DNA from: Alphaproteobacteria bacterium SO-S41
Lineage (GTDB): Bacteria; Pseudomonadota; Alphaproteobacteria; Micropepsales; Micropepsaceae
Length of the DNA stretch: 64,000 bases
Direction: 5' to 3'
Assembly (NCBI GenBank): GCA_019670725.1
Contig: AP024629.1
Coordinates: 1,674,001-1,738,000 of the forward strand
Shown here: positions 1 through 64,000 of the stretch, piece by piece
Layout of the letters: every line of letters starts with the position of its first letter
Numbering within the stretch: position 1 is the first letter of the stretch
Made by a program: the position numbers and the translations under genes
The notes under the pieces: model-generated
Database searches by the model: none
Seen by the model: only the letters and a program-made list of their open reading frames with translations
What the model was told of the DNA's origin: nothing

Positions 1-1
1 C

Positions 2-895
2 ATGCTGAGCGAGCTGACGCGCACGCAGCGCAGCCTGTTCGATGCGCAGGAGCAGGTCTCGACCGGCAAGCGGATCAACGAGTTCTCGGATTCGCCGAGC
101 GAACTCGGCGCGCTGATGGCGGCGCGGGCGGCGGATGCGAAGACCGCCGACTTCGAGGCCAGCGCCAAGGCGATGCTGGGGCGGCTGGATCTCCAGGACA
201 CGCATATGGAGGAGATGGCTAGCGTCGTCGACGATCTGAAGCAGAGCGTGCTGGATGCGGTCGCCAATGGCGGCGCCACGGCGCTGATGTCGGAGGTCGA
301 GGGTTCGGTGAGCCGGATGGTGTCGATCCTCAACACCCAGGTCGACGGCAAGTATATCTATGGCGGGACGCGCCAGGACGTGCCGCCGGTGACGGTGGAT
401 TCGCTGAATGCGCTGCTGGGGCTCGGCTCGACCGCGCAGGCTTTCCAGAACAACACCGTGCAGCAGACCGGCAAGGTCGACGCCAACCAGAGCGTCGTCT
501 TCGGGCAGCTGGCGAGCACGCTCGGCCAGCCGCTGTTCGACATCGTGCGGCAGATCGGGGCGTTCAATGCGAGCGCCAGCGGGCCGTTCACCGATACGCT
601 GAACGAGACGCAGTCCTCGTTCCTGACCTCGCTGATCCCGGGCCTGACCTCGGCCTATAGCGACGCCAACACCGCGCTGGCGCAGAACGGCGTCTCCTAC
701 AAGGCGACGAAGGACGCGATCGAGCGCCACGGGGATACGCGGGCGACGCTGGCCGGGATGATCAACGATATCGAAGACATCGACATGGCGACCGCGATCA
801 CCAATCTGAACAACGCCCAGACGGCGATGCAGGCCTCGGCCAAGACGTTCTCGATGGTCCAGAACATGTCGCTGCTGGACTACCTGCCGCTGTAG
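2..895 (+). CDS. flgL: Flagellar hook-associated protein FlgL (5' end cut by window)
   Basis: FlgL (HAP3) forms the hook-filament junction on the cell surface. The visible 297 residues begin inside the conserved N-terminal flagellin D0/D1 helix (QVSTGKRINEFSDSP near residues 18-32). The phrase KYIYGGTRQDVPPV at about 117-130 is typical of FlgL, and the protein ends in the C-terminal D0 helix (AITNLNNAQTAMQASAKTF followed by LLDYLPL). Family members usually carry about 15-20 more residues before this point, so the first ATG is probably internal and the true start lies left of base 1. The gene is followed at once by a hairpin and mnmA. FlgL is preferred over flagellin because of the YIYGG segment and the long variable insert. 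Confidence 0.9.
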   Translation: MLSELTRTQRSLFDAQEQVSTGKRINEFSDSPSELGALMAARAADAKTADFEASAKAMLGRLDLQDTHMEEMASVVDDLKQSVLDAVANGGATALMSEVEGSVSRMVSILNTQVDGKYIYGGTRQDVPPVTVDSLNALLGLGSTAQAFQNNTVQQTGKVDANQSVVFGQLASTLGQPLFDIVRQIGAFNASASGPFTDTLNETQSSFLTSLIPGLTSAYSDANTALAQNGVSYKATKDAIERHGDTRATLAGMINDIEDIDMATAITNLNNAQTAMQASAKTFSMVQNMSLLDYLPL

Positions 896-902
896 CGCCT
901 GA

Positions 903-927
903 CGGCCGGGGGCTTTATAAGCCCGGC
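903..927 (+). terminator. Hairpin between flgL and mnmA
   Basis: GGCCGGG at 903-909 can pair with CCCGGCC at 921-927 across an 11-nt loop containing TTTATAA. It begins 7 bases after the flgL stop and ends one base before the mnmA ATG. No T-run follows, so it is a weak intrinsic terminator at best. It may instead affect translation initiation of mnmA. Confidence 0.45.
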
Positions 928-928
928 C

Positions 929-2086
929 ATGATCGACCTTGGTCTTTCCAAGCCCCGCGCGGAAACCCGCGTCGTCGTCGCCATGTCGGGCGGCGTCGAC
1001 TCGACGGTGACGGCTGCGCTGCTGAAAGAGGCGGGCTACGACACGGTCGGCGTCACGCTGCAGCTCTACGATCACGGCGCGGCGGTGCAGCGCAAGGGCG
1101 CGTGCTGCGCCGGGGCGGATATCCGCGATGCGCGGGCCGCGGCGGCCTCGATCGGCATTCCCCATTATGTGCTGGATTTCGAGGCGAAGTTCCGCGCGGC
1201 GGTGATGGAGAATTTCGCGGACGCCTATCTCAACGGCGAGACGCCGGTGCCGTGCATCACCTGCAACGAGACGGTGAAGTTCACCGATCTGGTGGCGGTG
1301 GCGAAGGATCTGGGCGCCGATGCGATGGCGACGGGACACTATATCCGCCGCGTGATGGGGCCGCAGGGGCCGGAGCTGCATCGCGCGTTCGATGCGAGCC
1401 GGGACCAGAGCTATTTCCTGTTCTCGATGACGCCGGCGCAGCTCGATTTCGTGCACTTCCCGCTGGGCGATCTGCCCAAGAGCGAGACGCGGGCGCTGGC
1501 CGCGAAGTTCGGCCTCGGCGTTGCGGAGAAGCCGGACAGCCAGGATATCTGCTTCGTGCCCGAGGGCCGCTATGGGGACATCGTCAGGCGGATGCGCAGC
1601 GATGCGGCGGCGCCGGGCGAGATCGTCGATCTCGAGGGCCGGGTGCTGGGCACGCATCAGGGGATCGTGAACTACACGGTCGGGCAGCGCCGCGGGCTGG
1701 ATCTCAAGACGGCGGGGCAGGCGCTTTATGTGATCCGGCTGGAGCCGCGGGCGCGGCGCGTGGTCGTGGGACCGCGCGAGGCGCTGGTGGTGCGCGAGCT
1801 GATCATCGACCGGGTCAACTGGCTGGGCGATGCGCCGCTGGCGGCCGAGCCGATGACAGTGCTGGCGCGGGTGCGCTCGACGCGGCCGCCGATGGAGGCG
1901 AGCGTTGTCGGGCTGGGCGCCGGGCGGGCCAGGGTCACGATCTTCGGCGGCGAGGCGGGCGTGGCGCCGGGACAGGCCTGCGTCTTCTATGCGGCGGACG
2001 GGTCGAGCCGGGTGCTGGGTGGGGGCTGGATTGCGCGGCCTGAGCTCCAGGCGGCCGGGGCCGGGCGCGCTGCGGCGTTTGCTTGA
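929..2086 (+). CDS. mnmA: tRNA-specific 2-thiouridylase MnmA
   Basis: MnmA thiolates U34 of tRNA-Lys, -Glu and -Gln in the cytoplasm, using ATP and sulfur relayed from a persulfide carrier. The PP-loop SGGVDST is at residues 20-26. The two conserved catalytic cysteines are C109 in PCITC and C208 in [11 protein letters not shown], and VGQRRGL opens the C-terminal tRNA-binding part. The length of 385 residues is normal for the family. No clear Shine-Dalgarno precedes the ATG, which sits directly after a hairpin containing a TATAA-like box. The stop codon lies inside the likely -35 box of the downstream tRNA promoter. Confidence 0.96.
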
Positions 2087-2110
2087 CAGGACGGGCCCGC
2101 ACCCACTAAG
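2083..2110 (+). promoter_or_regulatory. Probable promoter of tRNA-Met
   Basis: A perfect TTGACA at 2083-2088 overlaps the mnmA stop codon. It is followed after 16 bases by an ACTAAG-like -10 box at 2105-2110, about 15 bases before the mature tRNA 5' end. The -35 is convincing and the -10 is weak. Confidence 0.55.
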
Positions 2111-2125
2111 AGCCGCCCTCCGCGT

Positions 2126-2200
2126 GGCAGCGTAGCTCAGTGGTAGAGCAGGGGAATCATAATCCCTTGGTCGGCGGTTCAAATCCGTCCGCTGCTACCA
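2126..2200 (+). tRNA. tRNA-Met (anticodon CAT), elongator type
   Basis: The cloverleaf is complete in 75 nt. The acceptor arm is GGCAGCG paired with CGCTGCT (one G-U), the D-arm begins GCTC and the anticodon loop is ATCATAA, with CAT at positions 34-36. The T-arm contains GGTTCAAAT, and CCA is encoded at 2198-2200. It lacks initiator features such as the unpaired first base and the GGG/CCC anticodon stem. Sequence around the loop resembles alphaproteobacterial elongator tRNA-Met, but a lysidine-modified tRNA-Ile2 (also CAT) cannot be formally excluded by eye. Confidence 0.92.
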
Positions 2201-2259
2201 TTTCCTTTTACAGGCGGGTTTCCGCCGTTGACGGCAGGTGATTGAACCCCGCCGTCCTT

Positions 2260-2311
2260 ATTCGAACGTCGCTTTTCGACGTTTGTTCATCGTCCTTTTC
2301 ATTCGAACGTC
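2260..2311. repeat. Two copies of ATTCGAACGTC, 41 bp apart
   Basis: ATTCGAACGTC occurs at 2260-2270 and again at 2301-2311. The first copy runs into a small hairpin (AACGTCG at 2265-2271 against CGACGTT at 2277-2283). The same motif recurs three times at 31752-31843 with 40- and 41-bp spacing. The rest of the 2201-2447 intergenic stretch holds no convincing gene. Confidence 0.7.
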
Positions 2312-2407
2312 ACCTGTTTTTTGCCGCGTTATCGGCGATTGTAGGAATAATATCTCATATCTGCGTTCGGTCAATCGAGCGGTTGACGGCATGTCTGTCG
2401 CGATGTA

Positions 2408-2425
2408 TATAACATTTTAGTTATA
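2408..2425. promoter_or_regulatory. Putative operator of the ArsR-type regulator
   Basis: TATAAC at 2408-2413 and GTTATA at 2420-2425 form a perfect inverted repeat around ATTTTA, 22 bp before the arsR-type start codon. The same half-site occurs at the second ArsR gene of this window (11964-11983), so autoregulation through this site is likely. Confidence 0.6.
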
Positions 2426-2447
2426 GAACTTCAGAGTTATCGATCTC

Positions 2448-2819
2448 ATGCTGTCGACCCAACTCGATGCCACCTTCTCGGCCCTCGCCGATCCGACGCG
2501 GCGGGCGATCCTGGCGCGGCTGGCGCTGGGGGAGGCGTCGGTGATGGAGCTGGCGGCGCCGTTCGCGATGAGCCAGCCGGCGATCTCGAAGCATCTGAAG
2601 GTGCTGGAGAAGGCGGGGCTGGTGTCGCGCGGGCGCGATGCGCAGCGGCGGCCGGTCAAGGCGCTCGCCGAGCCCTTGGCGGAGGCGACGAAGTGGATGG
2701 AGACCTATCGCGAGACGCTGGAGATGAACTTCAGCCGTCTCGACGACCTGCTGGAAGAGCTGAAGGCCGAGGACGCGGCCAAGACCGCCCGCAAGACACC
2801 CAAGGGAGAGACGCAATGA
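2448..2819 (+). CDS. ArsR-family transcriptional regulator
   Basis: This 123-residue winged-helix repressor has the typical N-terminus LADPTRRAILARL and the recognition helix segment MSQPAISKHLKVLEKAGLV (about residues 41-59). It lacks the CxC metal site of true arsenic sensors. It belongs to the subgroup that is routinely paired with SRPBCC/AHSA1 proteins, and indeed its TGA overlaps the ATG of such a gene. A TATAAC/GTTATA palindrome lies just upstream, consistent with autorepression. The inducer is unknown. The C-terminal 20 residues are Lys/Ala-rich and probably disordered. Confidence 0.9.
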   Translation: MLSTQLDATFSALADPTRRAILARLALGEASVMELAAPFAMSQPAISKHLKVLEKAGLVSRGRDAQRRPVKALAEPLAEATKWMETYRETLEMNFSRLDDLLEELKAEDAAKTARKTPKGETQ

Positions 2820-3298
2820 ACACCGGCAAGCTGACCGTCACGACGCCGAGCGATCGCGAGATCGTCGTGACGCGCGTGCTGAATGCACCCAAGAAGATGG
2901 TCTTCCAGTGCCTGACGACGCCGAAGCTGCTGCAGCGCTGGATGCTGGGGCCGCCGGGCTGGACGATGCCGGTCTGCGAATTCGAGGCGAAGGCGGGCGG
3001 CATGTTCCGCTATGTCTGGCGCAATGCCGACGGCGTCGACATGGGGATGAGCGGGACGATCGTTGAGTTCTCGCCCTATGACCGCATCGTCCATACCGAG
3101 ACGTTTGACGCCGATACGAGCGGCGGCCGGACGGAGGTGACGTCGGACTTCATCGAAGCAAACGGCCAGACGACGCTGGCGATGACGATCGTCTACGGTT
3201 CGAAGGAAGCGCGCGACGGGGCGATGGCGTCCGGCATGACCGGCGGCATGGAAATGGGCTACGAGCGGCTGGACGCGCTGCTCGGCGAGCTGGCCTGA
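2816..3298 (+). CDS. SRPBCC (AHSA1-type) domain protein
   Basis: The 160-residue product has the START-like/Bet v 1 fold signature of the AHSA1 group. It has REIVVTRVLNAPKKMVFQCLT at the N-terminus, LLQRWMLGPPGWTMPVC around residues 40-57, and a C-terminal helix ending MEMGYERLDALLGELA. Such proteins bind hydrophobic ligands, and no enzymatic activity can be inferred. The ATG at 2816 overlaps the stop of the upstream ArsR gene (ATGA), so the two are translationally coupled. The pairing suggests that its expression is released by the ligand sensed by the ArsR protein. Confidence 0.88.
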   Translation: MNTGKLTVTTPSDREIVVTRVLNAPKKMVFQCLTTPKLLQRWMLGPPGWTMPVCEFEAKAGGMFRYVWRNADGVDMGMSGTIVEFSPYDRIVHTETFDADTSGGRTEVTSDFIEANGQTTLAMTIVYGSKEARDGAMASGMTGGMEMGYERLDALLGELA

Positions 3299-3322
3299 GC
3301 GCGGCGGTCCGGCGGGGGCGTC

Positions 3323-4069
3323 ATGGCGGGGCGAGCGAAGTCCGGCAGCAAGGCAGGGGTGGCGGTCGAGACGCCGCCGCTGGCCGTGCGGTTGCAGGCC
3401 GCGCTGGACGGGCTGGCGGCCAAGGCGACGCGCCACGATTTCGAGAACCTCATGCGCTTCGGCATCACGGCGCCGAACGCGCTGGGCGTCTCGATGGCCA
3501 ATATGCGCGTGCTCGCGAAGCCGCTGGGCCGCGATCACGCGCTGGCCGAAGTGTTGTGGGCGACGGGCCTCTATGAGGCGCGGATGCTGGCGACGCTGAT
3601 CGACGATCCCGCCGCGGTGACGCCGGCGCAGATGGAGCGCTGGTGCAAGGATTTCGACAACTGGGCGATCTGCGACACCGCGTGTTTCGCGCTGTTCGAT
3701 CGCGTGCCGCACGCTTCCGCCAAGATCGCGGTCTGGGCGAAGCGGAAGGACGAATTCCAGAAGCGCGCGGCGTTCGCGCTGCTCGCCTGCATGGCGCTGC
3801 ATCGGAAAGAAGATGCTGATGCGCCGTATCTCGACGGGCTGAAGCTGATCGAGCGCGAGGCTGGGGATGCGCGGAACTTCGTGAAGAAGGGGGTCAACTG
3901 GGCGTTGCGCGGGATCGGCGGACGGCGGAGCGCGGCGGTGCGGGCAGCGGCGCGGGCGACGGCAGAGCGTCTGGCGAACTCGAAGGACGCGACGGCGCGC
4001 TGGAACGGCAAGGACGCGCTGCGGGCCTTCGCCAAGGCGGATGCGAAGCCGAAGCGGTTGAAGCCATGA
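3323..4069 (+). CDS. DNA alkylation repair protein (AlkD-like HEAT repeat)
   Basis: The 248-residue protein matches the DNA alkylation repair family (AlkC/AlkD fold). It has the N-terminal segment NLMRFGITAPNALGVSMANMR, alternating helices with the WxxGLYEARMLATLIDDP phrase at about 75-95, and KDFDNWAICDTACF near 112-125 where the conserved Asp/Trp pair of the family sits. These cytoplasmic proteins excise or bind bulky or cationic N-alkylated bases. It begins 24 bases after the SRPBCC gene, and its stop overlaps the next start. The C-terminal 35 residues are Arg/Ala/Lys-rich. Confidence 0.85.
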   Translation: MAGRAKSGSKAGVAVETPPLAVRLQAALDGLAAKATRHDFENLMRFGITAPNALGVSMANMRVLAKPLGRDHALAEVLWATGLYEARMLATLIDDPAAVTPAQMERWCKDFDNWAICDTACFALFDRVPHASAKIAVWAKRKDEFQKRAAFALLACMALHRKEDADAPYLDGLKLIEREAGDARNFVKKGVNWALRGIGGRRSAAVRAAARATAERLANSKDATARWNGKDALRAFAKADAKPKRLKP

Positions 4070-4473
4070 CGGGCAAGGCGAAGACGGCGGCGGCTGGCGA
4101 CAGCGACGTCGATGCGTTCATGGCGAAGCTGAGAGATCCGCGCAAAGCGGCGATCGAGGCGATCCGGCAGGCGATCCTCGCCGCCGCACCCGAGATCCGC
4201 GAGGGGATTAAGTGGAACATGCCGAGCTTCCGGCTCGCGGATTATTTCGCGACGACGAATCTCAATCCCGAGGGCGGGGTGCGGGTGATCCTGCATACCG
4301 GCGCGAAGGCCAAGGCGAGCGGTGTGGGGCGCGAGGCGGTGCCGGACCCTGACGGCCTGCTGCAGTGGCTCGCGAAGGATCGCGCCATGGTGGCGTTCGA
4401 TGGGGTGGCTGACGTGACGACCAAGCGCAAGGCGCTGCAGGCGATCATCAAGGCGTGGGTCAAACTTCTATAG
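4066..4473 (+). CDS. DUF1801 domain-containing protein
   Basis: The 135-residue product shows the DUF1801 (YdhG-like) pattern. It has a helical N-terminus with DVDAFMAKLRDPRKAAIEAIRQAIL, then IREGIKWNMPSFRLADYFATTN, and a C-terminal KALQAIIKAWVKLL helix. The biochemical role of the family is unknown. It overlaps the AlkD-like gene by four bases (ATGA), so it is cotranscribed with a repair gene. The RBS lies within the preceding gene. A second, unlinked DUF1801 gene is at 30110-30544. Confidence 0.82.
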   Translation: MTGKAKTAAAGDSDVDAFMAKLRDPRKAAIEAIRQAILAAAPEIREGIKWNMPSFRLADYFATTNLNPEGGVRVILHTGAKAKASGVGREAVPDPDGLLQWLAKDRAMVAFDGVADVTTKRKALQAIIKAWVKLL

Positions 4474-4483
4474 GGGGCGGGTC

Positions 4484-5092
4484 ATGGTCAGGATCACCAA
4501 TTTTGCGCGCGGGCTGCGCGGCGTGCGCGTGTTCTGGCAGTGCGAGGAGATAGGGCTGCCCTATGAGGTCGCGACGATCGGGTTTCCCTATCCCGACTCC
4601 TACAAGGCGCTGAACCCGGCGGGCGGGGTGCCGTTCCTGGAGGATGAGGGCGGCGTCGGGATCAACGAGTCCGTGGCGATCATGCTGTATCTCGCCGAGC
4701 GCTACGGGCCGACGCCGTTGCTGCCGGCCAAGGACGATCCGGCGTTTGCGCAGGTGTTGCAGCTGACCGTCTATAGCGAGGCGACGATCGGCGGGGCGCT
4801 GAACACGTTGATGGCGACGCATTTCATGGCGCCGGATGCGGATAAGAAGAATTGGACCGCGGGCATGACGGAGGGGCGGGTCGCGCATGCGCTCGGCTAT
4901 GTCGCTGGTGTGCTGGGCGATAAACCGTTTCTGGTTGGCGATGAGTTGACGCTCGCCGATATCGCGATCGGGACGGCGCTGGGGATGTGGCAGGGGGCGT
5001 TGGGGAAGGTGATCCCGGCGCCGCTCGATGCCTATCGCGAGCGGCTGCGCGCGCGGCCGGCGTATCAGCGGGCGATGGCGAAGCAAGGATAG
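4484..5092 (+). CDS. Glutathione S-transferase family protein
   Basis: This is a 202-residue cytosolic GST with a thioredoxin-like N-terminal domain (about residues 1-78) and an all-helical C-terminal domain (about 85-200). Visible landmarks are the cis-proline region GGVPFLED, the glutathione-binding E-S pair in GINESVAIMLYLAERY, and the folding motif in LVGDELTLADIAIG. The catalytic residue near the N-terminus (usually Ser, Cys or Tyr) is not obvious. The substrate cannot be predicted. It starts 10 bases after the DUF1801 gene. Confidence 0.88.
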   Translation: MVRITNFARGLRGVRVFWQCEEIGLPYEVATIGFPYPDSYKALNPAGGVPFLEDEGGVGINESVAIMLYLAERYGPTPLLPAKDDPAFAQVLQLTVYSEATIGGALNTLMATHFMAPDADKKNWTAGMTEGRVAHALGYVAGVLGDKPFLVGDELTLADIAIGTALGMWQGALGKVIPAPLDAYRERLRARPAYQRAMAKQG

Positions 5093-5128
5093 GGACAGAT
5101 CGCGCCAGCCTTCCATCTTCGGTGCTCG

Positions 5129-5166
5129 ACGATTACTGGATGGCCGCCTCAAGGGCGGCCATGACG
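5129..5166. repeat. Extragenic palindrome (GGCCGCC type)
   Basis: TGGCCGCC at 5141-5148 and GGCGGCCA at 5154-5161 form an 8-bp stem with loop TCAAG. The element has flanks ATTACTGGA and TGAC and resembles the short palindromes common between alphaproteobacterial genes. It sits downstream of the GST gene. Confidence 0.6.
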
Positions 5167-5198
5167 AACTTTCTGATGGAGAATGCCATGTTCTGAGC

Positions 5199-5246
5199 GG
5201 CTCAGGCACGGGTCTTGGGGTTCCGCTGCGCGGCCCCGAGGATGAC
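5199..5246. repeat. Dispersed repeat family A, copy 1
   Basis: The copy runs from GGCTCAGGCACGGGTC to GGCCCCGAGGATGAC. Closely similar copies are at 18431-18481 and 31981-32028. The outer parts (GGGTCYTSGGG and CCCCGAGGATGAC) are partly complementary, as in REP-like extragenic palindromes. All copies are outside genes. Confidence 0.75.
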
Positions 5247-5279
5247 GGTTTCTTTTGGGATGACAGCAGCGCCAAAACG

Positions 5280-5312
5280 CAAACAAGGCCCGCGGGGGAC
5301 GGGCCTTGTTTG
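5280..5312 (-). terminator. Intrinsic terminator-like hairpin for the minus-strand transporter genes
   Basis: CAAACAAGGCCC at 5280-5291 pairs perfectly with GGGCCTTGTTTG at 5301-5312, and G5292-C5300 extends the stem to 13 bp. On the minus strand it lies 21 bases beyond the stop of the 25-residue ORF and is followed by a short T-run (complement of AAAA at 5274-5277). Confidence 0.7.
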
Positions 5313-5333
5313 ACTTGGCAGATGTCTCTGGAA

Positions 5334-5411
5334 TCAGAGCCAGCCGGCCAGGTTCGCGATGATGATCAGGGGGATCGGAATGCCGACCATCCAAAGAAGT
5401 GCGCTTTTCAT
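5334..5411 (-). CDS. 25-residue predicted membrane peptide
   Basis: A short ORF starts with ATG at 5411, six bases after a perfect GGAGG, and encodes MKSALLWMVGIPIPLIIIAN followed by LAGWL. The product is a single hydrophobic helix with a Pro-containing centre and one N-terminal positive charge. It lies 62 bases downstream of the SemiSWEET gene and upstream of a strong hairpin, so it looks like the last gene of that transcript. Similar tiny MK...GIPIPIIIL peptides are, to my knowledge, annotated as hypothetical in other alphaproteobacteria. The function is unknown. Confidence 0.7.
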   Translation of the reverse strand: MKSALLWMVGIPIPLIIIANLAGWL

Positions 5412-5473
5412 AATCAGCCTCCGGTCGTCGTTGTCGGGGATAGAACGTGCGAGCCGGACAGCGGTTCCATCGG

Positions 5474-5761
5474 CTATTTCGATTTGGCCTTCTTCGTCGC
5501 GCCCTTACGATCGGGCAGCAGCGTCATGACGAGGATGAAAGCCGCGAGCAGGCCGGAAATGCCATTGGTGACCATCAACGGCCAATCGCTTTGGAGAATG
5601 CCGTAGGTAAACCAGAGGCAGAAGCCGACGACGGTGAGCGCGTAAGTCGGCGCAGAGATATCTTTGGTCTCGCCGGACTGAATGATCTTCCAGGCCTGCG
5701 GCACGAAACTGCAGGTCGAGCAGAGTGCCGCGGCGGAGCCGATAATCGTGGTGACGTCCAT
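5474..5761 (-). CDS. SemiSWEET-type sugar transporter (MtN3/PQ-loop)
   Basis: The 95-residue product has three predicted membrane helices and the PQ-loop motif in CSTCSFVPQAWKII (about residues 14-27), the signature of bacterial SemiSWEETs. These work as dimers that move mono- or disaccharides passively across the inner membrane. The third helix (LMVTNGISGLLAAFILVMTLL) is followed by a Lys-rich cytoplasmic tail. ATG 5761 is chosen because AGGGAG lies eight bases upstream. A longer in-frame extension (MCAAAAQGART) has no RBS and no family support. The 25-residue membrane peptide follows on the same strand. Confidence 0.9.
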   Translation of the reverse strand: MDVTTIIGSAAALCSTCSFVPQAWKIIQSGETKDISAPTYALTVVGFCLWFTYGILQSDWPLMVTNGISGLLAAFILVMTLLPDRKGATKKAKSK

Positions 5762-5815
5762 AGTGCGCGCTCCCTGGGCGGCCGCGGCGCACATGCGCCG
5801 CGGTTCAGCCGCTGG

Positions 5816-6376
5816 TCACAACGCGCCGATGACGATCCAGACCCCGATCGCGAGAAAGATCAACGCGGCGATGATGCGCACCACCGAGAGCGGCACGACG
5901 CGGGTGATCGCCTCGCCGAAGATCACGGCGGGAATGTTGGCGAGCATCATGCCCATCGTGGTGCCGAGGGTGACGAGCGCGATGTCGTTGAAGCGGGCGG
6001 CGAGGAGAGAGGTCGCGATCTGCGTCTTGTCGCCGATTTCGACGATGAAGAAGGCGATGAGCGTGGTGAGGAAGACGCCGCCGGCGGTGCGCTGGGCCGC
6101 GCCTTCGTCTTCCTTGTCGGGGATCAGCGCCCAGGCGGCCATCAGGACGAAGGCGCCGCCGATGACGAGCTGGAAGGTCTGGCCGGTCAGCCACTGGGCG
6201 ACGAGATAGCCGGCGCTTGCGGCCAAAGCGTGGTTGGCGAGGGTCGCGGCGAGAATGCCGAGAATGATGGGGACAGGACGGCGAAAGCGCGCCGCCAGCA
6301 CGATGGCGAGCAATTGCGTCTTGTCGCCGATCTCGGCGAGGGCAACGAGGCCCGTGGAAATCCAGACAGCTTCCAT
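5816..6376 (-). CDS. TMEM165/GDT1 (UPF0016) family manganese transporter
   Basis: The 186-residue protein has two homologous halves of three helices, each carrying the family motif EIGDKTQ (about residues 15-21 and 112-118). GDT1-family proteins move Mn2+ (and Ca2+) out of the cytosol, and bacterial members act in manganese homeostasis. The start at 6376 follows GGAG by eight to nine bases. The preceding 5' leader contains a recognisable yybP-ykoY manganese riboswitch, which independently supports a Mn2+ export role. The SemiSWEET gene begins 54 bases downstream on the same strand and may be cotranscribed. Confidence 0.93.
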   Translation of the reverse strand: MEAVWISTGLVALAEIGDKTQLLAIVLAARFRRPVPIILGILAATLANHALAASAGYLVAQWLTGQTFQLVIGGAFVLMAAWALIPDKEDEGAAQRTAGGVFLTTLIAFFIVEIGDKTQIATSLLAARFNDIALVTLGTTMGMMLANIPAVIFGEAITRVVPLSVVRIIAALIFLAIGVWIVIGAL

Positions 6377-6439
6377 GAAACAAACTCCGGGGCCGGGCAT
6401 GACACGACGATGCAGGCCCCCGCCGGCCAGATGCCGGAG

Positions 6440-6575
6440 GTCCACATCGTCGGTCTCGCCAATCCGGGCCGGTTAAGGCCCGCCGCCTGCGCCATAGCCC
6501 GAGGACCAAGTGTGTTGACGCGAGGCTTCGCTGGGGTCGCGAACGGCTACTCCCCGAAGAAGGATCGCTCTCTAA
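6440..6575 (-). promoter_or_regulatory. yybP-ykoY manganese riboswitch
   Basis: Read on the minus strand, the leader contains the diagnostic GGGGAGTAGCCG (complement of 6544-6555) and, 84 bases on, GGCGAGACCG (complement of 6451-6460). These correspond to the two conserved loop strands of the manganese-sensing aptamer. Just beyond it, CTCCGG (complement of 6434-6439) can pair with the CCGGAG containing the Shine-Dalgarno of the exporter gene (complement of 6385-6390). This suggests translational control in which Mn2+ binding frees the RBS. The boundaries are approximate. Confidence 0.85.
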
Positions 6576-6620
6576 GCATTTTTTTGGAGCCGGTAAAGCC
6601 CGGAAAATGTTGCGCTTAAT

Positions 6621-6633
6621 ACGTAATTTACGT
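6621..6633. promoter_or_regulatory. Palindrome in the divergent promoter region
   Basis: ACGTAA and TTACGT flank one central T, a perfect 6-bp inverted repeat in the AT-rich stretch between the riboswitch leader and the DUF3034 gene. It could be an operator for either direction. No protein can be assigned. Confidence 0.4.
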
Positions 6634-6655
6634 GGAATACCCCAAATAGACGTCA

Positions 6656-7561
6656 ATGGCCTTGACGATCCTCATGAGTGCGAGCCTCGGCCTGTCAGTT
6701 ATGGCGGCCGCCGCGTCGCCGGAACCGCCGCCGCCCAAACTGCGCGGCGGGCAAGATCTTTTCGACCAGGGACGCCTGCTGGCGACCGGCGGCGTGACGA
6801 CCGTCGAAGGTGCGGGGGGCGGAGGACTGGTGCCGTGGGCGACGATCACGGGCTACGGCACGGCCGATGCGATGGGTATCAACGCCCATGCGACGGTGGT
6901 GGATACCGACGACTACCGGCTGGAGACGGCGGGTGTGGCGCTGGGGCTGTTCGACCGGGTCGAGGTCTCCTATGCGCATCAGTGGTTCGACACGAAAGAC
7001 GTCGGTGCGGCGCTGGGGCTCGGCGCGGGGTATCGGATCGAGCAGGATATTTTCGGGGTGAAGCTGCGGCTGTTCGGCGAGCTCGTCTACGACCAGGCGA
7101 CGCTGATGCCGCAGGTGTCGATCGGCGCGCAGTACAAGAAGAACAATCGCGGCGATCTGCTGGCGGCGATCGGGGCGGGGGATGACGAGGGCGTCGACTA
7201 CTACGTCTCGGCGACCAAGTTGTTCCTCGCCGAGAGCCTGCTCGCCAATGTCACGCTGCGCTACACCAAGGCGAACCAGTTCGGCATTCTGGGCTTCGGC
7301 GGCGATCTCAACGACGACTACGAATTCCAGTTCGAGGGCTCGCTCGCCTGGCTGCTCGACAGGCATTTCGCCATCGGGGCGGAATATCGCTCCAAGCCGA
7401 ACAATCTGGGCATCGCGGTCGAGGATGATGCGTGGGATCTGTTCGCGGCGTTCTTCCCGTCGAAGAACCTGTCGATCACCATCGCCTATGCCGATCTCGG
7501 CAACATCGTCATCCGCGACCGCCAGCGCGGCGCCTATCTTTCGCTGCAGGCAGGGTTCTGA
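6656..7561 (+). CDS. DUF3034 family outer-membrane-like protein
   Basis: This 301-residue exported protein has a short signal peptide (cleavage near AAAASPEP) and then repeated amphipathic beta-strands (for example LETAGVALGLFDRVEVSYAH and FGELVYDQATLMPQVSIGAQ), ending in a C-terminal aromatic (SLQAGF). This suggests a beta-barrel-like outer membrane protein. I recognise it as DUF3034, including the N-terminal LFDQGRLLATGGVTTVEGAGG. It is the first gene of a same-strand cluster with an exported haemoglobin, a cupredoxin and a sensor kinase. The start may be GTG/TTG-like upstream, because the first ATG-type codon is close to the palindrome region and no strong RBS is visible. Confidence 0.8.
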   Translation: MALTILMSASLGLSVMAAAASPEPPPPKLRGGQDLFDQGRLLATGGVTTVEGAGGGGLVPWATITGYGTADAMGINAHATVVDTDDYRLETAGVALGLFDRVEVSYAHQWFDTKDVGAALGLGAGYRIEQDIFGVKLRLFGELVYDQATLMPQVSIGAQYKKNNRGDLLAAIGAGDDEGVDYYVSATKLFLAESLLANVTLRYTKANQFGILGFGGDLNDDYEFQFEGSLAWLLDRHFAIGAEYRSKPNNLGIAVEDDAWDLFAAFFPSKNLSITIAYADLGNIVIRDRQRGAYLSLQAGF

Positions 7562-7564
7562 GCC

Positions 7565-7978
7565 ATGCGGGTGTTTGCGCTCCTCCTGATGATCTTCGCC
7601 GGCATGGCTTCGGTGCAGGCGGGCGAGAGCCTCTATGACCGGATGGGTCAGAAGGAGGCCATGGCGCGGATCGCCTCGCGCCTCGTCGATTATTCGGTTG
7701 CTGATCCGCGCATCGAGGAGGCGTTCGCCCAGACCAACATTCCGCGCCTCAAGGGATTGCTGACGCTGTTCTTCTGCAAGACCACCGGCGGGCCGTGCAC
7801 CTATCCGGGGCGCGACATGGCCGCGGCGCACAAGGAGATCGGCATCCGCGACGTCCACTTCAACGCGCTGGTCGAGAACCTGCAGCGGGCGCTCAGCGAT
7901 GAAGGCATCGGCTTCGCGACGCAGAACGAGTTCCTGGCGCTGCTGGCCGCGATGCACGGCGACGTGGTTAACCGCTGA
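7565..7978 (+). CDS. Exported group 1 truncated haemoglobin-like protein
   Basis: The 137-residue product starts with a signal peptide (MRVFALLLMIFAGMASVQAG) and continues with a truncated-globin fold. Visible parts are SLYDRMGQKEAMARIASRLV (A/B helices), ADPRIEEAF, GGPCTYPGRDMAAAH with the probable proximal His of helix F (HKEIGI), and a C-terminal FLALLAAMHGDVV. These proteins bind haem and react with O2 or NO. An N-terminal export signal places it in the periplasm, which is unusual for a globin. It lies three bases after the DUF3034 gene. Confidence 0.88.
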   Translation: MRVFALLLMIFAGMASVQAGESLYDRMGQKEAMARIASRLVDYSVADPRIEEAFAQTNIPRLKGLLTLFFCKTTGGPCTYPGRDMAAAHKEIGIRDVHFNALVENLQRALSDEGIGFATQNEFLALLAAMHGDVVNR

Positions 7979-8043
7979 TTCACACGGCTTCACCGGATGT
8001 TATCGGCGTTCCGATAGCCTCCACGCATAGTTCGGAGACCGAA

Positions 8044-8364
8044 ATGGCCGCGCGCCTTCTTGCCGCAGCGCTCTGCATCGCCTGTCTGACGTCGCCGGCG
8101 TTCGCCGAGACCGTGGTGGTGCGCCAGCATGGCCGGACCTTCGAGCCGGCGGCCATTGAGATCGCGGTGGGCGATACAGTGCAGATCGTCAATGACGACG
8201 AGGGCCTGCTGCACCACGCTTTTCTCGATACGCCGGAATTCTCGTTCGATATCGGCGAGCAGGAAGCGGGGCAGAGCAGCGACGTGCTGTTCCCGGTGCC
8301 GGGCGTGTTCGACGTGTTCTGCGGCATCCATCCCAAGATGAGCCTCATCGTGACGGTCCGCTGA
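8044..8364 (+). CDS. Periplasmic cupredoxin (plastocyanin/azurin-like)
   Basis: The 106-residue protein has a signal peptide (cleavage after SPAFA, residue 21) and a single cupredoxin domain. The type 1 copper ligands are visible as H58 (LLHHAF), C93, H96 and M99 in FCGIHPKM. Such proteins shuttle electrons or sense copper and redox state in the periplasm. It sits between the exported globin (65 bases upstream) and the sensor kinase, whose GTG begins directly after its TGA. A direct input role to the kinase is inferred from that coupling, not shown. Confidence 0.9.
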   Translation: MAARLLAAALCIACLTSPAFAETVVVRQHGRTFEPAAIEIAVGDTVQIVNDDEGLLHHAFLDTPEFSFDIGEQEAGQSSDVLFPVPGVFDVFCGIHPKMSLIVTVR

Positions 8365-10353
8365 GTGGGCATCGCGGTGGATCAGGCGCGCCACGCTCTC
8401 GATGCCGCCGCTGCCGGGCCGGCGCGACGGGCGCGGGCGTTCCTGTCGATCCGCGGCAAGTTCGCGCTCGCGTTCGTTTCCATCTGCTGCATTGTCGCGG
8501 CGATCGGCTGGTTCTCGGTCGCGAGCATGACGCGGGCCGGCGCGTTGCTGGTCGAGACCTATGACAAGCCGCTGATGTCGATCAGTTTCGCGCGCGCCAT
8601 CCATGCCGACTTCGCCTCGATGGAAGCGGCGTTCTCGCGCCGGGTCTCGGAAAGCGATCCCGCGACGCAGGAGAAGCTCGACGCCGATATCGAGGGCTGG
8701 GCTAAGACCTTGCGCGAGGATCTGGGGGTCGCGCGCACCCGGGCGGTGTCGCCCAAGGTGCGGGAGTCCGTGGACAAGATCGCCGCGGCGTTCGACGCCT
8801 GGCAGGCAGCGCGGGCGGCGATGATGAGCAGCGGCGCGGCCCATCCCGAATGGGATGTCGTCGACCGCAGCGCCGCCACGGTGCGCGACCAGATCGACCT
8901 GCTGGTGAACTATGCCGCGGAGGACGGGTTCCGGCAGCGCAAGTCGACGCTGGCGGCGATCGAGGACAACCGGCTGGTGCAGATCGCCGGCCTTGCGGGT
9001 GCCGCGCTGCTGGTGGCGCTGGTCATGTTCAGCTTGACGCAGCGGATCATTCGCCCTGTGGCTGCAGCTTCACGCGCGGCGTCGCGGATCGCGGAAGGCG
9101 AGCTCGATGTCGCCATCGAGGTGTCGGGCCGCGACGAGATCGCCAAGCTGCTGGGCGCCATGGCGATCATGCGGGACAATATCCGCGCGATGATGGAACG
9201 CGAGATCGCGCAGCGCCGTTCGGCGCAGACGCGGCTGGTGGACGCGATCGAGTCCTCCAGCGAAGGCGTCGTGCTGATCGATGCCGACCGCAACGTCCTG
9301 TTGTCGAACGCCGAGATCGAACAGTTCTGCGGCGGCCCGCAGAATGCCCCGCGGGCGGGCGATACGCTGGATGCGGCGGCGGAGCGCGTCGTCGGCGGAG
9401 GGGTTTTCCTGACGCAGACCGAGCAGCAGCGCGCGGAGATGCTGATCCTACTGCGCCGGATGGAGCCGCTGGACCTGGAAGCCCCGCTGGCTGATGGGCG
9501 CTGGGTACGCCTCGCCCGCAGCACGACGACCGATGGCGGCGCGATCTTCATCGTCAGCGACATCACGCTGGCGAAGGAGCGTGAGAATGTGCTGCGCGAC
9601 GTCGCGGTGCGCGCCGAGGCGGCCAATCGCGCCAAGACCGAGTTCCTGGCGACGATGAGCCATGAGCTGCGGACGCCGCTGAACGCGATCATCGGGTTCT
9701 CCGAGGTGCTGGCGTCGCGCCATGCCGAGGATTTCGCGCCGGCCGAGTATGAGGACTATGCGGGCGAGATCCTGGCGAGCGGGCGCAACCTGCTCGGCAT
9801 CATCAACGACATTTTGATGCTGACCAAATGCGAGGCGGGCGACCTGCCGCTGAATATCGACGAGGTCGATATCGTCGAGCTGGCGGAGGATTGCGAGGCG
9901 CGGGTGCGGAACGACTTCGCCGCCGCGGGGATCAAGCTGTCGGTGGATCTGACGCTGGAACCGCTGGCTGTCGCGGCCGATCCCGTGCGGCTGCGCCAGG
10001 TTCTCGCGAACCTTATGTCGAACGCATTGAAGTTCACGCCCGAGGGCGGCGCGGTGCGGCTCAGCGTGCGGCGCGGGGGCGGGGGGCAGGTGGTTTTCGC
10101 CATCGCCGACACCGGCATCGGCATGGCGCCGGAGGACATTCAGGTCGCCCTCTCCGCCTTCGGTCAGGTCGATGGCGGGCGGTCGCGGCTGTATGAGGGA
10201 ACCGGTCTTGGCCTGACGCTCGCCAAGGCGATCGTCGAGCTGCATGGCGGGGCGCTGGACGTCACGTCGGCCAAGGGCGCCGGCACGACCGTCACGGTCT
10301 CGCTGCCGGTTCGCCGATGCGCAGCGGCGCCGGGCCGCTCGGTCGCGGCATAA
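8365..10353 (+). CDS. Membrane-bound sensor histidine kinase (HAMP-PAS-HisKA-HATPase)
   Basis: The 662-residue kinase has a first membrane helix at about residues 31-53 and a periplasmic helical sensor region of roughly 150 residues. A second helix at about 206-225 is followed by HAMP (TQRIIRPVAAASRAASRIAEGEL) and a PAS-like domain (about 287-395). The HisKA box MSHELRTPLNAIIGFS has the phospho-acceptor at H433, and a HATPase domain follows (NLMSNALKF, DTGIGM, GTGLGL). There is no receiver domain and no response regulator nearby, so it is an orphan. GTG 8365 abuts the cupredoxin stop, which strongly suggests cotranscription with it. The periplasmic part is the plausible contact point for the cupredoxin or globin. 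Confidence 0.93.
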   Translation: MGIAVDQARHALDAAAAGPARRARAFLSIRGKFALAFVSICCIVAAIGWFSVASMTRAGALLVETYDKPLMSISFARAIHADFASMEAAFSRRVSESDPATQEKLDADIEGWAKTLREDLGVARTRAVSPKVRESVDKIAAAFDAWQAARAAMMSSGAAHPEWDVVDRSAATVRDQIDLLVNYAAEDGFRQRKSTLAAIEDNRLVQIAGLAGAALLVALVMFSLTQRIIRPVAAASRAASRIAEGELDVAIEVSGRDEIAKLLGAMAIMRDNIRAMMEREIAQRRSAQTRLVDAIESSSEGVVLIDADRNVLLSNAEIEQFCGGPQNAPRAGDTLDAAAERVVGGGVFLTQTEQQRAEMLILLRRMEPLDLEAPLADGRWVRLARSTTTDGGAIFIVSDITLAKERENVLRDVAVRAEAANRAKTEFLATMSHELRTPLNAIIGFSEVLASRHAEDFAPAEYEDYAGEILASGRNLLGIINDILMLTKCEAGDLPLNIDEVDIVELAEDCEARVRNDFAAAGIKLSVDLTLEPLAVAADPVRLRQVLANLMSNALKFTPEGGAVRLSVRRGGGGQVVFAIADTGIGMAPEDIQVALSAFGQVDGGRSRLYEGTGLGLTLAKAIVELHGGALDVTSAKGAGTTVTVSLPVRRCAAAPGRSVAA

Positions 10354-10424
10354 GCTCTTGATCGCCGGGCCTCGGCAGTCTACCGCAGCCCTCCCGCTAC
10401 GTCAGGCGGGCCGGAGTTCGGGCC

Positions 10425-11648
10425 ATGGCTGTTACCATTGAAGATATCCGCGCCGCGCAGCGCCTGATCGAAGGCCGCGTCTCGCGCACGCCGTTCAACC
10501 GCGCCCGCACGCTGTCGGACATTACCGGCGCCGAGGTGTTCCTGAAATTCGAGAACCTGCAGTTCACCGCTTCGTTCAAGGAGCGCGGCGCGCTGACCAA
10601 ATTGTCGAGCCTGACCGAGGAAGAGCGCAAGCGCGGTGTCATCGCGATGAGCGCCGGCAATCACGCGCAGGGCGTCGCCTACCACGCCGCGAAGCTGGGC
10701 ATTCCCGCGACCATCGTGATGCCGCTGGGTACGCCGTTCGTGAAGATCAGCCAGACCAAGGGCCACGGCGCACGGGTCATCGTCGATGGCGACGGGCTGG
10801 ATGGCGCGCGGTCGCTCGCCTATGCGCTGGCGGCGGAAGAGAACCTGGTCTTCGTCCACCCCTATGACGACGATGCGATCATCGCGGGGCAGGGCACGCT
10901 GGGCCTGGAACTGCTGGAAGAGGTGCCCGATCTCGACGCGATCATCGTGCCGATTGGCGGCGGCGGGCTGATCTCGGGCGTCGCGACGGCGGCGAAGGCG
11001 CTGAAGCCTTCGATCAAGATCTACGGCGTCGAGACCGAGCTGTATCCGGCGATGCACAACGCCTTCAACAAGGTGAACGAGGAAGAGCGCGGCGGTGGGC
11101 AGACGATCGCCGAGGGTATCGCGGTGCGCGTGATGGGCGAGCGCTGCCTGCCGATCGTCAAGGCGCTGGCGACCGATGTGATCCTGGTGGAGGAGGAGAT
11201 GATCGAGCATTCGATCGCGCTGCTGCTCAATATCGAGAAGACCGTGGTCGAGGGCGCCGGTGCGGCGGGCCTCGCGGCGCTGCTGACGCGGCCGGAACTC
11301 TTCAAGGGCAAGAAGGTCGCGCTGATCCTGTGCGGCGGGAACATCGATCCGCGCCTCCTCTCGAACGTCATCCTGCGCGAGCTGTCGCGCGAGGGGCGGA
11401 TCCTGAATTTCGCGGTGGAGATCGAGGACCGGCCGGGCGTGCTCGCCAAGATCGCGACGCTGGTGGGCGAAGCGGGCGGCAACATCCTGGAGGTCTTCCA
11501 CAACCGTATGCTGACGCATATGCCGGCGAAGATCGCGGAGCTGCGCATCTCCGCCGAGGCCCGTGACCCCGATCATGCGCGCGACGTGATCGCGCATGTG
11601 CGGCATGCCGGGTTCAAGGTGCGCGAGATCGGCGCCGGCGGCGTCTAG
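10425..11648 (+). CDS. ilvA: Threonine ammonia-lyase (threonine dehydratase) with ACT domain
   Basis: This PLP enzyme deaminates L-threonine to 2-oxobutanoate, feeding isoleucine synthesis or threonine breakdown. The PLP-binding lysine is K52 in TASFKERGAL, and the phosphate-binding glycine loop is GGGGLISG near residue 181. A C-terminal ACT domain (about 330-405, ILNFAVEIEDRPGVLAKIATL) suggests amino-acid control. At 407 residues with one ACT domain it matches the shorter biosynthetic/catabolic type rather than the 500-residue IlvA with two ACT-like modules. Its TAG shares CTAG with the stop of the convergent ArsR gene. Confidence 0.92.
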   Translation: MAVTIEDIRAAQRLIEGRVSRTPFNRARTLSDITGAEVFLKFENLQFTASFKERGALTKLSSLTEEERKRGVIAMSAGNHAQGVAYHAAKLGIPATIVMPLGTPFVKISQTKGHGARVIVDGDGLDGARSLAYALAAEENLVFVHPYDDDAIIAGQGTLGLELLEEVPDLDAIIVPIGGGGLISGVATAAKALKPSIKIYGVETELYPAMHNAFNKVNEEERGGGQTIAEGIAVRVMGERCLPIVKALATDVILVEEEMIEHSIALLLNIEKTVVEGAGAAGLAALLTRPELFKGKKVALILCGGNIDPRLLSNVILRELSREGRILNFAVEIEDRPGVLAKIATLVGEAGGNILEVFHNRMLTHMPAKIAELRISAEARDPDHARDVIAHVRHAGFKVREIGAGGV

Positions 11649-11965
11649 CCGAGATTGGTCTTCAGGCGGTCCAGCACGTCCACGGCCTGCGTGGCGTAGG
11701 GGCCGATCCAGCGTTCGTAGATATGCTTGATCGGCAAGGCGTTGAGGTGGTTCCACCGTTCGCGCCCCTTGCGCTGGGCGATCACGAGTTCGGCGTCTTC
11801 CAGCACCTTGAGGTGCTGCATCACCGTGCAGCGGTCGATCTCGGGGAACCGGGCGCAGAGGTCGCCGGTCGTGCGCGGCGTATCCTTCAAGGCATCGAGC
11901 AGAGCGCGGCGCGTGGGGGCGGCCAGCGCCTTGAAAATCGCGTCGCTCGAATCAAGCGTTGACAT
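11645..11965 (-). CDS. ArsR-family transcriptional regulator
   Basis: The 106-residue winged-helix protein has FKALAAPTRRALLDALKDTP at residues 11-30 and a recognition region RCTVMQHLKVLEDAELV. There is no metal-binding CxC. It is divergent from the SRPBCC gene at 12017, repeating the ArsR/SRPBCC partnership seen at 2.4-3.3 kb. Its own start codon lies inside a perfect palindrome (11964-11983), so binding there would block its own expression and probably that of the partner. The stop codon overlaps that of the threonine ammonia-lyase gene. Confidence 0.9.
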   Translation of the reverse strand: MSTLDSSDAIFKALAAPTRRALLDALKDTPRTTGDLCARFPEIDRCTVMQHLKVLEDAELVIAQRKGRERWNHLNALPIKHIYERWIGPYATQAVDVLDRLKTNLG

Positions 11966-11983
11966 GTTATATTTTTATAACAT
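11964..11983. promoter_or_regulatory. Putative ArsR operator overlapping the regulator start
   Basis: ATGTTATA at 11964-11971 and TATAACAT at 11976-11983 form a perfect 8-bp inverted repeat around TTTT. It covers the ArsR start codon and lies 34 bases before the divergent SRPBCC gene. The half-site GTTATA/TATAAC is shared with the operator candidate at 2408-2425. Confidence 0.68.
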
Positions 11984-12016
11984 AATGAGAGACAGAACAA
12001 GTGAGGAGGGCGAGGC

Positions 12017-12499
12017 ATGGATTTGAAGTTCAAGGTCAGCGGACGCATCGCGAAGCCGGTGAGCGAGGTCTTCGAAGCTGTCGCCGACCCGAAGCAGCTG
12101 TCCGGCTATTTCACGACCGGCGGCGCGAAAGGGCGGCTCGAGACCGGCGCGACGGTCATGTGGGACTTCCACGATTTCCCCGGCGCCTTTCCCGTGAATG
12201 TCGTCGAGGTGGAGAAGGACAAGAAGATCGTCCTCAAGTGGGATGCCTATGAGGGCCCGCCGCCGGAACCGGGCAAGCCGCTGCCCGAAGGCACGACCTA
12301 TCAGACGACGGTCACGATGACGTTCGAGCCGGCCGACGGCGACCGGACGCTGGTGACGATTTCAGAAGAAGGCTGGCGCGAAACGCCCAAGGGCCTGCAA
12401 GGGTCGTACGGCAACTGCCAGGGCTGGTCGCAGATGATGTGCTGCATGAAGGCGTATCTGGAGCACGGCATCAATCTGCGCGAGGGATTCTACAAATAG
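12017..12499 (+). CDS. SRPBCC (AHSA1-type) domain protein
   Basis: The 160-residue START-like protein has KVSGRIAKPVSEVFEAVADP at the N-terminus, FHDFPGAFPVNVVEVEKDKKIVL in the middle, and the QMMCCMKAYLEHGINLREGF helix at the C-terminus, as in AHSA1-type SRPBCC proteins. Ligand and activity are unknown. It is transcribed away from its ArsR partner with a shared operator between them. A GAGGAGGGCGAGG purine-rich RBS precedes ATG 12017. A bidirectional terminator follows. Confidence 0.88.
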   Translation: MDLKFKVSGRIAKPVSEVFEAVADPKQLSGYFTTGGAKGRLETGATVMWDFHDFPGAFPVNVVEVEKDKKIVLKWDAYEGPPPEPGKPLPEGTTYQTTVTMTFEPADGDRTLVTISEEGWRETPKGLQGSYGNCQGWSQMMCCMKAYLEHGINLREGFYK

Positions 12500-12500
12500 A

Positions 12501-12527
12501 AAATGCCCGCTGGCGAGGCGGGCATTT
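12501..12527. terminator. Bidirectional terminator between convergent genes
   Basis: AAATGCCCGC at 12501-12510 and GCGGGCATTT at 12518-12527 form a 10-bp stem with a 7-base loop, with A/T runs on both flanks. It serves the SRPBCC gene and the opposing secreted-protein gene. Confidence 0.8.
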
Positions 12528-12558
12528 CGCTTGTTCAGAACGGGAAGGGCGACGGTCT

Positions 12559-13137
12559 TTAGCCGCCGGTCGGCTGGCGGAAGAACGGCTGGACGTAGCC
12601 CTCGCTGGTCGAGTCCGAGAAGATGCAGGCCTTGGTGAAGTTGTCTTCCATGTAGCAGAGCATCGGGTCCTTGCGGTCGCGGACGGCCTTGTAGGTCTCG
12701 TCGTCCAGCGTCGTTTCGAACTCGTCGCCGGGCTTGGGCGCCTTGTCGGTGGTCGAGAGTTCGACTTTGGTCCATTCGGCGAAGAACTTGTCGACGGCTT
12801 CAGGCGATTGCGGCTCCATCATGTGGCCGGCGTCGAAATTCGCCGCGGCGAGCGAGGTGACGAAGCCGTTGAGCAGCGTGCCGTCCGACTTGGTGATGGT
12901 GAGCGCGACCGCGGAGAGAATGCAGTTCGGGCCGGTGCCGGGATTGACCGCGACCGAGCCTTCACCGGGCTTCACCGGGCCGGGAATGGCGGTGGCCGTG
13001 ACGATGTCGGTGCCCAGCTTGCTCGTGAAGGCGACCTTGGCCGTGTGCGACACGGCGCAAGAGTCGGCTTCGGCAGCGAAGGCGGTGGAACAGGCGAGCG
13101 TCATGAAGGCGGCCGAAGCCAGCAGGCGTACAATCAC
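12559..13137 (-). CDS. Secreted protein of unknown function (paralog 1)
   Basis: This 192-residue protein has a signal peptide ending in ACSTAFAA, with GTG start at 13137 after a GGGGGGA ribosome binding site. Mature features are cysteines in DSCAVS, NCILSAVALTI, MLCYME and KACIF, and the phrase AGHMMEPQSPEAVDKF. It is a tandem duplicate of the gene at 13249-13824, with the same signal peptide core (LLASAAFMTLA) and the same order of motifs. A more distant relative is at 14017. I do not recognise a domain. The paired cysteines suggest a disulfide-stabilised periplasmic protein. Confidence 0.82.
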   Translation of the reverse strand: MIVRLLASAAFMTLACSTAFAAEADSCAVSHTAKVAFTSKLGTDIVTATAIPGPVKPGEGSVAVNPGTGPNCILSAVALTITKSDGTLLNGFVTSLAAANFDAGHMMEPQSPEAVDKFFAEWTKVELSTTDKAPKPGDEFETTLDDETYKAVRDRKDPMLCYMEDNFTKACIFSDSTSEGYVQPFFRQPTGG

Positions 13138-13248
13138 AGATAATCCCCCCGATTGGATCGTGAAGCGCCCCGGCGCTTTCGATGGTGATCCGTTGATAAT
13201 CCTATTTGTGGGCCGGACGGCCCGTCTTGTCGATCGCGCGCCCCGCGG

Positions 13249-13824
13249 TCAGTCCGTCGTCAGCGTGTAGTAGGGCTGGGCGTAGCCGTCGGCGTCGGCG
13301 AAGAGGCAGGTGAGGCTGAGCGAGTCCTCGGCGTAGCAGAGCATCGGATATTTCGCGGCGCGGATCGCCTTGTAGGTCTCGTCGTCGAAGGTGGTCGTGA
13401 AGGTCGCGCCGCTGTCGCGTTCGGGCGCTTCGGCGGTCGTCGAGAGCGTGACCTTCACCCATTCGTCGAGGAACTTGCCGATCGCTTCGGGCGATTGCGG
13501 CTCCATCATGTGGCCGGCGTCGTAGTTGGCGCGGGCGAGCGGGGCGATATAGCCGCCGAGGAAGCTGCCGTCGGCCTTGTGGATGGTGAGGGCGACGGTT
13601 GCGAGAATGCAGTTGGGGGCTTGTCCGGCGTTTTCCGCGATCGACCCGGCGCCGGGCTGGACGGGACCGGAGAAGGCGCGCGCGGTGACGATGTCGGTCG
13701 CGGCCTTGCCGGTGAAGGTGACCGTGGCCGTGCGGGATACCGCGCAGGGATCGGCGTCGGCAGCGAACGCCGTGGCGCTGGCAAGGGTCATGAACGCGGC
13801 CGAAGCCAGCAGGCTTTTAATCAC
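13249..13824 (-). CDS. Secreted protein of unknown function (paralog 2)
   Basis: The 191-residue product is a tandem paralog of the preceding gene. GTG 13824 follows GGGGGAG by six bases, exactly as in the sister gene, and the leader TCTGTGATT is identical. Shared blocks are DPCAVSRTA, NCILATVALTI, AGHMMEPQSPEAIGKFLDEW, DDETYKAIRAAKYPMLCY and a C-terminal YAQPYY. The upstream non-coding DNA is also partly duplicated (GATCCGT, CCTAT, TTGTCGATC in the same order), so the duplication included the promoter. Longer upstream starts in the frame lack a signal peptide and an RBS. Confidence 0.82.
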   Translation of the reverse strand: MIKSLLASAAFMTLASATAFAADADPCAVSRTATVTFTGKAATDIVTARAFSGPVQPGAGSIAENAGQAPNCILATVALTIHKADGSFLGGYIAPLARANYDAGHMMEPQSPEAIGKFLDEWVKVTLSTTAEAPERDSGATFTTTFDDETYKAIRAAKYPMLCYAEDSLSLTCLFADADGYAQPYYTLTTD

Positions 13825-14016
13825 AGATATCTCCCCCAAGGGATCGCCGGCGCCAAGCGCGCCTTTGGATCGCGATCCGTCAATTTTCCTATCATTGGTC
13901 CGGGCACTGAATTTGTCGATCCAGCCGTCCCGGACCAATTGTCGCGCGCAATTGCGCCGTAATGTAGGCTGAGATTGATCGCGCGGCGGGGGCCGGAACG
14001 CGATCGGGGAGAGATC

Positions 14017-14571
14017 ATGCGGCAGGTGCTTTTGGGCGCGGCGGTTGTCGCCGTCATGGGATTGATCTGTGTGGCGGCGCGCGCGGATGATCTGCCGCCT
14101 ATTGTGTCCGGCTGCAAGGCGGAAGCCGTCGTGCCGTGGCCGGCGGCGGGCGAGGGCTATCGCGCGATGGCCTATACCGAGGGCGAGGACTGCGCCGAGG
14201 CGCATCTGACGCTGGCGCTGGTGGCGCCGACCGATCGCGCGCTGTGGCAATGGGATTTCGGCGGGGCGGCGTCAGTGCGGGCGCTCTACGGCGTGCCGAA
14301 CGTTGTTGAGATGGAACGCGCCCTCGGAGCGTGGCTGACGCAGGGTAGCGACAAGCCGACCACTTCTGCGGACTTGCCGGCATGGGCCGACGGGGCCGCG
14401 GCGCCGGAGGGGTTCGAGCCGGATGCGGTGTTGGACCGCGCGGGGTGGGAGGCCTTGCGGGCGGCGAAGCGGCCGCTGTTCTGCTTTGCGGATGCGCCGG
14501 GGTTCCAGACCTGCGTGCAATTGACGATTGACGAGAATGGCGCGCCGATCGGGCGGCGCGCGATACGCTGA
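14017..14571 (+). CDS. Secreted protein of unknown function (diverged third family member)
   Basis: The 184-residue protein has a signal peptide (MRQVLLGAAVVAVMG, cleavage near ARA-DD) and ATG 14017 preceded by GGGGAGAG. Its C-terminal half, DRAGWEALRAAKRPLFCFAD followed by QTCVQ, lines up with DDETYKAIRAAKYPMLCYAE followed by LTCLF in the two neighbours. An earlier cysteine in EDCAEAHLTLAL matches their NCILATVALTI. It therefore looks like a distant member of the same unrecognised family, encoded divergently. The function is unknown. Confidence 0.8.
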   Translation: MRQVLLGAAVVAVMGLICVAARADDLPPIVSGCKAEAVVPWPAAGEGYRAMAYTEGEDCAEAHLTLALVAPTDRALWQWDFGGAASVRALYGVPNVVEMERALGAWLTQGSDKPTTSADLPAWADGAAAPEGFEPDAVLDRAGWEALRAAKRPLFCFADAPGFQTCVQLTIDENGAPIGRRAIR

Positions 14572-14583
14572 GGGGGAGTGATC

Positions 14584-14988
14584 ATGAATGGTTTGAAGGT
14601 GAGCGCGCTGTGCGCGGTGCTGTGGCTGCCGGTGGCATGGGGCGCGGATGCGCAGCCGGCGCCGCTGACGCTGGACATGCTGGCCGGCAAGCAGTTGGCG
14701 GGCGGGTGGCAGTACGATCACGCCGACGACAAGGGCAACAAGACGGCGCAGAGCCTGATCCTGAAGGCTGACGGGACCTATGAGAATTATCTCTCCTCGT
14801 CGGGGCCAAACAAGCCGCCGATCTCGGCCAATGGGCGCGGCTACTGGTTTGCCCGGATCGGAGCGGACGGGGCGATCGAACTCGCGCTGGGCGGCGACAA
14901 GGACGGCAAGGATCCGAGCTGGTCGTTGCGGGCGCTCGCCGACGGCACGCTGCAGAACGGCGAGCAGATCTGGCATCTGGTGCCCTAG
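14584..14988 (+). CDS. Small secreted protein of unknown function
   Basis: The 134-residue product has a signal peptide (MNGLKVSALCAVLWLPVAWG, cleavage near ADA-QP). The compact mature part has beta-rich phrases such as GGWQYDHADDKGNK, LILKADGTYENYL and GYWFARIGADGAIELALGG, suggestive of a lipocalin-like META/heat-shock-type barrel, but no family is certain. ATG 14584 has GGGGGAG five bases upstream. It follows the third paralog by 12 bases, so the two probably form one transcript. Its TAG shares CTAG with the stop of the convergent Lrp-type gene. Confidence 0.78.
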   Translation: MNGLKVSALCAVLWLPVAWGADAQPAPLTLDMLAGKQLAGGWQYDHADDKGNKTAQSLILKADGTYENYLSSSGPNKPPISANGRGYWFARIGADGAIELALGGDKDGKDPSWSLRALADGTLQNGEQIWHLVP

Positions 14989-15410
14989 CGCTCCGCCTTC
15001 ACGGTCAGCACGATGGACGACATGGTGCGGGCGACGCCGCGGAGGCGGCCGATATGGTCGAGCAGGGTGTCGAGGCGTTCGGTGGTTTCGGCGGCGAGTT
15101 CGGCGATGAGGTCGAATTCGCCGGACACCGTCACGAGGCGCTTGAGCTCGGGCAGGGCCTTCAGGTCGGCGACGACGCGGTCGGCGAGTTTGGGATCGAC
15201 GCTGAGCATGACATGCGCGCGGATGAGCCGGGCGGCGCGCGGGTCGGCGCGGCGGATCGTGTAGCCGCGGATTTCGCCCGAGCGTTCCAGCCGTGCGATG
15301 CGGTCCTGCACCGTGGAGCGAGCGAGTTTCAGTTTGTCCGCCAGTGCGGTGACACTGGCGCGGGCGTCGGTCTCCAAGAGATCGAGCAGGCGGTGGTCAG
15401 TCGTGTCCAT
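14985..15410 (-). CDS. Lrp/AsnC family transcriptional regulator
   Basis: The 141-residue regulator has an N-terminal helix-turn-helix (HRLLDLLETDARASVTALAD and LARSTVQDRIARLERSGEI) and a C-terminal RAM/ACT-like effector domain (HVMLSVDPKLADRVVADLK ... TVSGEFDLIAEL). Such proteins sense amino acids. It is divergent from a saccharopine dehydrogenase-family gene, so control of lysine catabolism by lysine or a related metabolite is a reasonable inference. ATG 15410 is chosen over an upstream in-frame start because family members begin just before the helix LLDLLE. Confidence 0.9.
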   Translation of the reverse strand: MDTTDHRLLDLLETDARASVTALADKLKLARSTVQDRIARLERSGEIRGYTIRRADPRAARLIRAHVMLSVDPKLADRVVADLKALPELKRLVTVSGEFDLIAELAAETTERLDTLLDHIGRLRGVARTMSSIVLTVKAER

Positions 15411-15425
15411 GGTGGGCCGTTGAAT

Positions 15426-15441
15426 TGACGTTTCACCGTCA
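15426..15441. promoter_or_regulatory. Possible Lrp-type regulator binding site
   Basis: TGACG at 15426-15430 and CGTCA at 15437-15441 form a short inverted repeat around TTTCAC, 15 bases upstream of the Lrp-type start and in the divergent promoter region with the saccharopine dehydrogenase-family gene. The match is short and the assignment is tentative. Confidence 0.35.
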
Positions 15442-15536
15442 TAATACCGGATTAATCCCATCAGATCGACGGAATTGAGGCTCCAAACCGGCGGCTGGCG
15501 GCCGCATCTTTCATGTCAGACCCGAGGAGACTGGAC

Positions 15537-16607
15537 ATGAAGAAGCTGTTGCTCGTCGGCGGGGGCAAGATCGGCTCCGCCATTACCGAATTGCTGGGCG
15601 CGACAGGCGACTATGCCGTGACCGTCGCCGACCGCGACGCGGCGAGCCTCGGCCGCCTGACGGCGCCGAACGTGACCGCCAAGCATATCGACATTTCCGA
15701 CGCGGCGGCGCTGGCCGAGGCGGCGAAGGGCCATGACATGTTGGTCAGCGCGGCGCCGTACAATCTGACGCCGGTGATCGCGGCGGCGGCGAAGGGCGCG
15801 GGCGCGCATTATTTCGATCTGACCGAGGATGTGGAATCGACCCGCGTTGTGAAGCAACTGGCGGCGGGCGCCTCCAGCGCGTTCGTGCCGCAATGCGGGC
15901 TGGCGCCGGGCTATATTTCGATCTCGGCGGCCGATATCGCGAACCGCTTCGACACGCTGCGCGAGGTGCAGATGCGCGTCGGCGCGCTGCCGGTGTTTCC
16001 GACCAATGCGCTGAAGTACAATCTCACCTGGTCGACCGATGGCCTGATCAACGAATACTGCAACCCTTGCGAATCCATTCGCGACGGCGAACTGATCGAA
16101 GTGCCGGCGCTGGAGGAACTGGAAGAGTTCTCGCTGGACGGGATCGAGTATGAGGCGTTCAACACGTCGGGTGGGCTCGGCACGCTGTGCGAGACGCTGG
16201 CGGGGAAGGTCGAGAACCTCAACTACAAGACCGTGCGCTATCCCGGCCACCGCGACATCGTGAAGATGCTGGTGCGGGACCTCCGCCTGTCGCATCGCCG
16301 CGATATCCTGAAAGACGTGCTGGAAGCCTCGATCCCCATCACCTTCCAGGACGTGGTGCTGATCTTCGTGACCGTCACCGGCACGCGCGAGGGCCGCTTG
16401 ACGCAGGAGAGCACGGCGAAAAAGGTCTATGCTCAGACCGTGGGCGGGAAACTGATGAGCGCGATCCAGATCACGACGGCGGCGGGCATCTGCGCGATGG
16501 TCGACCTGATGGCGGAAGGCAAGCTGCCGACCAGCGGCTTCGTGCGGCAGGAGGAGACGAGCCTGGCCGATTTCCACGCCAACCGGTTTGGGCGGTATTA
16601 CGCTTAG
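15537..16607 (+). CDS. Saccharopine dehydrogenase family protein
   Basis: The 356-residue NAD(P)-dependent oxidoreductase starts with a Rossmann fingerprint LLVGGGKIGSAITELL and has the family's substrate domain (LKYNLTWSTDGLINEYCNPC and VRYPGHRDIVKMLV). In alphaproteobacteria this type is linked to lysine degradation through saccharopine or piperideine carboxylate, yielding 2-aminoadipate semialdehyde. The antiquitin-type dehydrogenase at 19793 would oxidise that product. ATG 15537 is preferred over 15513 because GAGGAGA lies six bases upstream. It is divergent from the Lrp-type regulator. The lysine-ketoglutarate reductase half of the eukaryotic bifunctional enzyme is not present. Confidence 0.88.
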   Translation: MKKLLLVGGGKIGSAITELLGATGDYAVTVADRDAASLGRLTAPNVTAKHIDISDAAALAEAAKGHDMLVSAAPYNLTPVIAAAAKGAGAHYFDLTEDVESTRVVKQLAAGASSAFVPQCGLAPGYISISAADIANRFDTLREVQMRVGALPVFPTNALKYNLTWSTDGLINEYCNPCESIRDGELIEVPALEELEEFSLDGIEYEAFNTSGGLGTLCETLAGKVENLNYKTVRYPGHRDIVKMLVRDLRLSHRRDILKDVLEASIPITFQDVVLIFVTVTGTREGRLTQESTAKKVYAQTVGGKLMSAIQITTAAGICAMVDLMAEGKLPTSGFVRQEETSLADFHANRFGRYYA

Positions 16608-16616
16608 CGGAGACCT

Positions 16617-16719
16617 GTCATCCCGGCCTTGAGCCGGGACCCAGGGCCGCAAGCGTCGGTGCTTGTCGCGCCCTGGGTCCCGGGTCTCGGGCGCCTCCGG
16701 CGGCCTCGCCCGGGATGAC
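16617..16719. repeat. Nested extragenic palindrome
   Basis: GTCATCCCGG at 16617-16626 is complementary to CCGGGATGAC at 16710-16719. Inside, GGGACCCAGGGC pairs with GCCCTGGGTCCC. The whole is a 103-bp imperfect palindrome of the type scattered through alphaproteobacterial genomes. It separates the saccharopine dehydrogenase-family gene from the TPP enzyme gene on the same strand. Confidence 0.8.
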
Positions 16720-16738
16720 GACTTGGGAGAATGAAGCC

Positions 16739-18397
16739 ATGCGCACGGGCGCCGAACTGCTGGTCGATCAGTTGATCCTGAACGGGGTCGATACGGCGTT
16801 CGGCGTGCCGGGCGAATCCTATCTGGCGGTGCTGGATGCGATGCACGACCGGCGCGACCGCTTTCGCTTTGTCGCCTGCCGTCAGGAGGGCGGGGCGGCG
16901 TTCATGGCGGAGGCGTGGGGCAAGCTCTCCAACGCGCCGGGCGTCTGCTTCGTGACGCGCGGGCCGGGGGCGACGAATGCCTCGATCGGCGTGCACACGG
17001 CGATGCAGGATTCGACGCCGATGATCCTGTTCATCGGGCAGGTCGGCTCGGTCGATGTGGAGCGCGAGGCGTTCCAGGAGATCGACTATCGCCGGTTCTT
17101 CTCGCCCATTTGCAAATGGGCGGCGCAAATCGACCGGGCGGACCGCGTGCCTGAATTCGTGCAGCGGGCCTTTGCGGTGGCGATGTCGGGGCGGCCGGGA
17201 CCGGTCGTGCTGGCGCTGCCGGAAGACATGCTGGTGGCGACATCCGATGTGCTGGATGCGCGGACGGTGGTTGCCGCGCGCGCGGCGCCGGCGCCGTCCG
17301 ATGTCGCGCGCCTCGCGGGGATGCTGGCCGAGGCGGAGCGGCCGCTCGCCATTCTGGGTGGGCCGGGCTGGAGCGTTGAGGCGGCGCGGCATATCCGCAC
17401 CTTCCTGGAGCGCTGCGAAATCCCGGCGGTTACGGCGTTCCGCGCGAAAGATCGTCTCGACAATGCGCATACGCTCTATGTCGGCGATCTCGGCATCGGG
17501 GCCGATCCGGCGCTGGTGAAGCGCGTGGCGGAGGCCGATCTTTTGCTCGTACTGGGCGCGCGGCTGGATGAGATGACGACGGGCGCCTATGAGCGCATCG
17601 CGGTGCCGACCGCGATACAGAAACTGGTGCATGTGTTTCCGGATGCGGGGGAGCTGAACCGCGTCACGGCAGCGGATCTCGCGATCTGCGCCCATATCGA
17701 GACGTTTGCCGAGGTGGCGGAGCGGCTGTCCATTTCGGCCGCGCCGCGCTGGAGCGGGTGGGCCAAGCAGGCGCGGCAGGCCTATGAGCGCTTCATTGCG
17801 CCGGTGTCGCCGCCGGGCGCGGTCAATCCCTCGGCGATCTTCGCGGGACTGCGCGAGCGGCTGCCGCAGGACGCCATACTGACGAACGGAGCGGGGAACT
17901 ATGCGGGGTGGCTGCACCGGTTCCACCTGCACCGGCAGCTGCACACGCAGCTGGCGCCGCTGTCGGGGGCGATGGGCTACGGCTTTCCCGCGGCGATCGC
18001 AGCGAAGCTGAAGCATCCCGAGCGTGTGGTGATCGCCAATTCGGGCGACGGCTGTTTCCTGATGAACGGGCAGGAGATGGCGACGGCCGTGCAATACGGC
18101 GCCAACATCATCAGCCTCGTCTGGGATAACGGCTCGTACGGCACGATCCGGATGCATCAGGAGCGCAACTATCCCGGCCGCGTGTCGGGCACGGATCTGG
18201 TGAACCCGGATTTCGCGGCGCTGGCGCGCAGCTATGGTGCGGCAGGGTTCACGGTGGAGAAGACCGCGGATTTCGAGGGGGCGTTCGAGGCGGCGTTGGC
18301 GTCTGGGAAACCGGCGCTGATCCACATCAAGACGGATGTGGAGGCGATCACGCCGACGACGACGATCAGCGCGCTGCGTGCGGCGGCGAAGGGGTAG
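16739..18397 (+). CDS. Thiamine pyrophosphate-dependent enzyme (acetolactate synthase-like)
   Basis: The 552-residue protein has the three domains of the ALS/POX family. The N-terminal Pyr domain has the catalytic Glu in CRQEGGAAFMAEAW (about residue 48). The middle FAD/Rossmann-like domain is at about 190-320. The C-terminal PP domain has the TPP/Mg motif GDGCFLMNGQEMATAVQYGA with a downstream N in DNGSYGT. The substrate cannot be told, and no ilvN regulatory subunit is adjacent, which argues against a normal biosynthetic acetolactate synthase. ATG 16739 follows GGGAGA. The frame is open upstream only through the palindromic repeat. Confidence 0.9.
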   Translation: MRTGAELLVDQLILNGVDTAFGVPGESYLAVLDAMHDRRDRFRFVACRQEGGAAFMAEAWGKLSNAPGVCFVTRGPGATNASIGVHTAMQDSTPMILFIGQVGSVDVEREAFQEIDYRRFFSPICKWAAQIDRADRVPEFVQRAFAVAMSGRPGPVVLALPEDMLVATSDVLDARTVVAARAAPAPSDVARLAGMLAEAERPLAILGGPGWSVEAARHIRTFLERCEIPAVTAFRAKDRLDNAHTLYVGDLGIGADPALVKRVAEADLLLVLGARLDEMTTGAYERIAVPTAIQKLVHVFPDAGELNRVTAADLAICAHIETFAEVAERLSISAAPRWSGWAKQARQAYERFIAPVSPPGAVNPSAIFAGLRERLPQDAILTNGAGNYAGWLHRFHLHRQLHTQLAPLSGAMGYGFPAAIAAKLKHPERVVIANSGDGCFLMNGQEMATAVQYGANIISLVWDNGSYGTIRMHQERNYPGRVSGTDLVNPDFAALARSYGAAGFTVEKTADFEGAFEAALASGKPALIHIKTDVEAITPTTTISALRAAAKG

Positions 18398-18430
18398 TGC
18401 GATGCTGCGCGCAGCGCCTCATCTTGAATG

Positions 18431-18481
18431 GCTCAGGCATGGGTCCTCGGGTTCTGCGCGTTGCGCAGCCCCGAGGATGAC
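18431..18481. repeat. Dispersed repeat family A, copy 2
   Basis: This 51-bp element has the same outer blocks as copies at 5199 and 31981 (CTCAGGCATGGGTCCTCGGG and CCCCGAGGATGAC). It lies between the convergent ends of the TPP enzyme and TMEM43 genes. The inner bases differ, but the hairpin TTCTGCGCGTTGCGCAG is retained. Confidence 0.75.
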
Positions 18482-18503
18482 AGTTGTGGGTTGGTTGGTT
18501 GGG

Positions 18504-19685
18504 TCAGACCGGTGCGGCGACCGCTTTGCGTTTACGGCCCCAGCCGAACCAATAGATGATGCCGGCGGCGACCAGCAGGATCGCGCCGCCGAGGAGCGGG
18601 CGGTAGGCGAGCCAGGCCAGCGCGATCACGATGAGGCCGAGCGGGACGCCGAGCGCGAAGGCGATGATCGCGATGCCGCCGCCGACGATGCGCGCGAGGA
18701 ACGGGATGACGTTCGCGAGCGCGCGCAGGGGGCTAAGGATGAGCGCGAAGCCGATGCAGATGCCGATAATGCCGGCGGCGCGCAGGATCCAGGTCATCGT
18801 GTTTTCGGAAGCCTGCTGGTCGGAAATCATCATCGATGCCGTCTTGTCGCCGAGCGCCAGGCGATAGACCTCGTAGTCGTTCGGGGCGCGCCACGGCTCG
18901 AGCCCCGCGCCCTGCTGGCGGGCGAGGACGGAGACGGTCTGGGGCGAGGCGACATAGGTGTAGTTGACGCGGAGATCGCCGATCTTGGGCTCTTCGACCA
19001 TGCCTTCACCGGCATAGTAGCCCTGCGGCGTCGGCGTCCAGCCGCGCGGTTCCTCAACCGGCTTCGGCACGGCTTCGCCAGAGAGCTGGCCGAGCAGCGC
19101 GGGCTTCAGCTTGTAGCCGCCGAGTGTCGCGTCGGTCGCCGTGAAGTCCTTGGATTTCACGGTCATCGACGGATTGGTCAGCGGACCGCCAACCTTGCGC
19201 GCTTCGGCGCCGCTGGCGGCCTTGTTGAACTTGGAGGAGTCGATTTCCGATTCCGACCAGACGCGCGAGTAGGAATAGGTCGTCGTGGTGGTTTCGCCGC
19301 CGCCGATCCGCTCCTCGGTCTTGGTCGAGGAGTCTTCCTTCCACTGATACATCTCGGCCTTGCGCGAGAGGACCAGCGTGTCGGCGAAGGTGATTTCGAG
19401 ATCGCCGTCGGCGACGGGGGCGGTCGCCTTCGCCTCGCCGGTGACGTGGATCAGCTTGCCGTCATTGGCGGCGTCGGGCGCGGTGCTGGTGAGCGAGATC
19501 GCGGCGTCGGTCGCGGCGGAGAGGCCCTTCTCGGCGGTAACCGCGCGGCCTTCGTTCCACCAGAGCAGCGCGCAGCAGCCGATGATGAGAACGAAGCCGC
19601 CGATGATGCCGCCGAAGGAACTGCCCAAGCGCTGGAAATACGACCGGCTGGTCGATGTGCTGTACGGATCGCTCACGGCGCCCAC
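18504..19685 (-). CDS. TMEM43 family membrane protein
   Basis: The 393-residue protein has one N-terminal membrane helix (about residues 24-43, GGIIGGFVLIIGCCALLWWN followed by EGRAV), a large extracytoplasmic domain (about 50-300), and three or four C-terminal helices. The WWNEGRAV motif and the overall layout match TMEM43 (LUMA), a nuclear-membrane protein in animals with bacterial homologues of unknown role. It is transcribed opposite to both neighbours and has no obvious operon partner. The domain is rich in Thr/Ser (GGGETTTTTYSYSR). Confidence 0.88.
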   Translation of the reverse strand: MGAVSDPYSTSTSRSYFQRLGSSFGGIIGGFVLIIGCCALLWWNEGRAVTAEKGLSAATDAAISLTSTAPDAANDGKLIHVTGEAKATAPVADGDLEITFADTLVLSRKAEMYQWKEDSSTKTEERIGGGETTTTTYSYSRVWSESEIDSSKFNKAASGAEARKVGGPLTNPSMTVKSKDFTATDATLGGYKLKPALLGQLSGEAVPKPVEEPRGWTPTPQGYYAGEGMVEEPKIGDLRVNYTYVASPQTVSVLARQQGAGLEPWRAPNDYEVYRLALGDKTASMMISDQQASENTMTWILRAAGIIGICIGFALILSPLRALANVIPFLARIVGGGIAIIAFALGVPLGLIVIALAWLAYRPLLGGAILLVAAGIIYWFGWGRKRKAVAAPV

Positions 19686-19792
19686 TCCCCTGGAAAACCG
19701 ACTCCCCTCGGTCGCGGCAATCTAGCCGTGGCCAATGCCCGGCGCTTGCGATGTTTCGACGCGCCACGCCCTTTATCGATAAGGAAATCCGC

Positions 19793-21286
19793 ATGACGAC
19801 CGCTTCAGAGCTTCTCGCCCATTTCGGTATCCCCGAAAGCGGGGACGTCGCGGTGCGCTCGCCCATCGACGGCGCGGTGATCGGGCACGTCGCCTATGAC
19901 GCGCCTGAGGAGATCGGCGTGAAGATCGCGGTGGCGGAGCGCGCCTTCCAGGCCTGGCGCGCCGTGCCGGCCCCGCGGCGGGGCGAGCTGGTGCGGCTGT
20001 TCGGCGAGGAGCTGCGCGCCAACAAGGAGAAGCTCGGACGTCTCGTGACGCTGGAGGCCGGCAAGATCCTGCAGGAGGGACTTGGCGAGGTGCAGGAGAT
20101 GATCGACATCTGCGACTTCGCGGTGGGTCTCTCGCGGCAGCTTTACGGCCTCACCATCGCATCGGAGCGGCCGGGGCACCGGATGATGGAAACCTGGCAT
20201 CCGCTGGGGCCGGTCGCGATCATCTCGGCGTTCAACTTCCCGGTCGCGGTATGGGCGTGGAACGCGGCGCTGGCGCTGGTCTGCGGTGATACCGTGATCT
20301 GGAAGCCGTCGGAGAAGACGCCGCTGACGGCGCTGGCGACGCAGGCGCTGTTCGAACGCGCCGTGAAGCGGTTCGGCGATGCGCCCGCCGGCCTGTCCTC
20401 GGTGGTGCTGGGTCTGGCCGATGCCGGCAAAGCGCTGGCGGCGGATGTGCGTATTCCGCTGGTGAGCGCGACCGGCTCGACGCGCATGGGTCGGGCGCTG
20501 GGGCCGGTGGTCGCGGAGCGGTTCGGCCGTTCGCTGCTGGAGCTCGGTGGCAACAACGCGATGATCGTGATGCCGTCGGCCGATCTGGAACTCGCGGTGC
20601 GGGCGATCCTGTTCGCGGCGGTGGGCACGGCGGGGCAGCGCTGCACCTCGCTGCGCCGCCTGCTCGTTCATGCCGACGTCTATGACAAGCTGGTGCCGCG
20701 CGTGAAGGCCGCCTATGGCCGCGTGACGATCGGCGATCCGCTGGAGACCGGCACGCTGGTCGGGCCGCTGGTCGACAAGGCGGCGTTTGACGGGATGGAG
20801 GCGGCGCTGGCCGGTGCGAAGAGCGCCGGCGGCGTGGTGACGGGCGGCGGGCGTGCGCTGGCCGACCAATATCCGAACGCCGTTTACGCCCATCCGGCCG
20901 TGGTGGAGATGCCGTCGCAGACCGGCGTCATGATCCACGAGACCTTCGCGCCGATCCTCTATGTCGTGAAGATCGGCTCGTTGGACGAGGGCCTGACGCT
21001 GCAGAACGCGGTGCCGCAGGGGCTGTCGTCCTGCATCTTCACGCGCGACATGCAGGAGGCCGAGCGCTTCACCTCGGCGGCCGGCAGCGATTGCGGGATC
21101 GCCAACGTCAATATCGGCCCCTCGGGCGCCGAGATCGGCGGCGCGTTCGGCGGCGAGAAGGAAACCGGCGGCGGGCGGGAGTCCGGCTCGGACAGCTGGC
21201 GCGCTTATATGCGCCGGCAGACCGCAACCGTGAACTATTCCAATGCGCTGCCGTTGGCGCAGGGGATCAAGTTCGACCTCGACTGA
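19793..21286 (+). CDS. amaB: Aldehyde dehydrogenase, antiquitin (ALDH7) type; likely 2-aminoadipate semialdehyde dehydrogenase
   Basis: This 497-residue NAD(P)-dependent aldehyde dehydrogenase has the general-base Glu in LLELGGNNAM (E250) and the nucleophile C284 in GTAGQRCTSLRR. The GGNNA and IGPSGAEIGGAFGGEKETGGGRESGSD phrases, read in parts, are characteristic of the antiquitin/AmaB group, which oxidises 2-aminoadipate 6-semialdehyde from lysine degradation. A saccharopine dehydrogenase-family gene 3.2 kb upstream fits that pathway. ATG 19793 follows AAGGAAA. A long upstream in-frame extension is rejected because it overlaps the TMEM43 promoter region. Confidence 0.88.
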   Translation: MTTASELLAHFGIPESGDVAVRSPIDGAVIGHVAYDAPEEIGVKIAVAERAFQAWRAVPAPRRGELVRLFGEELRANKEKLGRLVTLEAGKILQEGLGEVQEMIDICDFAVGLSRQLYGLTIASERPGHRMMETWHPLGPVAIISAFNFPVAVWAWNAALALVCGDTVIWKPSEKTPLTALATQALFERAVKRFGDAPAGLSSVVLGLADAGKALAADVRIPLVSATGSTRMGRALGPVVAERFGRSLLELGGNNAMIVMPSADLELAVRAILFAAVGTAGQRCTSLRRLLVHADVYDKLVPRVKAAYGRVTIGDPLETGTLVGPLVDKAAFDGMEAALAGAKSAGGVVTGGGRALADQYPNAVYAHPAVVEMPSQTGVMIHETFAPILYVVKIGSLDEGLTLQNAVPQGLSSCIFTRDMQEAERFTSAAGSDCGIANVNIGPSGAEIGGAFGGEKETGGGRESGSDSWRAYMRRQTATVNYSNALPLAQGIKFDLD

Positions 21287-21396
21287 CGTTGGGGCAAGTG
21301 GCGGGGCGGTGCGATGTCATCGGTCCGTCTTGCAACCGTCACCGCAAGTAAGCCGTCGCATGAGAGCGCTCGCCGCCGTTCCAGGTGGGGGATTCC

Positions 21397-23919
21397 ATGC
21401 GCGCGTTACTGGCTTCATTGATTGCGTCTGCGTCGTTGGCGACGTTGAGCGTTGCCGCGGCGGCACCGATACAGGTGCGCACGCCAAACGTCTCGACCGC
21501 GGCGGGCGCCGTTTCGGTCGTCCTCAACGGCAAGACCTTCGTCAACCAGGGCCTGCAGGGCGTGGCGCGTCTGCCGGCCAGCACGGTCGATTTCAGCGGC
21601 GACACGTTCGGCGCGTTTTCGAGCCTCGATGTCCGTCCCGGCACCTGGCGCCGCAATGCCGACGGCACCTATGGCGGTCTGCTCTACGCGCTGCCCGATC
21701 GCGGCCCGAACGGCATCGGCAGCGTGACGTTCAGCAACTATGCCGGACGCACCTCCGCCTTCCTGATGAACCTGACGCCCTATACGGGCACCGCGAACCT
21801 GCCGGCCAACGCGAGCTCGCAGCAACAGCTGAAGCTGACGCCGCAGGGCGGCATGTTCTTCAAGGATTTCGTCGGCGCGCTGACCACGGGTCTCGATCCC
21901 GGTGCGCCCGGCCCCAACGCGTTCATCACGCAGAACGGCATCAACCTGCCGGGTTCGAAGACCGGTGCGGCGGCGGGCAAGATCAGCCTCGATGCCGAGG
22001 GCCTGCGCTTCCTCAACGACGGCAGCTTCTATGTCTCCGATGAGTACGGCGCGAATGTCTATTACTTCAGCGACACCGGGAACCTGCTGGGCGTCATCCT
22101 GCCGCCGGCGGCACTGATTCCGCGCACCGGCGCGACCGACACCAGCCCGAACTCGCTGTCCTACACCTCGCTGACCGATGCGGTGGTCGGCCGCCGCCTC
22201 AACCAGGGCATCGAGGGCATGGACGTGACGCCCGACGGCAAGCGTCTCGTCACGCTGCTGCAGAGCGCCACGATGCAGGACAGCACGTCGGCGCAGCAGA
22301 CGCGCACCAATACGCGCCTGATGATCTACGACATCAGCGGCACGCGCACGCCGACGACGCCGATCGAAGACTATGTGATCCAGCTGCCGACCTATCGCTC
22401 CAATGGCGACGGCGGCGCGGTCGACCGCACCGCGGCGCAGTCGGAAATCCTGGCGCTGAACGCGACCCAGTTCCTGGTGCTCGCGCGCGATGCCAACGGG
22501 CTCGGCCAAGCCAACCTGCCGTTCGTCTACAAGAGCGTGCTGCTGATCGACACCGCCGGCGCGACCAACATCGCGGGGACCGCGTATGAGAACAGCTATA
22601 CGCCGATCTCGCCCGGCGGCGTGCTGAACACGTCGATCACGCCGGTCAGCCAGGTCGAGGTGGTCAATATCCTGAACTCGACGCAGCTGACCAAGTTCGG
22701 GATCAGCCTGAACAATACGGCGCCCGCCTCGTCGCTGACGCTGACCGAGAAGTGGGAAGGCATGGCGCTGCTCCCCGTGCTTGAGGAAGGCGCGCCGCAG
22801 GACTTCTTCCTGCTGATCGGCAACGACAACGACTTCCTGTCGCAGACCTGCAATGTCGGTGGCCAGAACTGCGCGCAGGGCGTCAACAGCGATGCGGTGA
22901 TCCTGACCTATCGCCTGACCCTGCCGACCTATGTCGATTCCGAATATCTCGCCGCGATGCTGGTGACGGCGCCGATCACCGCCGACATGGCGCGCGACAC
23001 GGCGGTGAGCCTGTCGGGCTCGGTCGCCCAGCAGACCTTCGACTATCTGAACGCGGGTCGCCGCGTCAGCCTCACCGGCGGACCCGCCAGCGCGGGCGGC
23101 AAGCTGTGGGGTACGGTGGACTGGCGCCACGGCAGCGATGTCGACGCCGGCCTTCTCAGCTATGACAGCGGCGATCAGTTCGACGGCTCGATCGGCTACG
23201 ATTTCGCCGTGGCGGACGGCGCCCGCCTGGGCGTGGCGCTGAACTATAGCCACACCGACCAAGAACTCGCCTTCGGCTTCGGCAGCAAGGGCAAGGCGTT
23301 CACCGGTGCGGTCTATGGCGGCTATGAGGCCAACGGCTTCTTCGTCGACGCGTTGGTCGGCTACAGCCTGATCGATCTTACCAGCCTCAGCCGTCCCGGC
23401 GCGTACGGGTTAATGGCGTCGGGCGAGACGGATGCGGATGGTTGGGTCGGCTCGCTCGATGCCGGCTATCTTTTCCCCATCGCCGATCAGGTCTATGCCG
23501 GTCCGGTCGCCTCGCTCAATTGGTCGCATCTGTCGATCGATGGGTACACAGAAGTTGGCGCGTCGGGCGGCAATATCCGTTACGCCGAAGAGAAGTTCGA
23601 CACGCTCAACTACGCGTTCGGCGCGGAAGCGATCGGCAAGCTGGACACCGTCACGCCCTCACTGCGCGTCGTCTATACATGGCGCGACGCGGATGACGCG
23701 GTGCTGCCGGTGACGCTGGCGAGCGCGCTTGATCCGATGGCGACGCAGAACGTGTTCACCGGCGGCGCGTCCGGCGACAGCGTGACGGTCAGCCTCGGCC
23801 TGCAGACGGGCGACGATCACGCGATGTGGTTCGTGGGCTATGACGCCGATATCGGCGTCGGCGACGACCGCAGCGGCGTCGAGCACCGGATTACGCTGGG
23901 CGGCTCGGTCAACTTCTAA
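21397..23919 (+). CDS. Esterase-like phytase domain fused to an autotransporter beta-barrel
   Basis: The 840-residue protein has a signal peptide (MRALLASLIASASLATLSVA). The passenger of about 500 residues resembles the esterase-like activity of phytase family (YGGLLYALPDRGPNG, LDAEGLRFLNDGSFYVSDEYG, NQGIEGMDVTPDGKRLVTLL, EKWEGMALLPVLEEG). A C-terminal barrel of about 275 residues from near residue 565 (KLWGTVDWRHGSDVDAG onward) ends in the aromatic SVNF recognised by the BAM complex. It is expected at the cell surface, hydrolysing phosphate or other esters. ATG 21397 has GGTGGGGGA just upstream. Confidence 0.85.
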   Translation: MRALLASLIASASLATLSVAAAAPIQVRTPNVSTAAGAVSVVLNGKTFVNQGLQGVARLPASTVDFSGDTFGAFSSLDVRPGTWRRNADGTYGGLLYALPDRGPNGIGSVTFSNYAGRTSAFLMNLTPYTGTANLPANASSQQQLKLTPQGGMFFKDFVGALTTGLDPGAPGPNAFITQNGINLPGSKTGAAAGKISLDAEGLRFLNDGSFYVSDEYGANVYYFSDTGNLLGVILPPAALIPRTGATDTSPNSLSYTSLTDAVVGRRLNQGIEGMDVTPDGKRLVTLLQSATMQDSTSAQQTRTNTRLMIYDISGTRTPTTPIEDYVIQLPTYRSNGDGGAVDRTAAQSEILALNATQFLVLARDANGLGQANLPFVYKSVLLIDTAGATNIAGTAYENSYTPISPGGVLNTSITPVSQVEVVNILNSTQLTKFGISLNNTAPASSLTLTEKWEGMALLPVLEEGAPQDFFLLIGNDNDFLSQTCNVGGQNCAQGVNSDAVILTYRLTLPTYVDSEYLAAMLVTAPITADMARDTAVSLSGSVAQQTFDYLNAGRRVSLTGGPASAGGKLWGTVDWRHGSDVDAGLLSYDSGDQFDGSIGYDFAVADGARLGVALNYSHTDQELAFGFGSKGKAFTGAVYGGYEANGFFVDALVGYSLIDLTSLSRPGAYGLMASGETDADGWVGSLDAGYLFPIADQVYAGPVASLNWSHLSIDGYTEVGASGGNIRYAEEKFDTLNYAFGAEAIGKLDTVTPSLRVVYTWRDADDAVLPVTLASALDPMATQNVFTGGASGDSVTVSLGLQTGDDHAMWFVGYDADIGVGDDRSGVEHRITLGGSVNF

Positions 23920-23933
23920 GCTTGCACACATGC

Positions 23934-23972
23934 AACGAGGCTCTTGTCGCGCAGAGCGGCAAGAGCCTCGTT
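23934..23972. terminator. Terminator-like hairpin between convergent genes
   Basis: AACGAGGCTCTTG at 23934-23946 pairs perfectly with CAAGAGCCTCGTT at 23960-23972 (13 bp, 13-base loop). It lies between the autotransporter gene and the opposing DUF4440 gene. No long T-run follows on either strand. Confidence 0.7.
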
Positions 23973-23985
23973 ACTTCTGGTCGGC

Positions 23986-24378
23986 CTAGTTGTCCTTGAG
24001 AAGCGTCTCGCTATGCGCGTGACACTCCCAGCCGTCCGGCCCCTTGATCCAGGTGGAACTGTCGGCGGCCTTCATCGACTGCTTCTTGCCGTCCATCGTG
24101 ACTTTCTGGCTGACGACATAGGCGATGATGGCGACATCGGGCCGCGGCGTTGAAACCTCGATGTTGTCAAACGTGTAGTCGTCGAGGGTCCATTTGCCCT
24201 CTTCCGTCATCTTACCCATCTTGGCTTTGGGGATTTTCATGACGCCCTGGGTGCCGGTCACGAGACTGTCGGCACCGGACAGCTGCGCCGTGCGCTTACC
24301 GTCCTTCTTCTTCATCGCGTCCCAATAGGATTTTTCGAGTGCGATGATGTCGTCCTTGTGAGGATCAGTGGCGGGCAT
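23986..24378 (-). CDS. DUF4440/SnoaL-like (NTF2 fold) protein
   Basis: The 130-residue cytosolic protein has the cone-fold pattern of DUF4440: an N-terminal helix (IIALEKSYWDAMKKKDGKRTAQL), strands with NIEVSTPRPDVAIIAYVVSQ, and a C-terminal STWIKGPDGWECHAHSETL. Members are often small enzymes or ligand-binding proteins of unknown substrate. It is a single gene flanked by a terminator and a 236-bp leader region in which I see no other feature. AAGGAGGC lies six bases upstream of ATG 24378. Confidence 0.8.
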   Translation of the reverse strand: MPATDPHKDDIIALEKSYWDAMKKKDGKRTAQLSGADSLVTGTQGVMKIPKAKMGKMTEEGKWTLDDYTFDNIEVSTPRPDVAIIAYVVSQKVTMDGKKQSMKAADSSTWIKGPDGWECHAHSETLLKDN

Positions 24379-24614
24379 TTTGGCCTCCTTCCGTAGCTCA
24401 CTGAATAAACGGCCGGCGGATGCGGAAGTTCCGGCGTTTTTTGCGTCATACCCGTTTGGCTTGAAGGGTTTTCGCTCTCGCGTTTGGGACTGAAAGCCGC
24501 GTCGTCTGAACGCCTGTTCAGGCTTGTCCAGCGACGGAATCCGGGGCCTGTTGGCGTTGGACTGTGATGGGGCGCATACATGCCATGGGGGCAGCGCTTT
24601 GGGCCGGAGACACT

Positions 24615-25766
24615 ATGCGCCGTCTGTATCTCTATTCCTCGATCGTCGCCGTGGTTGCGGTTGCCGGCTATTTCGCCTGGACCAGCCTTGCGGGCAGCAA
24701 GACCGAGACCTATCGCACTGAGGCGGCGACGCGCGGCGATGTCATGATGTCGGTGTCGGCGAACGGCACGCTGACGCCGGTGAAGGTCGTCAATGTCGGC
24801 GCGCAGATCTCGGGCCGGATCAGCGTGCTCAATGCCGACTTCAACGACAAGGTGACGGAAGGGCAGGTGCTCGCGGAGCTGGACGATTCGCTGCTGAAGG
24901 CGCAGCTCCAGCAGAGCGAAGCGCAGCTCAACAGCGCGCAGGCGCAGCTCGCGCTCGCCCAAGTGAATTACAACCGTGCGGCGGATCTTGCAGCACGCGG
25001 TGCCGGCGCGAAGGCGGCGCTGGACGAGGCCAAGGCCAATCTCGGGATCGCCGAGGCGGCGGTCGGCTCGGCCGAGGCTAAGGTCGCGATCGACCGGGTC
25101 AATCTTGGCTATGCGATTATCCATTCTCCGGTTTCGGGCGTCGTGATGTCGCGCGATGTCGATGTCGGGCAGACCGTGGCGGCCAGCCTGTCGGCGCCGC
25201 AGATCTTTTCGATCGCGCAGGATCTGGCGAAGATGCAGATCAACACGACGGTCGCGGAAGCCGATGTCGGCGCGATCAAGGCTGGCATGGAAGCGACCTT
25301 CCGGGTCGACGCCTTCGCTGGACGCAGCTTCGTCAGTTCCGTTCGACAGGTGCGTTTGAACCCGACGACGGAATCGAATGTCGTCTCCTACAATGTCGTG
25401 CTCGACGTCGATAACACCGACCTGACGCTGCTGCCCGGCATGACCGCTTATGTGCAGATCAAGCTGGCCGAAGAGAAGGGCGTGCTGCGCATTCCCAATG
25501 CCGCGCTGCGCTACAAGCCCACAACGTCGCGTCGCGGGAGCGATGAAGCGCCGCCGGCTGGCGCCAAGACGATCTACGTGCTCGAGAACGGCCGGCCCAA
25601 GGCGGTTTATGTCCAGACCGGCATTACCGACGGCAAGGTGACCGTGGTGACGAGCGACGACCTGAAGGAAGGCGATCAGGTCATCACCGGCGCCGCGACG
25701 ACCGAAGCCGCACCCGCAGCCGGCGGCAATCGCCAGGGCGGCGCCGGCGGCCCGAGGATGTTCTGA
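24615..25766 (+). CDS. MacA-like periplasmic adaptor (membrane fusion protein)
   Basis: The 383-residue adaptor links an inner-membrane ABC exporter to an outer-membrane channel. It has a membrane anchor (residues 5-23), a lipoyl-like half (VVNVGAQISGRISVLNADFND), a coiled-coil hairpin (about 95-150, rich in Q/A/E), the second lipoyl half (IIHSPVSGVVMSRDVDVGQTV) and a beta-barrel ending in a Gly-rich tail. ATG 24615 follows GGAGA. The stop overlaps the ATG of the ATPase gene (TGATG). MacA-type adaptors serve export of macrolides, peptides or siderophores. No TolC gene is nearby. Confidence 0.92.
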   Translation: MRRLYLYSSIVAVVAVAGYFAWTSLAGSKTETYRTEAATRGDVMMSVSANGTLTPVKVVNVGAQISGRISVLNADFNDKVTEGQVLAELDDSLLKAQLQQSEAQLNSAQAQLALAQVNYNRAADLAARGAGAKAALDEAKANLGIAEAAVGSAEAKVAIDRVNLGYAIIHSPVSGVVMSRDVDVGQTVAASLSAPQIFSIAQDLAKMQINTTVAEADVGAIKAGMEATFRVDAFAGRSFVSSVRQVRLNPTTESNVVSYNVVLDVDNTDLTLLPGMTAYVQIKLAEEKGVLRIPNAALRYKPTTSRRGSDEAPPAGAKTIYVLENGRPKAVYVQTGITDGKVTVVTSDDLKEGDQVITGAATTEAAPAAGGNRQGGAGGPRMF

Positions 25767-26490
25767 TGAGCACCCCAACGGGCGACCCGGTCATCCGCGT
25801 GCGCGACCTCAAGAAGAGCTATGTCTCGCCGGCCGGGACGACCGAGGTGCTGCACGGGCTCAACTTCGACATCTATCCCGGCGAGTTCGTCGCCGTGATG
25901 GGGCCGTCGGGGTCGGGCAAGTCGACGATGATGAACATTCTCGGTTGTCTCGACACGGCGACCAGCGGGCATTTCGCGATTGCCGGCAAGGACACCGCCA
26001 AGCTGGACAGCGATGCGTTGGCCAAGCTGCGCAATGACGTCATCGGTTTCGTGTTTCAGGGTTTCAACTTGCTGGCGCGCACGACGATCGAGGACAATGT
26101 CGCGCTGCCTCTGGTCTATCGCGGCGTCGAGCGAGCGAAGCGGCATGAGGCGGCGCATGCGATCCTCCAGAAGGTCGGGCTCGACGGCTATGCGAAGTCG
26201 CGGCCGAGCCAGATTTCGGGCGGCCAGCAGCAGCGCGTTGCGATCGCCCGCGCGCTGGTCGGCAAGCCCACGATCCTCTTTGCCGACGAGCCGACGGGTA
26301 ATCTCGACACCAAGACCAGCGACGAGATCATGGAGGTGTTCTCCGCACTCAACCGCGATGACGGGATCACGCTGATCCTCGTGACGCACGAGCCGGATGT
26401 CGCCCAATACGCCAAGCGCCTGATCCGCTTGGTCGACGGCCATATCGACTATGACGGCCCGTCGCGCGCCTATTTCGAGGAGAAGGCGGC

Positions 26491-26494
<4 letters not shown>
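25766..26494 (+). CDS. MacB-type ABC transporter ATP-binding protein
   Basis: The 242-residue ATPase has Walker A GPSGSGKST (about residues 46-54), signature ISGGQQQR, Walker B ILFADEPTGNLD and the H-loop TH in VTHEPD, typical of the LolD/MacB group. It overlaps the adaptor by one base and the permease by four, so the three genes form one operon. The ATPase and permease are separate polypeptides here, unlike the fused E. coli MacB. Confidence 0.95.
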
Positions 26495-27711
<1,217 letters not shown>

Positions 27712-27762
27712 GGAACGGCACGGTTCTGGCAGCGTTTCGGGGGAAACGTCCCGGAATGAGAC

Positions 27763-27921
27763 ATGCCCGTCAATCGTCTGCCCCAAATGTGCGGTATGGT
27801 CGTCTGCGGTATCGTCATCCTCGGCATGGATGCGCCGCCCGCGCTGGCGACCTTCTTCGGCGTCATCATGGGCGCCTTCGCCCATTATTTCATGGCGCTG
27901 GCCGCGGCGCGCAGCCGCTGA
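27763..27921 (+). CDS. Possible 52-residue membrane protein
   Basis: A short ORF from ATG 27763 encodes MPVNRLPQMCGMVVCGIVIL followed by a Pro/Ala turn and FFGVIMGAFAHYFMALAAAR. This would be two hydrophobic segments ending in a basic tail. It stops two bases before the convergent motA stop. There is no strong RBS (GGAATGAG eight bases upstream is only partial). The hydrophobic pattern supports a real small protein, but chance coding cannot be excluded. Confidence 0.4.
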   Translation: MPVNRLPQMCGMVVCGIVILGMDAPPALATFFGVIMGAFAHYFMALAAARSR

Positions 27922-27922
27922 C

Positions 27923-28792
27923 CTAGGCTTCGTTCGGGACGGTCTTCAGCGCTTCTTCGAGCTCCATGAAGCTCGGCTGGAAGGTGGTGGGCACGCTGCC
28001 GCGGCCGATTTCCACCGACACCTGCGCGGAGTTGCCGTGCAGGTGCGCGACCAGGATGTCGCGGATGACGTGGTAGAACAGCGCTTCCTGATCGTAGCAA
28101 AACTTCAGGCGCTGGGCCATCGGGCCGACGAAACCGTAGGCGATGAAGACGCCGAGGAAGGTACCGACAAGCGCGCCGCCGATCATGCCGCCGAGGACGG
28201 CCGGCGGCTCGGTGATCGCGCCCATCGTCTTGATGATGCCGAGCACGGCGGCGACGATGCCGAGCGCGGGCAGGCCGTCGGCGAGCGATTGCATCGCCTC
28301 GGCGGGCGATGAGGTTTCGTGGTGGTGCTTCTCGAGCTGCTTTTCCATCGCCGTTTCGACCTGATGGGGGTCTTCCAGGCTCATGGTCATCATGCGCAGC
28401 GTGTCGCAGATGAAGTCGAGGGCGAAGTGGTCGTGGATAATCCGCGGATAGCGCTTGAAGATCGCGGACTCTTTGGGATTTTCGATATGCGGTTCGAGGG
28501 CGATCATGCCCTTCGATTTCATGGTCTTGGTGATCGTGAAGAGCAGCGCGAGGAGATCGCGGTAGTCCTGCCTCTTCCACTTGGGGCCCTTAAAGACTTT
28601 GCCGAACGAGCCGGCGGCGGCCTTGGCCTGCGGGCCGCTGGAGCCGAGCAGGAAAGCGCCGATGCCGGCGCCCAGAATCATGATCAGCTCGAAGGGCGCG
28701 GCCTCGATGATGACTTCCAGCTGGCCGCCGTGAATGAGGAAGCCGCCGAACACCATGATGAAGACGCAGGCGATGCCGGCAATCTGAAGCAC
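27923..28792 (-). CDS. motA: Flagellar motor stator protein MotA
   Basis: MotA, with MotB, forms the proton-conducting stator that drives flagellar rotation in the inner membrane. The 289-residue product has four membrane helices. Helix 1 is IAGIACVFIMVFGGFLIHGG, the large cytoplasmic loop carries the charged residues that contact FliG (about 85-110), and the conserved phrase SLADGLPALGIVAAVLGIIK is followed by the GGMIGGALVGTFLGVFIAYG helix. GTG 28792 follows GGGGA. No motB follows, since the next gene downstream is convergent. An unknown flagellin-like protein lies upstream on the same strand. Confidence 0.95.
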   Translation of the reverse strand: MLQIAGIACVFIMVFGGFLIHGGQLEVIIEAAPFELIMILGAGIGAFLLGSSGPQAKAAAGSFGKVFKGPKWKRQDYRDLLALLFTITKTMKSKGMIALEPHIENPKESAIFKRYPRIIHDHFALDFICDTLRMMTMSLEDPHQVETAMEKQLEKHHHETSSPAEAMQSLADGLPALGIVAAVLGIIKTMGAITEPPAVLGGMIGGALVGTFLGVFIAYGFVGPMAQRLKFCYDQEALFYHVIRDILVAHLHGNSAQVSVEIGRGSVPTTFQPSFMELEEALKTVPNEA

Positions 28793-28876
28793 GTACGAGG
28801 TCCCCTTCGCGCAGCGACGCGCCGGCGCAAACTGCGCCGTTCCGGGACAAGTATGGCAAACGAGGCTTTAACGATG

Positions 28877-28898
28877 TTTGAAGCGCGGACGCTTCAAA
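28877..28898. other. Inverted repeat between the flagellin-like gene and motA
   Basis: TTTGAAGCG at 28877-28885 and CGCTTCAAA at 28890-28898 form a 9-bp stem with a 4-base loop. Next to it, CGTTAACG occurs twice (28908-28915 and 28918-28925). It could attenuate or terminate the transcript of the gene at 28927 before motA. No T-run is present. Confidence 0.4.
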
Positions 28899-28926
28899 GC
28901 GTGCGTTCGTTAACGGGCGTTAACGC

Positions 28927-29529
28927 CTAGGCCTGGGCGGCGGCGGTCAGCGCGCCGGCGTCGTCGAGGAAAATCTGGGCCGCGCGGTCGAGACGCTGGA
29001 AGGCGAGCGCGACGGCGGACGTGACGCCCTGGATTTCCTCGTCGGTCGCGAAGGCCTCGAGCGGCGGGGGCAGATCGAGGCCCTGGGCGCCGGTGGAGAG
29101 GTCGCAGCCGCGCACGACATGGCGCGCCCGGCCCTTCTGGTCGAGCGAGACCTCGATGCGGGCCTTCACATGCGCGGTGAGGCAGTCGGCCTCCTTGGTG
29201 GTCGCGCCGCAGGATTCGTTGATCGCCTGGCGGAGGTCGTCATAGCGCTCGGCCAGGATGGCGCGGCGGCCTTCATCCTTCGACGCCAACGCGTCGGCGG
29301 CAAGTTCGGCGGCCTCATCGAGCGCGGCGCGGATGGCGTCGACCGCGATCAGCGCATCCTCGATCGCGCCGAGCGCGGCGCGGATCGCATGGGCGGCGGG
29401 ATGCGCGCCCTTGCCGCGGCGGGCGAGCGCGAGGCGCGCGCGGGCGACGTCGATGACGAGATCGGGTTCCGGCGCGATCACCGCAGGCACGGCGATGAGG
29501 TCGGTCTTGCGGCGGGCGAAGGTCAACAT
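28927..29529 (-). CDS. Unknown protein with flagellin-like helical segment, next to motA
   Basis: The 200-residue cytosolic or exported protein has no signal peptide. It has a long amphipathic helical middle (about residues 45-110, AIRAALGAIEDALIAVDAIR and further), whose heptad pattern and RYDDLRQAIN ending resemble the D1 helices of flagellins. The C-terminal part (HVKARIEVSLDQKGRARHVV, then PLEAFATDEEIQGVTSAVAL) is not flagellin-like. It lies just upstream of motA on the same strand, so a flagellar or chemotaxis role is an inference from position. ATG 29529 is chosen because the 13 upstream residues contain no RBS. Confidence 0.65.
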   Translation of the reverse strand: MLTFARRKTDLIAVPAVIAPEPDLVIDVARARLALARRGKGAHPAAHAIRAALGAIEDALIAVDAIRAALDEAAELAADALASKDEGRRAILAERYDDLRQAINESCGATTKEADCLTAHVKARIEVSLDQKGRARHVVRGCDLSTGAQGLDLPPPLEAFATDEEIQGVTSAVALAFQRLDRAAQIFLDDAGALTAAAQA

Positions 29530-29618
29530 GACGGCATCCGGTTGTTGCAACGCCTCACCATGGCGCACACGTGTTAGAAGGGCTTTGCGTTAACAGTGCC
29601 AAGTTGGTTCAAATACCG

Positions 29619-30113
29619 ATGAAAGCCGTGACCCGCCCGCTCCATCATCGTCTGGCCATCCAGGCTGCGCGCACGCTGCGCCCGGTGCAGCGGCTGTGGT
29701 GGCGCATCCGGCGTCCGACCGTGATGGGGGCGTGCGGGCTGGTGGTGAACGCGGTCGGCGAATGGCTGCTGGTGCGGCACACCTATATGGACGGCTGGCA
29801 CTTCCCGGGCGGCGGCGTGAAGACGCGCGAAAGCGTGCTGGCGGCAGTGCAGCGGGAGTTGCGCGAAGAGGTCGGCGTGGTCGCGACGGCGCTGCCGGTG
29901 CTGGCCGGGGTCTACACCAATCCGGCCGATCCGCGCTCGAGCCATGTCGCGCTCTATCGGATCGATGCCTACACGATGGACCCCAAGCCCAATCTGGAAA
30001 TCGCGGAATGGCGCTTCTTCGCGCCGGACGCGCTGCCGGCCGATGTCGGACGCGGACCGCGCCATCGCGCGGCGGAACTGGCGGGGACGCGTGTGCCGGA
30101 CGGCGTGTGGTGA
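29619..30113 (+). CDS. Nudix hydrolase
   Basis: The 164-residue protein contains a full Nudix box, GGGVKTRESVLAAVQRELREEVGV in pattern terms (G near residue 66 to REEVGV near 87), which binds Mg2+ and hydrolyses nucleoside diphosphates linked to another group. The preceding LVRHTYMDGWHFPGGG is typical of the NUDIX fold. N-terminal basic residues (HHRLAIQAARTLRPVQRLWW) are an unusual extension. ATG 29619 is the likely start. The TGA overlaps the GTG of the next gene. Confidence 0.9.
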   Translation: MKAVTRPLHHRLAIQAARTLRPVQRLWWRIRRPTVMGACGLVVNAVGEWLLVRHTYMDGWHFPGGGVKTRESVLAAVQRELREEVGVVATALPVLAGVYTNPADPRSSHVALYRIDAYTMDPKPNLEIAEWRFFAPDALPADVGRGPRHRAAELAGTRVPDGVW

Positions 30114-30544
30114 CGGGGAAGCGCGCGCCGGCGTTCGGATCGCCCGGCGTGGCGGAGGTATTCGCGCGCTACCCGGCACCGCAGCGGCGTCAGTTGATGG
30201 CGCTGCGGGCGTTGATCATGGAGACGGCTGCGGCGACCGAAGGCGTCGGGCGGATCGAGGAAACGTTGAAATGGGGCCAGCCGAGCTATCTGACGCCGGA
30301 AACCAGGAGCGGCAGCACGGTGCGGATCGACGCGCTGAAGGGCGGTGGCGCGGCGATGTTCTTTCATTGCCAGAGCGGGTTGGTACCGGCGTTTCGGGAG
30401 CTTTACGGCGACGCGCTGCGCTTCGAGGGCAAGCGGGCGATCCTGTTCGACGCGGGCGCGGCGGTACCGCACGAAGCCGTGCGGCACTGCGTTGCACTGG
30501 CGCTGACGCATCACCTGAGCAAAAGCAAACGCCGCGCAGGGTGA
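30110..30544 (+). CDS. DUF1801 domain-containing protein
   Basis: The 144-residue product shows DUF1801 hallmarks: EVFARYPAPQRRQLMALRALIMETAA at the N-terminus, IEETLKWGQPSYLTPETRSGSTVRI in the middle and HEAVRHCVALALTHHL near the end. GTG 30110 overlaps the stop of the Nudix gene (GTGA), giving translational coupling. The molecular function of the family is unknown. It is not closely similar to the other DUF1801 protein of this window at 4066. A GC-rich hairpin spans its stop codon. Confidence 0.8.
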   Translation: MTGKRAPAFGSPGVAEVFARYPAPQRRQLMALRALIMETAAATEGVGRIEETLKWGQPSYLTPETRSGSTVRIDALKGGGAAMFFHCQSGLVPAFRELYGDALRFEGKRAILFDAGAAVPHEAVRHCVALALTHHLSKSKRRAG

Positions 30545-30555
30545 GCTGCGCGGCG
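30530..30555. terminator. Hairpin spanning the DUF1801 stop codon
   Basis: CGCCGCGCA at 30530-30538 pairs with TGCGCGGCG at 30547-30555 over an 8-base loop that holds the TGA. It lies between convergent genes and has no T-run, so factor-independent termination is uncertain. Confidence 0.5.
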
Positions 30556-30601
30556 TCGTCAGAGCGCCGAACGGACTGCCGTCTGGCGCAATGTCATCGG
30601 A

Positions 30602-31543
30602 TCACACGGGGTCCCAGCCGAATACCGAGGTCGTCGCGCCGAGGCCGGTGAAGCTGGGCTTCATGGCGGACATGCAGTGCTCGTTGATCGTCTCGGGCGT
30701 CCAGCCTTCCAGCTTGGCGAGGCCGCGCACGGGGCGCGACTGGCTCATCAGGAAGATCTCGTTGCCGCGGGCGACGAAGATTTCGCCGCTGGGCGAATCC
30801 TTCACCGCGCCCTTTTCGTCCTTCGTCGCGGGGGCGGCGAGGGCGATGGCGAGCTGGGCCACCTGGTCGGCGCGCATAAACTTCTGCATGCGCTCGACGC
30901 GGATGCGGCTCGCCTCGTCCTTGATCGGGATCGTCGCGATCATGCGGCTCCACGCGAAGGGCGCGATGATGTTGGAGCGGACGCCCTTGGAGGCGCCTTC
31001 CATGGCGATGATGTGCGAGAGGCCGGCGACGCCCATCTTAGCGGCGGCGTAGTTCGCCTGGCCGACATTGCCGATGATGCCCGAGGTCGAGGTGAAGAGG
31101 ACGTAGGAGCCTTCGCCCTGCTCGCGGAAATGCTCGATCGAGGCGCGGCAGACATTGTAGGCGCCGTTGAGGTGGACATCGATGACCATGTCCCAGTCGG
31201 TGTCTTCCATCTTGTGGAACATCTTGTCGCGCAGGATGCCGGCGGGATTGATGACAGCGTGGAGGCCGCCGAGCTCGTCCTTCGCCTGCTCGATCATGCG
31301 CTTCACCGCGGCGCGGTTGGTTACGCTCTCGGAGTTGGCGACGGCGACGCCGCCGGCCGCCTTGATCTCGTTCGCGACCTGCTGCGCGGGACCGGCCGAG
31401 CCTTCGTCGCCGCCGGAAGCGCCGCCGCCGAGATCGTTCACCAGCACCTTCGCGCCGTTCTGCGCCGCGATCAGCGCGCATTCCTTGCCGATGCCGTTCG
31501 CCGCGCCGGTGACCAGAACGACCTTACCGTCCAACACGCCCAT
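30602..31543 (-). CDS. Short-chain dehydrogenase/reductase (multifunctional beta-oxidation type)
   Basis: The 313-residue SDR has the cofactor motif TGAANGIG (about residues 12-19), INPAG in place of NNAG, catalytic Ser in TSTSG and the YxxxK pair in YAAAK. The length and the GGGASGGDEGSAGPAQQVANEI insert resemble the dehydrogenase domain of peroxisomal MFE2/17-beta-HSD4-type proteins, which act on 3-hydroxyacyl-CoA. The exact substrate is not certain. It is a single gene with its RBS (GGGAG) before ATG 31543 and a long upstream intergenic region. Confidence 0.9.
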   Translation of the reverse strand: MGVLDGKVVLVTGAANGIGKECALIAAQNGAKVLVNDLGGGASGGDEGSAGPAQQVANEIKAAGGVAVANSESVTNRAAVKRMIEQAKDELGGLHAVINPAGILRDKMFHKMEDTDWDMVIDVHLNGAYNVCRASIEHFREQGEGSYVLFTSTSGIIGNVGQANYAAAKMGVAGLSHIIAMEGASKGVRSNIIAPFAWSRMIATIPIKDEASRIRVERMQKFMRADQVAQLAIALAAPATKDEKGAVKDSPSGEIFVARGNEIFLMSQSRPVRGLAKLEGWTPETINEHCMSAMKPSFTGLGATTSVFGWDPV

Positions 31544-31751
31544 ATCCGCTCTCTCCCTAGGATGTTCGCTGCAGTTCTGGGGGCAGGGTTTGCGAGTCCG
31601 GCGGGCGGCTCGTCAAGTGTTCCCGTGCGTCAGGCGTCCGACGCGCGCAACAATATTTCGGGGGTGCGGAGGAAAGCATCCTCGTTTGGCGCGGACGGCG
31701 GGGTGAAATTGAATTGGGATTTTTCTTGGGGGTGTACCCCTTAGCCATCGC

Positions 31752-31843
31752 ATTCGAACGTTACGAATGCGGATTTCCGGGCGCGCCGGGTATTCGAACG
31801 TCGCTGGTGGGTGGGGCTCTTCCGTGCCGGGTATTCGAACGTC
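31752..31843. repeat. Three copies of ATTCGAACGTY at 40-41-bp spacing
   Basis: ATTCGAACGTT at 31752-31762, ATTCGAACGTC at 31792-31802 and ATTCGAACGTC at 31833-31843 are spaced 40 and 41 bp start to start. The last two share the longer core GCCGGGTATTCGAACGTCG. The same 11-mer is found twice, 41 bp apart, at 2260-2311. The regular spacing of about four helical turns suggests protein-binding iterons, but the purpose is unknown. Confidence 0.7.
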
Positions 31844-31980
31844 GAGGCGCGGCACGTGCTGGAGCGCTGGGTGAGGGGATCAAGCATGGAGGCGCGCCTT
31901 TCACTGCGGATGGATCAATGTCCTATTATATAGGAATATTATCAGAAATTACAAGTGAGGTTGGAGGTGCCACCTGGAGG

Positions 31981-32028
31981 GCTTCAGGCATGGGTCCTCG
32001 GGTTCCGCTGCGCGGCCCCTAGGATGAC
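31981..32028. repeat. Dispersed repeat family A, copy 3
   Basis: This copy (TTCAGGCATGGGTCCTCGGG to GGCCCCTAGGATGAC) matches copies at 5199 and 18431, with one change in the distal arm. It lies downstream of the minus-strand CWC gene. Confidence 0.75.
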
Positions 32029-32050
32029 GACCAAGTAGAAGGTGCGACGG

Positions 32051-32245
32051 CTATTCCGCCGCCAGCGCTGCGTGGAGGCAGGTGGGGCAGAGGCAGTCGG
32101 TGCCCGGGCGGATGTCGGCGAGCAGAGGGAGGTCCTGGCACCAGCAGGTACCGGGGGCGGCCCCGGTGTCGGGGCCGCAGGAGAACGGTGTGCCGCAGGT
32201 GGAGCAGGCTTTCGGACGGGGCTCGGCGGGCCGGGGGAGGGTCAA
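32051..32245 (-). CDS. Cysteine-rich CWC family protein
   Basis: The 64-residue protein has eight cysteines arranged as CSTCGTPFSC, then GTCWCQDLP, then CLCPTC. This is the pattern of the cysteine-rich CWC family, small probable zinc-binding proteins of unknown role. TTG 32245 is the only in-frame start, six bases after the stop of the GDSL esterase gene, so it is probably the last gene of that transcript. A weak AAGAAG serves as RBS. The family match rests on CWC and the spacing of the outer pairs. Confidence 0.75.
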   Translation of the reverse strand: MTLPRPAEPRPKACSTCGTPFSCGPDTGAAPGTCWCQDLPLLADIRPGTDCLCPTCLHAALAAE

Positions 32246-32251
32246 GAGACG

Positions 32252-33628
32252 CTACTTCTTGCCCCAGCCGATGCTGGCGGCGATGGCGGCGCCGGTGCGG
32301 CGGTAGCCGTCGGGGGCGAGGTGGGTGAGGTCCTTGCCCATCAGCATGGGGCTCGCATAGGCCCAGCCGTAATTGCCGCCCTGGCCGCCCATATAGGCCT
32401 GCCAATCCCAGGTGGCGCAGTTGTACTGCGCGGCAAGCTCGGCCTGCACGGTCGCGATCTCGCGGTGGATGCGGGCGAATTTCAGGAAGTCGCCATTGGC
32501 ACGCGTCACAGCATTCACGAGCACGCCGCGATCGGGCGGGCCGACGAGAATGCAGGACGCCTTCGGAAAAGCGGCGCGCATATTGGTGAGCGTGCGGGTG
32601 AGCGAAGCGCGATAGTCGTCGCGGTCGTAATGCGGCGCGTTGCCTTCGTTGGTGCCGTATTCGAGCACGACGGCGTCGTAGCTGGCGCCGTGCAGGGATT
32701 CGACGAGATGCTCGGGCTGGGTGTTGGCCCAGCCGCCGGCGGTGGAGCCGGGGAGGCCGAAGACGTCGAGCGTCACGAGCGGCGGGCGCTCATAGTCGAG
32801 CAGGAAGCCCTGCAGGATAAAGGTGCCGGCGGTGGTGCGCATTTTCAGCGTATAGATCAGCGCGTCCGACGTGATGGTGAGGATGCCCGTGCCGGACCGG
32901 CCAGCGGCGAGGCGCACCGCTTTTTCCGGGCCGTCATTGACGGAGATGCCGAGCACGGTGCCGCCGGGCGTCGGGTGATAGGCGACGCGCATCGCGACGA
33001 TCTGCGGCTGCGCATCGGCATCGCGCAGGTCGAGCCAGAGGCGGTTGTCGGTACCGGCTTCCGCCACGCGGTTGGCGAGGCCCGGGCCGAACTCGCCGAC
33101 GCCGCCGGCCTTGAAGGCGAGCTCGGTCGTCCAGTCGTCGCCGATGCAGTAATTGTGCAGCGTGGGTAGGCGGATGTTGGAGCGGCCCATGGTGGGCGGC
33201 AGGAACAGCGTGCCGACGGTCGTGCCGCTGCGGCGGATCGCCTCGAAGAGCTGGTTCATCAGCTGTCCCGCGGCGATGTGGCTGTCGCCCCAGAAGGCGA
33301 TGCGGCGAGGGCGCGGGCGGCCGTCCTCATCGAAGAGGTCGAAGCCGGCGATCAGCTTGCGGTTCAGCTTGGGCGGGCTGGTCTCGACATAGCGCGCGAG
33401 CTTGCCGAGCTGCGCCTTGGTGGGGACGAGGACATCGACCTTGGGCGGGGTCGGTGCAGGGCTGGTCGGCGGCTTGATCTTGCGCGGGCCGCAGTCGAAA
33501 TCGAAGAAGGTCTTCCCCGAGGGGATGTTGACCGTGGTCTCGGCGATCTCGGCCGCGGCGGGGACGACGCCGAGGAGACCGAACAGACCAAAGCTCAAGA
33601 CGGTGATCGCATTCCTGAGCCGATGCAT
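32252..33628 (-). CDS. Exported GDSL/SGNH-family esterase
   Basis: The 458-residue protein has a signal peptide (cleavage near VVPAAAE) and a Pro-rich linker at about 50-68. The SGNH hydrolase domain shows block I AFWGDSHIAAG (Ser near residue 114), EYGTNEG (block III Asn) and a final DLTHLAPDGY with the Asp-x-x-His pair. This family removes or transfers acetyl groups on cell-envelope polymers or other esters in the periplasm. It lies 118 bases downstream of the OafA-type acyltransferase on the same strand, so both may act on the same glycan. Confidence 0.88.
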   Translation of the reverse strand: MHRLRNAITVLSFGLFGLLGVVPAAAEIAETTVNIPSGKTFFDFDCGPRKIKPPTSPAPTPPKVDVLVPTKAQLGKLARYVETSPPKLNRKLIAGFDLFDEDGRPRPRRIAFWGDSHIAAGQLMNQLFEAIRRSGTTVGTLFLPPTMGRSNIRLPTLHNYCIGDDWTTELAFKAGGVGEFGPGLANRVAEAGTDNRLWLDLRDADAQPQIVAMRVAYHPTPGGTVLGISVNDGPEKAVRLAAGRSGTGILTITSDALIYTLKMRTTAGTFILQGFLLDYERPPLVTLDVFGLPGSTAGGWANTQPEHLVESLHGASYDAVVLEYGTNEGNAPHYDRDDYRASLTRTLTNMRAAFPKASCILVGPPDRGVLVNAVTRANGDFLKFARIHREIATVQAELAAQYNCATWDWQAYMGGQGGNYGWAYASPMLMGKDLTHLAPDGYRRTGAAIAASIGWGKK

Positions 33629-33746
33629 GGGTCCTGCCGAATTAAGGGGGCCGACTTGAGGGCGGCCGAATCAAATTGGGGGTGCAGCCGCGATCATAAC
33701 GAGGCGATTCGCCAAGCTCTAGCGGGCGTGGCGCAGGCGCAGGCGG

Positions 33747-35837
33747 TCAGCCGCTGTGAGCGGTGGCGGCGGGTTTTGCGACCGGAGTCGGCGTCGCGTC
33801 GGTTTCGTGTTCGGGCGTGTTCGCGGGCGCCGCGGCAGGCGCGGCAGCCGGAGCGGGCGCAGGCTTGGCGGCCGGCGGCGGTTTCTTGGGCGGCGGGGGC
33901 GCGACGATGAGATCGCCGGCGCGGATGATCTCGGCGACATAGGCGCGCTGGCCGACGGGGCGGGGGTGGACGCCGTCCTTGGTGAACCACTCCTTGTGTT
34001 CCGCCGACACGGCGCGCCAGTCGGCGAGCACGACATTGGGGTAGTTCGGCATCAGGCGGTCGATCAGCTCGTTGTTCGGATCGATCCAGCGGCGCGGGGC
34101 GCGCAGGTTGATGAGGACGACGCGCTTGCGGTCGGAGAGCAGCGTCAGGATCTTGTTGAACTGATCCTCGGTGACATAGCCGTTGGTGCCGACATGCAGG
34201 ACCACGACGTCGCGGAGTTCGCCCGCCTCTTTCAGGCGCGTCAGCTCCTTCAGGACATCGGCGGCCTGCCAGGCGACGGTGGCGTGCAGCTCCATCTTCG
34301 GCAGTTGCTTGTCGAAGAGATATTTCGAGCCGAGCATGACGCTGTCGCCGATCGCGGAGACTTCGCTGTCCTTGTAGGTGCCGGGGCCGACGGGGGCCGG
34401 CTCGTCCGGACCGGGTTCGACTTCCGGGCCGGGCTGCGGCTGGACCACGGCGCCGGCGATGGGCGGGAGCATCGGCATCAGCGTGGTGCCGGCGCCGGCC
34501 ATCATCGCGATGCCGACCGAGACCATTTCCTCGCCCTGATCCTGGGCAGTTTCCTCGTCGGGGATGTACTGCGCCGGGGCGAGCGCGAGCACCGTCGCGC
34601 CCATCGCTACCGCGCCGCCGGTGACGAGGCCGATCATCGCGCCGCGCCACAGCGCCCAGCGGCGGCGGAGCGGGGATTTGAGGTCGCGGAAGATCTGCTC
34701 CAGCAGGCCGTGGCGGATGGGCTGTTCGATGAAGCGGTAGGACGCGGCGGCGATGCCGAAGGTCAGCGCGACGCGGATGATGAGGATGGTCGCGGGATCG
34801 AGGTCGAGATCGAGATCCGGCCGCGTCAGCATGAAGATCGGCCAGTGCCACAGGTAAATGCCGTAGGAGCGCTCGCCGATCCAGCGCATGGGCTGGCCGT
34901 CGAGCAGCAGGCCGAAGGACGAGCCGCGATAGGTGGCGGCGAGGATCAGCACGGCGCTGGCGCCGGCGGAGGCGAGGAAGCCCCAGGGATAGAGCCAGCC
35001 GGTCTGTTCGCCCATCAGGGCCATCATGGTCAGCGTCGCGCCGAGGGCGAGGAGGCCGGCCATCCACGCGGCGATGGTGTCGACGATGTGGGGTTCGGCT
35101 TCCCGGCGGTTAGGGCGCCAGAGGAGGCCGAGCAGCGCGCCGATCAGCAGCGGGAAGCCGTGCGTGTCGGTGCCGAAATACATGCGCGAGGGATCGGCGC
35201 CGCTGTCGGGATAGCCGAGCTGCTGGGCCATCGAGAACATCCACCACGCCGAGGCGACGGCGAGCACGGCGGCGAGCGCCACCAGCGCCCAGCGGCCGAA
35301 GCGCGGCAGGACGAGGAACACGATCGGCGCCCAGACGATGTAGAACTGCTCCTCGATCGCCAGCGACCAGAGGTGCAGCAAAAGCGGCTGGCGCCCCATC
35401 GTTTCGAAATAGGAGCTGCCGGCGAAGAGGAACTGCCAGTTGGTGACGTAGAAGATCGACGAGATGACGTCGCCGGGCAGGCGGTGCAGCGCGTCGGGCG
35501 CGATGGTGACGGCGGCGATGATGACGGCGGTCATCACCAGATAAGAGGCGGGGAGCAGCCGCTTGGCGCGGCGCCAGTAGAAGGCGCCGAGATTGAGCCG
35601 GCCGTTCTTCTCGCTCTCGCCGACCAGGAGGCCGGTGATCAGGAAGCCTGAAATGACGAAGAAGAGGTCGACGCCGAGATAGCCGCCATCGGCCCAGACG
35701 AAATCGGCGTGGAAGAGGAAGACCGCCATGACGGCGATGGCGCGCAACCCGTCGAGGCCGATGATGCGGCTGTGACCGGCGTGCGCGGACTGGGACTCTG
35801 AGCCGGCTGACGCCGATTTACCGGTCGCGTGATACAT
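33747..35837 (-). CDS. OafA/YrhL-type O-acyltransferase with C-terminal SGNH domain
   Basis: The 696-residue membrane protein begins with an acyltransferase 3 domain of about ten helices (residues 25-400; IGLDGLRAIAVMAVFLFHAD, SGFLITGLLV, LWSLAIEEQFYIVWAPIVFL). After a Pro-rich linker (about 445-480), a periplasmic SGNH domain follows (AIGDSVMLG, HVGTNGYV, DGVHPRPVG). Such enzymes O-acetylate lipopolysaccharide O-antigen, peptidoglycan or other surface glycans. The C-terminus is a 60-residue Ala/Pro-rich tail, low in complexity. It heads a minus-strand group with the GDSL esterase and CWC genes. Confidence 0.93.
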   Translation of the reverse strand: MYHATGKSASAGSESQSAHAGHSRIIGLDGLRAIAVMAVFLFHADFVWADGGYLGVDLFFVISGFLITGLLVGESEKNGRLNLGAFYWRRAKRLLPASYLVMTAVIIAAVTIAPDALHRLPGDVISSIFYVTNWQFLFAGSSYFETMGRQPLLLHLWSLAIEEQFYIVWAPIVFLVLPRFGRWALVALAAVLAVASAWWMFSMAQQLGYPDSGADPSRMYFGTDTHGFPLLIGALLGLLWRPNRREAEPHIVDTIAAWMAGLLALGATLTMMALMGEQTGWLYPWGFLASAGASAVLILAATYRGSSFGLLLDGQPMRWIGERSYGIYLWHWPIFMLTRPDLDLDLDPATILIIRVALTFGIAAASYRFIEQPIRHGLLEQIFRDLKSPLRRRWALWRGAMIGLVTGGAVAMGATVLALAPAQYIPDEETAQDQGEEMVSVGIAMMAGAGTTLMPMLPPIAGAVVQPQPGPEVEPGPDEPAPVGPGTYKDSEVSAIGDSVMLGSKYLFDKQLPKMELHATVAWQAADVLKELTRLKEAGELRDVVVLHVGTNGYVTEDQFNKILTLLSDRKRVVLINLRAPRRWIDPNNELIDRLMPNYPNVVLADWRAVSAEHKEWFTKDGVHPRPVGQRAYVAEIIRAGDLIVAPPPPKKPPPAAKPAPAPAAAPAAAPANTPEHETDATPTPVAKPAATAHSG

Positions 35838-35988
35838 TTCGGATTGGTGGCCCCCGCCGACCTAAACCGCATGATGGGCAATATCGCCCCGAGAATCGCT
35901 TGGCTGTCAGGCGATTATGATCGTGAAGTTCAGCGCGCCGCATCCCTTAGCGGCAGGTCGTGGCAAATTAAAGGCCGGTTTCGCGGCG

Positions 35989-36582
35989 TTACGACTTTTT
36001 CAGATTTTTGTCCGGGGCCGGACGGGCGGCGCGCGCGAAGGGGAGGGCGGTGGCGACGACATCGTCCACCGGCTCCGCGAATCCATTGCGGACCCATCGG
36101 CGGGCGATCTGGATGATCGCCCCGGCGGCGCCCGCCTGGGCGAGCGTGTTCGCGGCGTCGGGCGCGAAGAGGGCGCCGAAGCGTTCGCCGGCGGCGCGAC
36201 CGAGTTCCTTCATCGCCGGCTCGTGCTCGTCGAGATCGACGAGGAAGACGCGGGCGGGACCGGGAAATTCGGCGAGCACCGCAAAGAAGCCGGCGAGGGC
36301 GGCGCGGACGGGATCGCGGCCGGCGGCGCGGACGGCGATGCGGTTGAAGAGTTCGTCCTGGACCCGGCCGAAGGCGGCGAGGAAGAGCGCCTCGCGGTTC
36401 GGGAAGGATTCGTAGAAATAGCGCGCGGTGAGGCCGGCCTCGGCGCAGATCAGCGCGACCGACGCGCCGTCGCGCCCGAGGCGGGCGGAGACGTCGATGG
36501 CGGCGCGAATGAGGCGGTCGCGGCGCTCGGCCTGGCGGTCCTCCAGGGCGACGCCGCCATAGCGGCGGGCGGGTTTCGTCAT
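35989..36582 (-). CDS. TetR-family transcriptional regulator
   Basis: The 197-residue regulator has a TetR N-terminal HTH (RLIRAAIDVSARLGRDGASVALICAEAGLTARYFYESFPNREALF, seen in parts from about residue 22) and a helical ligand-binding C-terminus. ATG 36582 is chosen because the alternative upstream start at 36618 falls inside the operator palindrome. It is divergent from the Coq4-family gene, and the 34-bp palindrome between them is the obvious target. The inducer is unknown. Confidence 0.9.
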   Translation of the reverse strand: MTKPARRYGGVALEDRQAERRDRLIRAAIDVSARLGRDGASVALICAEAGLTARYFYESFPNREALFLAAFGRVQDELFNRIAVRAAGRDPVRAALAGFFAVLAEFPGPARVFLVDLDEHEPAMKELGRAAGERFGALFAPDAANTLAQAGAAGAIIQIARRWVRNGFAEPVDDVVATALPFARAARPAPDKNLKKS

Positions 36583-36612
36583 GCGGCGGTTCTTGACATG
36601 CGGCACGGTGCG

Positions 36613-36646
36613 TGACAATTTGACAATGTTGATTGTCAGATTGTCA
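36613..36646. promoter_or_regulatory. TetR operator candidate: doubled palindrome
   Basis: TGACAAT occurs at 36613-36619 and 36621-36627, and its complement ATTGTCA at 36632-36638 and 36640-36646. Fourteen of 15 bases on each side match in inverted order around GTTG. The two nested dyads would suit two TetR dimers, and the site lies 20 bases before the Coq4-family gene. Confidence 0.75.
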
Positions 36647-36666
36647 GTTCAACGGGAGATCACCAG

Positions 36667-37428
36667 ATGGCCGAAGCCACCGCCCTCAGCACCGCCACCT
36701 ACAAGCGCGACTGGCGCACCGCCTTCGCGGCCGTCCGCAAGCTGCTGGCCGATCCCAACGACACCGTGCAGGTGTTCCGCATCATGCAGTCGCTGAATGC
36801 CGGCGCGGCGAAGAAGGGCTTTCACCGCCTGGTCTCGACGCCCGAGGGTGGGCGCATGGCCTATCAACGCCTTGAGCTGGTCGACCGGTTGATGGACCGG
36901 GCGTGGGTGGAGAGCTTCGCGCCGGGCACGGTGGGCGCGGCCTATCGCGCGTTCCTGGACCGCACGGGGTATTCGGCGAACGGGCTCGCCGAGGTCAGCA
37001 ACCAGGATCGCCGCGCGGAAGACGTGGCGCATCCCTATGCCTGGTTCGGACGGCGGCAGCGCGACATCCACGACATCTGGCATGTGCTGACGGGCTATCA
37101 GGCTGATGAGCCGCTGGGTGAGCTGTGCCTCGTCAACTTCTCGTATGCGCAGGGCGGCGGGCTTGGCTGGGGCTTCATCGCGAAGATGGGCGTGTTGAAG
37201 AACCTGTTCAAAAAGAACGGCTGGACCGTGATGCGCGCGGTGCGCGAGGGCTATGCCCGCGGGCGCAAGGCGGCGTGGCTGAACTACGACAATATCGAAA
37301 CGCTGTTCGCCGAACCGCTCGACGCGGCGCGGGCGCGGCTGAAGCTGAGCGAGCCGGTCCGCTACAAGGCTGCGCAGCGGGCGACGCGGTCGAGTGGGTT
37401 CATGGGCGCGGCGGTCGCGGCAGAGTAA
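36667..37428 (+). CDS. Coq4-family protein (ubiquinone biosynthesis-like)
   Basis: The 253-residue protein carries the Coq4 metal-binding motif HDIWH (H135, D136, H139) with a Glu about 12 residues later (E152). The flanking phrases TPEGGRMAYQR and NYDNIETLFAEPLD are also typical. Eukaryotic Coq4 is needed for coenzyme Q synthesis, acting on the decarboxylation/hydroxylation of the ring. Bacterial members next to TetR genes are not well characterised. Regulation by the divergent TetR gene through the doubled palindrome is likely, which is odd for a housekeeping quinone enzyme. Confidence 0.88.
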   Translation: MAEATALSTATYKRDWRTAFAAVRKLLADPNDTVQVFRIMQSLNAGAAKKGFHRLVSTPEGGRMAYQRLELVDRLMDRAWVESFAPGTVGAAYRAFLDRTGYSANGLAEVSNQDRRAEDVAHPYAWFGRRQRDIHDIWHVLTGYQADEPLGELCLVNFSYAQGGGLGWGFIAKMGVLKNLFKKNGWTVMRAVREGYARGRKAAWLNYDNIETLFAEPLDAARARLKLSEPVRYKAAQRATRSSGFMGAAVAAE

Positions 37429-37432
37429 GGCG

Positions 37433-37888
37433 CTAGCCGAGCGCGTTCTCGAGCTGCTTTTTGCTCATCTTTGAGCGGTTCGGAAGGTTCTTGCGCTTCG
37501 CGCGGGCGTAGAGTTCGGCCTTGGTCGGGCCGCCGTCGCGGGCGCGGCTGCGGGCGGCGCGGGTGCCGGCGGCGGTGTTGTCTTTCGCGTTCTTGCCGCC
37601 CATGGCGCGGGAGGACTCGCGCTGGTCCTTGGCGCCGACGTGGGCTTTGCCTTCCTTTTCCTGCTGGGCGGTCTTGCCCTTGGCTTCCTTCGCCTTGGTC
37701 TTGGCGAGGTTGCTGCGGTTCTTTTTCTTGCTGACGTATTTCGAGCTGCCGGATTCACTGAGTGCGATCGCGATCGCCTGTTTGCGGCTTTTGACCTTTT
37801 CGCCGCTACCGCTCTTCAGTTCGCCGTGGGCGAATTCGTGCATGACGCGGCCGGCGGTCTTGCGCTTGGCGGGGGTGGATTTGGGCAT
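37433..37888 (-). CDS. DUF6496-type basic protein
   Basis: The 151-residue protein is very rich in Lys, Arg, Ala and Gly. The N-terminal part (MPKSTPAKRKTAGRVMHEFA then GELKSGSGEKVKSRKQAIAI) matches the small DUF6496 family, and the C-terminus (AELYARAKRKNLPNRSKMSK) looks like a short SAP/Rho-N type nucleic-acid-binding helix pair. The middle is low-complexity and probably disordered. A nucleic-acid-associated or stress role is inferred from composition only. ATG 37888 has GGAGG five bases upstream. Confidence 0.75.
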   Translation of the reverse strand: MPKSTPAKRKTAGRVMHEFAHGELKSGSGEKVKSRKQAIAIALSESGSSKYVSKKKNRSNLAKTKAKEAKGKTAQQEKEGKAHVGAKDQRESSRAMGGKNAKDNTAAGTRAARSRARDGGPTKAELYARAKRKNLPNRSKMSKKQLENALG

Positions 37889-37943
37889 GGGGGCCTCCGG
37901 GTGTGACCGGAGGAAAACGCGATTGGCGGGAAACAGGTTCCGC

Positions 37944-38051
37944 CGGTGCGCTGCATCCGCCCCCTCCACCGCTACGCGGTCGTTCGACGGGCGAAAGGTC
38001 CACTGGACCTTTCGCTGATCCGTCTCACCCCCCCGAAACGGGGGAGGATCA
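37944..38051. repeat. Dispersed repeat family B, copy 1, with inserted palindrome
   Basis: The ends match other family B copies (GCTGCATCCGCCCCCTCCAC and CGGGGGAGGATCA). The centre carries an extra palindrome: GCGAAAGGTCCA at 37991-38002 paired with TGGACCTTTCGC at 38004-38015. GGATCA ends one base before the stop codon of the AraC-type gene. Confidence 0.75.
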
Positions 38052-38052
38052 T

Positions 38053-38949
38053 TTATTCCGCCGCCATCGGGGTGCGGAGGGATTCGATGTGGCGGGTGGG
38101 GGGGAGGCCGTAGAGGCGGGTGTATTCGCGGGTGAATTGCGAGGGGCTTTCGTAGCCGACGCGGTGGCCGGCGGTGGCGACGTCGCAGCGGTCGATGAGG
38201 AGGAGGCGGTTCGCCTCCTGCAGGCGGAGCTGCTTCTGGTACTGCATCGGCGTCATCGCGGTGACCGCCTTGAAGTGGTGGTGGAGCGAGGAGACGCTCA
38301 TGCCGACGCGTTCGGCGAGGTCGTCAATGCGCAGCGGGCGGCGGAAGTTCGCCTTGAGCCATGCGCCGGCTTTGGCGACGCGGTTGGAGGGGCTGTCGGC
38401 GGTGGCGATGCTCATCAGGCGCGGGCCGTAGGGGCTCATCAGCAGGCGGTAGAGGATTTCCTGTTCGATCAGCGGCGCCATGGCGGCGATCTCGTGCGGG
38501 CGGTCGAGCAGCCGGACGAGCCGCAGCGTGGCGTCGAGAAGTTCGGGGCCGGCCTTCTCCACCGCGACGCCGCGGCGCGCGTCGGTGGTGAGCGCACGTT
38601 CCGGCGGGGGCACGCGCGAGAAGAGTTCGCGCAGGCGCTCGGGGTCGATGGCGAGGGCGAGGCCGATATAGGGTATTTCGGGGCTGGCCTCGATTGTCTT
38701 GGAGACGACGGGGAGATCCAGCGAGACGACGAGATAGTCGCCGACGCCGTAGCGATAGACCTCGTCGCCCAGCGTCATGCTTTTTGCGCCCTGGACGACC
38801 ATGGCGAAGCAGGGCCACTGGGTCGCGTGGCGCGGGTCGCCGCGCTCGTTACGGCAGCCGAGCCAGAGGCCGGGCACGACCGTGTCGCCCTCGCCGCCAT
38901 CGACGGTGTGGCGGGTGATGGTGGCGGCGAGTTCGGAAAGCGGGTGCAT
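38053..38949 (-). CDS. AraC-family transcriptional regulator (AraC_N type)
   Basis: The 298-residue protein has the AraC_N cupin-like sensor domain (about residues 20-170, PCFAMVVQGAKSMTLGDEVY and GVGDYLVVSLDLPV) and a C-terminal double HTH (WLKANFRRPLRIDDLAERVG and YESPSQFTREYTRLYG). This subgroup is commonly divergent from zinc alcohol dehydrogenases, as here. Two tandem 21-bp repeats at 39023-39064 are likely its binding site. The inducer may be an aldehyde or alcohol. Confidence 0.92.
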   Translation of the reverse strand: MHPLSELAATITRHTVDGGEGDTVVPGLWLGCRNERGDPRHATQWPCFAMVVQGAKSMTLGDEVYRYGVGDYLVVSLDLPVVSKTIEASPEIPYIGLALAIDPERLRELFSRVPPPERALTTDARRGVAVEKAGPELLDATLRLVRLLDRPHEIAAMAPLIEQEILYRLLMSPYGPRLMSIATADSPSNRVAKAGAWLKANFRRPLRIDDLAERVGMSVSSLHHHFKAVTAMTPMQYQKQLRLQEANRLLLIDRCDVATAGHRVGYESPSQFTREYTRLYGLPPTRHIESLRTPMAAE

Positions 38950-39022
38950 GGTGCGCGGCGGCCGGTTTGGGATTTCGTGTCAGTGTCACATTAGCCGCAC
39001 GGCGGAGTGCGGCCAATGTGCA

Positions 39023-39064
39023 GTGCAGCAGGTTTGCAGGATCGTGCAGAAGCTTTGCAGGATC
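39023..39064. promoter_or_regulatory. Tandem 21-bp direct repeats, probable AraC-type operator
   Basis: Two 21-bp units at 39023-39043 and 39044-39064, beginning GTGCAG and ending TTTGCAGGATC, are identical at 19 positions. The 21-bp period (two helical turns) and location 67 bases before the alcohol dehydrogenase ATG fit activation by the divergent AraC-family protein. Confidence 0.68.
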
Positions 39065-39130
39065 GGCGTCGCGCGATCCGGCCCTGATGTGGGAGACAGG
39101 CTCACCCCTTTCAATCCGAAGAGGACTCCC

Positions 39131-40174
39131 ATGACACAGGCCAAAGCCTATGCCGCGCGCGGCGCCGACCAGGCGCTCGCCCCGTTCACCTTCGAGCGCC
39201 GGACGCCCGGCGACGAGGACGTCGTCATCGACATCAAGTATTGCGGGATCTGCCATTCCGACATCCACACGGCCCGCAACGAGTGGAGCAACACGGTCTA
39301 TCCCGTCGTCCCCGGCCACGAAATCACCGGCATCGTCCGGTCGGTCGGCGCGAAGGTCTCGCGCTTCAAGGAAGGCGACCGGGTGGGCGTCGGCTGCTTC
39401 GTCGATTCGTGCGTGGGGTGTGCGACCCGCGATCTCGATCGCGAGCACTACATGCCGGGCCTGGTGCAGACCTATAACACCGTCGCGCCGGGTGCTGACC
39501 TGCCGACCTATGGCGGGTATAGCGACCATATCGTGGTGAAGGAGGGCTATGTGCTTTCCATCCCCGACAATCTGGCGCTGGACGCGGCGGCGCCGCTGCT
39601 GTGTGCAGGTATCACGCTCTATTCGCCGTTGAAGCACTGGAAGGTCGGGCCGGGCACAAAGGTCGCGATTCTCGGCATGGGCGGGCTTGGCCATATGGGC
39701 GTGAAGCTGGCCGCCGCGATGGGCGCCGAGGTGACGGTCCTCAGCCAGACGCTGTCGAAGAAGGCGGACGGGTTGAAGATGGGCGCGTCGCATTACTATG
39801 CGACGAACGATCCGGCGACGTTCGAGGCGCTGCAGGGCGCGTTCGATCTCATCATCTGCACGGTGTCGGCGGAGATCGACTGGAATCTCTATCTCGCGCT
39901 GCTGAAGCCGGAAGCGACCTTCGTGCTGGTCGGCGCGCCGGAGAAGCCGGTGCCGGTGAGTGCGTTCGCGATCATCATGGGGCGGCGGGGCCTCGCGGGC
40001 TCGATGATCGGCTCGATCAAGGAGACGCAGGAGATGCTGGACTTCTGCGGGACGCACGGGATCGTCTCGGAGATCGAGCTGACGTCGATCCAGAAGCTCG
40101 AGAGCGCCTATGAGCGGGTGATCAAGAGCGACGTGCGCTATCGCTTCGTCATCGACATGGCGTCGCTGGGGTGA
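39131..40174 (+). CDS. NAD(P)-dependent alcohol dehydrogenase (YahK/cinnamyl-ADH type)
   Basis: The 347-residue medium-chain dehydrogenase has catalytic zinc residues in YCGICHSD and GHEITG and a Rossmann motif GMGGLGHMGVKLAAAMG (about 180-196). The structural zinc loop is degenerate: C94 and C97 are present (DSCVGCATRD), but the other two cysteines are replaced (R100 and the HYM region). YahK-type enzymes reduce aldehydes with NADPH. It is divergent from an AraC-family gene and preceded by its tandem operator. Its TGA overlaps the GTG of an SDR remnant. Confidence 0.92.
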   Translation: MTQAKAYAARGADQALAPFTFERRTPGDEDVVIDIKYCGICHSDIHTARNEWSNTVYPVVPGHEITGIVRSVGAKVSRFKEGDRVGVGCFVDSCVGCATRDLDREHYMPGLVQTYNTVAPGADLPTYGGYSDHIVVKEGYVLSIPDNLALDAAAPLLCAGITLYSPLKHWKVGPGTKVAILGMGGLGHMGVKLAAAMGAEVTVLSQTLSKKADGLKMGASHYYATNDPATFEALQGAFDLIICTVSAEIDWNLYLALLKPEATFVLVGAPEKPVPVSAFAIIMGRRGLAGSMIGSIKETQEMLDFCGTHGIVSEIELTSIQKLESAYERVIKSDVRYRFVIDMASLG

Positions 40175-40518
40175 GCGCGATGGGCGGCACCACACGGCGG
40201 GTCGCCATCGTGGCGGCCGCCCCGGCGGGGAACGGGGCGATCATCGCGCGCAGCCTCGCGGCCTCGGGCGCGGCGGTCGTCATTCCGTATGCGGACGATC
40301 AAGGCGGCGCGGCGCGCGTGGTGTCGCGGATCATCGACGCGGGCGGATGTGCGGTCGCGCTGCGCGTCGATATCCGCCGGGACGACGAGGTGAAGCGGCT
40401 GCTAAGCGAGGCGAAGCGGCTGTTCGGGCGGACGACGATCGTGGTGGATGAAGCGGGCGTCGTGCGGTTCGGTCCGTTCTGGCGGGCGCCGAAGTTGTGC
40501 GGTGAGGGTCGCGGTTGA
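40171..40518 (+). pseudogene. Short-chain dehydrogenase remnant (N-terminal half only)
   Basis: The 115-codon frame starts with a GTG coupled to the alcohol dehydrogenase stop and encodes an SDR Rossmann half (RVAIVAAAPAGNGAIIARSL, RIIDAGGCAVALRVDIRRDD). The cofactor motif TGxxxGIG is altered to AAAPAGNG and NNAG to VDEAG. The catalytic YxxxK half is missing, because the frame ends at a repeat of family B. It cannot be an active SDR, and a decayed gene is the most likely reading. A small expressed NAD-binding protein is possible but less likely. Confidence 0.6.
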
Positions 40519-40660
40519 ACGGGCGAGCTTGAACTCGCCCCCTCTCGCTCGCCTGCGGCGAGCGCCCCCTTCCCCCCTTCGGGGTACTTCCCCCGCACAA
40601 TGGCGGGGGAAGATGGCTTCGCGTGGTCCCCCTCCCCCGCTGCGAAGGGGAGGATCAATT
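40519..40660. repeat. Dispersed repeat family B, diverged copy 4
   Basis: This palindromic-rich stretch includes CGCTCGCCTGCGGCGAGCG and CCCCTTCCCCCCTTCGGGG, and ends GGTCCCCCTCCCCCG...GGGGAGGATCA. The terminal part matches family B, with GGATCA three bases before the stop of the amidohydrolase gene. It may mark the breakpoint that truncated the SDR gene. Confidence 0.6.
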
Positions 40661-41854
40661 CTAAGCCACGGCTTTCAGATGGGCGGGGCGGCGGAGGTCT
40701 GCTGCGAGGCCTTCGCCCATGAGGTCGATGAAGTTCTCGGCATAGAAGCGCTGCTTGGCGCGTTCGTTCGTGTCCTTCAGGGATTCATCGAAGCGCTTGA
40801 GCGGATTGCGGCCGCCTTCGACATGCGGGTAGTCGGAGGAGAAGAGGCAGATCTCCTCGCCGCTATTGGCGATGATCCAGCCGGCGTCCTCGTGCGGATA
40901 GGGCGTGACGCGGACCTGGCGGCGGACGATGTCGGACGGTTTGGCGGAGAGGTTCTTGAGGCGCGTCTCGTTCTTGCTGAAGGCCATCGCCGAGGAATCG
41001 AGATTGCGCATCCAGCCGGGAAGCCAGGAGGCGCCGAGTTCGATGGCGCCGAATTTGAGGTTCGGGAAGCGGTCCATCACGCCGTCGAAGATGAGGGCGG
41101 CGAGGGTCTGCATCACCGAATGCGGGATCGGCATGTAGGTGAGCGAGTTGAAGTTCTCCTCGCCGCCATGGAAGTCCTTCACGCGGGGGAGGCCGTTCTC
41201 GTTGTAGATGTCCTCCATCTTCTCCTCGCCGCCGACGTGGAAGAGGATGGGGAGGCCGGCCTCTTCGGAGAGCTTCCAGACGGGATCGAGGCCGATATGG
41301 CTGGGGCCGTGGCGGCGGGGTGGTTTGGAGGGGACCATCAGCGCTTTGGCGCCGAGTTCGATCGCGAGGCGCGCGCAGGCTTCGGCGCGAGCGAAGTCTT
41401 CCAGCGGGATATAGGCGGTGGCGAGCAGGCGGCGGTCGACGCTGCAGAAATCCGTCATCATGCGGTTGTGCGCGTCGGCGGCGGCGTAGGCGAGTTCGAG
41501 GTCGTCGGATTGATCGAGCCCGAAATTACCGAGGCAGAAGGTCGTGAAGACGAGCTGGCTGGCGAAGCCCAGCAGATCGACGCTCTTGGGGCGGTCCCTG
41601 GGCAGGAAGGAGCCGAGCGCCTCGTAGTTCTTGCGCAGGAGAATGTTGGCGTCCTCGCCCGCGCGGAAGGTGGGATCGGCGTGGGCCTCGCGCGCCTTGA
41701 TGGCCCAGCCCTTGTTGCCGATCTTCTTCCGGAAATAGGGCAGCGCGTGATAGCGCGCGATCAGGGCCGGATCGAAATACGCGTCGAGGCAATCGTCGAG
41801 CTCCATCAGATGGGAGTCGGCGTCGTGGATGAGGCGGTCCTGTGCGTAGGGCAT
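40661..41854 (-). CDS. Amidohydrolase family protein (amidohydrolase_2)
   Basis: The 397-residue TIM-barrel metal hydrolase shows the N-terminal DADSHLMEL, a central ILFHVGGEE (metal His) and LFSSDYPHVEGG near the end (catalytic Asp). This is the layout of the ACMSD/amidohydrolase_2 group, which performs decarboxylation or hydrolysis of small aromatic-derived acids. The substrate is unknown. ATG 41854 has GGGAG five bases upstream. A related protein is encoded at 44918-46075, so they may be paralogs serving one catabolic route. Confidence 0.87.
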   Translation of the reverse strand: MPYAQDRLIHDADSHLMELDDCLDAYFDPALIARYHALPYFRKKIGNKGWAIKAREAHADPTFRAGEDANILLRKNYEALGSFLPRDRPKSVDLLGFASQLVFTTFCLGNFGLDQSDDLELAYAAADAHNRMMTDFCSVDRRLLATAYIPLEDFARAEACARLAIELGAKALMVPSKPPRRHGPSHIGLDPVWKLSEEAGLPILFHVGGEEKMEDIYNENGLPRVKDFHGGEENFNSLTYMPIPHSVMQTLAALIFDGVMDRFPNLKFGAIELGASWLPGWMRNLDSSAMAFSKNETRLKNLSAKPSDIVRRQVRVTPYPHEDAGWIIANSGEEICLFSSDYPHVEGGRNPLKRFDESLKDTNERAKQRFYAENFIDLMGEGLAADLRRPAHLKAVA

Positions 41855-41958
41855 GGCGGCTCCCAATTCTTTTCCGGCGGTTCGCTTCTAGCGGCGATGG
41901 TGAGAGTTTTCACCCGGTTGCGCCGTTCGGCAAGCAAAACTGACGGAATGTCAGCACC

Positions 41959-42291
41959 TCACGCCCATTCCGGCCGGCCCTTTTCCGAACCGTTCCAGCC
42001 CCAGTCGGCAAGAAGTTTGGCCAACGCTGGCGCGGTGATCATGTGGCCGGGCTCGGGCGGGGGAAAAATATGGAGGCTGTGCGCCGCGGCCAGGATGGCG
42101 GCGCGATGAGGCTCTGCGGCGGCGGGATCGGTGAAGACGATCGCACCGCGGAGATTTCCAAAATCGGGCACGCGGAGGTCAGGGGCGATTGGGGTGCCGT
42201 CCTTCAGCGTGAAGGGACCGGGACCGCAGAGGGTGACATCGAGGCTGCGCGCTGCGTCGGCCCAGGCATCGATGAGGCGCCATTCGGTCAC
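41959..42291 (-). CDS. Hypothetical protein, coupled to a GST gene
   Basis: The 110-residue soluble protein (MTEWRLIDAWADAARSLDVT... ending KGRPEWA) has no domain I recognise. Its ATG overlaps the stop of the upstream GST gene by four bases, so it is translated with it. The composition is ordinary and there is no signal peptide. Confidence 0.6.
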   Translation of the reverse strand: MTEWRLIDAWADAARSLDVTLCGPGPFTLKDGTPIAPDLRVPDFGNLRGAIVFTDPAAAEPHRAAILAAAHSLHIFPPPEPGHMITAPALAKLLADWGWNGSEKGRPEWA

Positions 42292-42893
42292 TGCTGCGCG
42301 AGGGCGCGCGCGAAAGCGGGGCGCGCGCTCATGCGGGCGTAATAGGCGGCGCAGTTAGGGCCAAGGCGGTCGGCGAGCTCCAGCGCGTGGACGCGGAAGA
42401 GGGGAAAGACGCAGGACACGTCGGCCAGCGTGAAGCGGTCGCAGGCGACCGTTTCGCGGCCCGCGAGGCGCTGTTCAAGATCGCCGAGGCGCGCGTCCAG
42501 GCCGCCGAAGAGGTCGAGCGAGAGCGGATGGTCGGCGGGAAGCTCGTGGCGGCGGGTGCGGGTGATCGCGGCGACCGGGAACATCAGCGTCGCCTCGCCG
42601 AACCAGAGCCATTTCGCATAGGCGAGGGTCTCCGGCTCGCTCGGCGCGGGTGTGAAGTGGAGGTCAGGCCGCTTGGCGGCGAGGTACTCGCAGATCGCCA
42701 GCGACTCGGTGAGCAACAGATCGCCGTCCGCGAGGGCGGGCACCGTACCCGACGGGTTCAGTTCCAGATAGGGCTTGTCGCGCAGCCGGGCGGGGAAGTT
42801 GACCTTCACGATCTCATAGGGAAGCCCGAGTTCCTCAAGCAACCAGACGACGCGCAAGGCGCGCGAGCCGGCGGCGTGGAAGACCTTGAACAT
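42288..42893 (-). CDS. Glutathione S-transferase family protein
   Basis: The 201-residue GST starts MFKVFHAAGSRALRVVWLLE. It has GTVPALADGDLLLTESLAIC (cis-Pro and the glutathione-binding Glu/Ser) and a C-terminal domain with VACDRFTLADVSCVFPLFR. Ser10 near the N-terminus could be the catalytic residue. ATG 42893 is chosen because GST folds start right at the first strand. It is cotranscribed with a small unknown gene. This GST lies within a cluster of amidohydrolases, SDR and GFA genes. Confidence 0.88.
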   Translation of the reverse strand: MFKVFHAAGSRALRVVWLLEELGLPYEIVKVNFPARLRDKPYLELNPSGTVPALADGDLLLTESLAICEYLAAKRPDLHFTPAPSEPETLAYAKWLWFGEATLMFPVAAITRTRRHELPADHPLSLDLFGGLDARLGDLEQRLAGRETVACDRFTLADVSCVFPLFRVHALELADRLGPNCAAYYARMSARPAFARALAQQ

Positions 42894-43095
42894 GCGGCGG
42901 CCCTTCGTTTCGGATGTTGATGGCGCTTGCGACGCTAGCACGCCCAGCGTCATAGGCTCCAACCGGCGCTGGACGGGCCGGGCGTCTCCATGTTACGCGG
43001 CGCGCCATGACCACGGGCCGGACATTGCGACGAGGCTGAGCGGCGGAACCTTGTTCCGCGCCGTTCGTCGTCCTGTTGTCCTCGCGAGACCCATC

Positions 43096-43584
43096 ATGTT
43101 CACGCTCCGCCCCGAACGGCCCGAAGACGGGCCGGCCATTGAAAACCTGCTCGATGTCAGTTTCGGGCCCGGCCGTTTCGCCAAAACGGCGTATCGCCTG
43201 CGCGAAGGTGTAGATGCGATTCCGGCTCTGTCGTTTGTCGCTGAGGAAGACGGTGAGCTGCGCGGGACGATCCGCTATTGGCCGGTGCTGATCGGCGGTG
43301 TGCCGTCGCTGATGCTGGGGCCGATCGCGGTGCTGGCGGCGCATCGGGGGCGCGGCATGGCGGTGGGATTGATGAACGAGACGCTGGCGCTGGCCGCGTC
43401 GCTTGGCCATCGCTCGGTCGTGCTGGTGGGGGACGAGCCGTATTACGCGCGCGTTGGATTCAGCCGCGTGCCGGCGGGGCGGATGACGATGCCGGGGCCG
43501 GTAGATACTGCACGGCTGCTGTGGCGCGAACTGACGCCGGGCGGGCTGGATGAGCTCACGGGCGCGATCACGCGCGCGGTCTGA
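43096..43584 (+). CDS. GNAT-family N-acetyltransferase (YhbS-like)
   Basis: The 162-residue acetyltransferase has the GNAT acetyl-CoA motif A in LGPIAVLAAHRGRGMAVGLM (Q/RxxGxG/A form RGRGMA), and VLVGDEPYYARVGFSRVP, typical of the YhbS/predicted acetyltransferase group. The N-terminal LRPERPEDGPAIENLLDVSF is a usual start. The substrate is unknown. It is divergent from the GST gene by about 200 bases, in which I see no clear operator. Confidence 0.88.
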   Translation: MFTLRPERPEDGPAIENLLDVSFGPGRFAKTAYRLREGVDAIPALSFVAEEDGELRGTIRYWPVLIGGVPSLMLGPIAVLAAHRGRGMAVGLMNETLALAASLGHRSVVLVGDEPYYARVGFSRVPAGRMTMPGPVDTARLLWRELTPGGLDELTGAITRAV

Positions 43585-43652
43585 GCGCGTTCCAAAAGGT
43601 CTTGCGTCCGTCTTTGCCGGAACGGACAGTCCTTAAAACAGGAGGACGGACC

Positions 43653-44057
43653 ATGGCGATGGACGGTGGATGCTTGTGCGGGGCGGTGCGGTATCATGTT
43701 GAGGGTGAGCCGGCGGTGACGGCGCTATGTCATTGCACGCATTGTGCGCGGCAGGGCGGCAGTCTGTTTTCGATGATCTGCGGCGTGCCGGCGGCGGCGT
43801 TCAGCGTGACCAAGGGCGCGCTGACGACGTTTCTCGACACGGCCGACAGCGGCAATACGGTCGAGAGGAAGTTCTGCAACCAGTGCGGCTCGCCGATCCT
43901 CTCGGCGCTGAGCGCGTCGCCCGGCATGGTGTTCGTGAAGGCGGGGACGTTGGACGATTGGCGTTCGTTCAAACCGACGGTCGAGGTCTATCGCTCGCGC
44001 ACTGCCGACTGGATGCCGGCCTTCGACGGCGTGCACACGATCCAGGGGGGCATGTGA
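43653..44057 (+). CDS. GFA (glutathione-dependent formaldehyde-activating) family protein
   Basis: The 134-residue zinc protein has CLCGAVRYHV, CHCTHCARQGGSLF and CNQCGSPIL, the Cys pattern of the GFA/CENP-V fold. Family members bind two zinc ions. Formaldehyde activation is proven only for a few, so the exact role here is open. ATG 43653 has GGAGG eight bases upstream. Its stop overlaps the GTG start of an SDR gene, so the two are coupled. Confidence 0.9.
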   Translation: MAMDGGCLCGAVRYHVEGEPAVTALCHCTHCARQGGSLFSMICGVPAAAFSVTKGALTTFLDTADSGNTVERKFCNQCGSPILSALSASPGMVFVKAGTLDDWRSFKPTVEVYRSRTADWMPAFDGVHTIQGGM

Positions 44058-44845
44058 CCCAGCCGTTCAGCCTGACGGGCAAAGTCTCGCTGGTGACGGG
44101 CGCGGCGCAGGGGATCGGCGCGGCGACGGCGGCGCTGCTGGCGCGGCTGGGCGCGCGGGTCTTTGCGAGCGATCTCAACGAGGCGGGTGCGCAGGCGACC
44201 GCTGCGGCGATCGGCGGGACAGCCCTTGGCCATGACGTGACGCAGGAGGCGGACTGGACGCGCGTCATCGCAGCGGTTGAGGCTGAGGCGGGGCGGCTGG
44301 ATGTGCTGGTCAACAATGCCGGGATCATGATCAACCGGCCGTTTCTGGAGACGAGTCTCAGTGAATATCGCCGTCAGCAGGCGGTGAATGCGGACAGCGT
44401 GTTCCTCGGCATGAAGGCGGCGATCCCGTTGATGCTGAAGAGGGTGGCGGCGCAGGGCGGCACGACGTCGATCATCAACATCTCGTCCGTGTACGGACAG
44501 GTCGCAGGGGCGAGCTTCTCGGCCTATAGCGCGTCGAAGGGCGCGGTCCGGTTGCTGAGCAAAGCCGTGGCGAACGAGTTCGCGACGCGGGGTGTGCGGG
44601 TGAACTCGGTCCATCCGGGGCCGACGGCGACGGCGCTTGGCGCGGCGTGGGATCCGCCGCGTGATGCGGATGGCAATCTGCTGTCGCCTGAGGCGGCGGC
44701 GGGGCTTTGGCTGAAGCTGATCCCCAATGGGCGGTTCGGGATGCCGGATGACATCGCGAACGCGGTGGCGTTCCTGGCGAGCGACGCGTCGGCGTATATG
44801 ACGGGGAGCGAGCTGACGGTGGATGGGGGGTATACGGCGGTTTAG
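44054..44845 (+). CDS. Short-chain dehydrogenase/reductase
   Basis: The 263-residue SDR has all classical motifs: TGAAQGIG (about residues 15-22), NNAGIM, catalytic Ser in NISSVYG, and YSASKGA, with the C-terminal DGGYTAV. The type is that of NAD-dependent cyclic alcohol or 3-alpha-hydroxysteroid-like dehydrogenases. GTG 44054 overlaps the GFA stop (GTGA). It converges on the amidohydrolase gene across a family B repeat. Confidence 0.92.
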   Translation: MTQPFSLTGKVSLVTGAAQGIGAATAALLARLGARVFASDLNEAGAQATAAAIGGTALGHDVTQEADWTRVIAAVEAEAGRLDVLVNNAGIMINRPFLETSLSEYRRQQAVNADSVFLGMKAAIPLMLKRVAAQGGTTSIINISSVYGQVAGASFSAYSASKGAVRLLSKAVANEFATRGVRVNSVHPGPTATALGAAWDPPRDADGNLLSPEAAAGLWLKLIPNGRFGMPDDIANAVAFLASDASAYMTGSELTVDGGYTAV

Positions 44846-44853
44846 GGCGGCGG

Positions 44854-44920
44854 GCGGTGCGCTGCATCCGCCCCCTCCACCGCTTCGCGGTCCCCCTCCC
44901 CCGTAAACGGGGGAGGATCA
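44854..44920. repeat. Dispersed repeat family B, copy 2
   Basis: The core is GCTGCATCCGCCCCCTCCAC, then CGCTTCGCGG, then CTCCCCCGT-A-ACGGGGGAG followed by GATCA. The last stem is 9 bp with a single-base loop. The final TCA is the stop codon (TGA on the minus strand) of the amidohydrolase gene, so the repeat and the gene end overlap. Confidence 0.8.
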
Positions 44921-46075
44921 CTCCATGTTGAAGAGCTTCAGCGCGGTTTTGCCGAGGATCATCTGGGCGTTTTCGACAGTCGTCGCGTCGAAGACGGCGC
45001 GGATGGCGCTTCTTGTGTAGCCGAAGGTGGATTCCTGATGGGGATAGTCGCTGCTCCACATCACGCGGTCGGCGCCGATGCGGTGGAGAAGTTCCAGGCC
45101 CGCGGGATCGGTCATGAAGGTCGCGTAGCAGTGGTTGAACCAATACCAGCTGGGCGGGTGCTTCAGCTTGGGCGACATCGCTGATGGGAACGAGTTGTAG
45201 ATCATGTCGGCGTCGTGGATGGCGCTCGCAACCCAGCAGATGCCGCCTTCGACGAAGATGACGCGCAAGTCCGGGTGGCGGTCGAACACGCCGCCGAAGG
45301 TGAGCGCGCCGAAGATGGGGCGGAAGCCCTGCATCTGCGTCAGCACGAAGGTGCCGGCGGCGCCGGGGAGGCCGGTCGGGACATTCTCGCCGATATGGAA
45401 GCAGAGCGGGATGCCGCTGGCCGCGACGGCCGCGAAGAAGCTGTCCATCTTCGGGTCGTTGTAGTGGATGTCCTTATCCTCGATGTCCTTGCGAGGATGG
45501 ATCGGCACCATCAAGCAGCGTGCGCCCAGCGCCTTGCAGCGGGCGACGGAGCTTTCGGCTTTTGACGGGTCCCAGTAGTTCGGGATCATCACGGTGTAGA
45601 GGCGGTCCGGCGCCTGGCCGCTGATCTCGGCGATGTGCTCGTTGTAGCAGCCGAAGATTTCCTCACGCAGATCGAAGTCGCCCTGCATGTAGAGGCCGAA
45701 GAGGCGCTGGGGGAAGATCAGCTCCTTCTCCACGCCTTCGGTGTCGAGATCCCTAAGGCGCGGGGGCACGGAGAGGAAACCGGGGTTGCACTCCATGGCT
45801 TCGCAGAGGCCCTGGGCGACCTCGAGCGGCATCATCTTCTTGTCCTTGACGCGGAACTGCCAGCCGCCGTTCTCGAAGGCAATGCGGGGCGCGTGTTCCT
45901 TCAAGTGTTCCGGGAAGCGGTCGATCCAGAGATCGTGTTCCAGCATGTGGCTGTCGGCGGAGACGATGCGCGTCCCGGCGGGCCAGGCGTTTTCAGGACC
46001 GGTCTGGGCCTTGCGCTTGGCCGCGAGCGGCAGGCCGACCTGTTCCGGCAATTCGAGAACGAAGCTTCCATCCAT
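44918..46075 (-). CDS. Amidohydrolase family protein (amidohydrolase_2)
   Basis: The 385-residue protein has an N-terminal extension of about 35 residues and then VSADSHMLEHDLWIDRFPEH. It has a central LCFHIGENVP with the metal-binding His, VEGGICW, and WSSDYPHQES with the catalytic Asp. These match the amidohydrolase at 40661 motif for motif. Decarboxylase or hydrolase activity on an aromatic-derived substrate is likely but not specified. ATG 46075 begins MDGSFVLELPEQ. Confidence 0.88.
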   Translation of the reverse strand: MDGSFVLELPEQVGLPLAAKRKAQTGPENAWPAGTRIVSADSHMLEHDLWIDRFPEHLKEHAPRIAFENGGWQFRVKDKKMMPLEVAQGLCEAMECNPGFLSVPPRLRDLDTEGVEKELIFPQRLFGLYMQGDFDLREEIFGCYNEHIAEISGQAPDRLYTVMIPNYWDPSKAESSVARCKALGARCLMVPIHPRKDIEDKDIHYNDPKMDSFFAAVAASGIPLCFHIGENVPTGLPGAAGTFVLTQMQGFRPIFGALTFGGVFDRHPDLRVIFVEGGICWVASAIHDADMIYNSFPSAMSPKLKHPPSWYWFNHCYATFMTDPAGLELLHRIGADRVMWSSDYPHQESTFGYTRSAIRAVFDATTVENAQMILGKTALKLFNME

Positions 46076-46211
46076 GGCGTTCCTCGCGGCCGCTCTGACG
46101 GCGGCCTTATGTCAATGACGATGGGCGAAGCCTGCGCCCGTTCGGGCGAGGGGGCAAGCCGTGGACGGCGCGGCGACGGGGTGTCAGGCTGGCGGGAAAA
46201 GGGAGGCCACG

Positions 46212-46820
46212 ATGAAACTTTATGGAACGCCGCCGACGCGAGCGTTGCGGGCGATGTGGCTGCTCAATGAAATCGGGGTCGATTACGAGATCGTGCCCGT
46301 GGATATCCCGAACGGCGAGCATCGTTCGGCGAAGTTCCTGGCGCTGAACCCAGCGGGCAAGGCGCCGGTGCTGGTCGATGGCGACATCGTGCTGACCGAG
46401 TCGGCGGCGATGCAGCTTTATCTCGCCGAGAAATTTCCGGAGGCGGGGTTCATTCCCGAGAGCCTCGCCGATCGCGGGCAGATGCATCGCTGGCTCTATT
46501 TCCTGATGACGGAAATCGAGGCGCCGCTGTGGCGGATGGCGCTGCATGAATTCATCTACGAGCCGGCGCATCGCATCCCCGCGGAAATCCCGAACGCGCA
46601 GCGCGATTGCCGCGCGATGCTGGCGGTGCTGGAGGCGCATATGACGGGGCGGACCTATCTGGTTGGCGACGCCGTTTCGGTGGCGGACTTCAATGCGGCG
46701 TTCACGCTGGATTGGGCGGATGAGGTGGGGCTGATGGACGATGCGCCCACGCTGAAAGCGTTTGTCGAGCGCATGTACGCGCGGCCGAAAGCGCCGGTGC
46801 GGATCAAGGATGCGGGGTAG
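46212..46820 (+). CDS. Glutathione S-transferase family protein
   Basis: The 202-residue GST begins MKLYGTPPTRALRAMWLLNE, where Thr/Ser in the first loop may be catalytic. It continues with LNPAGKAPVLVDGDIVLTES, and the C-terminal folding motif LVGDAVSVADFNAAFTLDW. ATG 46212 follows GGGAGG. It is divergent from the second amidohydrolase gene, mirroring the GST/amidohydrolase pairing 4 kb to the left. The substrate is unknown. Confidence 0.9.
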   Translation: MKLYGTPPTRALRAMWLLNEIGVDYEIVPVDIPNGEHRSAKFLALNPAGKAPVLVDGDIVLTESAAMQLYLAEKFPEAGFIPESLADRGQMHRWLYFLMTEIEAPLWRMALHEFIYEPAHRIPAEIPNAQRDCRAMLAVLEAHMTGRTYLVGDAVSVADFNAAFTLDWADEVGLMDDAPTLKAFVERMYARPKAPVRIKDAG

Positions 46821-46888
46821 GGCGGCGCTCTACGTCTTGCCCCCTCCACCGCTTCGCGGTCCCCCTCCCCCGTGAACGGGGAGGATCA
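46821..46888. repeat. Dispersed repeat family B, copy 3
   Basis: The shared core CCCCCTCCACCGCTTCGCGG and the terminal GGGGAGGATCA are intact, with one base of the last arm lost compared with copy 2. GGATCA ends seven bases before the stop of the minus-strand membrane protein gene. Confidence 0.8.
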
Positions 46889-46895
46889 GGTCGGG

Positions 46896-48956
46896 TTAGC
46901 GCCCCTCGCGGCGCCAGGCGAGGACCCAGAGGCCCAAAGCGAGGATCACGGCGATCAGCGGGTCGAGGAGGGGCGTGCGGCTGACGGAGAGGGTGGCGTA
47001 GTTCTGGCGGTCGACGAGGCCGATCCAGCCGGCGCCGCCGGCGCTGCGGCCTTCGCGGACGCGGCGGGTGGAGGGGACGCCGTCCTCCAGCCATGAGACG
47101 GTGCCGCCGCTGGAGTCCGCCACAGGCTTCATGAGGTCTTCGGTGGCGCGGACGTCCTGGAACTCGCGCGGGTTCAGCGCGCCCGACGCGGCGACGGCGG
47201 TGAGGTCGCCGTCCTTCACGCGGTAGAGGCCGACGCTGTCGGCGGGCAGCATGGCTTCGAAGCGGCCGGGCGAGGTTTCGCTGAGCGGGACGGTTTCGGT
47301 GCTGCCGTCGGGGCGGGTGACGGTGACGGGGCCTGCGGTGTCGCCCATCGCGCGGCGGGTGATCTTGAGCTTGCCGGCGGTGATTTCAGCGGTGAGCTTT
47401 TCCTCTTCGAGGTCGGGCTCTTTCATCAGCCAATGCGCAAGGCGGCGGAGAAGTTCGGCCTGTGGGCCGCCGCCGTCATAGCCGCGCGCCCACAGCCAGG
47501 CGTGATCGGAGAGCAGCAGCGCGACGCGGCCCTTGCCGACGCGGTTCAGCATCAGCAACGGCTTCTTGTCGGGGCCTTCCATCACGATCTCGCCCTTGAG
47601 CGGATAGGTGTCGGCGATCCGCATCCAGCGGCCCCAGGTCGCGTCTTCATCGCCCTTGTTCGAGCCGGGGAGGCCGGCGGTCACGGGATGGCGCTCGCCC
47701 GCCGCGGTGACGTGCGGGCGGTAGGCGCGTTCGGTGACGGTGCCGGCGGGCGCGGCCGGCATGATGTCGCCGAGCGCGCTGTCATAGATGGTGAAAGGCG
47801 AGGCGTAGTCGGGGCCGGAGGCGACGAGCAGCGCGCCGCCGTTTTCGACGTAGCGCGCGATGTTTTCGTAATAGTCGGGTGGCAGGACGCCGAGGCGCTG
47901 ATAGCGATCAAGGATGATGAGATCGAACTCGCCGATCTTTTCTTCGAAGAGCTCGCGGGTGGGGAAGGCGATGAGGGAGAGTTCCTCGATCGGCGTGCCG
48001 TCCTGTTTTTCCGGCGGGCGCAGAATGGTGAAGTGGACGAGATCGACGGACGGGTCGGCCTTCAGCAGGTTGCGCCAGGTGCGCTCGCCCGAATGCGGTT
48101 CGCCGGAGACGAGGAGCACGCGCAGGCGATCGCGCACGCCGTTGGTGACGACGACGGCGCGGTTGTTGAGGAGCGTCAGCTCGTCGGGGCCAGCGGCGGC
48201 CTCGATCTCGATGACGTTTTCGCCGGCATGGGGGAGCTTGATCTCGATGCGCTCCAGTTCACCGACACGGGCGCGGACCTTGGCGGCCTCGGTGCCGTCG
48301 ATGCGGACGGTGACGTCGGCGATGCGGCCCTTGGCTTCGTCGCCTGCGCCCTGGTCCTCGACGCGGATGGCGAGTTCCATGGGGGTGTCGATCAGGGCGA
48401 AGCGCGGGCCTTCGACGAGGACGAGGCGGCGGTCCTTCTCGCCGGGCTTGCCAGTGAGGAGGGTGTGGACGGGCACCTGCGGCAGGTCCTTCGCGGCGGC
48501 GGTGTCGTGCACTTCGCCGTCGGTCACGAGCACGACACCGGCGACGCGGTCGGGTGGGGTGTCGGCGAGGGCGCGCTTCACGGCGTCGATCAGCGTGGTG
48601 CCTTCGGTGGAGGCCTTGCCGCTGTCGACGACGCGGAGTTCAAGCGAGGCGTCGCCGGCGAGTTGTTCCTTCAGCTTGGCGATTGCGTCAGCGGTCTGCT
48701 TGCTGCGTTCGCCGATGGCCTGGCTTTCGGAGGTGTCGGCGACGACGACGGCGACATCCTTGATGCGCTCGCGCTCGGTCTGGACCGCGACAGGGTTGAG
48801 GAGGGCGGCGAGGAGAAGGGCGGTCGCGAGCGCGCGCCACCAGGTGCCGCGGGCGCGCTGCAGCGCGCCGAGCAGCATCAGGCCGAGCGCGACGGCGATG
48901 GCGAGACCGACCACCCACCAGGGGGCGAGGGGTTCGAAGGCGAGGGCGTAACTCAT
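46896..48956 (-). CDS. Membrane protein with vWA-like and glutamine-amidotransferase-like domains
   Basis: The 686-residue protein has two N-terminal membrane helices (about 13-31 and 40-57) and a von Willebrand A-like segment (VAVVVADTSESQ, VVLVTDGEVHD). A beta-sandwich (about 195-260) is followed by a class I amidotransferase-like domain (LRVLLVSGEPHSGERTW, ENGGALLVASGPDYASPF) lacking a clear catalytic Cys. A final C-terminal helix ends WVLAWRREGR. It is the last gene of the moxR operon and starts in a four-base overlap with the DUF4159 gene. The bulk is periplasmic, and a role in envelope complex assembly is inferred from context. Confidence 0.85.
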   Translation of the reverse strand: MSYALAFEPLAPWWVVGLAIAVALGLMLLGALQRARGTWWRALATALLLAALLNPVAVQTERERIKDVAVVVADTSESQAIGERSKQTADAIAKLKEQLAGDASLELRVVDSGKASTEGTTLIDAVKRALADTPPDRVAGVVLVTDGEVHDTAAAKDLPQVPVHTLLTGKPGEKDRRLVLVEGPRFALIDTPMELAIRVEDQGAGDEAKGRIADVTVRIDGTEAAKVRARVGELERIEIKLPHAGENVIEIEAAAGPDELTLLNNRAVVVTNGVRDRLRVLLVSGEPHSGERTWRNLLKADPSVDLVHFTILRPPEKQDGTPIEELSLIAFPTRELFEEKIGEFDLIILDRYQRLGVLPPDYYENIARYVENGGALLVASGPDYASPFTIYDSALGDIMPAAPAGTVTERAYRPHVTAAGERHPVTAGLPGSNKGDEDATWGRWMRIADTYPLKGEIVMEGPDKKPLLMLNRVGKGRVALLLSDHAWLWARGYDGGGPQAELLRRLAHWLMKEPDLEEEKLTAEITAGKLKITRRAMGDTAGPVTVTRPDGSTETVPLSETSPGRFEAMLPADSVGLYRVKDGDLTAVAASGALNPREFQDVRATEDLMKPVADSSGGTVSWLEDGVPSTRRVREGRSAGGAGWIGLVDRQNYATLSVSRTPLLDPLIAVILALGLWVLAWRREGR

Positions 48957-51694
48957 TGGCCCATGCGCTCCAGCAGCGCGGGGACATGGACCTGGTCTGC
49001 CTTGTAGTTGCCAGTGAGGGCGTACATCACGAGGTTCACGCCGAAGCGGAAGGCGTATTCACGCTGGCGCTCGCCGCCGGCGCCCATGGCGTAGAGCGGA
49101 CGGCTGTACTGGTCGGTCGCCCAGGCCGCGGCCCAGTCGCCGCCGCCGATCACAACGCTGGAGACGCCGTCGCCGAGCGCTTCGGAGGTCGCTTCGCCAT
49201 CGGCGCGGGCAGCTTCAACCCAGACATCGCCGTCGGCATTGCGGCCGGGGAACACGGTGAGCAGGTAGAACGACTTGGTGAGGACGTGTTCGCGCGGGAC
49301 GTGCTGAAGCGGCGGCAGGTCGAGCTGGCGGAGGAGATCTTGCAGCGCGTCGGCGGCGGGGCCGCCATCGGCGCCTTCGCGGGTGTCGAAGAGGATCGTG
49401 CCGCCGTTCTTCATATAGGCGTCGATGCGCGCGATGGCCGCGCCGCTGGGGAGCGCGCCGCTGTCGGGGATCGGCCAATAGAGGATGGGGAAGAAGGCGA
49501 GCTCGTCCTTCTCGACATCGACGCCGATCGGATCGCCGGCGGCGACGGCGGTGCGGTCGTTGAGCACGCGGGTGAGGCCTTCGAGGCCCTCCTTGCTCAT
49601 CTGATCGAGATCGCCGTCGCCGGTCTTCACATAGGCAAGGCGGGTTTGCAGCGTGGCTTCGAGCGCGAAGGCATCCGCTGCGCTGTTGTCCTGCGCTTCC
49701 GCCGGACGCGGGGCGGCGGCGAGGCCGAAGGCGATGACGAAGGCAGCGGTTGCGGCGGCGGGACGGCGCCAGCCGAGACGGTAGCCGCGCAGGAGCAGCG
49801 AGGCGATGGCGTCGATGAAGAGCAAAGCGAGGGCGAGGCCAATGAGCCAGGGCTTCAGGTCGAAGCGGCTATGTGCGCCATAGGCCATGGTCGCCGCGCC
49901 GCCGGGGAGATCGGGGAAGGGCGCGAGCGTCGCGTCGGCGGCGAAGAGGTTGATCGCGACGGTGCTGGGGCCTTCGCCGTAAAGGCCGGGCGGGTGTTCG
50001 GGCGAGGGCGTCGCGCCGCTGCGCGGGATGGGCGTGACGGCGGCGCCGGGCTGGCCGAGACGGCCGTAGCCGTCGAGGACAAGGCGGGCGTTCAACGTGC
50101 CTTCGCCGGCGGCCGCCTGCTGCGCATCGGCGCCGAGGCCGCGGCCGAGCGAGATGATGCGCTTCAGCATGTCGACGAAGAGGCCGCTGAGGGGGAGCGA
50201 CGACCACTCCGCGTTCGCGGTGACGTGGAAGAGGACGATCCAGCCTTCGCCGCGCTTCTCGGCGGTGACGAGCGGGGTGCCGTCGACGAGCGAGGCCCAG
50301 GTGCGGCCTTCGAGTTCGAGCGAGGGTTCGGCGAGGACCTGGCGGCGGACGATGATGTCGTCGGTGATGGGCAGGCCGGCGAAGGGACCTTCGGTTGCGA
50401 AGGCGCCGAGACCTTGCGGTTTCTCCCAGGAGAGCGTGCCGCCCATGTCGCGCGCGCCGTTCTGGCGGAGGCGGACGGGGAGGAGGTCGTCGCTCGCCGC
50501 GGCGGCGAGGCGCGGGCCGGCGAAGCGGACGAGGATGCCGCCCTTGGCGACCCAGGCGGCGACGGCATCGTGTTCCTCGCCGACGACCTGACCGACATCG
50601 GCAAGGATCAGCAGCGAGACGCCGGATTGCAGGTGCTCGGCGATGGTGCCGCGGCGAGCTTCGGCGGCGTTTTCGAGGGCGCGCTCCAGGTAATAGGTCG
50701 CGGAGAGCAGGGGTTGCCCATCATGGCCCTCGTCGCCTGAGACGATGCCGACGGGGCGGCGGCGGGCGCTTTCGTCGAGCAGCGTCACGGCACCCGCGCT
50801 GGCGCGGCCGTCGACGGCGATGCGCTCGATGTCGTTGCGGAGACCGGAGGGGATTTCGATGCGCGCCGTCGCGGCGGTCTCGCCGGCGGCGAGGGTGAAG
50901 GGGGCGGTGGCGATGAAGCGGCCGCCTTCGCCGAAGACCTGGAGCGAGCCGCCGAGGGCGGGGCCGGCGGCGGCGCGGATGATTTTGGCGGTGAGGCCGT
51001 TCTCGTCCTGCTGCGGCGGGAGCAGCGCGAGGGCGGGCGCGACCTGATCATCCTGGTAGAGGTCGATTGTGCCGTAGGCGAGGAGGGCGGTCAGCGTTTC
51101 CGCCGTGCCGGGACCGCCGACGCCGTCGCCAAGCCAGACGACATGGCCGGTGCGGTCGCCCATTGTGGTCTTGAGCTTGGCGAGCATCTGCGTGCGATCG
51201 GTGGCGAAGGGCTGCGGCTCCAGCGCCATGGCACGGGCGAGGGCGTCTGCGGGGTCCTCGATCTTGATGTCGAAGTCGGGCGAGGCGGTGGTGGCGAGGA
51301 CGACGGGGAGATCGGCGCGGCGGGCTTCCTCGATCGCCTCGCGCATTTCGTCGCGGCGTTCTTCCCAGCGATGGGCGGCGGCCCAGTCGTCGTCGACGAC
51401 GAGGACAAGGACGCCGTCGCTCGCGGTGAGCGTGCGGCCGGAATTCACGATGGGCTCGGCGAGCGCGAGAACGATGAGGCCGGCGGCAGCGATGCGCAGG
51501 ATGAGGAGCCAGAGCGGGGTCTTGTCGGGGGTTTCCTCTTCGGTGCGGAGGCCGAGCAGGAAGCGCAGGCCGTAAAAGCGGACGCGCTTGGGCGCCGGCG
51601 GCGTGACGCGGAGCAGCCACCAGATCACCGGCAGCGCCGCGAGGCCGATCAGGGCCAGCGGCGCGCCGACGGAGAGGGAGCCGAGCCACGACAT
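48953..51694 (-). CDS. BatA N-terminal / DUF4159 domain membrane protein
   Basis: The 913-residue protein starts with the aerotolerance-regulator (BatA) N-terminal module: two helices with the PAPKRVRFYGLRFLLGL segment between them. It continues with a vWA-like/amidotransferase-like stretch (VLVLVVDDDWAA, WLGDGVGG), a transmembrane helix pair near 625-680, and a C-terminal DUF4159 domain (ELAFFPILYWPIPDSGALPS, FDTREG). It overlaps the downstream gene by four bases and lies two bases from the DUF58 gene. It is a core member of the MoxR-associated system found in many alphaproteobacteria. Confidence 0.9.
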   Translation of the reverse strand: MSWLGSLSVGAPLALIGLAALPVIWWLLRVTPPAPKRVRFYGLRFLLGLRTEEETPDKTPLWLLILRIAAAGLIVLALAEPIVNSGRTLTASDGVLVLVVDDDWAAAHRWEERRDEMREAIEEARRADLPVVLATTASPDFDIKIEDPADALARAMALEPQPFATDRTQMLAKLKTTMGDRTGHVVWLGDGVGGPGTAETLTALLAYGTIDLYQDDQVAPALALLPPQQDENGLTAKIIRAAAGPALGGSLQVFGEGGRFIATAPFTLAAGETAATARIEIPSGLRNDIERIAVDGRASAGAVTLLDESARRRPVGIVSGDEGHDGQPLLSATYYLERALENAAEARRGTIAEHLQSGVSLLILADVGQVVGEEHDAVAAWVAKGGILVRFAGPRLAAAASDDLLPVRLRQNGARDMGGTLSWEKPQGLGAFATEGPFAGLPITDDIIVRRQVLAEPSLELEGRTWASLVDGTPLVTAEKRGEGWIVLFHVTANAEWSSLPLSGLFVDMLKRIISLGRGLGADAQQAAAGEGTLNARLVLDGYGRLGQPGAAVTPIPRSGATPSPEHPPGLYGEGPSTVAINLFAADATLAPFPDLPGGAATMAYGAHSRFDLKPWLIGLALALLFIDAIASLLLRGYRLGWRRPAAATAAFVIAFGLAAAPRPAEAQDNSAADAFALEATLQTRLAYVKTGDGDLDQMSKEGLEGLTRVLNDRTAVAAGDPIGVDVEKDELAFFPILYWPIPDSGALPSGAAIARIDAYMKNGGTILFDTREGADGGPAADALQDLLRQLDLPPLQHVPREHVLTKSFYLLTVFPGRNADGDVWVEAARADGEATSEALGDGVSSVVIGGGDWAAAWATDQYSRPLYAMGAGGERQREYAFRFGVNLVMYALTGNYKADQVHVPALLERMGQ

Positions 51695-51696
51695 CG

Positions 51697-52625
51697 CTAC
51701 GACCTCATCCGGCCGACGCCGCGGCGGTGGTCGTCGGTGAGGCGGCGATAGACGGCGAGTACCGCGGTTTCCGCGCCGCGATCGGTGCGGTGGCTCTGGA
51801 AGCTCCAGCCGAAGCGGCGGGCGATGCGGGCGAGCGTGTCGCGATGGGCTTCGAAGCGTGTGCGATAGACGTCGCGCAGCGCCTGGGCGCGGCCGATGAG
51901 CGTGCCGTCGATGCCGTCGGCGCGGTCGAAGCGGACGCGGCCTTCGAAGGGGAATTCTTCTTCCGCGGGATCGACGACCTGCAGCAGATGGCCCTTCGCG
52001 CCCGACGCGGCAAACTGCGAGATCATCGCCTCGAACTTTTCCGGCTCGACGAAGAAGTCGCTGGCGACGAGGACAGTCGCGTGGCGCGGGAGTTTCATGA
52101 TGGGCGGGGCGTCGCCGGTGCGCTCGGTTTCGTCCGAGAGCAGCGCGGCGAGGCGGCGGAGGGCGACGCGGCCGATGCCGGTCTCGCCGCCCGGACGCAG
52201 CGCGCCGACGCGTTCGCCGCCGCGCACGAGGAGCGAGGCAAGGGCGAGAAGGAGGATCGAAGCGCGCTCCTGTTTCGAGGGGAGCGCGTCAGAGGAATGG
52301 TAGGTCATCGACGGCGAGGCATCGCGCCAGAGATAGACGCTCTGCGCCGCTTCCCATTCGCGCTCGCGGACGAAGACGTGCTGGGACTTGGCGGACTGGC
52401 GCCAGTCGATGGCGGTGACGGGATCTTCGGGTTCGTAACGGCGGAACTGCCAGAAGCTGTCGCCGGGGCCCGTGACGCGGCGGCCGTGGACGCCGAAGGC
52501 AACGGTCTGCGCGATGCGCTCGGCCTGGACCAGCAGCGGCGGAAAGCTCGCGGCGGCGCGCTCCGCCTGTTCGCGAAGATTGGTCCAGCGCCCGGGACGG
52601 CGAATATCGGGTGCGGCGTTGGCCG

Positions 52626-52629
<4 letters not shown>
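51697..52629 (-). CDS. DUF58 domain protein (MoxR-associated)
   Basis: The 310-residue cytosolic protein has the DUF58 hallmark GDSFWQFRRYEPEDPVTAID followed by WRQSAKSQHVFVRERE, and a vWA-like fold with WRDASPSMTYHS as the metal-site (DxSxS) region. DUF58 proteins work with MoxR ATPases as metallo-chaperone-like partners. GTG 52629 overlaps the moxR stop by four bases. The stop lies two bases from the next start. Confidence 0.92.
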
Positions 52630-53612
<983 letters not shown>

Positions 53613-53773
53613 GGGCTTGTCCTTACTTGCACGCCGCATTGCAGCGAAGGCCGACCATAAGTGAACCCCCGGCCGGAAAAAGGGATTTTTTAGCTGTTTT
53701 GCCTGTCACGATTCAGCGAGTTCCACGTTGCGAATCGTTGGGCGCGGGCCGCTGGACGCATTATGTTCAGGCC

Positions 53774-54352
53774 ATGGTCCTTGAACCGCTCGATTTCTCC
53801 GCGGCCCAGCCGCCTCAATTGCTGCGCGGGCTCGCCGCCCTGCAGGCCGATCTCGCCAAGGGCCGCAAGCTGCCCCCGGTCGAGAAGTGGAATCCGCCCC
53901 ATTGTGGGCCAATCCCGATGCGCATCGCGCGCGACGGGACGTGGCACTATATGGGGACGCCGATCGGGCGCGCCGCCATGGTAAGGCTCTTTTCGACCAT
54001 TCTAAGGCGGGAGCCGGACGGGTCTCACGTCCTCGTGACGCCGGTCGAGCGGGTCGGCATCGAGGTGGAGGATGCGCCGTTCATCGCCGTCGGCGTCGAG
54101 GCGGCGGACGGCCGGCTGACCTTCATGACCAATGTGGGCGATCAGGTGACCGCGGATGCGGACCATCCGATCCGGGTGGAAGAGAACGAAGCGACCGGTG
54201 AGCCCTCGCCCTATGTGCGGGTGCGCGGTGGGTTGGAGGCGCGGTTGGCGCGGCCGGTGTTCTATGAACTCGCCGATCTCGCGGAAGAACGGGACGGGGT
54301 GATGGGCGTCACGAGCGCGGGCACCTTCTTCCCGCTGGGCCGCGCGGCATGA
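53774..54352 (+). CDS. DUF1285 domain protein
   Basis: The 192-residue protein has the DUF1285 pattern: VEKWNPPHCGPIPMRIARDG followed by WHYMGTPIGRAAMVRLFSTI, EVEDAPFIAVGVEA, and a C-terminal RPVFYELADLAEER. The function is unknown, but the gene is nearly always next to the CoA diphosphatase and cca genes in alphaproteobacteria, as here. ATG 53774 is at the usual family start. The stop overlaps the next ATG. Confidence 0.92.
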   Translation: MVLEPLDFSAAQPPQLLRGLAALQADLAKGRKLPPVEKWNPPHCGPIPMRIARDGTWHYMGTPIGRAAMVRLFSTILRREPDGSHVLVTPVERVGIEVEDAPFIAVGVEAADGRLTFMTNVGDQVTADADHPIRVEENEATGEPSPYVRVRGGLEARLARPVFYELADLAEERDGVMGVTSAGTFFPLGRAA

Positions 54353-55017
54353 GCCTCGCCGAACAAAACCCGCCGCACTTCGCGATCCCCGAGGGCGACC
54401 CGCGGGTGTGGCTGCGTGCGCATCTGCGGCCGCTGGAGGATGCGGCCGTGATGACCGGGCCGAAGCGCGGGGATTTCGATCTCAATCCGGGCGAGCGCAA
54501 GGCCGGTGCGCCGGCGTTCCTGCGCAATGCAGCGGTGCTGGTGCCGATCATTCATCGGCCCGCGGGACTGACCGTGCTGCTGACGCGGCGTTCGGCGCAT
54601 CTGTCGAGCCATGCGGGACAGGTGGCGTTCCCGGGCGGGCGGATCGACGACACCGACGATGGTCCGGTCGATGCCGCGCTGCGCGAGACCGAGGAAGAGA
54701 CGGGCATTCCGCGCGACTTCGTGACGCCGGTCGGCCTGCTCGATCCCTACGAGACCGGATCGGGCTTCGTCATCATCCCCGTGGTCGGCGTGCTGCGCGA
54801 GGGCTGTACGCCGGTCGCCAGCCCCGATGAGGTGGACGAGATCTTCGAGGTGCCATTCGCCTTCCTGATGGATGTCGCCAATCATCAGAGCCATTCGGGG
54901 GTCTGGGCGGGACGCGAGCGGCGCTATTATGCGATGCCGTATGAGAGTCATAATATCTGGGGGGCAACGGCCGGCATGATCGTCAATCTGCGCGAGCGCC
55001 TGTTCGGCGAAGCATGA
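54349..55017 (+). CDS. CoA pyrophosphatase (Nudix, NudL-type)
   Basis: The 222-residue enzyme hydrolyses coenzyme A and acyl-CoAs to 3',5'-ADP and phosphopantetheine. The UPF0035 signature LLTRRSAHLSSHAGQVAFPG (residues about 80-99) precedes a Nudix box with RETEEETGI. FEVPFAFLMDV is the following family phrase. It is the second gene of the DUF1285-cca operon and overlaps both neighbours by four bases. Confidence 0.93.
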   Translation: MSLAEQNPPHFAIPEGDPRVWLRAHLRPLEDAAVMTGPKRGDFDLNPGERKAGAPAFLRNAAVLVPIIHRPAGLTVLLTRRSAHLSSHAGQVAFPGGRIDDTDDGPVDAALRETEEETGIPRDFVTPVGLLDPYETGSGFVIIPVVGVLREGCTPVASPDEVDEIFEVPFAFLMDVANHQSHSGVWAGRERRYYAMPYESHNIWGATAGMIVNLRERLFGEA

Positions 55018-55370
55018 GATACGTCCTGATCGACATGGCGTTGTTCCTGACGCCGTTCGTCCTGTTCTTCCTTTATGTCTATTGGGCCAACCCGCGACGG
55101 GTGGCGGCGGGGAACGATCCGCTGCGCACGCCGTGGTTCTGGCTGTGGATCGCGGCCCTGGTGCTGGCCATCGCCGGTTTTGTGGTCATGCGTTTCGTGC
55201 TGGTCGAGCATACCGGCACCTATGTGCCGGCGCAGATGGGGCCGGACGGCAAGCTAATCCCCGGCCATTTCGAGGGCGACGACGATGCCGCGCCCAATGT
55301 GCCGCAGCCTCAAACGCCGCCGCCTGAAGCCGCGCCGCCGCCCGTGCCGCCACCGCCGAACCACCCATGA
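55014..55370 (+). CDS. DUF6111-type small membrane protein
   Basis: The 118-residue protein has two membrane helices (about 4-23 and 41-60), then a Pro-rich C-terminal tail (PQPQTPPPEAAPPPVPPPPN). The motif IPGHFEGDDDA precedes the tail. Its position between the CoA diphosphatase and cca genes matches the family seen in alphaproteobacteria. Its role is unknown. Start and stop overlap the neighbours (ATGA). Confidence 0.82.
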   Translation: MRYVLIDMALFLTPFVLFFLYVYWANPRRVAAGNDPLRTPWFWLWIAALVLAIAGFVVMRFVLVEHTGTYVPAQMGPDGKLIPGHFEGDDDAAPNVPQPQTPPPEAAPPPVPPPPNHP

Positions 55371-56620
55371 CCGCCGCCCGCCGCCTGACACCGCAGAGCT
55401 GGCTGAGTGCGCCCGAAACGGTGCGCGTGTTCGAGGCGATCCTCGCCGGCGGCGGCGAGGCGCGCTTTGTCGGCGGCTGCGTGCGCAATGCGCTGATCGG
55501 GGAGCCGGTCGCGGATATCGATATCGCGACGACGGTGTTGCCCGATGAGGTGCAGCGGCGGCTGATCGCGGCGGGCATCACGGCGATCCCGACCGGCATC
55601 GCGCACGGCACGGTGACGGCGATGTCGGACGGCAAGCCCTATGAGATCACCACGCTGCGCCGCGACGTTTCGACGGATGGGCGGCGGGCGACGGTCGCGT
55701 TCAGCGACGACTGGAACGAGGATGCGCAGCGGCGCGACTTCACCTTCAATGCGCTCTACGCGACGCGCGAGGGCGAGGTGATCGACCTGACCGGCGGGAT
55801 CGCCGATCTGGATGTGCGGCGGGTGCGCTTCATCGGCGACGCGTCTGCGCGGATCGCGGAGGATTACCTGCGCATCCTGCGCTTCTTCCGTTTTCATGCG
55901 CGGTATGGCCGCGGCGAGTTGGATCGCGACGGGCTGGCGGCGTGCGCCAATGCGAAAGAGGGGATTGCGACATTGTCGGGCGAGCGCATTCACGACGAGC
56001 TGCTGAAGCTGCTGGCGGCCGAGGATCCGGTGCCGGCGCTGCGGCAGATGGCGGCGACGGGGATCATCGGTGAGGTGCTGCCGGGCACGCTCGATTTCGA
56101 GCGGCTGGCGCAACTGGTGGAGATCGAGACGTCGCATCTCTTCGCCGACGGCGATCCGCTGCTGCGCCTCGCGGCGCTGATCGCGGGCGGGCCGGCGGAG
56201 CGGCGGACGCATATTGCGAAACGGCTGCGGCTGTCGAACGCCGAGGTCGCGCGGCTGACGGCGATCGACCGGAGCGACGTCAGGATCATGTCTTACCTGT
56301 CGATCCGCGAGGTACGGCGCGCGCTCTACAAGCTCACCGTCTCGGTCTTCAAGGACAAGGTCATGCTGGGCTGGGCGGGCGACCGCAAGCTGTCGAACGC
56401 GACGCAATGGCGGGCACTGCTGGCGCTGGCGGATTCATGGGAGCGGCCCACGCTGGCGCTCGACGGCCATGAGATCATGGCGGCCGGCGTGCCGAATGGT
56501 CCCGATGTCGGGCGCATCAGGGACGAGGTCGAGGAGTGGTGGATCGACGCCGACTTCACCGACGACAAGTTCTCGATCATCGAGCGGCTGAAGGCCGTCG
56601 TGCAGGCGACGGTGCGGTGA
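55367..56620 (+). CDS. cca: CCA tRNA nucleotidyltransferase
   Basis: The 417-residue class II enzyme adds or repairs the 3' CCA of tRNAs. Motif A is FVGGCVRNALIGEPVADIDI with its paired Asp residues, and RRDFTFNALYA (motif B) and EDYLRILRFFRFHARYG (motif D) are also visible. The C-terminal half is helical. It is the last of four overlapping genes and is coupled by GTGA to an exported protein gene. Confidence 0.95.
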   Translation: MTAARRLTPQSWLSAPETVRVFEAILAGGGEARFVGGCVRNALIGEPVADIDIATTVLPDEVQRRLIAAGITAIPTGIAHGTVTAMSDGKPYEITTLRRDVSTDGRRATVAFSDDWNEDAQRRDFTFNALYATREGEVIDLTGGIADLDVRRVRFIGDASARIAEDYLRILRFFRFHARYGRGELDRDGLAACANAKEGIATLSGERIHDELLKLLAAEDPVPALRQMAATGIIGEVLPGTLDFERLAQLVEIETSHLFADGDPLLRLAALIAGGPAERRTHIAKRLRLSNAEVARLTAIDRSDVRIMSYLSIREVRRALYKLTVSVFKDKVMLGWAGDRKLSNATQWRALLALADSWERPTLALDGHEIMAAGVPNGPDVGRIRDEVEEWWIDADFTDDKFSIIERLKAVVQATVR

Positions 56621-57141
56621 TCCGCGCGGCGCTGATCGCGGCGGGGCTGGCCGGGGTGGCGGCAGCGGGGACGCCGGCGGACTGGATCGGCACCTGGAAG
56701 GGTCAGTGCAAGCTGACGCCGGCCTATCAAGGGGTCGAGAGGTTCGCGGCGTCGCTGACGATCGCGCCCGGCAGCGCCGAAGGCAGTCTGCGCTGGAAGC
56801 TGATCTACGAGACGCCGTCGCGGGACGTGCGCGACTATGAGCTGGTGCCGGTGGATGCGGCGGCGGGGCACTATGTCATCGACGAGAAGAACGGGCTGCT
56901 GCTCGACTCCTATATGGCCGATGGCGTGTTGTATGCGCCGTTTGCGATCAACGGGATGCTGATCATGGCGACGTATGATGTCGGTGACGACGGGGTCATG
57001 ACGGCGAATATGCCGTCCTTCGGAACGGAGCCGGTGCGGACGACCTGTCTGGAAGGTCAGCCGGAGAGCTGCGCGCAGTCGTTTGCGCTGAACCGGGCGC
57101 AGCACTGCCGGCTTTCCAAGGTCGCGATGTCGAAGTTCTGA
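56617..57141 (+). CDS. Small exported protein of unknown function
   Basis: The 174-residue protein begins with a short signal peptide (VIRAALIAAGLAGVAAAGTP) and has a beta-rich mature part (DWIGTWKGQCKLTP, LRWKLIYETPSRDVRDYEL, HYVIDEKNGLLLDSYM) with four cysteines, three of them near the C-terminus. A lipocalin-like barrel is plausible. GTG 56617 overlaps the cca stop, so it is translated with a tRNA enzyme gene. This linkage is probably due to gene packing. Family unknown. Confidence 0.75.
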   Translation: MIRAALIAAGLAGVAAAGTPADWIGTWKGQCKLTPAYQGVERFAASLTIAPGSAEGSLRWKLIYETPSRDVRDYELVPVDAAAGHYVIDEKNGLLLDSYMADGVLYAPFAINGMLIMATYDVGDDGVMTANMPSFGTEPVRTTCLEGQPESCAQSFALNRAQHCRLSKVAMSKF

Positions 57142-57339
57142 GCCGCGAGTGCGGCATTTTCGCGCGGGCACAAAGCCGTGCAAATCCTGGCTGAAGAGCG
57201 TCAAGCATCAGAACGAGCGCGCGAGATGTGCGGGCTCGCGGCAGAAACGCGCGCCGGGTGTTTCGTAGTGGCCGGGCGGTCGCGGGAAGGCGATCTTCGG
57301 GCAGGCCCTTTGCGGCAGCCACAGAACTGGAGATCCATC

Positions 57340-57735
57340 ATGCGACGTCTTGCGATAGTAGCGGCCGCGCTGAGCGTCGGCGCGTGCGGCGGGCCGGCCT
57401 TCGACAGCGCGACCTGCAAGACCTTCATGGTCGGGACCTGGGCCGGTGCGGGCACGGTCGAGATGGGCCGCAGCGTCAAGACCGAGGTGCTGTGGGTGCT
57501 GAAGGCGGACGGCACGTTCGCGAACGACGTGAAGTACGAGAAGGCCGAGGGCGGCTGGGAGGACCAGAAGACCGCAGGCACCTATGTCGCCGAGCCCGGT
57601 GAAGAGAAGGGCCAGTGCAAGATCTCGCAGACCGTCGTGTCCGACATGGGATCGGGCACCGGCGTCGGGCGCGTGACGGTCGAGGACAAGGACACGATCG
57701 TGAGCTTCGGCGTGACGCTGAAGCGCCAGCCCTGA
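57340..57735 (+). CDS. Small lipoprotein of unknown function
   Basis: The 131-residue product has a lipobox (LSVGAC, Cys16) after a short signal sequence, and a small beta-rich domain (FMVGTWAGAGTVEMG, LWVLKADGTFANDVKYE, GQCKISQTVVSD) resembling lipocalin-like stress proteins. ATG 57340 follows GGAG. It lies nine bases from the convergent MarR stop. The 198 bases upstream hold no other gene. Confidence 0.75.
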   Translation: MRRLAIVAAALSVGACGGPAFDSATCKTFMVGTWAGAGTVEMGRSVKTEVLWVLKADGTFANDVKYEKAEGGWEDQKTAGTYVAEPGEEKGQCKISQTVVSDMGSGTGVGRVTVEDKDTIVSFGVTLKRQP

Positions 57736-57744
57736 ACGGCGCGA

Positions 57745-58233
57745 TCAGGGACCGGATTTCGGTTCCTGCTGCAGGGCGTCGGCGAATTTCCGCATGAGGC
57801 GGACGAGGTCGTCCATCTCGCCGCTCTCCCAGCTTTCGAAGGTCGCGCGGCCGATGCGCTCGCGGGCGGCGTCGACGCGGTCGGTCATGGCCTTGCCCTT
57901 GGGCGCGATGACGGCTTCGCGCACGCGGCCGTCGGCGGCGCTGCCCTGGCGTTTCACCAAAGCGAGGCTCTCGAGCTTCGCGAGCTGGCGGCTGACGGTG
58001 GTGTAGTCGCGGCCGACGCGGTCGGCGAGGTCCACCACGCCGATCGGGCCGAGGCGCTCGATGAGGACGAGCAGCGGAAACAGCGCGCGGTCGAGGGGGA
58101 TGCCGGCCTCGCGGACCATCAGTTCGTCGCGCTGAGGGCGGTTGATGACGGCGACAATGTCGAGCACGGCGCCGTGCAGGCGGCGGAGCTGATCGCCGAT
58201 ATGTGTATTTTGCACTTTTTTACTTGACGGCAT
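57745..58233 (-). CDS. MarR-family transcriptional regulator
   Basis: The 162-residue winged-helix regulator has the MarR HTH in LGPIGVVDLADRVGRDYTTV followed by SRQLAKLESLALVKRQ, and a beta-wing with RVREAVIAPKGKAM. ATG 58233 is chosen because AGGAG sits six bases upstream; an in-frame extension runs through the operator. It is divergent from the quinone oxidoreductase-like gene, and a perfect 27-bp palindrome lies between the two starts. A second, imperfect copy falls within its own first codons. Confidence 0.92.
   Translation of the reverse strand: MPSSKKVQNTHIGDQLRRLHGAVLDIVAVINRPQRDELMVREAGIPLDRALFPLLVLIERLGPIGVVDLADRVGRDYTTVSRQLAKLESLALVKRQGSAADGRVREAVIAPKGKAMTDRVDAARERIGRATFESWESGEMDDLVRLMRKFADALQQEPKSGP
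58202..58215. promoter_or_regulatory. Secondary MarR half-operator inside the MarR coding start
   Basis: TGTGTATTTTGCAC at 58202-58215 matches 12 of 14 bases of the operator centre TGTGCATTATGCAC. It lies at codons 7-11 of the regulator, about 43 bp from the main site. It may support cooperative binding. Confidence 0.4.
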
Positions 58234-58244
58234 CGGCGGCTCCT

Positions 58245-58271
58245 CATATATGTGCATTATGCACATATATG
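58245..58271. promoter_or_regulatory. Perfect 27-bp palindrome, probable MarR operator
   Basis: CATATATGTGCAT at 58245-58257 and ATGCACATATATG at 58259-58271 are exact inverted repeats around one T. The site lies between the divergent MarR and oxidoreductase starts, 24 bp from the latter's ATG, so binding would repress both. Confidence 0.8.
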
Positions 58272-58294
58272 GGTGTGCGGAAAGAGAAATCGCC

Positions 58295-59251
58295 ATGAAG
58301 GCCGCCATCGTTCGAGGACCCGGGCAGACGCCCGTCTATGCAGATTTTCCTCCGCCGCCAGCGTCGGGCGACAGCCGGATTGCCGTGACGGCGGCGGCGG
58401 TCAGTCCGCTCGTCAGGGCGCGGGCGTCGGGCACGCATTACAGTTCGTCAGGGCAGTTTCCGTTTGTCGCCGGGGTCGATGGGGTCGGGCGACTGGAGGA
58501 CGGGCGACGGGTCTATTTCATCCTGCCGACCGCGCCCTATGGCAGCATGGCGGAGACGACCGTGGTGCCTGCGGCGCAGTGTCTGGTGCTGCCCGACGAC
58601 CTGGACGACGTGACGGCGGCAGCGATCGCCAATCCCGGCATGTCGTCCTGGGCAGCCTTCACCGAACGGGCGAAGCTGAAAGCCGGCGAGACTGTGCTGA
58701 TCAACGGCGCGACCGGCGCGTCGGGGCGTCTCGCGGTGCAGATCGCGCGGCATTTCGGGGCGACGAAGGTGATCGCGACCGGGCGCAATCGCGACGCTCT
58801 GCATGAGGTTGCGGGGCTGGGCGCGGATGTGACGATCCCGCTGATCGAGGATGCTGCCGCGCTGGAAGATCAATTCAAGGCGCAGTTCGCGGCGGGCATC
58901 GATGTCGTCATCGACTATCTGTGGGGCGCGAGCGCCGAGCGGTTGCTGATCGCCGGCGCGAAGGCGGGGCCTGAAGCGCGGCCGATCCGGTTCGTTCAGG
59001 TCGGGGCGGCGAGCGGACAGGACATTACGCTGCCCGGGGCGGTGCTGCGGTCGTCGGCGATCGAGTTGATGGGCAGCGGCATCGGGAGCGTCCCGCTGGC
59101 GCGGCTCTTCAGCGCGATTGCCGGCTTGATGAAGACGGCGATCCCGGCCGGGTTCCAGATCGCGACCAGGCCGGTGCCGTTGTCGGATGTCGAACGTGCC
59201 TGGTCGGACGACGACGGCACGCGGCGCACGGTGTTCACGATCGGCGCCTAG
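58295..59251 (+). CDS. Zinc-type alcohol dehydrogenase-like / quinone oxidoreductase family protein
   Basis: The 318-residue medium-chain reductase lacks the zinc ligands of classical ADH and has NADPH-binding signature LINGATGASGRLAVQIARHF (about residues 145-164), typical of the QOR subgroup that reduces quinones or enones. ATG 58295 follows AAAGAGAAA. The MarR operator precedes it, so induction by an electrophile or quinone is a reasonable guess. Its stop shares CTAG with the convergent DUF1127 gene. Confidence 0.88.
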   Translation: MKAAIVRGPGQTPVYADFPPPPASGDSRIAVTAAAVSPLVRARASGTHYSSSGQFPFVAGVDGVGRLEDGRRVYFILPTAPYGSMAETTVVPAAQCLVLPDDLDDVTAAAIANPGMSSWAAFTERAKLKAGETVLINGATGASGRLAVQIARHFGATKVIATGRNRDALHEVAGLGADVTIPLIEDAAALEDQFKAQFAAGIDVVIDYLWGASAERLLIAGAKAGPEARPIRFVQVGAASGQDITLPGAVLRSSAIELMGSGIGSVPLARLFSAIAGLMKTAIPAGFQIATRPVPLSDVERAWSDDDGTRRTVFTIGA

Positions 59252-59484
59252 AAGACATCGGGTTGGCGGACGATGCGGGGGATCTCATCGCGGGTGATGC
59301 CGATGTCGCGTAGGAGATGATCGTTGAGGGCGCGGAGGGCGTCCTCGGCATGGGCGGCATCGCGGGCGGCGCGCCAGTCGTCGATCGTGTGCTGCCAAGC
59401 GGCCGCGAGCGTCGCCCAGAAGCCATAAGCGGGCTTTGCGGCCGGGGCGCCGCAGGCCGGCGCCAAGGTCATCGGGGAGGTCAT
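59248..59484 (-). CDS. DUF1127 domain protein
   Basis: The 78-residue protein ends with the YjiS-type motif LRALNDHLLRDIGITRDEIP typical of DUF1127, an Arg/Leu-rich helix often tied to RNA or stress responses. ATG 59484 is preferred because GGAG lies six bases upstream; an ATG four codons earlier (59496) is possible but has no RBS. It is divergent from a LysR-type gene, a common arrangement for DUF1127 genes. Confidence 0.85.
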   Translation of the reverse strand: MTSPMTLAPACGAPAAKPAYGFWATLAAAWQHTIDDWRAARDAAHAEDALRALNDHLLRDIGITRDEIPRIVRQPDVF

Positions 59485-59571
59485 CGTCGTCTCCATCTTG
59501 CGGGTGGGCGGGTAATCCGCCGCAGAGACCTGAGATAAGGCGCATGGGGCCGGTTTACGCGCGGGGATTGC

Positions 59572-59586
59572 TACTTAAATTCAGTA
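59572..59586. promoter_or_regulatory. Probable LysR-type binding site
   Basis: TACT at 59572-59575 and AGTA at 59583-59586 around TAAATTC form a T-N11-A type dyad. A second, ACT-TATG-AGT at 59592-59601, runs into the LysR start codon. The pair lies between the divergent DUF1127 and LysR genes. Confidence 0.5.
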
Positions 59587-59602
59587 GACATACTTATGAG
59601 TG

Positions 59603-60538
59603 ATGCCGCCCGAACGCCTGCCGTCGCTGGATTCGCTGCGCGCCTTTGAGGCGGTTTCCCGGCATTTGAGCTTTACGTCGGCTGCTGCGGAGCTGTTCGT
59701 CACGCAATCAGCTGTCAGCCAGCGGATCGTCGCGCTGGAAGCTGAGCTTGGGGTCAAGCTGTTCCTGCGCTCGACACGGCGGCTGGTCCTGACGGGCGAG
59801 GGGGAAACCCTGGCGGCGGGGGTGCGGCGGGGGCTGCACGAGATCGCCGACGCGATGGGTGCGCTGAGGCGGCGCAAGGGGATGGCGCTGCGGGTGACAA
59901 CGACGCCGTCCTTCGCCTCGCGCTGGCTGGTGCCGCGGTTGCACCGGTTCCGGGCGGCGGTGCCGCATGTCGCGGTGACGATCCTGGCGGATGGCGATCT
60001 CGTCAATCTGCAAGGCGGCCATGCCGATGTTGCGATCCGCTTCGGCGGCGGACGATATGCGGGGCTCGTCAGCGAGCGGCTGCTGGGCGACGCGGTGACG
60101 CCCGTGGCGCGGCAGTGCCTGATCGCAGCGGGCGACCTGCCGGTCGAAGCGGCGGACCTGCTGAAGTTCCAGTTGATCGTCGATGTCTCGAACGAAACCG
60201 AGGTCGAGCGTGCCGGGTGGAGCCATTGGTTCGCGTCTTTGGGCGTCGATCTGCCGCGCGCGGCGGGCGTACAGGGCTTCAGCCAATCGGCGCTGGCGAT
60301 CGGCGCGGCGGCCGGTGGGCTGGGCGTCGCGCTGGTGCAGACGACGCTGGCGGGCGACGATCTGATCAACGGGTCGCTGGTGCAGGTGTTTCCGCACGAG
60401 CTCGCCATGCCGGCGTCCTACTACGTGGTGACGACAAAAGCCGCGGCCCGCGAGCCCGCCGTGAAGGCGTTTCATGACTGGATCAAGGTCGAGGCCGCAG
60501 CGTTTGCCGCGGCGCTGGACGGGCTGCGGACGCGCTAG
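59603..60538 (+). CDS. LysR-family transcriptional regulator (GcvA-like)
   Basis: The regulator of about 311 residues has the LysR HTH in FEAVSRHLSFTSAAAELFVT followed by QSAVSQRIVALEAELGVKLF, and a substrate-binding domain (ALRVTTTPSFASRWLVPRLH, SALAIGAAAGGLGVALVQTT) typical of GcvA-type regulators. ATG 59603 is used, although GTG 59600 directly before it is equally possible and would add one residue. Its target is likely the divergent DUF1127 gene. The TAG shares CTAG with the next minus-strand gene. Confidence 0.92.
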   Translation: MPPERLPSLDSLRAFEAVSRHLSFTSAAAELFVTQSAVSQRIVALEAELGVKLFLRSTRRLVLTGEGETLAAGVRRGLHEIADAMGALRRRKGMALRVTTTPSFASRWLVPRLHRFRAAVPHVAVTILADGDLVNLQGGHADVAIRFGGGRYAGLVSERLLGDAVTPVARQCLIAAGDLPVEAADLLKFQLIVDVSNETEVERAGWSHWFASLGVDLPRAAGVQGFSQSALAIGAAAGGLGVALVQTTLAGDDLINGSLVQVFPHELAMPASYYVVTTKAAAREPAVKAFHDWIKVEAAAFAAALDGLRTR

Positions 60539-60924
60539 GGCTTCTGGCCCTTGGGCAGGGCGGCAACTTCTTCAGGCGTCAGCTTGCGGATCGAGTCCGC
60601 CGCGCATTCCTGCGGGCCGGTGGGGCCGGGGACGTGGATGGTGAGATCGAGGCCGGTGCAGATGTTGGAGCCGCTGGTCGATTCCAGGCCGATCTTCTGG
60701 GTCCAGTCGATGTTCGGGCAAACCCCCAGCATCTTCACCTGGTAGTAGTCGCTGACGCCGACGCGCAAATTGACCGTCTCGCGATCGACGCCGGCGTAAT
60801 TCGAGACGCTGGCGGCGTTGAAGCAGTGCTGGGGCGCGCTTGCCGTGCCGGCCGTCTTGGTCGAGCCGCAGGCGACGAGCGCCAGAGCGCCCAGCATGGG
60901 CAGCAGGATGCGTGCGATCTTCAT
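60535..60924 (-). CDS. DUF6491-type lipoprotein
   Basis: The 129-residue product has a lipobox (ALALVACGST, Cys19) and a small domain with CFNAASVSNYAGVDRETVNL, RVGVSDYYQVKML and CPNIDWTQKIGLES, a pattern I associate with DUF6491. The function is unknown. It is convergent with the LysR gene, sharing a CTAG tetranucleotide. The leader region to 61070 is shared with the divergent gene at 61071. Confidence 0.75.
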   Translation of the reverse strand: MKIARILLPMLGALALVACGSTKTAGTASAPQHCFNAASVSNYAGVDRETVNLRVGVSDYYQVKMLGVCPNIDWTQKIGLESTSGSNICTGLDLTIHVPGPTGPQECAADSIRKLTPEEVAALPKGQKP

Positions 60925-61070
60925 GGCGAATCTCTTCCCTCGGGTCCCGACGCCCCATCATACACGAGCCCTGCGGCATTTGTGCGCTGGGGATGGTTGC
61001 GGCGATGCGAGGCGCGTAATCGTCCCGTCGCGGCCTGGCGCGGCCAGACCTTCGGGGAGACGAGCTGATC

Positions 61071-62078
61071 ATGTTCCGACCGCTGCGTATCGGCCTGCCC
61101 ATCATCTTTGCCATCGTGATTTCATTCGTCGTGGGCATGAACGCCGTGCCGTTCGACAGTCCGTTTTTTCCGTTCGTGATCGGCGGCTATATCGTGCTGT
61201 TTCCGCTCGCGCTGATCTTCACGATCATCGGCACGGTTCGCGCGGCGCGGCGGGCGACGCTGGGCGGCGATCCCGGCCTGCAGACCTCCGGCCGCAAGGC
61301 GACGGCAACGGTGATCGCGGCGAAGCCCTCGTCGATGACGATGCGGGTCGGCGGCGGGATGCCGATGCGGGTGCTCTATGTGACCCTGAGGATCGAGGAT
61401 TTCGCGTTCGGCACCTATGAGTACAAAACGACCCGTACGCTGCAGATGTGGGACACCGGCATCGCCGTCGGCACGCGGGTGCCGGTCTATGTCGATCCGA
61501 CGAACAAGACGAATGTGTTCGTGGTCTGGGCCGAAGGCGAGCAAGCCGCGGGCGCGGCGTCGTCCGCCAACGTGAATATCCAGAGCGTGGTGATCGACGG
61601 GCAGAACGCGGACTTGTCGCAGGTGCCGGCGGGATTGCGGCAGTTGCTGCAGGCGGGGCTCAACCTCGCGCAGACCAAGCTGCAGAGCATCGATCCCTCG
61701 CAGATCCCGCCGGAGGCGGCGGCGAAGCTGAAAGCGCTGGGAATCCAGTTGAACGAGACGCACACGATCGAGACGACGGCAATGAACGTCGATACGCGGA
61801 CGACCACAGGGCACGGCGTGGTGCATCCGGTCGGGGCGGACGAGCAGCCGGTGATGGAAGAAGGGCGGGCGCGGATCGAGGCGTTGCAGCCGAACCCGGA
61901 TGGGACGTTCGATCTCGATCTCTTCGTGACGCCGAAGCGGCGGTCGTCCTATCGCCTGTCGGTGACGCTGCCGGTGCCGCAGGCCCAGATCGAGAAGATC
62001 AAGCGCGGGCAGTACCTGTCGGCGCTGCTCGATCCCGACTCGCCGGAGACGATCGAGATCGATTGGGAGAAGATCTGA
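61071..62078 (+). CDS. Membrane protein of unknown function
   Basis: The 335-residue protein has two N-terminal membrane helices (about 6-24 and 33-54), a soluble beta-rich domain with RMDRG-like turns (LYVTLRIEDFAFGTYEYKTT, VGTRVPVYVDPTNKTNVFVV) reminiscent of DUF3592-type domains, and a long C-terminal part with a Gln/Ala-rich helix (about 190-225). I do not recognise a certain family. It ends four bases before the TerC stop. No partner is evident. Confidence 0.7.
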   Translation: MFRPLRIGLPIIFAIVISFVVGMNAVPFDSPFFPFVIGGYIVLFPLALIFTIIGTVRAARRATLGGDPGLQTSGRKATATVIAAKPSSMTMRVGGGMPMRVLYVTLRIEDFAFGTYEYKTTRTLQMWDTGIAVGTRVPVYVDPTNKTNVFVVWAEGEQAAGAASSANVNIQSVVIDGQNADLSQVPAGLRQLLQAGLNLAQTKLQSIDPSQIPPEAAAKLKALGIQLNETHTIETTAMNVDTRTTTGHGVVHPVGADEQPVMEEGRARIEALQPNPDGTFDLDLFVTPKRRSSYRLSVTLPVPQAQIEKIKRGQYLSALLDPDSPETIEIDWEKI

Positions 62079-62082
62079 GCCG

Positions 62083-62712
62083 CTAAAGCGGCCAGTGGCC
62101 GACCCAGCCGAAATCGTAGAGGCCTTCCCAGGTCATCTTGGCGGCGACATAGACGATGACGACAAGGCCGACCCAGGCGATCCAGCGATACTTGCTGAGC
62201 AGGCGCGCGATCAGTGAGGCGGCGACCGCCATCAGGACGATCGAGACGATGAGGCCGAAGATCAGGACCCATTCGTGGCCGCCGGCGGCGCTGGCGACGG
62301 CGAGCACGTTGTCGAGCGACATCGAGAGATCGGCGATGGCGATCTGAAGAATGGCGCGGCCGAGCCGGCGATTGCCGTCGCCCTTGGCGTTGTCCGCGGC
62401 CTGTTCGTGCGCGAGTTCATGGGCGGGCTTCAGCAGGTCCTGCAGGAAGCGCCAGCAGACGAAGAAGAGGAGGAGGCCGCCCGCGAGGCGGACGCCCGGG
62501 AATTCCAGCAGCTGGACCGTCGCGACCGCAAAGGCGATGCGCATGACGACCGCAACGCCGATGCCGAGGACGATGACCTTGCGCCGGATTTCCGGCGCGA
62601 CGCTGGCGGCGGCGAGACCGACGACGATGGCGTTGTCCCCCGCCAGGACGAGATCGATGATCAGAACCTGCCAGAGGGCGTTCAGTTCAGAGGCGGAGAT
62701 GAAGTCGAACAT
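62083..62712 (-). CDS. TerC-family integral membrane protein (manganese export)
   Basis: The 209-residue protein has seven predicted helices and TerC-family motifs: VLIIDLVLAGDNAIVVGLAA (helix 1 with GDNA) and IAIADLSMSLDNVLAVAS (LDNV). TerC/YjbE/YkoY-type proteins export Mn2+, and many are under yybP-ykoY riboswitches. No such leader is visible in the 90 bases upstream here. It may complement the GDT1-type exporter in this window. Confidence 0.92.
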   Translation of the reverse strand: MFDFISASELNALWQVLIIDLVLAGDNAIVVGLAAASVAPEIRRKVIVLGIGVAVVMRIAFAVATVQLLEFPGVRLAGGLLLFFVCWRFLQDLLKPAHELAHEQAADNAKGDGNRRLGRAILQIAIADLSMSLDNVLAVASAAGGHEWVLIFGLIVSIVLMAVAASLIARLLSKYRWIAWVGLVVIVYVAAKMTWEGLYDFGWVGHWPL

Positions 62713-62804
62713 GAGGTCCTGATAGCGGAAGATCGGCGGACGCCAAAGCGATGGATGATCCGCCGGGGCGGATTATGGCGCCAAGACAGGGGAGGCGAGG
62801 AGCG

Positions 62805-63344
62805 TTAGGGCGCGAATCGCGTGAGGGCGCCGGAGGCGCGGCGGGTGAGGACACCGTCGAGCACGCGGGTATAGCTGAGGCCGAGGCTCTCGCCTTCGAG
62901 GGTGCGGCGCCAGGTCTGGAGCTGGGCCTGGCCCTCTTCGAGGCGAGCAAAGCCGGTGACAATGAGGGTCTCCTCGTCGAGGCGGGCATACCAGAGCGGC
63001 TGGCCCTTGGCGGGGTCGCCGCCCTCGGCGTGCCAGCGATTCGCGGCCTCGTCCTTCACGAAGACGACCTGGGTGTCCGCGACCTTTTCGGTCGGGTCCT
63101 CGGGATCGCCGGTTTCGCGCTTGGCGGTCGACCATTCCAGGGTGAAGCCGCCCTTGTCGTCGGGCGTCAGCGTGACGCCCGAATCACGGACGGAGGTGGG
63201 GAAATCGGTCGGTCCAAGGGTCTCGACTGTGACCTTGCCGACCCACTGGCCGGCGAAGTCGCCGATTCCCGCGGCCTCGGCTGCGGCGCTGCCCACGATG
63301 AACCCGACAGCCACGGCCAGGTGTTGCAGAAAGCGGACGGTCAT
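62805..63344 (-). CDS. Small exported protein of unknown function
   Basis: The 179-residue protein has a signal peptide (MTVRFLQHLAVAVGFIVGSA, cleavage near AEA-AG) and a beta-rich mature part (GDFAGQWVGKVTVETLGPTD, GFTLEWSTAKRETGDPED, LIVTGFARLEEGQAQLQTWR) without cysteines. It looks like another small lipocalin-like periplasmic protein. ATG 63344 has AAGGGAA upstream. It lies between TerC and petA with no operon link. Confidence 0.75.
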   Translation of the reverse strand: MTVRFLQHLAVAVGFIVGSAAAEAAGIGDFAGQWVGKVTVETLGPTDFPTSVRDSGVTLTPDDKGGFTLEWSTAKRETGDPEDPTEKVADTQVVFVKDEAANRWHAEGGDPAKGQPLWYARLDEETLIVTGFARLEEGQAQLQTWRRTLEGESLGLSYTRVLDGVLTRRASGALTRFAP

Positions 63345-63576
63345 GGCGATTTCCCTTGAACGGCGCGGCAAGCGCCAGCGTGCCCGGGGAACTCGACATA
63401 ACGTCACTGCCGCGTCAACCGCGCGATAAGCGGCGGCTTGCGGGGCGCGGCGGGCTTGCGCTACGGAAACCCGGGGGCTGCGAAAGCGCCGGGGGACCTC
63501 AAGATTTCAGTCGAAATCCCTGTGGCCGCGATGTATGCCCCTGCCGGGGCCATGGAATTATTAGGGGTTCGTTCCC

Positions 63577-64000
63577 GTGTCAGCACCATCGCACGACGAA
63601 GCATCGCGCCGTGATTTTCTTTATGTGTTTTCGGCCGCTGCGGCGGGCGTCGGCGTTGCCGTGACCGCTTGGCCGTTCATCGACCAGATGAACCCGAGCG
63701 CCGCGACGCAGGCGCTGTCCACGACCGAGGTCGACCTGACGCCGATTACGCCCGGCCAGCAGATCACCGTCATGTGGCAGGGCAAGCCCACCTGGGTTCG
63801 CCGCCGCACGCCGGAAGAGGTCGCCCAGATCCGGGCCATTCCCAATTCGGAGCTGAAGGACCCCCAGCCCGACCAGGAGCGCGTCCAGAAGGCCGAGTGG
63901 CTGGTCGTCATCGGCATCTGCACGCATCTGGGCTGCATTCCCAACCGCGACAATTCGGGCGAGCAGGGCGGTTATCTCTGCGCCTGCCACGGCTCGGTCT
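63577..64000 (+). CDS. petA: Ubiquinol-cytochrome c reductase Rieske iron-sulfur subunit (3' end cut by window)
   Basis: The 141 visible codons, in a frame not interrupted by stops, start with GTG 63577 (MSAPSHDEASRRDFLYVFSA). They include the twin-arginine-type anchor SRRDFL with a membrane helix, GKPTWVRRRTPEEV, and the Rieske cluster ligands CTHLGC and CACHGS. The subunit transfers electrons from ubiquinol to cytochrome c1 in complex III. No in-frame ATG precedes this GTG closely, and TTAGGGG ten bases upstream is a possible RBS. petB and petC are expected just right of the window. Confidence 0.93.
   Translation, partial: MSAPSHDEASRRDFLYVFSAAAAGVGVAVTAWPFIDQMNPSAATQALSTTEVDLTPITPGQQITVMWQGKPTWVRRRTPEEVAQIRAIPNSELKDPQPDQERVQKAEWLVVIGICTHLGCIPNRDNSGEQGGYLCACHGSV

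Follow-up and report, generated by a model that had tools for sequence, protein, structure and literature searches.

The window analysed here, a stretch of 64,000 nucleotides from Alphaproteobacteria bacterium SO-S41, contains a four-gene locus (Table 1) that, on balance, probably encodes a two-part extracytoplasmic gas- or redox-sensing module with interchangeable outputs. Part A would consist of an outer-membrane barrel (DUF3034) and an exported, periplasmic haem globin, and part B of an exported type-1 copper protein and a transmembrane sensor. The open reading frames all lie on the plus strand with gaps of 3, 65 and 0 bases, as the initial annotation of this DNA had reported, and the genes are real, with a clustering that is far from chance. 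Between the genes we found no sigma-70 promoter or terminator-like site on the coding strand, a result that carries little weight. Upstream of DUF3034 no shared motif was enriched (FNR, CRP/NnrR, EcfG, RpoE, palindromes), a point against the module, and the ACGTAATTTACGT palindrome at 6621-6633 was not conserved. Rfam returned a single tRNA over the window and nothing else, and PADLOC found no defence homology.

Table 1 Features of the four-gene locus, in window coordinates
Feature	Positions	Strand	Length	Basis or remark
DUF3034 protein	6656..7561	+	301 aa	Pfam PF11231, 351 bits; predicted outer-membrane beta-barrel
Exported group-1 truncated globin	7565..7978	+	137 aa	Pfam Bac_globin (PF01152), 48 bits
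Exported short cupredoxin (cupS)	8044..8364	+	106 aa	Pseudoazurin and CuNIR cupredoxin-domain matches
Orphan sensor histidine kinase	8365..10353	+	662 aa	Pfam; GTG start
Kinase input domain, periplasmic 4-helix bundle	8518..8964	+		AlphaFold2 mean pLDDT 91.8, four helices

By their distribution, DUF3034 and the globin are an obligate pair. Among 398 Pseudomonadota genomes, the globin subfamily was present in all 39 with DUF3034 and in 2 of the 359 without it (Fisher 4.6e-52, with species that are not independent). The globin adjoined DUF3034 at every intact locus in the phylum and relatives samples and at 78 of 80 named loci. Beside the two globins of the same subfamily from genomes lacking DUF3034 (G328 and G154), the module genes were absent.

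A second obligate pairing joins the cupredoxin to the four-helix-bundle sensor kinase. The kinase sensor domain was found in 12 of 14 relatives with DUF3034 and in 5 of 86 others, and kinases encoded away from DUF3034 lay directly downstream of cupS in 6 of 6 cases. One genome carries a natural in-frame fusion in which kinase, transmembrane segment and cupredoxin form a single polypeptide, and a usable start codon is missing just before the cupredoxin's hydrophobic segment. Parts A and B are linked and usually adjacent. Five relatives have the cupredoxin-kinase pair without DUF3034 or the globin, indicating that the globin is not required for part B signalling. The initial annotation had proposed that globin and cupredoxin both signal to the kinase; the six separated pairs and the fusion tie the cupredoxin to the kinase, whereas the globin half of the proposal is a guess because the comparative data tie the globin to DUF3034. 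Across the compared loci we found no sequence evidence for a direct globin-sensor link.

Co-occurrence of the module genes spans alpha-, beta- and gammaproteobacteria, well beyond close relatives, and the DUF3034-globin-cupredoxin linkage that the annotation had suggested for other proteobacteria proved correct. The same data bear on the idea that four independent genes are adjacent by chance. The 65-base gap between globin and cupredoxin would fit such an arrangement, as would the fact that the cupredoxin-kinase pair can sit elsewhere in the genome. However, linkage conserved across several classes, an association far beyond chance and the natural kinase-cupredoxin fusion refute it as a general statement, and we give it next to no credence.

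Comparison of 129 loci shows that the output type is swapped while the envelope parts stay the same. A GGDEF-EAL protein with a dCache input was encoded at 55 loci, the window-type histidine kinase at 16 and an output-less CHASE4-type sensor at 10, and a few loci had the window's input domain on a GGDEF-EAL protein, an MCP or a CheA-like kinase. A family-specific HMM of this domain matched proteins with these other outputs (E-values: 4HB-GGDEF-EAL, 5e-36; CheA-like, 3e-17; GGDEF-EAL, 9e-14; MCP, 3e-8). This swapping of outputs gives good support to a sensing module in the envelope. Of the redox, NO or copper sensing module that had been proposed, the envelope sensing stands, with the kinase as only one of several outputs. 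Two sets of loci weigh against the sensing reading. At about 30, nothing recognised as a sensor lay close by, which means that part A can act even where part B is not linked to it. At 13 the neighbour was an ECF sigma/anti-sigma pair, an arrangement that simple transcriptional regulation of part A would explain as readily as sensing.

The loci without a sensor are also what would be expected if the effector came first. DUF3034 and the globin would then form an envelope protection unit that scavenges periplasmic NO, O2 or ROS, with the cupredoxin donating its electrons, while the kinase, GGDEF-EAL protein or ECF sigma factor encoded alongside would do no more than regulate the unit or answer the same stress. 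In several lineages an ECF sigma factor with a ChrR- or RskA-type anti-sigma lies directly upstream, and electron carriage is the usual role of cupredoxins, both in line with this proposal. GGDEF-EAL and MCP outputs, however, do not control the transcription of part A, and where the two pairs separate the cupredoxin follows the sensor and not the globin, in one genome as a fusion with the kinase. We consider this explanation unlikely, and the globin itself provides evidence on both sides of it.

The window globin, the only member of its Pfam family in the genome, combines a group-1 truncated haemoglobin match with the proximal His89. It begins with a signal peptide (MRVFALLLMIFAGMASVQA) that has a hydrophobic start followed by an AXA-like site, and it carries a Cys71/Cys78 pair, Val41 at B10 and Leu66 at E11. 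Among 127 globins, the proximal haem histidine (F8) was invariant (127/127), 120 had an N-terminal hydrophobic segment, 28 had a lipobox, and in 126 the two cysteines were either both present or both absent. By these sequence criteria the globin is exported, as the initial annotation had it; the prediction is that a disulfide stabilises it and that in some relatives a lipid anchors it. A cytosolic globin was ruled out by the export signals and the cysteine pair. The nearest PDB entries, and the family's best sequence match, were those of Mtb HbN (1idr; profile match 5e-26), which shares the fold and proximal histidine. HbN-type globins have been linked to NO dioxygenation, and having them as nearest solved relatives favors the protection unit. 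Unlike HbN, the module globins have a signal peptide or lipobox, the conserved cysteine pair and apolar B10 and E11 residues. B10 was V, M, L or I in 114 of the 127 (Tyr in 5) and E11 was L, F or I in 126; the TyrB10/GlnE11 pair that stabilises O2 in HbN, typical of that protein and not strictly family-defining, is thus replaced in nearly all members. Apolar residues in place of the O2-stabilising Tyr and Gln are unfavourable for O2-dependent NO dioxygenation and argue against the protection unit.

The DUF3034 protein is predicted to be an outer-membrane beta-barrel with a channel-like fold. Its AlphaFold2 model (mean pLDDT 81.9) has 12 antiparallel strands, an even number, and the chain ends in a C-terminal phenylalanine (Phe301). 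The best PDB matches of the model by Foldseek were FapF (9e-9), OmpG and NanC, and a PDB sequence search yielded only glycine-rich spurious matches. The N-terminal segment is glycine-rich and conserved, and the signal peptide of the window protein is weak, with the basic n-region missing.

The cupredoxin scored slightly under the Pfam cut-off and matched solved pseudoazurins and CuNIR cupredoxin domains. It has a hydrophobic N-terminal segment followed by an AXA-like site and the two histidines, cysteine and methionine of a predicted type-1 copper protein. The putative ligands H57, C93, H96 and M99 were each invariant in 26 of 26 cupS proteins, and in cupL the first histidine was present in 70 of 71 and the Cys, His and Met in 71 of 71. 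C93, H96 and M99 had already been named, together with H58; the invariant N-terminal ligand aligns instead with H57. Like pseudoazurin, plastocyanin, amicyanin and the CuNIR domain, its best PDB and NCBIfam matches, the protein has a His...Cys-x2-His-x2-Met arrangement, with amicyanin-like spacing. Unlike the named families, it fell under every curated cut-off, and its genomic partner is a signalling protein rather than a respiratory enzyme. The predicted export signals and the haem and copper ligands are conserved.

The strictly conserved copper ligands, the obligate cupredoxin-sensor pairing and the channel-like barrel could also be read as a metal module. The barrel would pass copper (or haem or iron) across the outer membrane, the cupredoxin would be a periplasmic copper chaperone or sensor, the kinase would report periplasmic metal and the globin would be a haem reservoir or safeguard. 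However, genes for copper efflux, chaperones or oxidases were not recurrent beside the module, the conservation of the globin is left unexplained, and a buried type-1 Cys-His-His-Met site is a better fit to electron transfer than to metal delivery. We regard a metal module as quite improbable.

The window kinase runs from a transmembrane segment through the periplasmic four-helix bundle (4HB_MCP_1) and a second transmembrane segment to HAMP, PAS_7, HisKA (PF00512) and HATPase_c (PF02518) domains. It has the phospho-acceptor histidine and HATPase_c motifs of a sensor histidine kinase, and the HELRTPLNA histidine (His433) and ATP-site motifs were invariant in an alignment of 11 orthologues. No response-regulator (receiver) domain was found within about 27 kb, in agreement with the earlier description and the reason for calling the kinase an orphan; the genome as a whole has 51 receiver-domain matches.

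How the sensing module might work can be sketched as follows. In its apolar haem pocket the globin would bind or turn over a diatomic gas, more probably NO or CO than O2, or it would report extracytoplasmic redox state in some other way. Through contact with the sensor's periplasmic four-helix bundle, the cupredoxin, with a copper that can switch oxidation state, would determine how active the sensor is. Phosphotransfer by the orphan kinase would be the output in the window's clade; elsewhere the same parts adjoin, and may feed, c-di-GMP turnover, chemotaxis or sigma-factor control. The barrel may be a channel for ligand or substrate, in or out. Several points of this sketch are inferred: that the globin holds haem and the cupredoxin copper, which ligand is bound, that the cupredoxin touches the sensor, which way the signal runs and what the barrel does.

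The module resembles globin-coupled sensors, in which a cytosolic haem globin is fused to GGDEF, HisKA, MCP or HD-GYP outputs (PMC8846402), in that a haem globin is associated with interchangeable outputs, including diguanylate cyclase, histidine kinase and MCP. It differs from those fused 3/3 globins in that its globin is separate, exported, group-1 truncated and paired with an outer-membrane barrel, and in that it is apparently the cupredoxin that couples directly to the sensor. Identity with globin-coupled sensors was ruled out: at every locus different genes encode globin and output, the cupredoxin-kinase protein being the sole fusion found, and the globin is a 2/2 group-1 truncated protein with export signals, not a cytosolic 3/3 protoglobin-like one. 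Periplasmic accessory proteins are also known from the three-component systems HmsC-HmsD (PMC8846402) and DbfQ-DbfRS (PMC12714742), where, as here, a small exported protein is encoded beside a transmembrane sensor and probably acts on it. Unlike in those systems, the accessories here are a haem globin, a copper protein and an outer-membrane barrel, and the output class of the sensor varies between lineages. More tentatively, the module may be a general counterpart, outside the cytoplasm, to globin-coupled sensors: a split receiver of exported haem globin and copper protein, with its own outer-membrane barrel, plugged by evolution into c-di-GMP enzymes, histidine kinases, chemoreceptors, CheA-like kinases and ECF sigma/anti-sigma pairs, and reading periplasmic rather than cytoplasmic NO or redox state.

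The bacterial haem-globin sensors described so far are cytosolic fusions, and no firm role has been assigned to most group-1 truncated globins. Here a large subfamily of exported globins that had not been linked before gains DUF3034 as its constant partner, together with a signalling context that recurs. The module also predicts testable functions for DUF3034, for cupredoxins that are sometimes annotated by similarity only and for many dCache-GGDEF-EAL proteins, and its output swapping is a natural experiment in which the same input parts have a c-di-GMP, kinase or chemotaxis readout depending on the organism. Widespread as it is, neither the module nor its linkage was described in the literature searched, which comprised open-access text. 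Two papers there mention DUF3034, in one case apparently by mistake for DUF3037 and in the other as an entry in an actinobacterial table.

Four genes in the window lie on one strand with gaps of 3, 65 and 0 bases, in gene order, and their coordinates and Pfam families agree with the cluster described in the initial annotation. Its globin is the only member of that Pfam family in the genome. The kinase was described as an orphan with no response regulator; among ~51 receiver-domain matches in the genome, none lies within ~27 kb of it. Adjacency of the flanking GDT1-type exporter and threonine ammonia-lyase to these genes is not conserved.

Genes of the cluster and its neighbours (gene calls are ORFs backed by homology)
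Gene	Position	Strand	Basis or remark
GDT1-type cation exporter	5816-6376	-	Cluster neighbour
DUF3034	6656-7561	+	Pfam, 351 bits
Globin	7565-7978	+	Pfam, group-1-type bacterial globin, 48 bits
Cupredoxin	8044-8364	+	Pfam score slightly below family cut-off
Sensor kinase	8365-10353	+	Pfam 4HB_MCP_1, HAMP, PAS_7, HisKA, HATPase_c
Threonine ammonia-lyase	10425-11648		Cluster neighbour

A palindrome, ACGTAATTTACGT, sits at 6621-6633, ~25 bases 5' of DUF3034, and is not conserved in relatives. Further along the window, an ArsR-like regulator (11645-11965, -) is divergent from a START/AHSA1-like gene (12017-12499, +), and tandem paralogous genes for small exported proteins (12559-13137, -; 13249-~13900, -) share the motif ANFDAGHMMEPQSPEA.

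DUF3034 and the globin form a tightly linked pair. DUF3034 was present in 39 of 398 Pseudomonadota genomes, and in this sample a globin immediately adjoined it in all 38 intact fetched loci. A profile of the module globin scored at least 124 bits in 41 genomes (the 39 carrying DUF3034 plus two that lack it); the remaining truncated globins scored ~90 or less, a clean separation (Fisher p 4.6e-52 for the association, with species not independent). The pair was found in 13/13 examined loci of the window's own family and nearby, and in 78 of 80 named loci, the globin being genuinely absent beside DUF3034 in two (L121 and L123). The linkage suspected at the outset thus extends beyond close relatives: named loci came from Alphaproteobacteria (Caulobacteraceae, Sphingomonadaceae, Acetobacteraceae, Nitrospirillum), Betaproteobacteria (Caballeronia, Undibacterium), Xanthomonadales and one Bacteriovoracaceae MAG. 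A second copy in one genome (L069; G078 contig 3) carries stop codons or splits in both genes, indicating that the pair decayed together. Two exported-subfamily globins without DUF3034 (L208 in G328, L209 in G154) have lipoprotein-like N-terminal signals and unrelated neighbour genes.

Removing duplicates from the slightly overlapping locus samples left 129 DUF3034 and 127 globin sequences. The globin is predicted to be exported, as first proposed: a simple-rule script, used in place of SignalP, found a hydrophobic N-terminal segment in 120/127, with a lipobox in 28 of those. Of the globins, 114 have both of two cysteines (window C71/C78), 12 have neither and 1 has just one of them (p 6e-16), a near all-or-none pattern as expected for a putative disulfide. 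Every globin keeps the proximal histidine (127/127). Mtb HbN has an O2-stabilising Tyr at B10 and Gln at E11; at the aligned positions these globins carry V/M/L/I (114/127) and L/F/I (126/127), respectively. From known globin chemistry, such an apolar distal pocket would be expected to disfavour O2 relative to NO or CO.

Its partner DUF3034 is a predicted barrel. The AlphaFold2 model (37 homologues; single-chain, like all structures here) has 12 antiparallel strands (mean pLDDT 81.9, pTM 0.77), and Foldseek matched it to FapF (E 9e-9), OmpG and NanC. The window protein ends in Phe and its own signal peptide is weak. Model confidence is low in the protein's most conserved stretch, the glycine-rich residues 44-62.

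Judged by sequence, the cupredoxin and the sensor make up the module's second pair. The kinase periplasmic domain is confidently modelled as a four-helix bundle (mean pLDDT 91.8); its structural similarity to KinB and to the ligand-binding domains of chemoreceptors is only weak. This domain occurred in 17 of 100 relatives (12/14 with DUF3034 vs 5/86 without; p 5e-10). In all five genomes bearing it without DUF3034, a short cupredoxin directly precedes the kinase, and in a sixth, with the kinase on a different contig, the kinase is likewise immediately downstream of a short cupredoxin. Among PDB entries, the window cupredoxin matches pseudoazurins and copper nitrite reductases, the latter in their cupredoxin domain. 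Short cupredoxins keep every copper ligand (26/26); in long ones the ligand H is kept in 70/71 and C, H and M each in 71/71. In the proposed site H58/C93/H96/M99, the first ligand aligns to H57, not H58; the other three agree. One locus (L086:3826-5955, -) encodes a natural in-frame kinase-cupredoxin fusion of 709 aa, divergent from DUF3034-globin: kinase, TM/signal-like hydrophobic segment, then a complete cupredoxin with every copper ligand. ATG, GTG and TTG are absent there from V586 (last kinase strand) to L617 (mid hydrophobic segment).

Outputs varied across the 129 loci: dCache-HAMP-GGDEF-EAL with a longer cupredoxin (55), the window-type kinase (16), the four-helix-bundle domain on GGDEF-EAL (3), on an MCP signalling domain (1, Acidisphaera L122) or on a CheA-like Hpt-HATPase protein with a receiver nearby (1, L128), and a CHASE4-type sensor ending after the HAMP region (10). 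An ECF sigma factor with a ChrR- or RskA-type anti-sigma adjoins 13, an association by adjacency; 30 had no recognised linked signalling partner, genes possibly having been missed in GC-rich genomes. The four-helix-bundle input domains are significantly homologous between output classes (E 5e-36 to 3e-8). On the DUF3034 tree, output labels required 35 changes, fewer than shuffled labels, with 17 changes among loci with a recognised partner and at least 5 between kinase and dCache-GGDEF-EAL types, indicating that output types are clustered yet repeatedly swapped.

Constant envelope parts with changing outputs most likely represent an input module. The cupredoxin would act on the sensor's periplasmic domain, a step supported by the obligate pairing and the one fusion; from its linkage, the globin-barrel pair may supply or condition a periplasmic signal, be it NO, O2 or another redox-active ligand. 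Conversely, barrel and globin could be an effector unit controlled by the sensor. We consider this distinctly less probable; it keeps weight because ECF sigma pairs accompany barrel and globin at some loci and at others the two stand alone. The system resembles the periplasmic-accessory systems HmsC-HmsD (PMC8846402) and DbfQ-DbfRS (PMC12714742). It would also work similarly to a globin-coupled sensor; membership of that class was rejected, the module globin being separate, truncated (2/2) and exported. No description of the module was found in the searched open-access literature, where the mentions of DUF3034, in two papers, were uninformative.

Sensors of 308-440 aa that stop after the HAMP region, CHASE4/dCache-type with a long cupredoxin adjacent, were seen in Xanthomonadales and one gammaproteobacterial MAG (L107, L108, L113, L114, L116, L119, L120, L134, L158), and are perhaps degenerate GGDEF-EAL sensors. 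ECF sigma genes by DUF3034-globin (L100, L103, L106, L112, L126, L129, L132, L133, L155, L161, L168) lie mostly directly upstream, mostly with a ChrR-cupin or RskA anti-sigma, and these neighbours offer a possible route to the stimulus.
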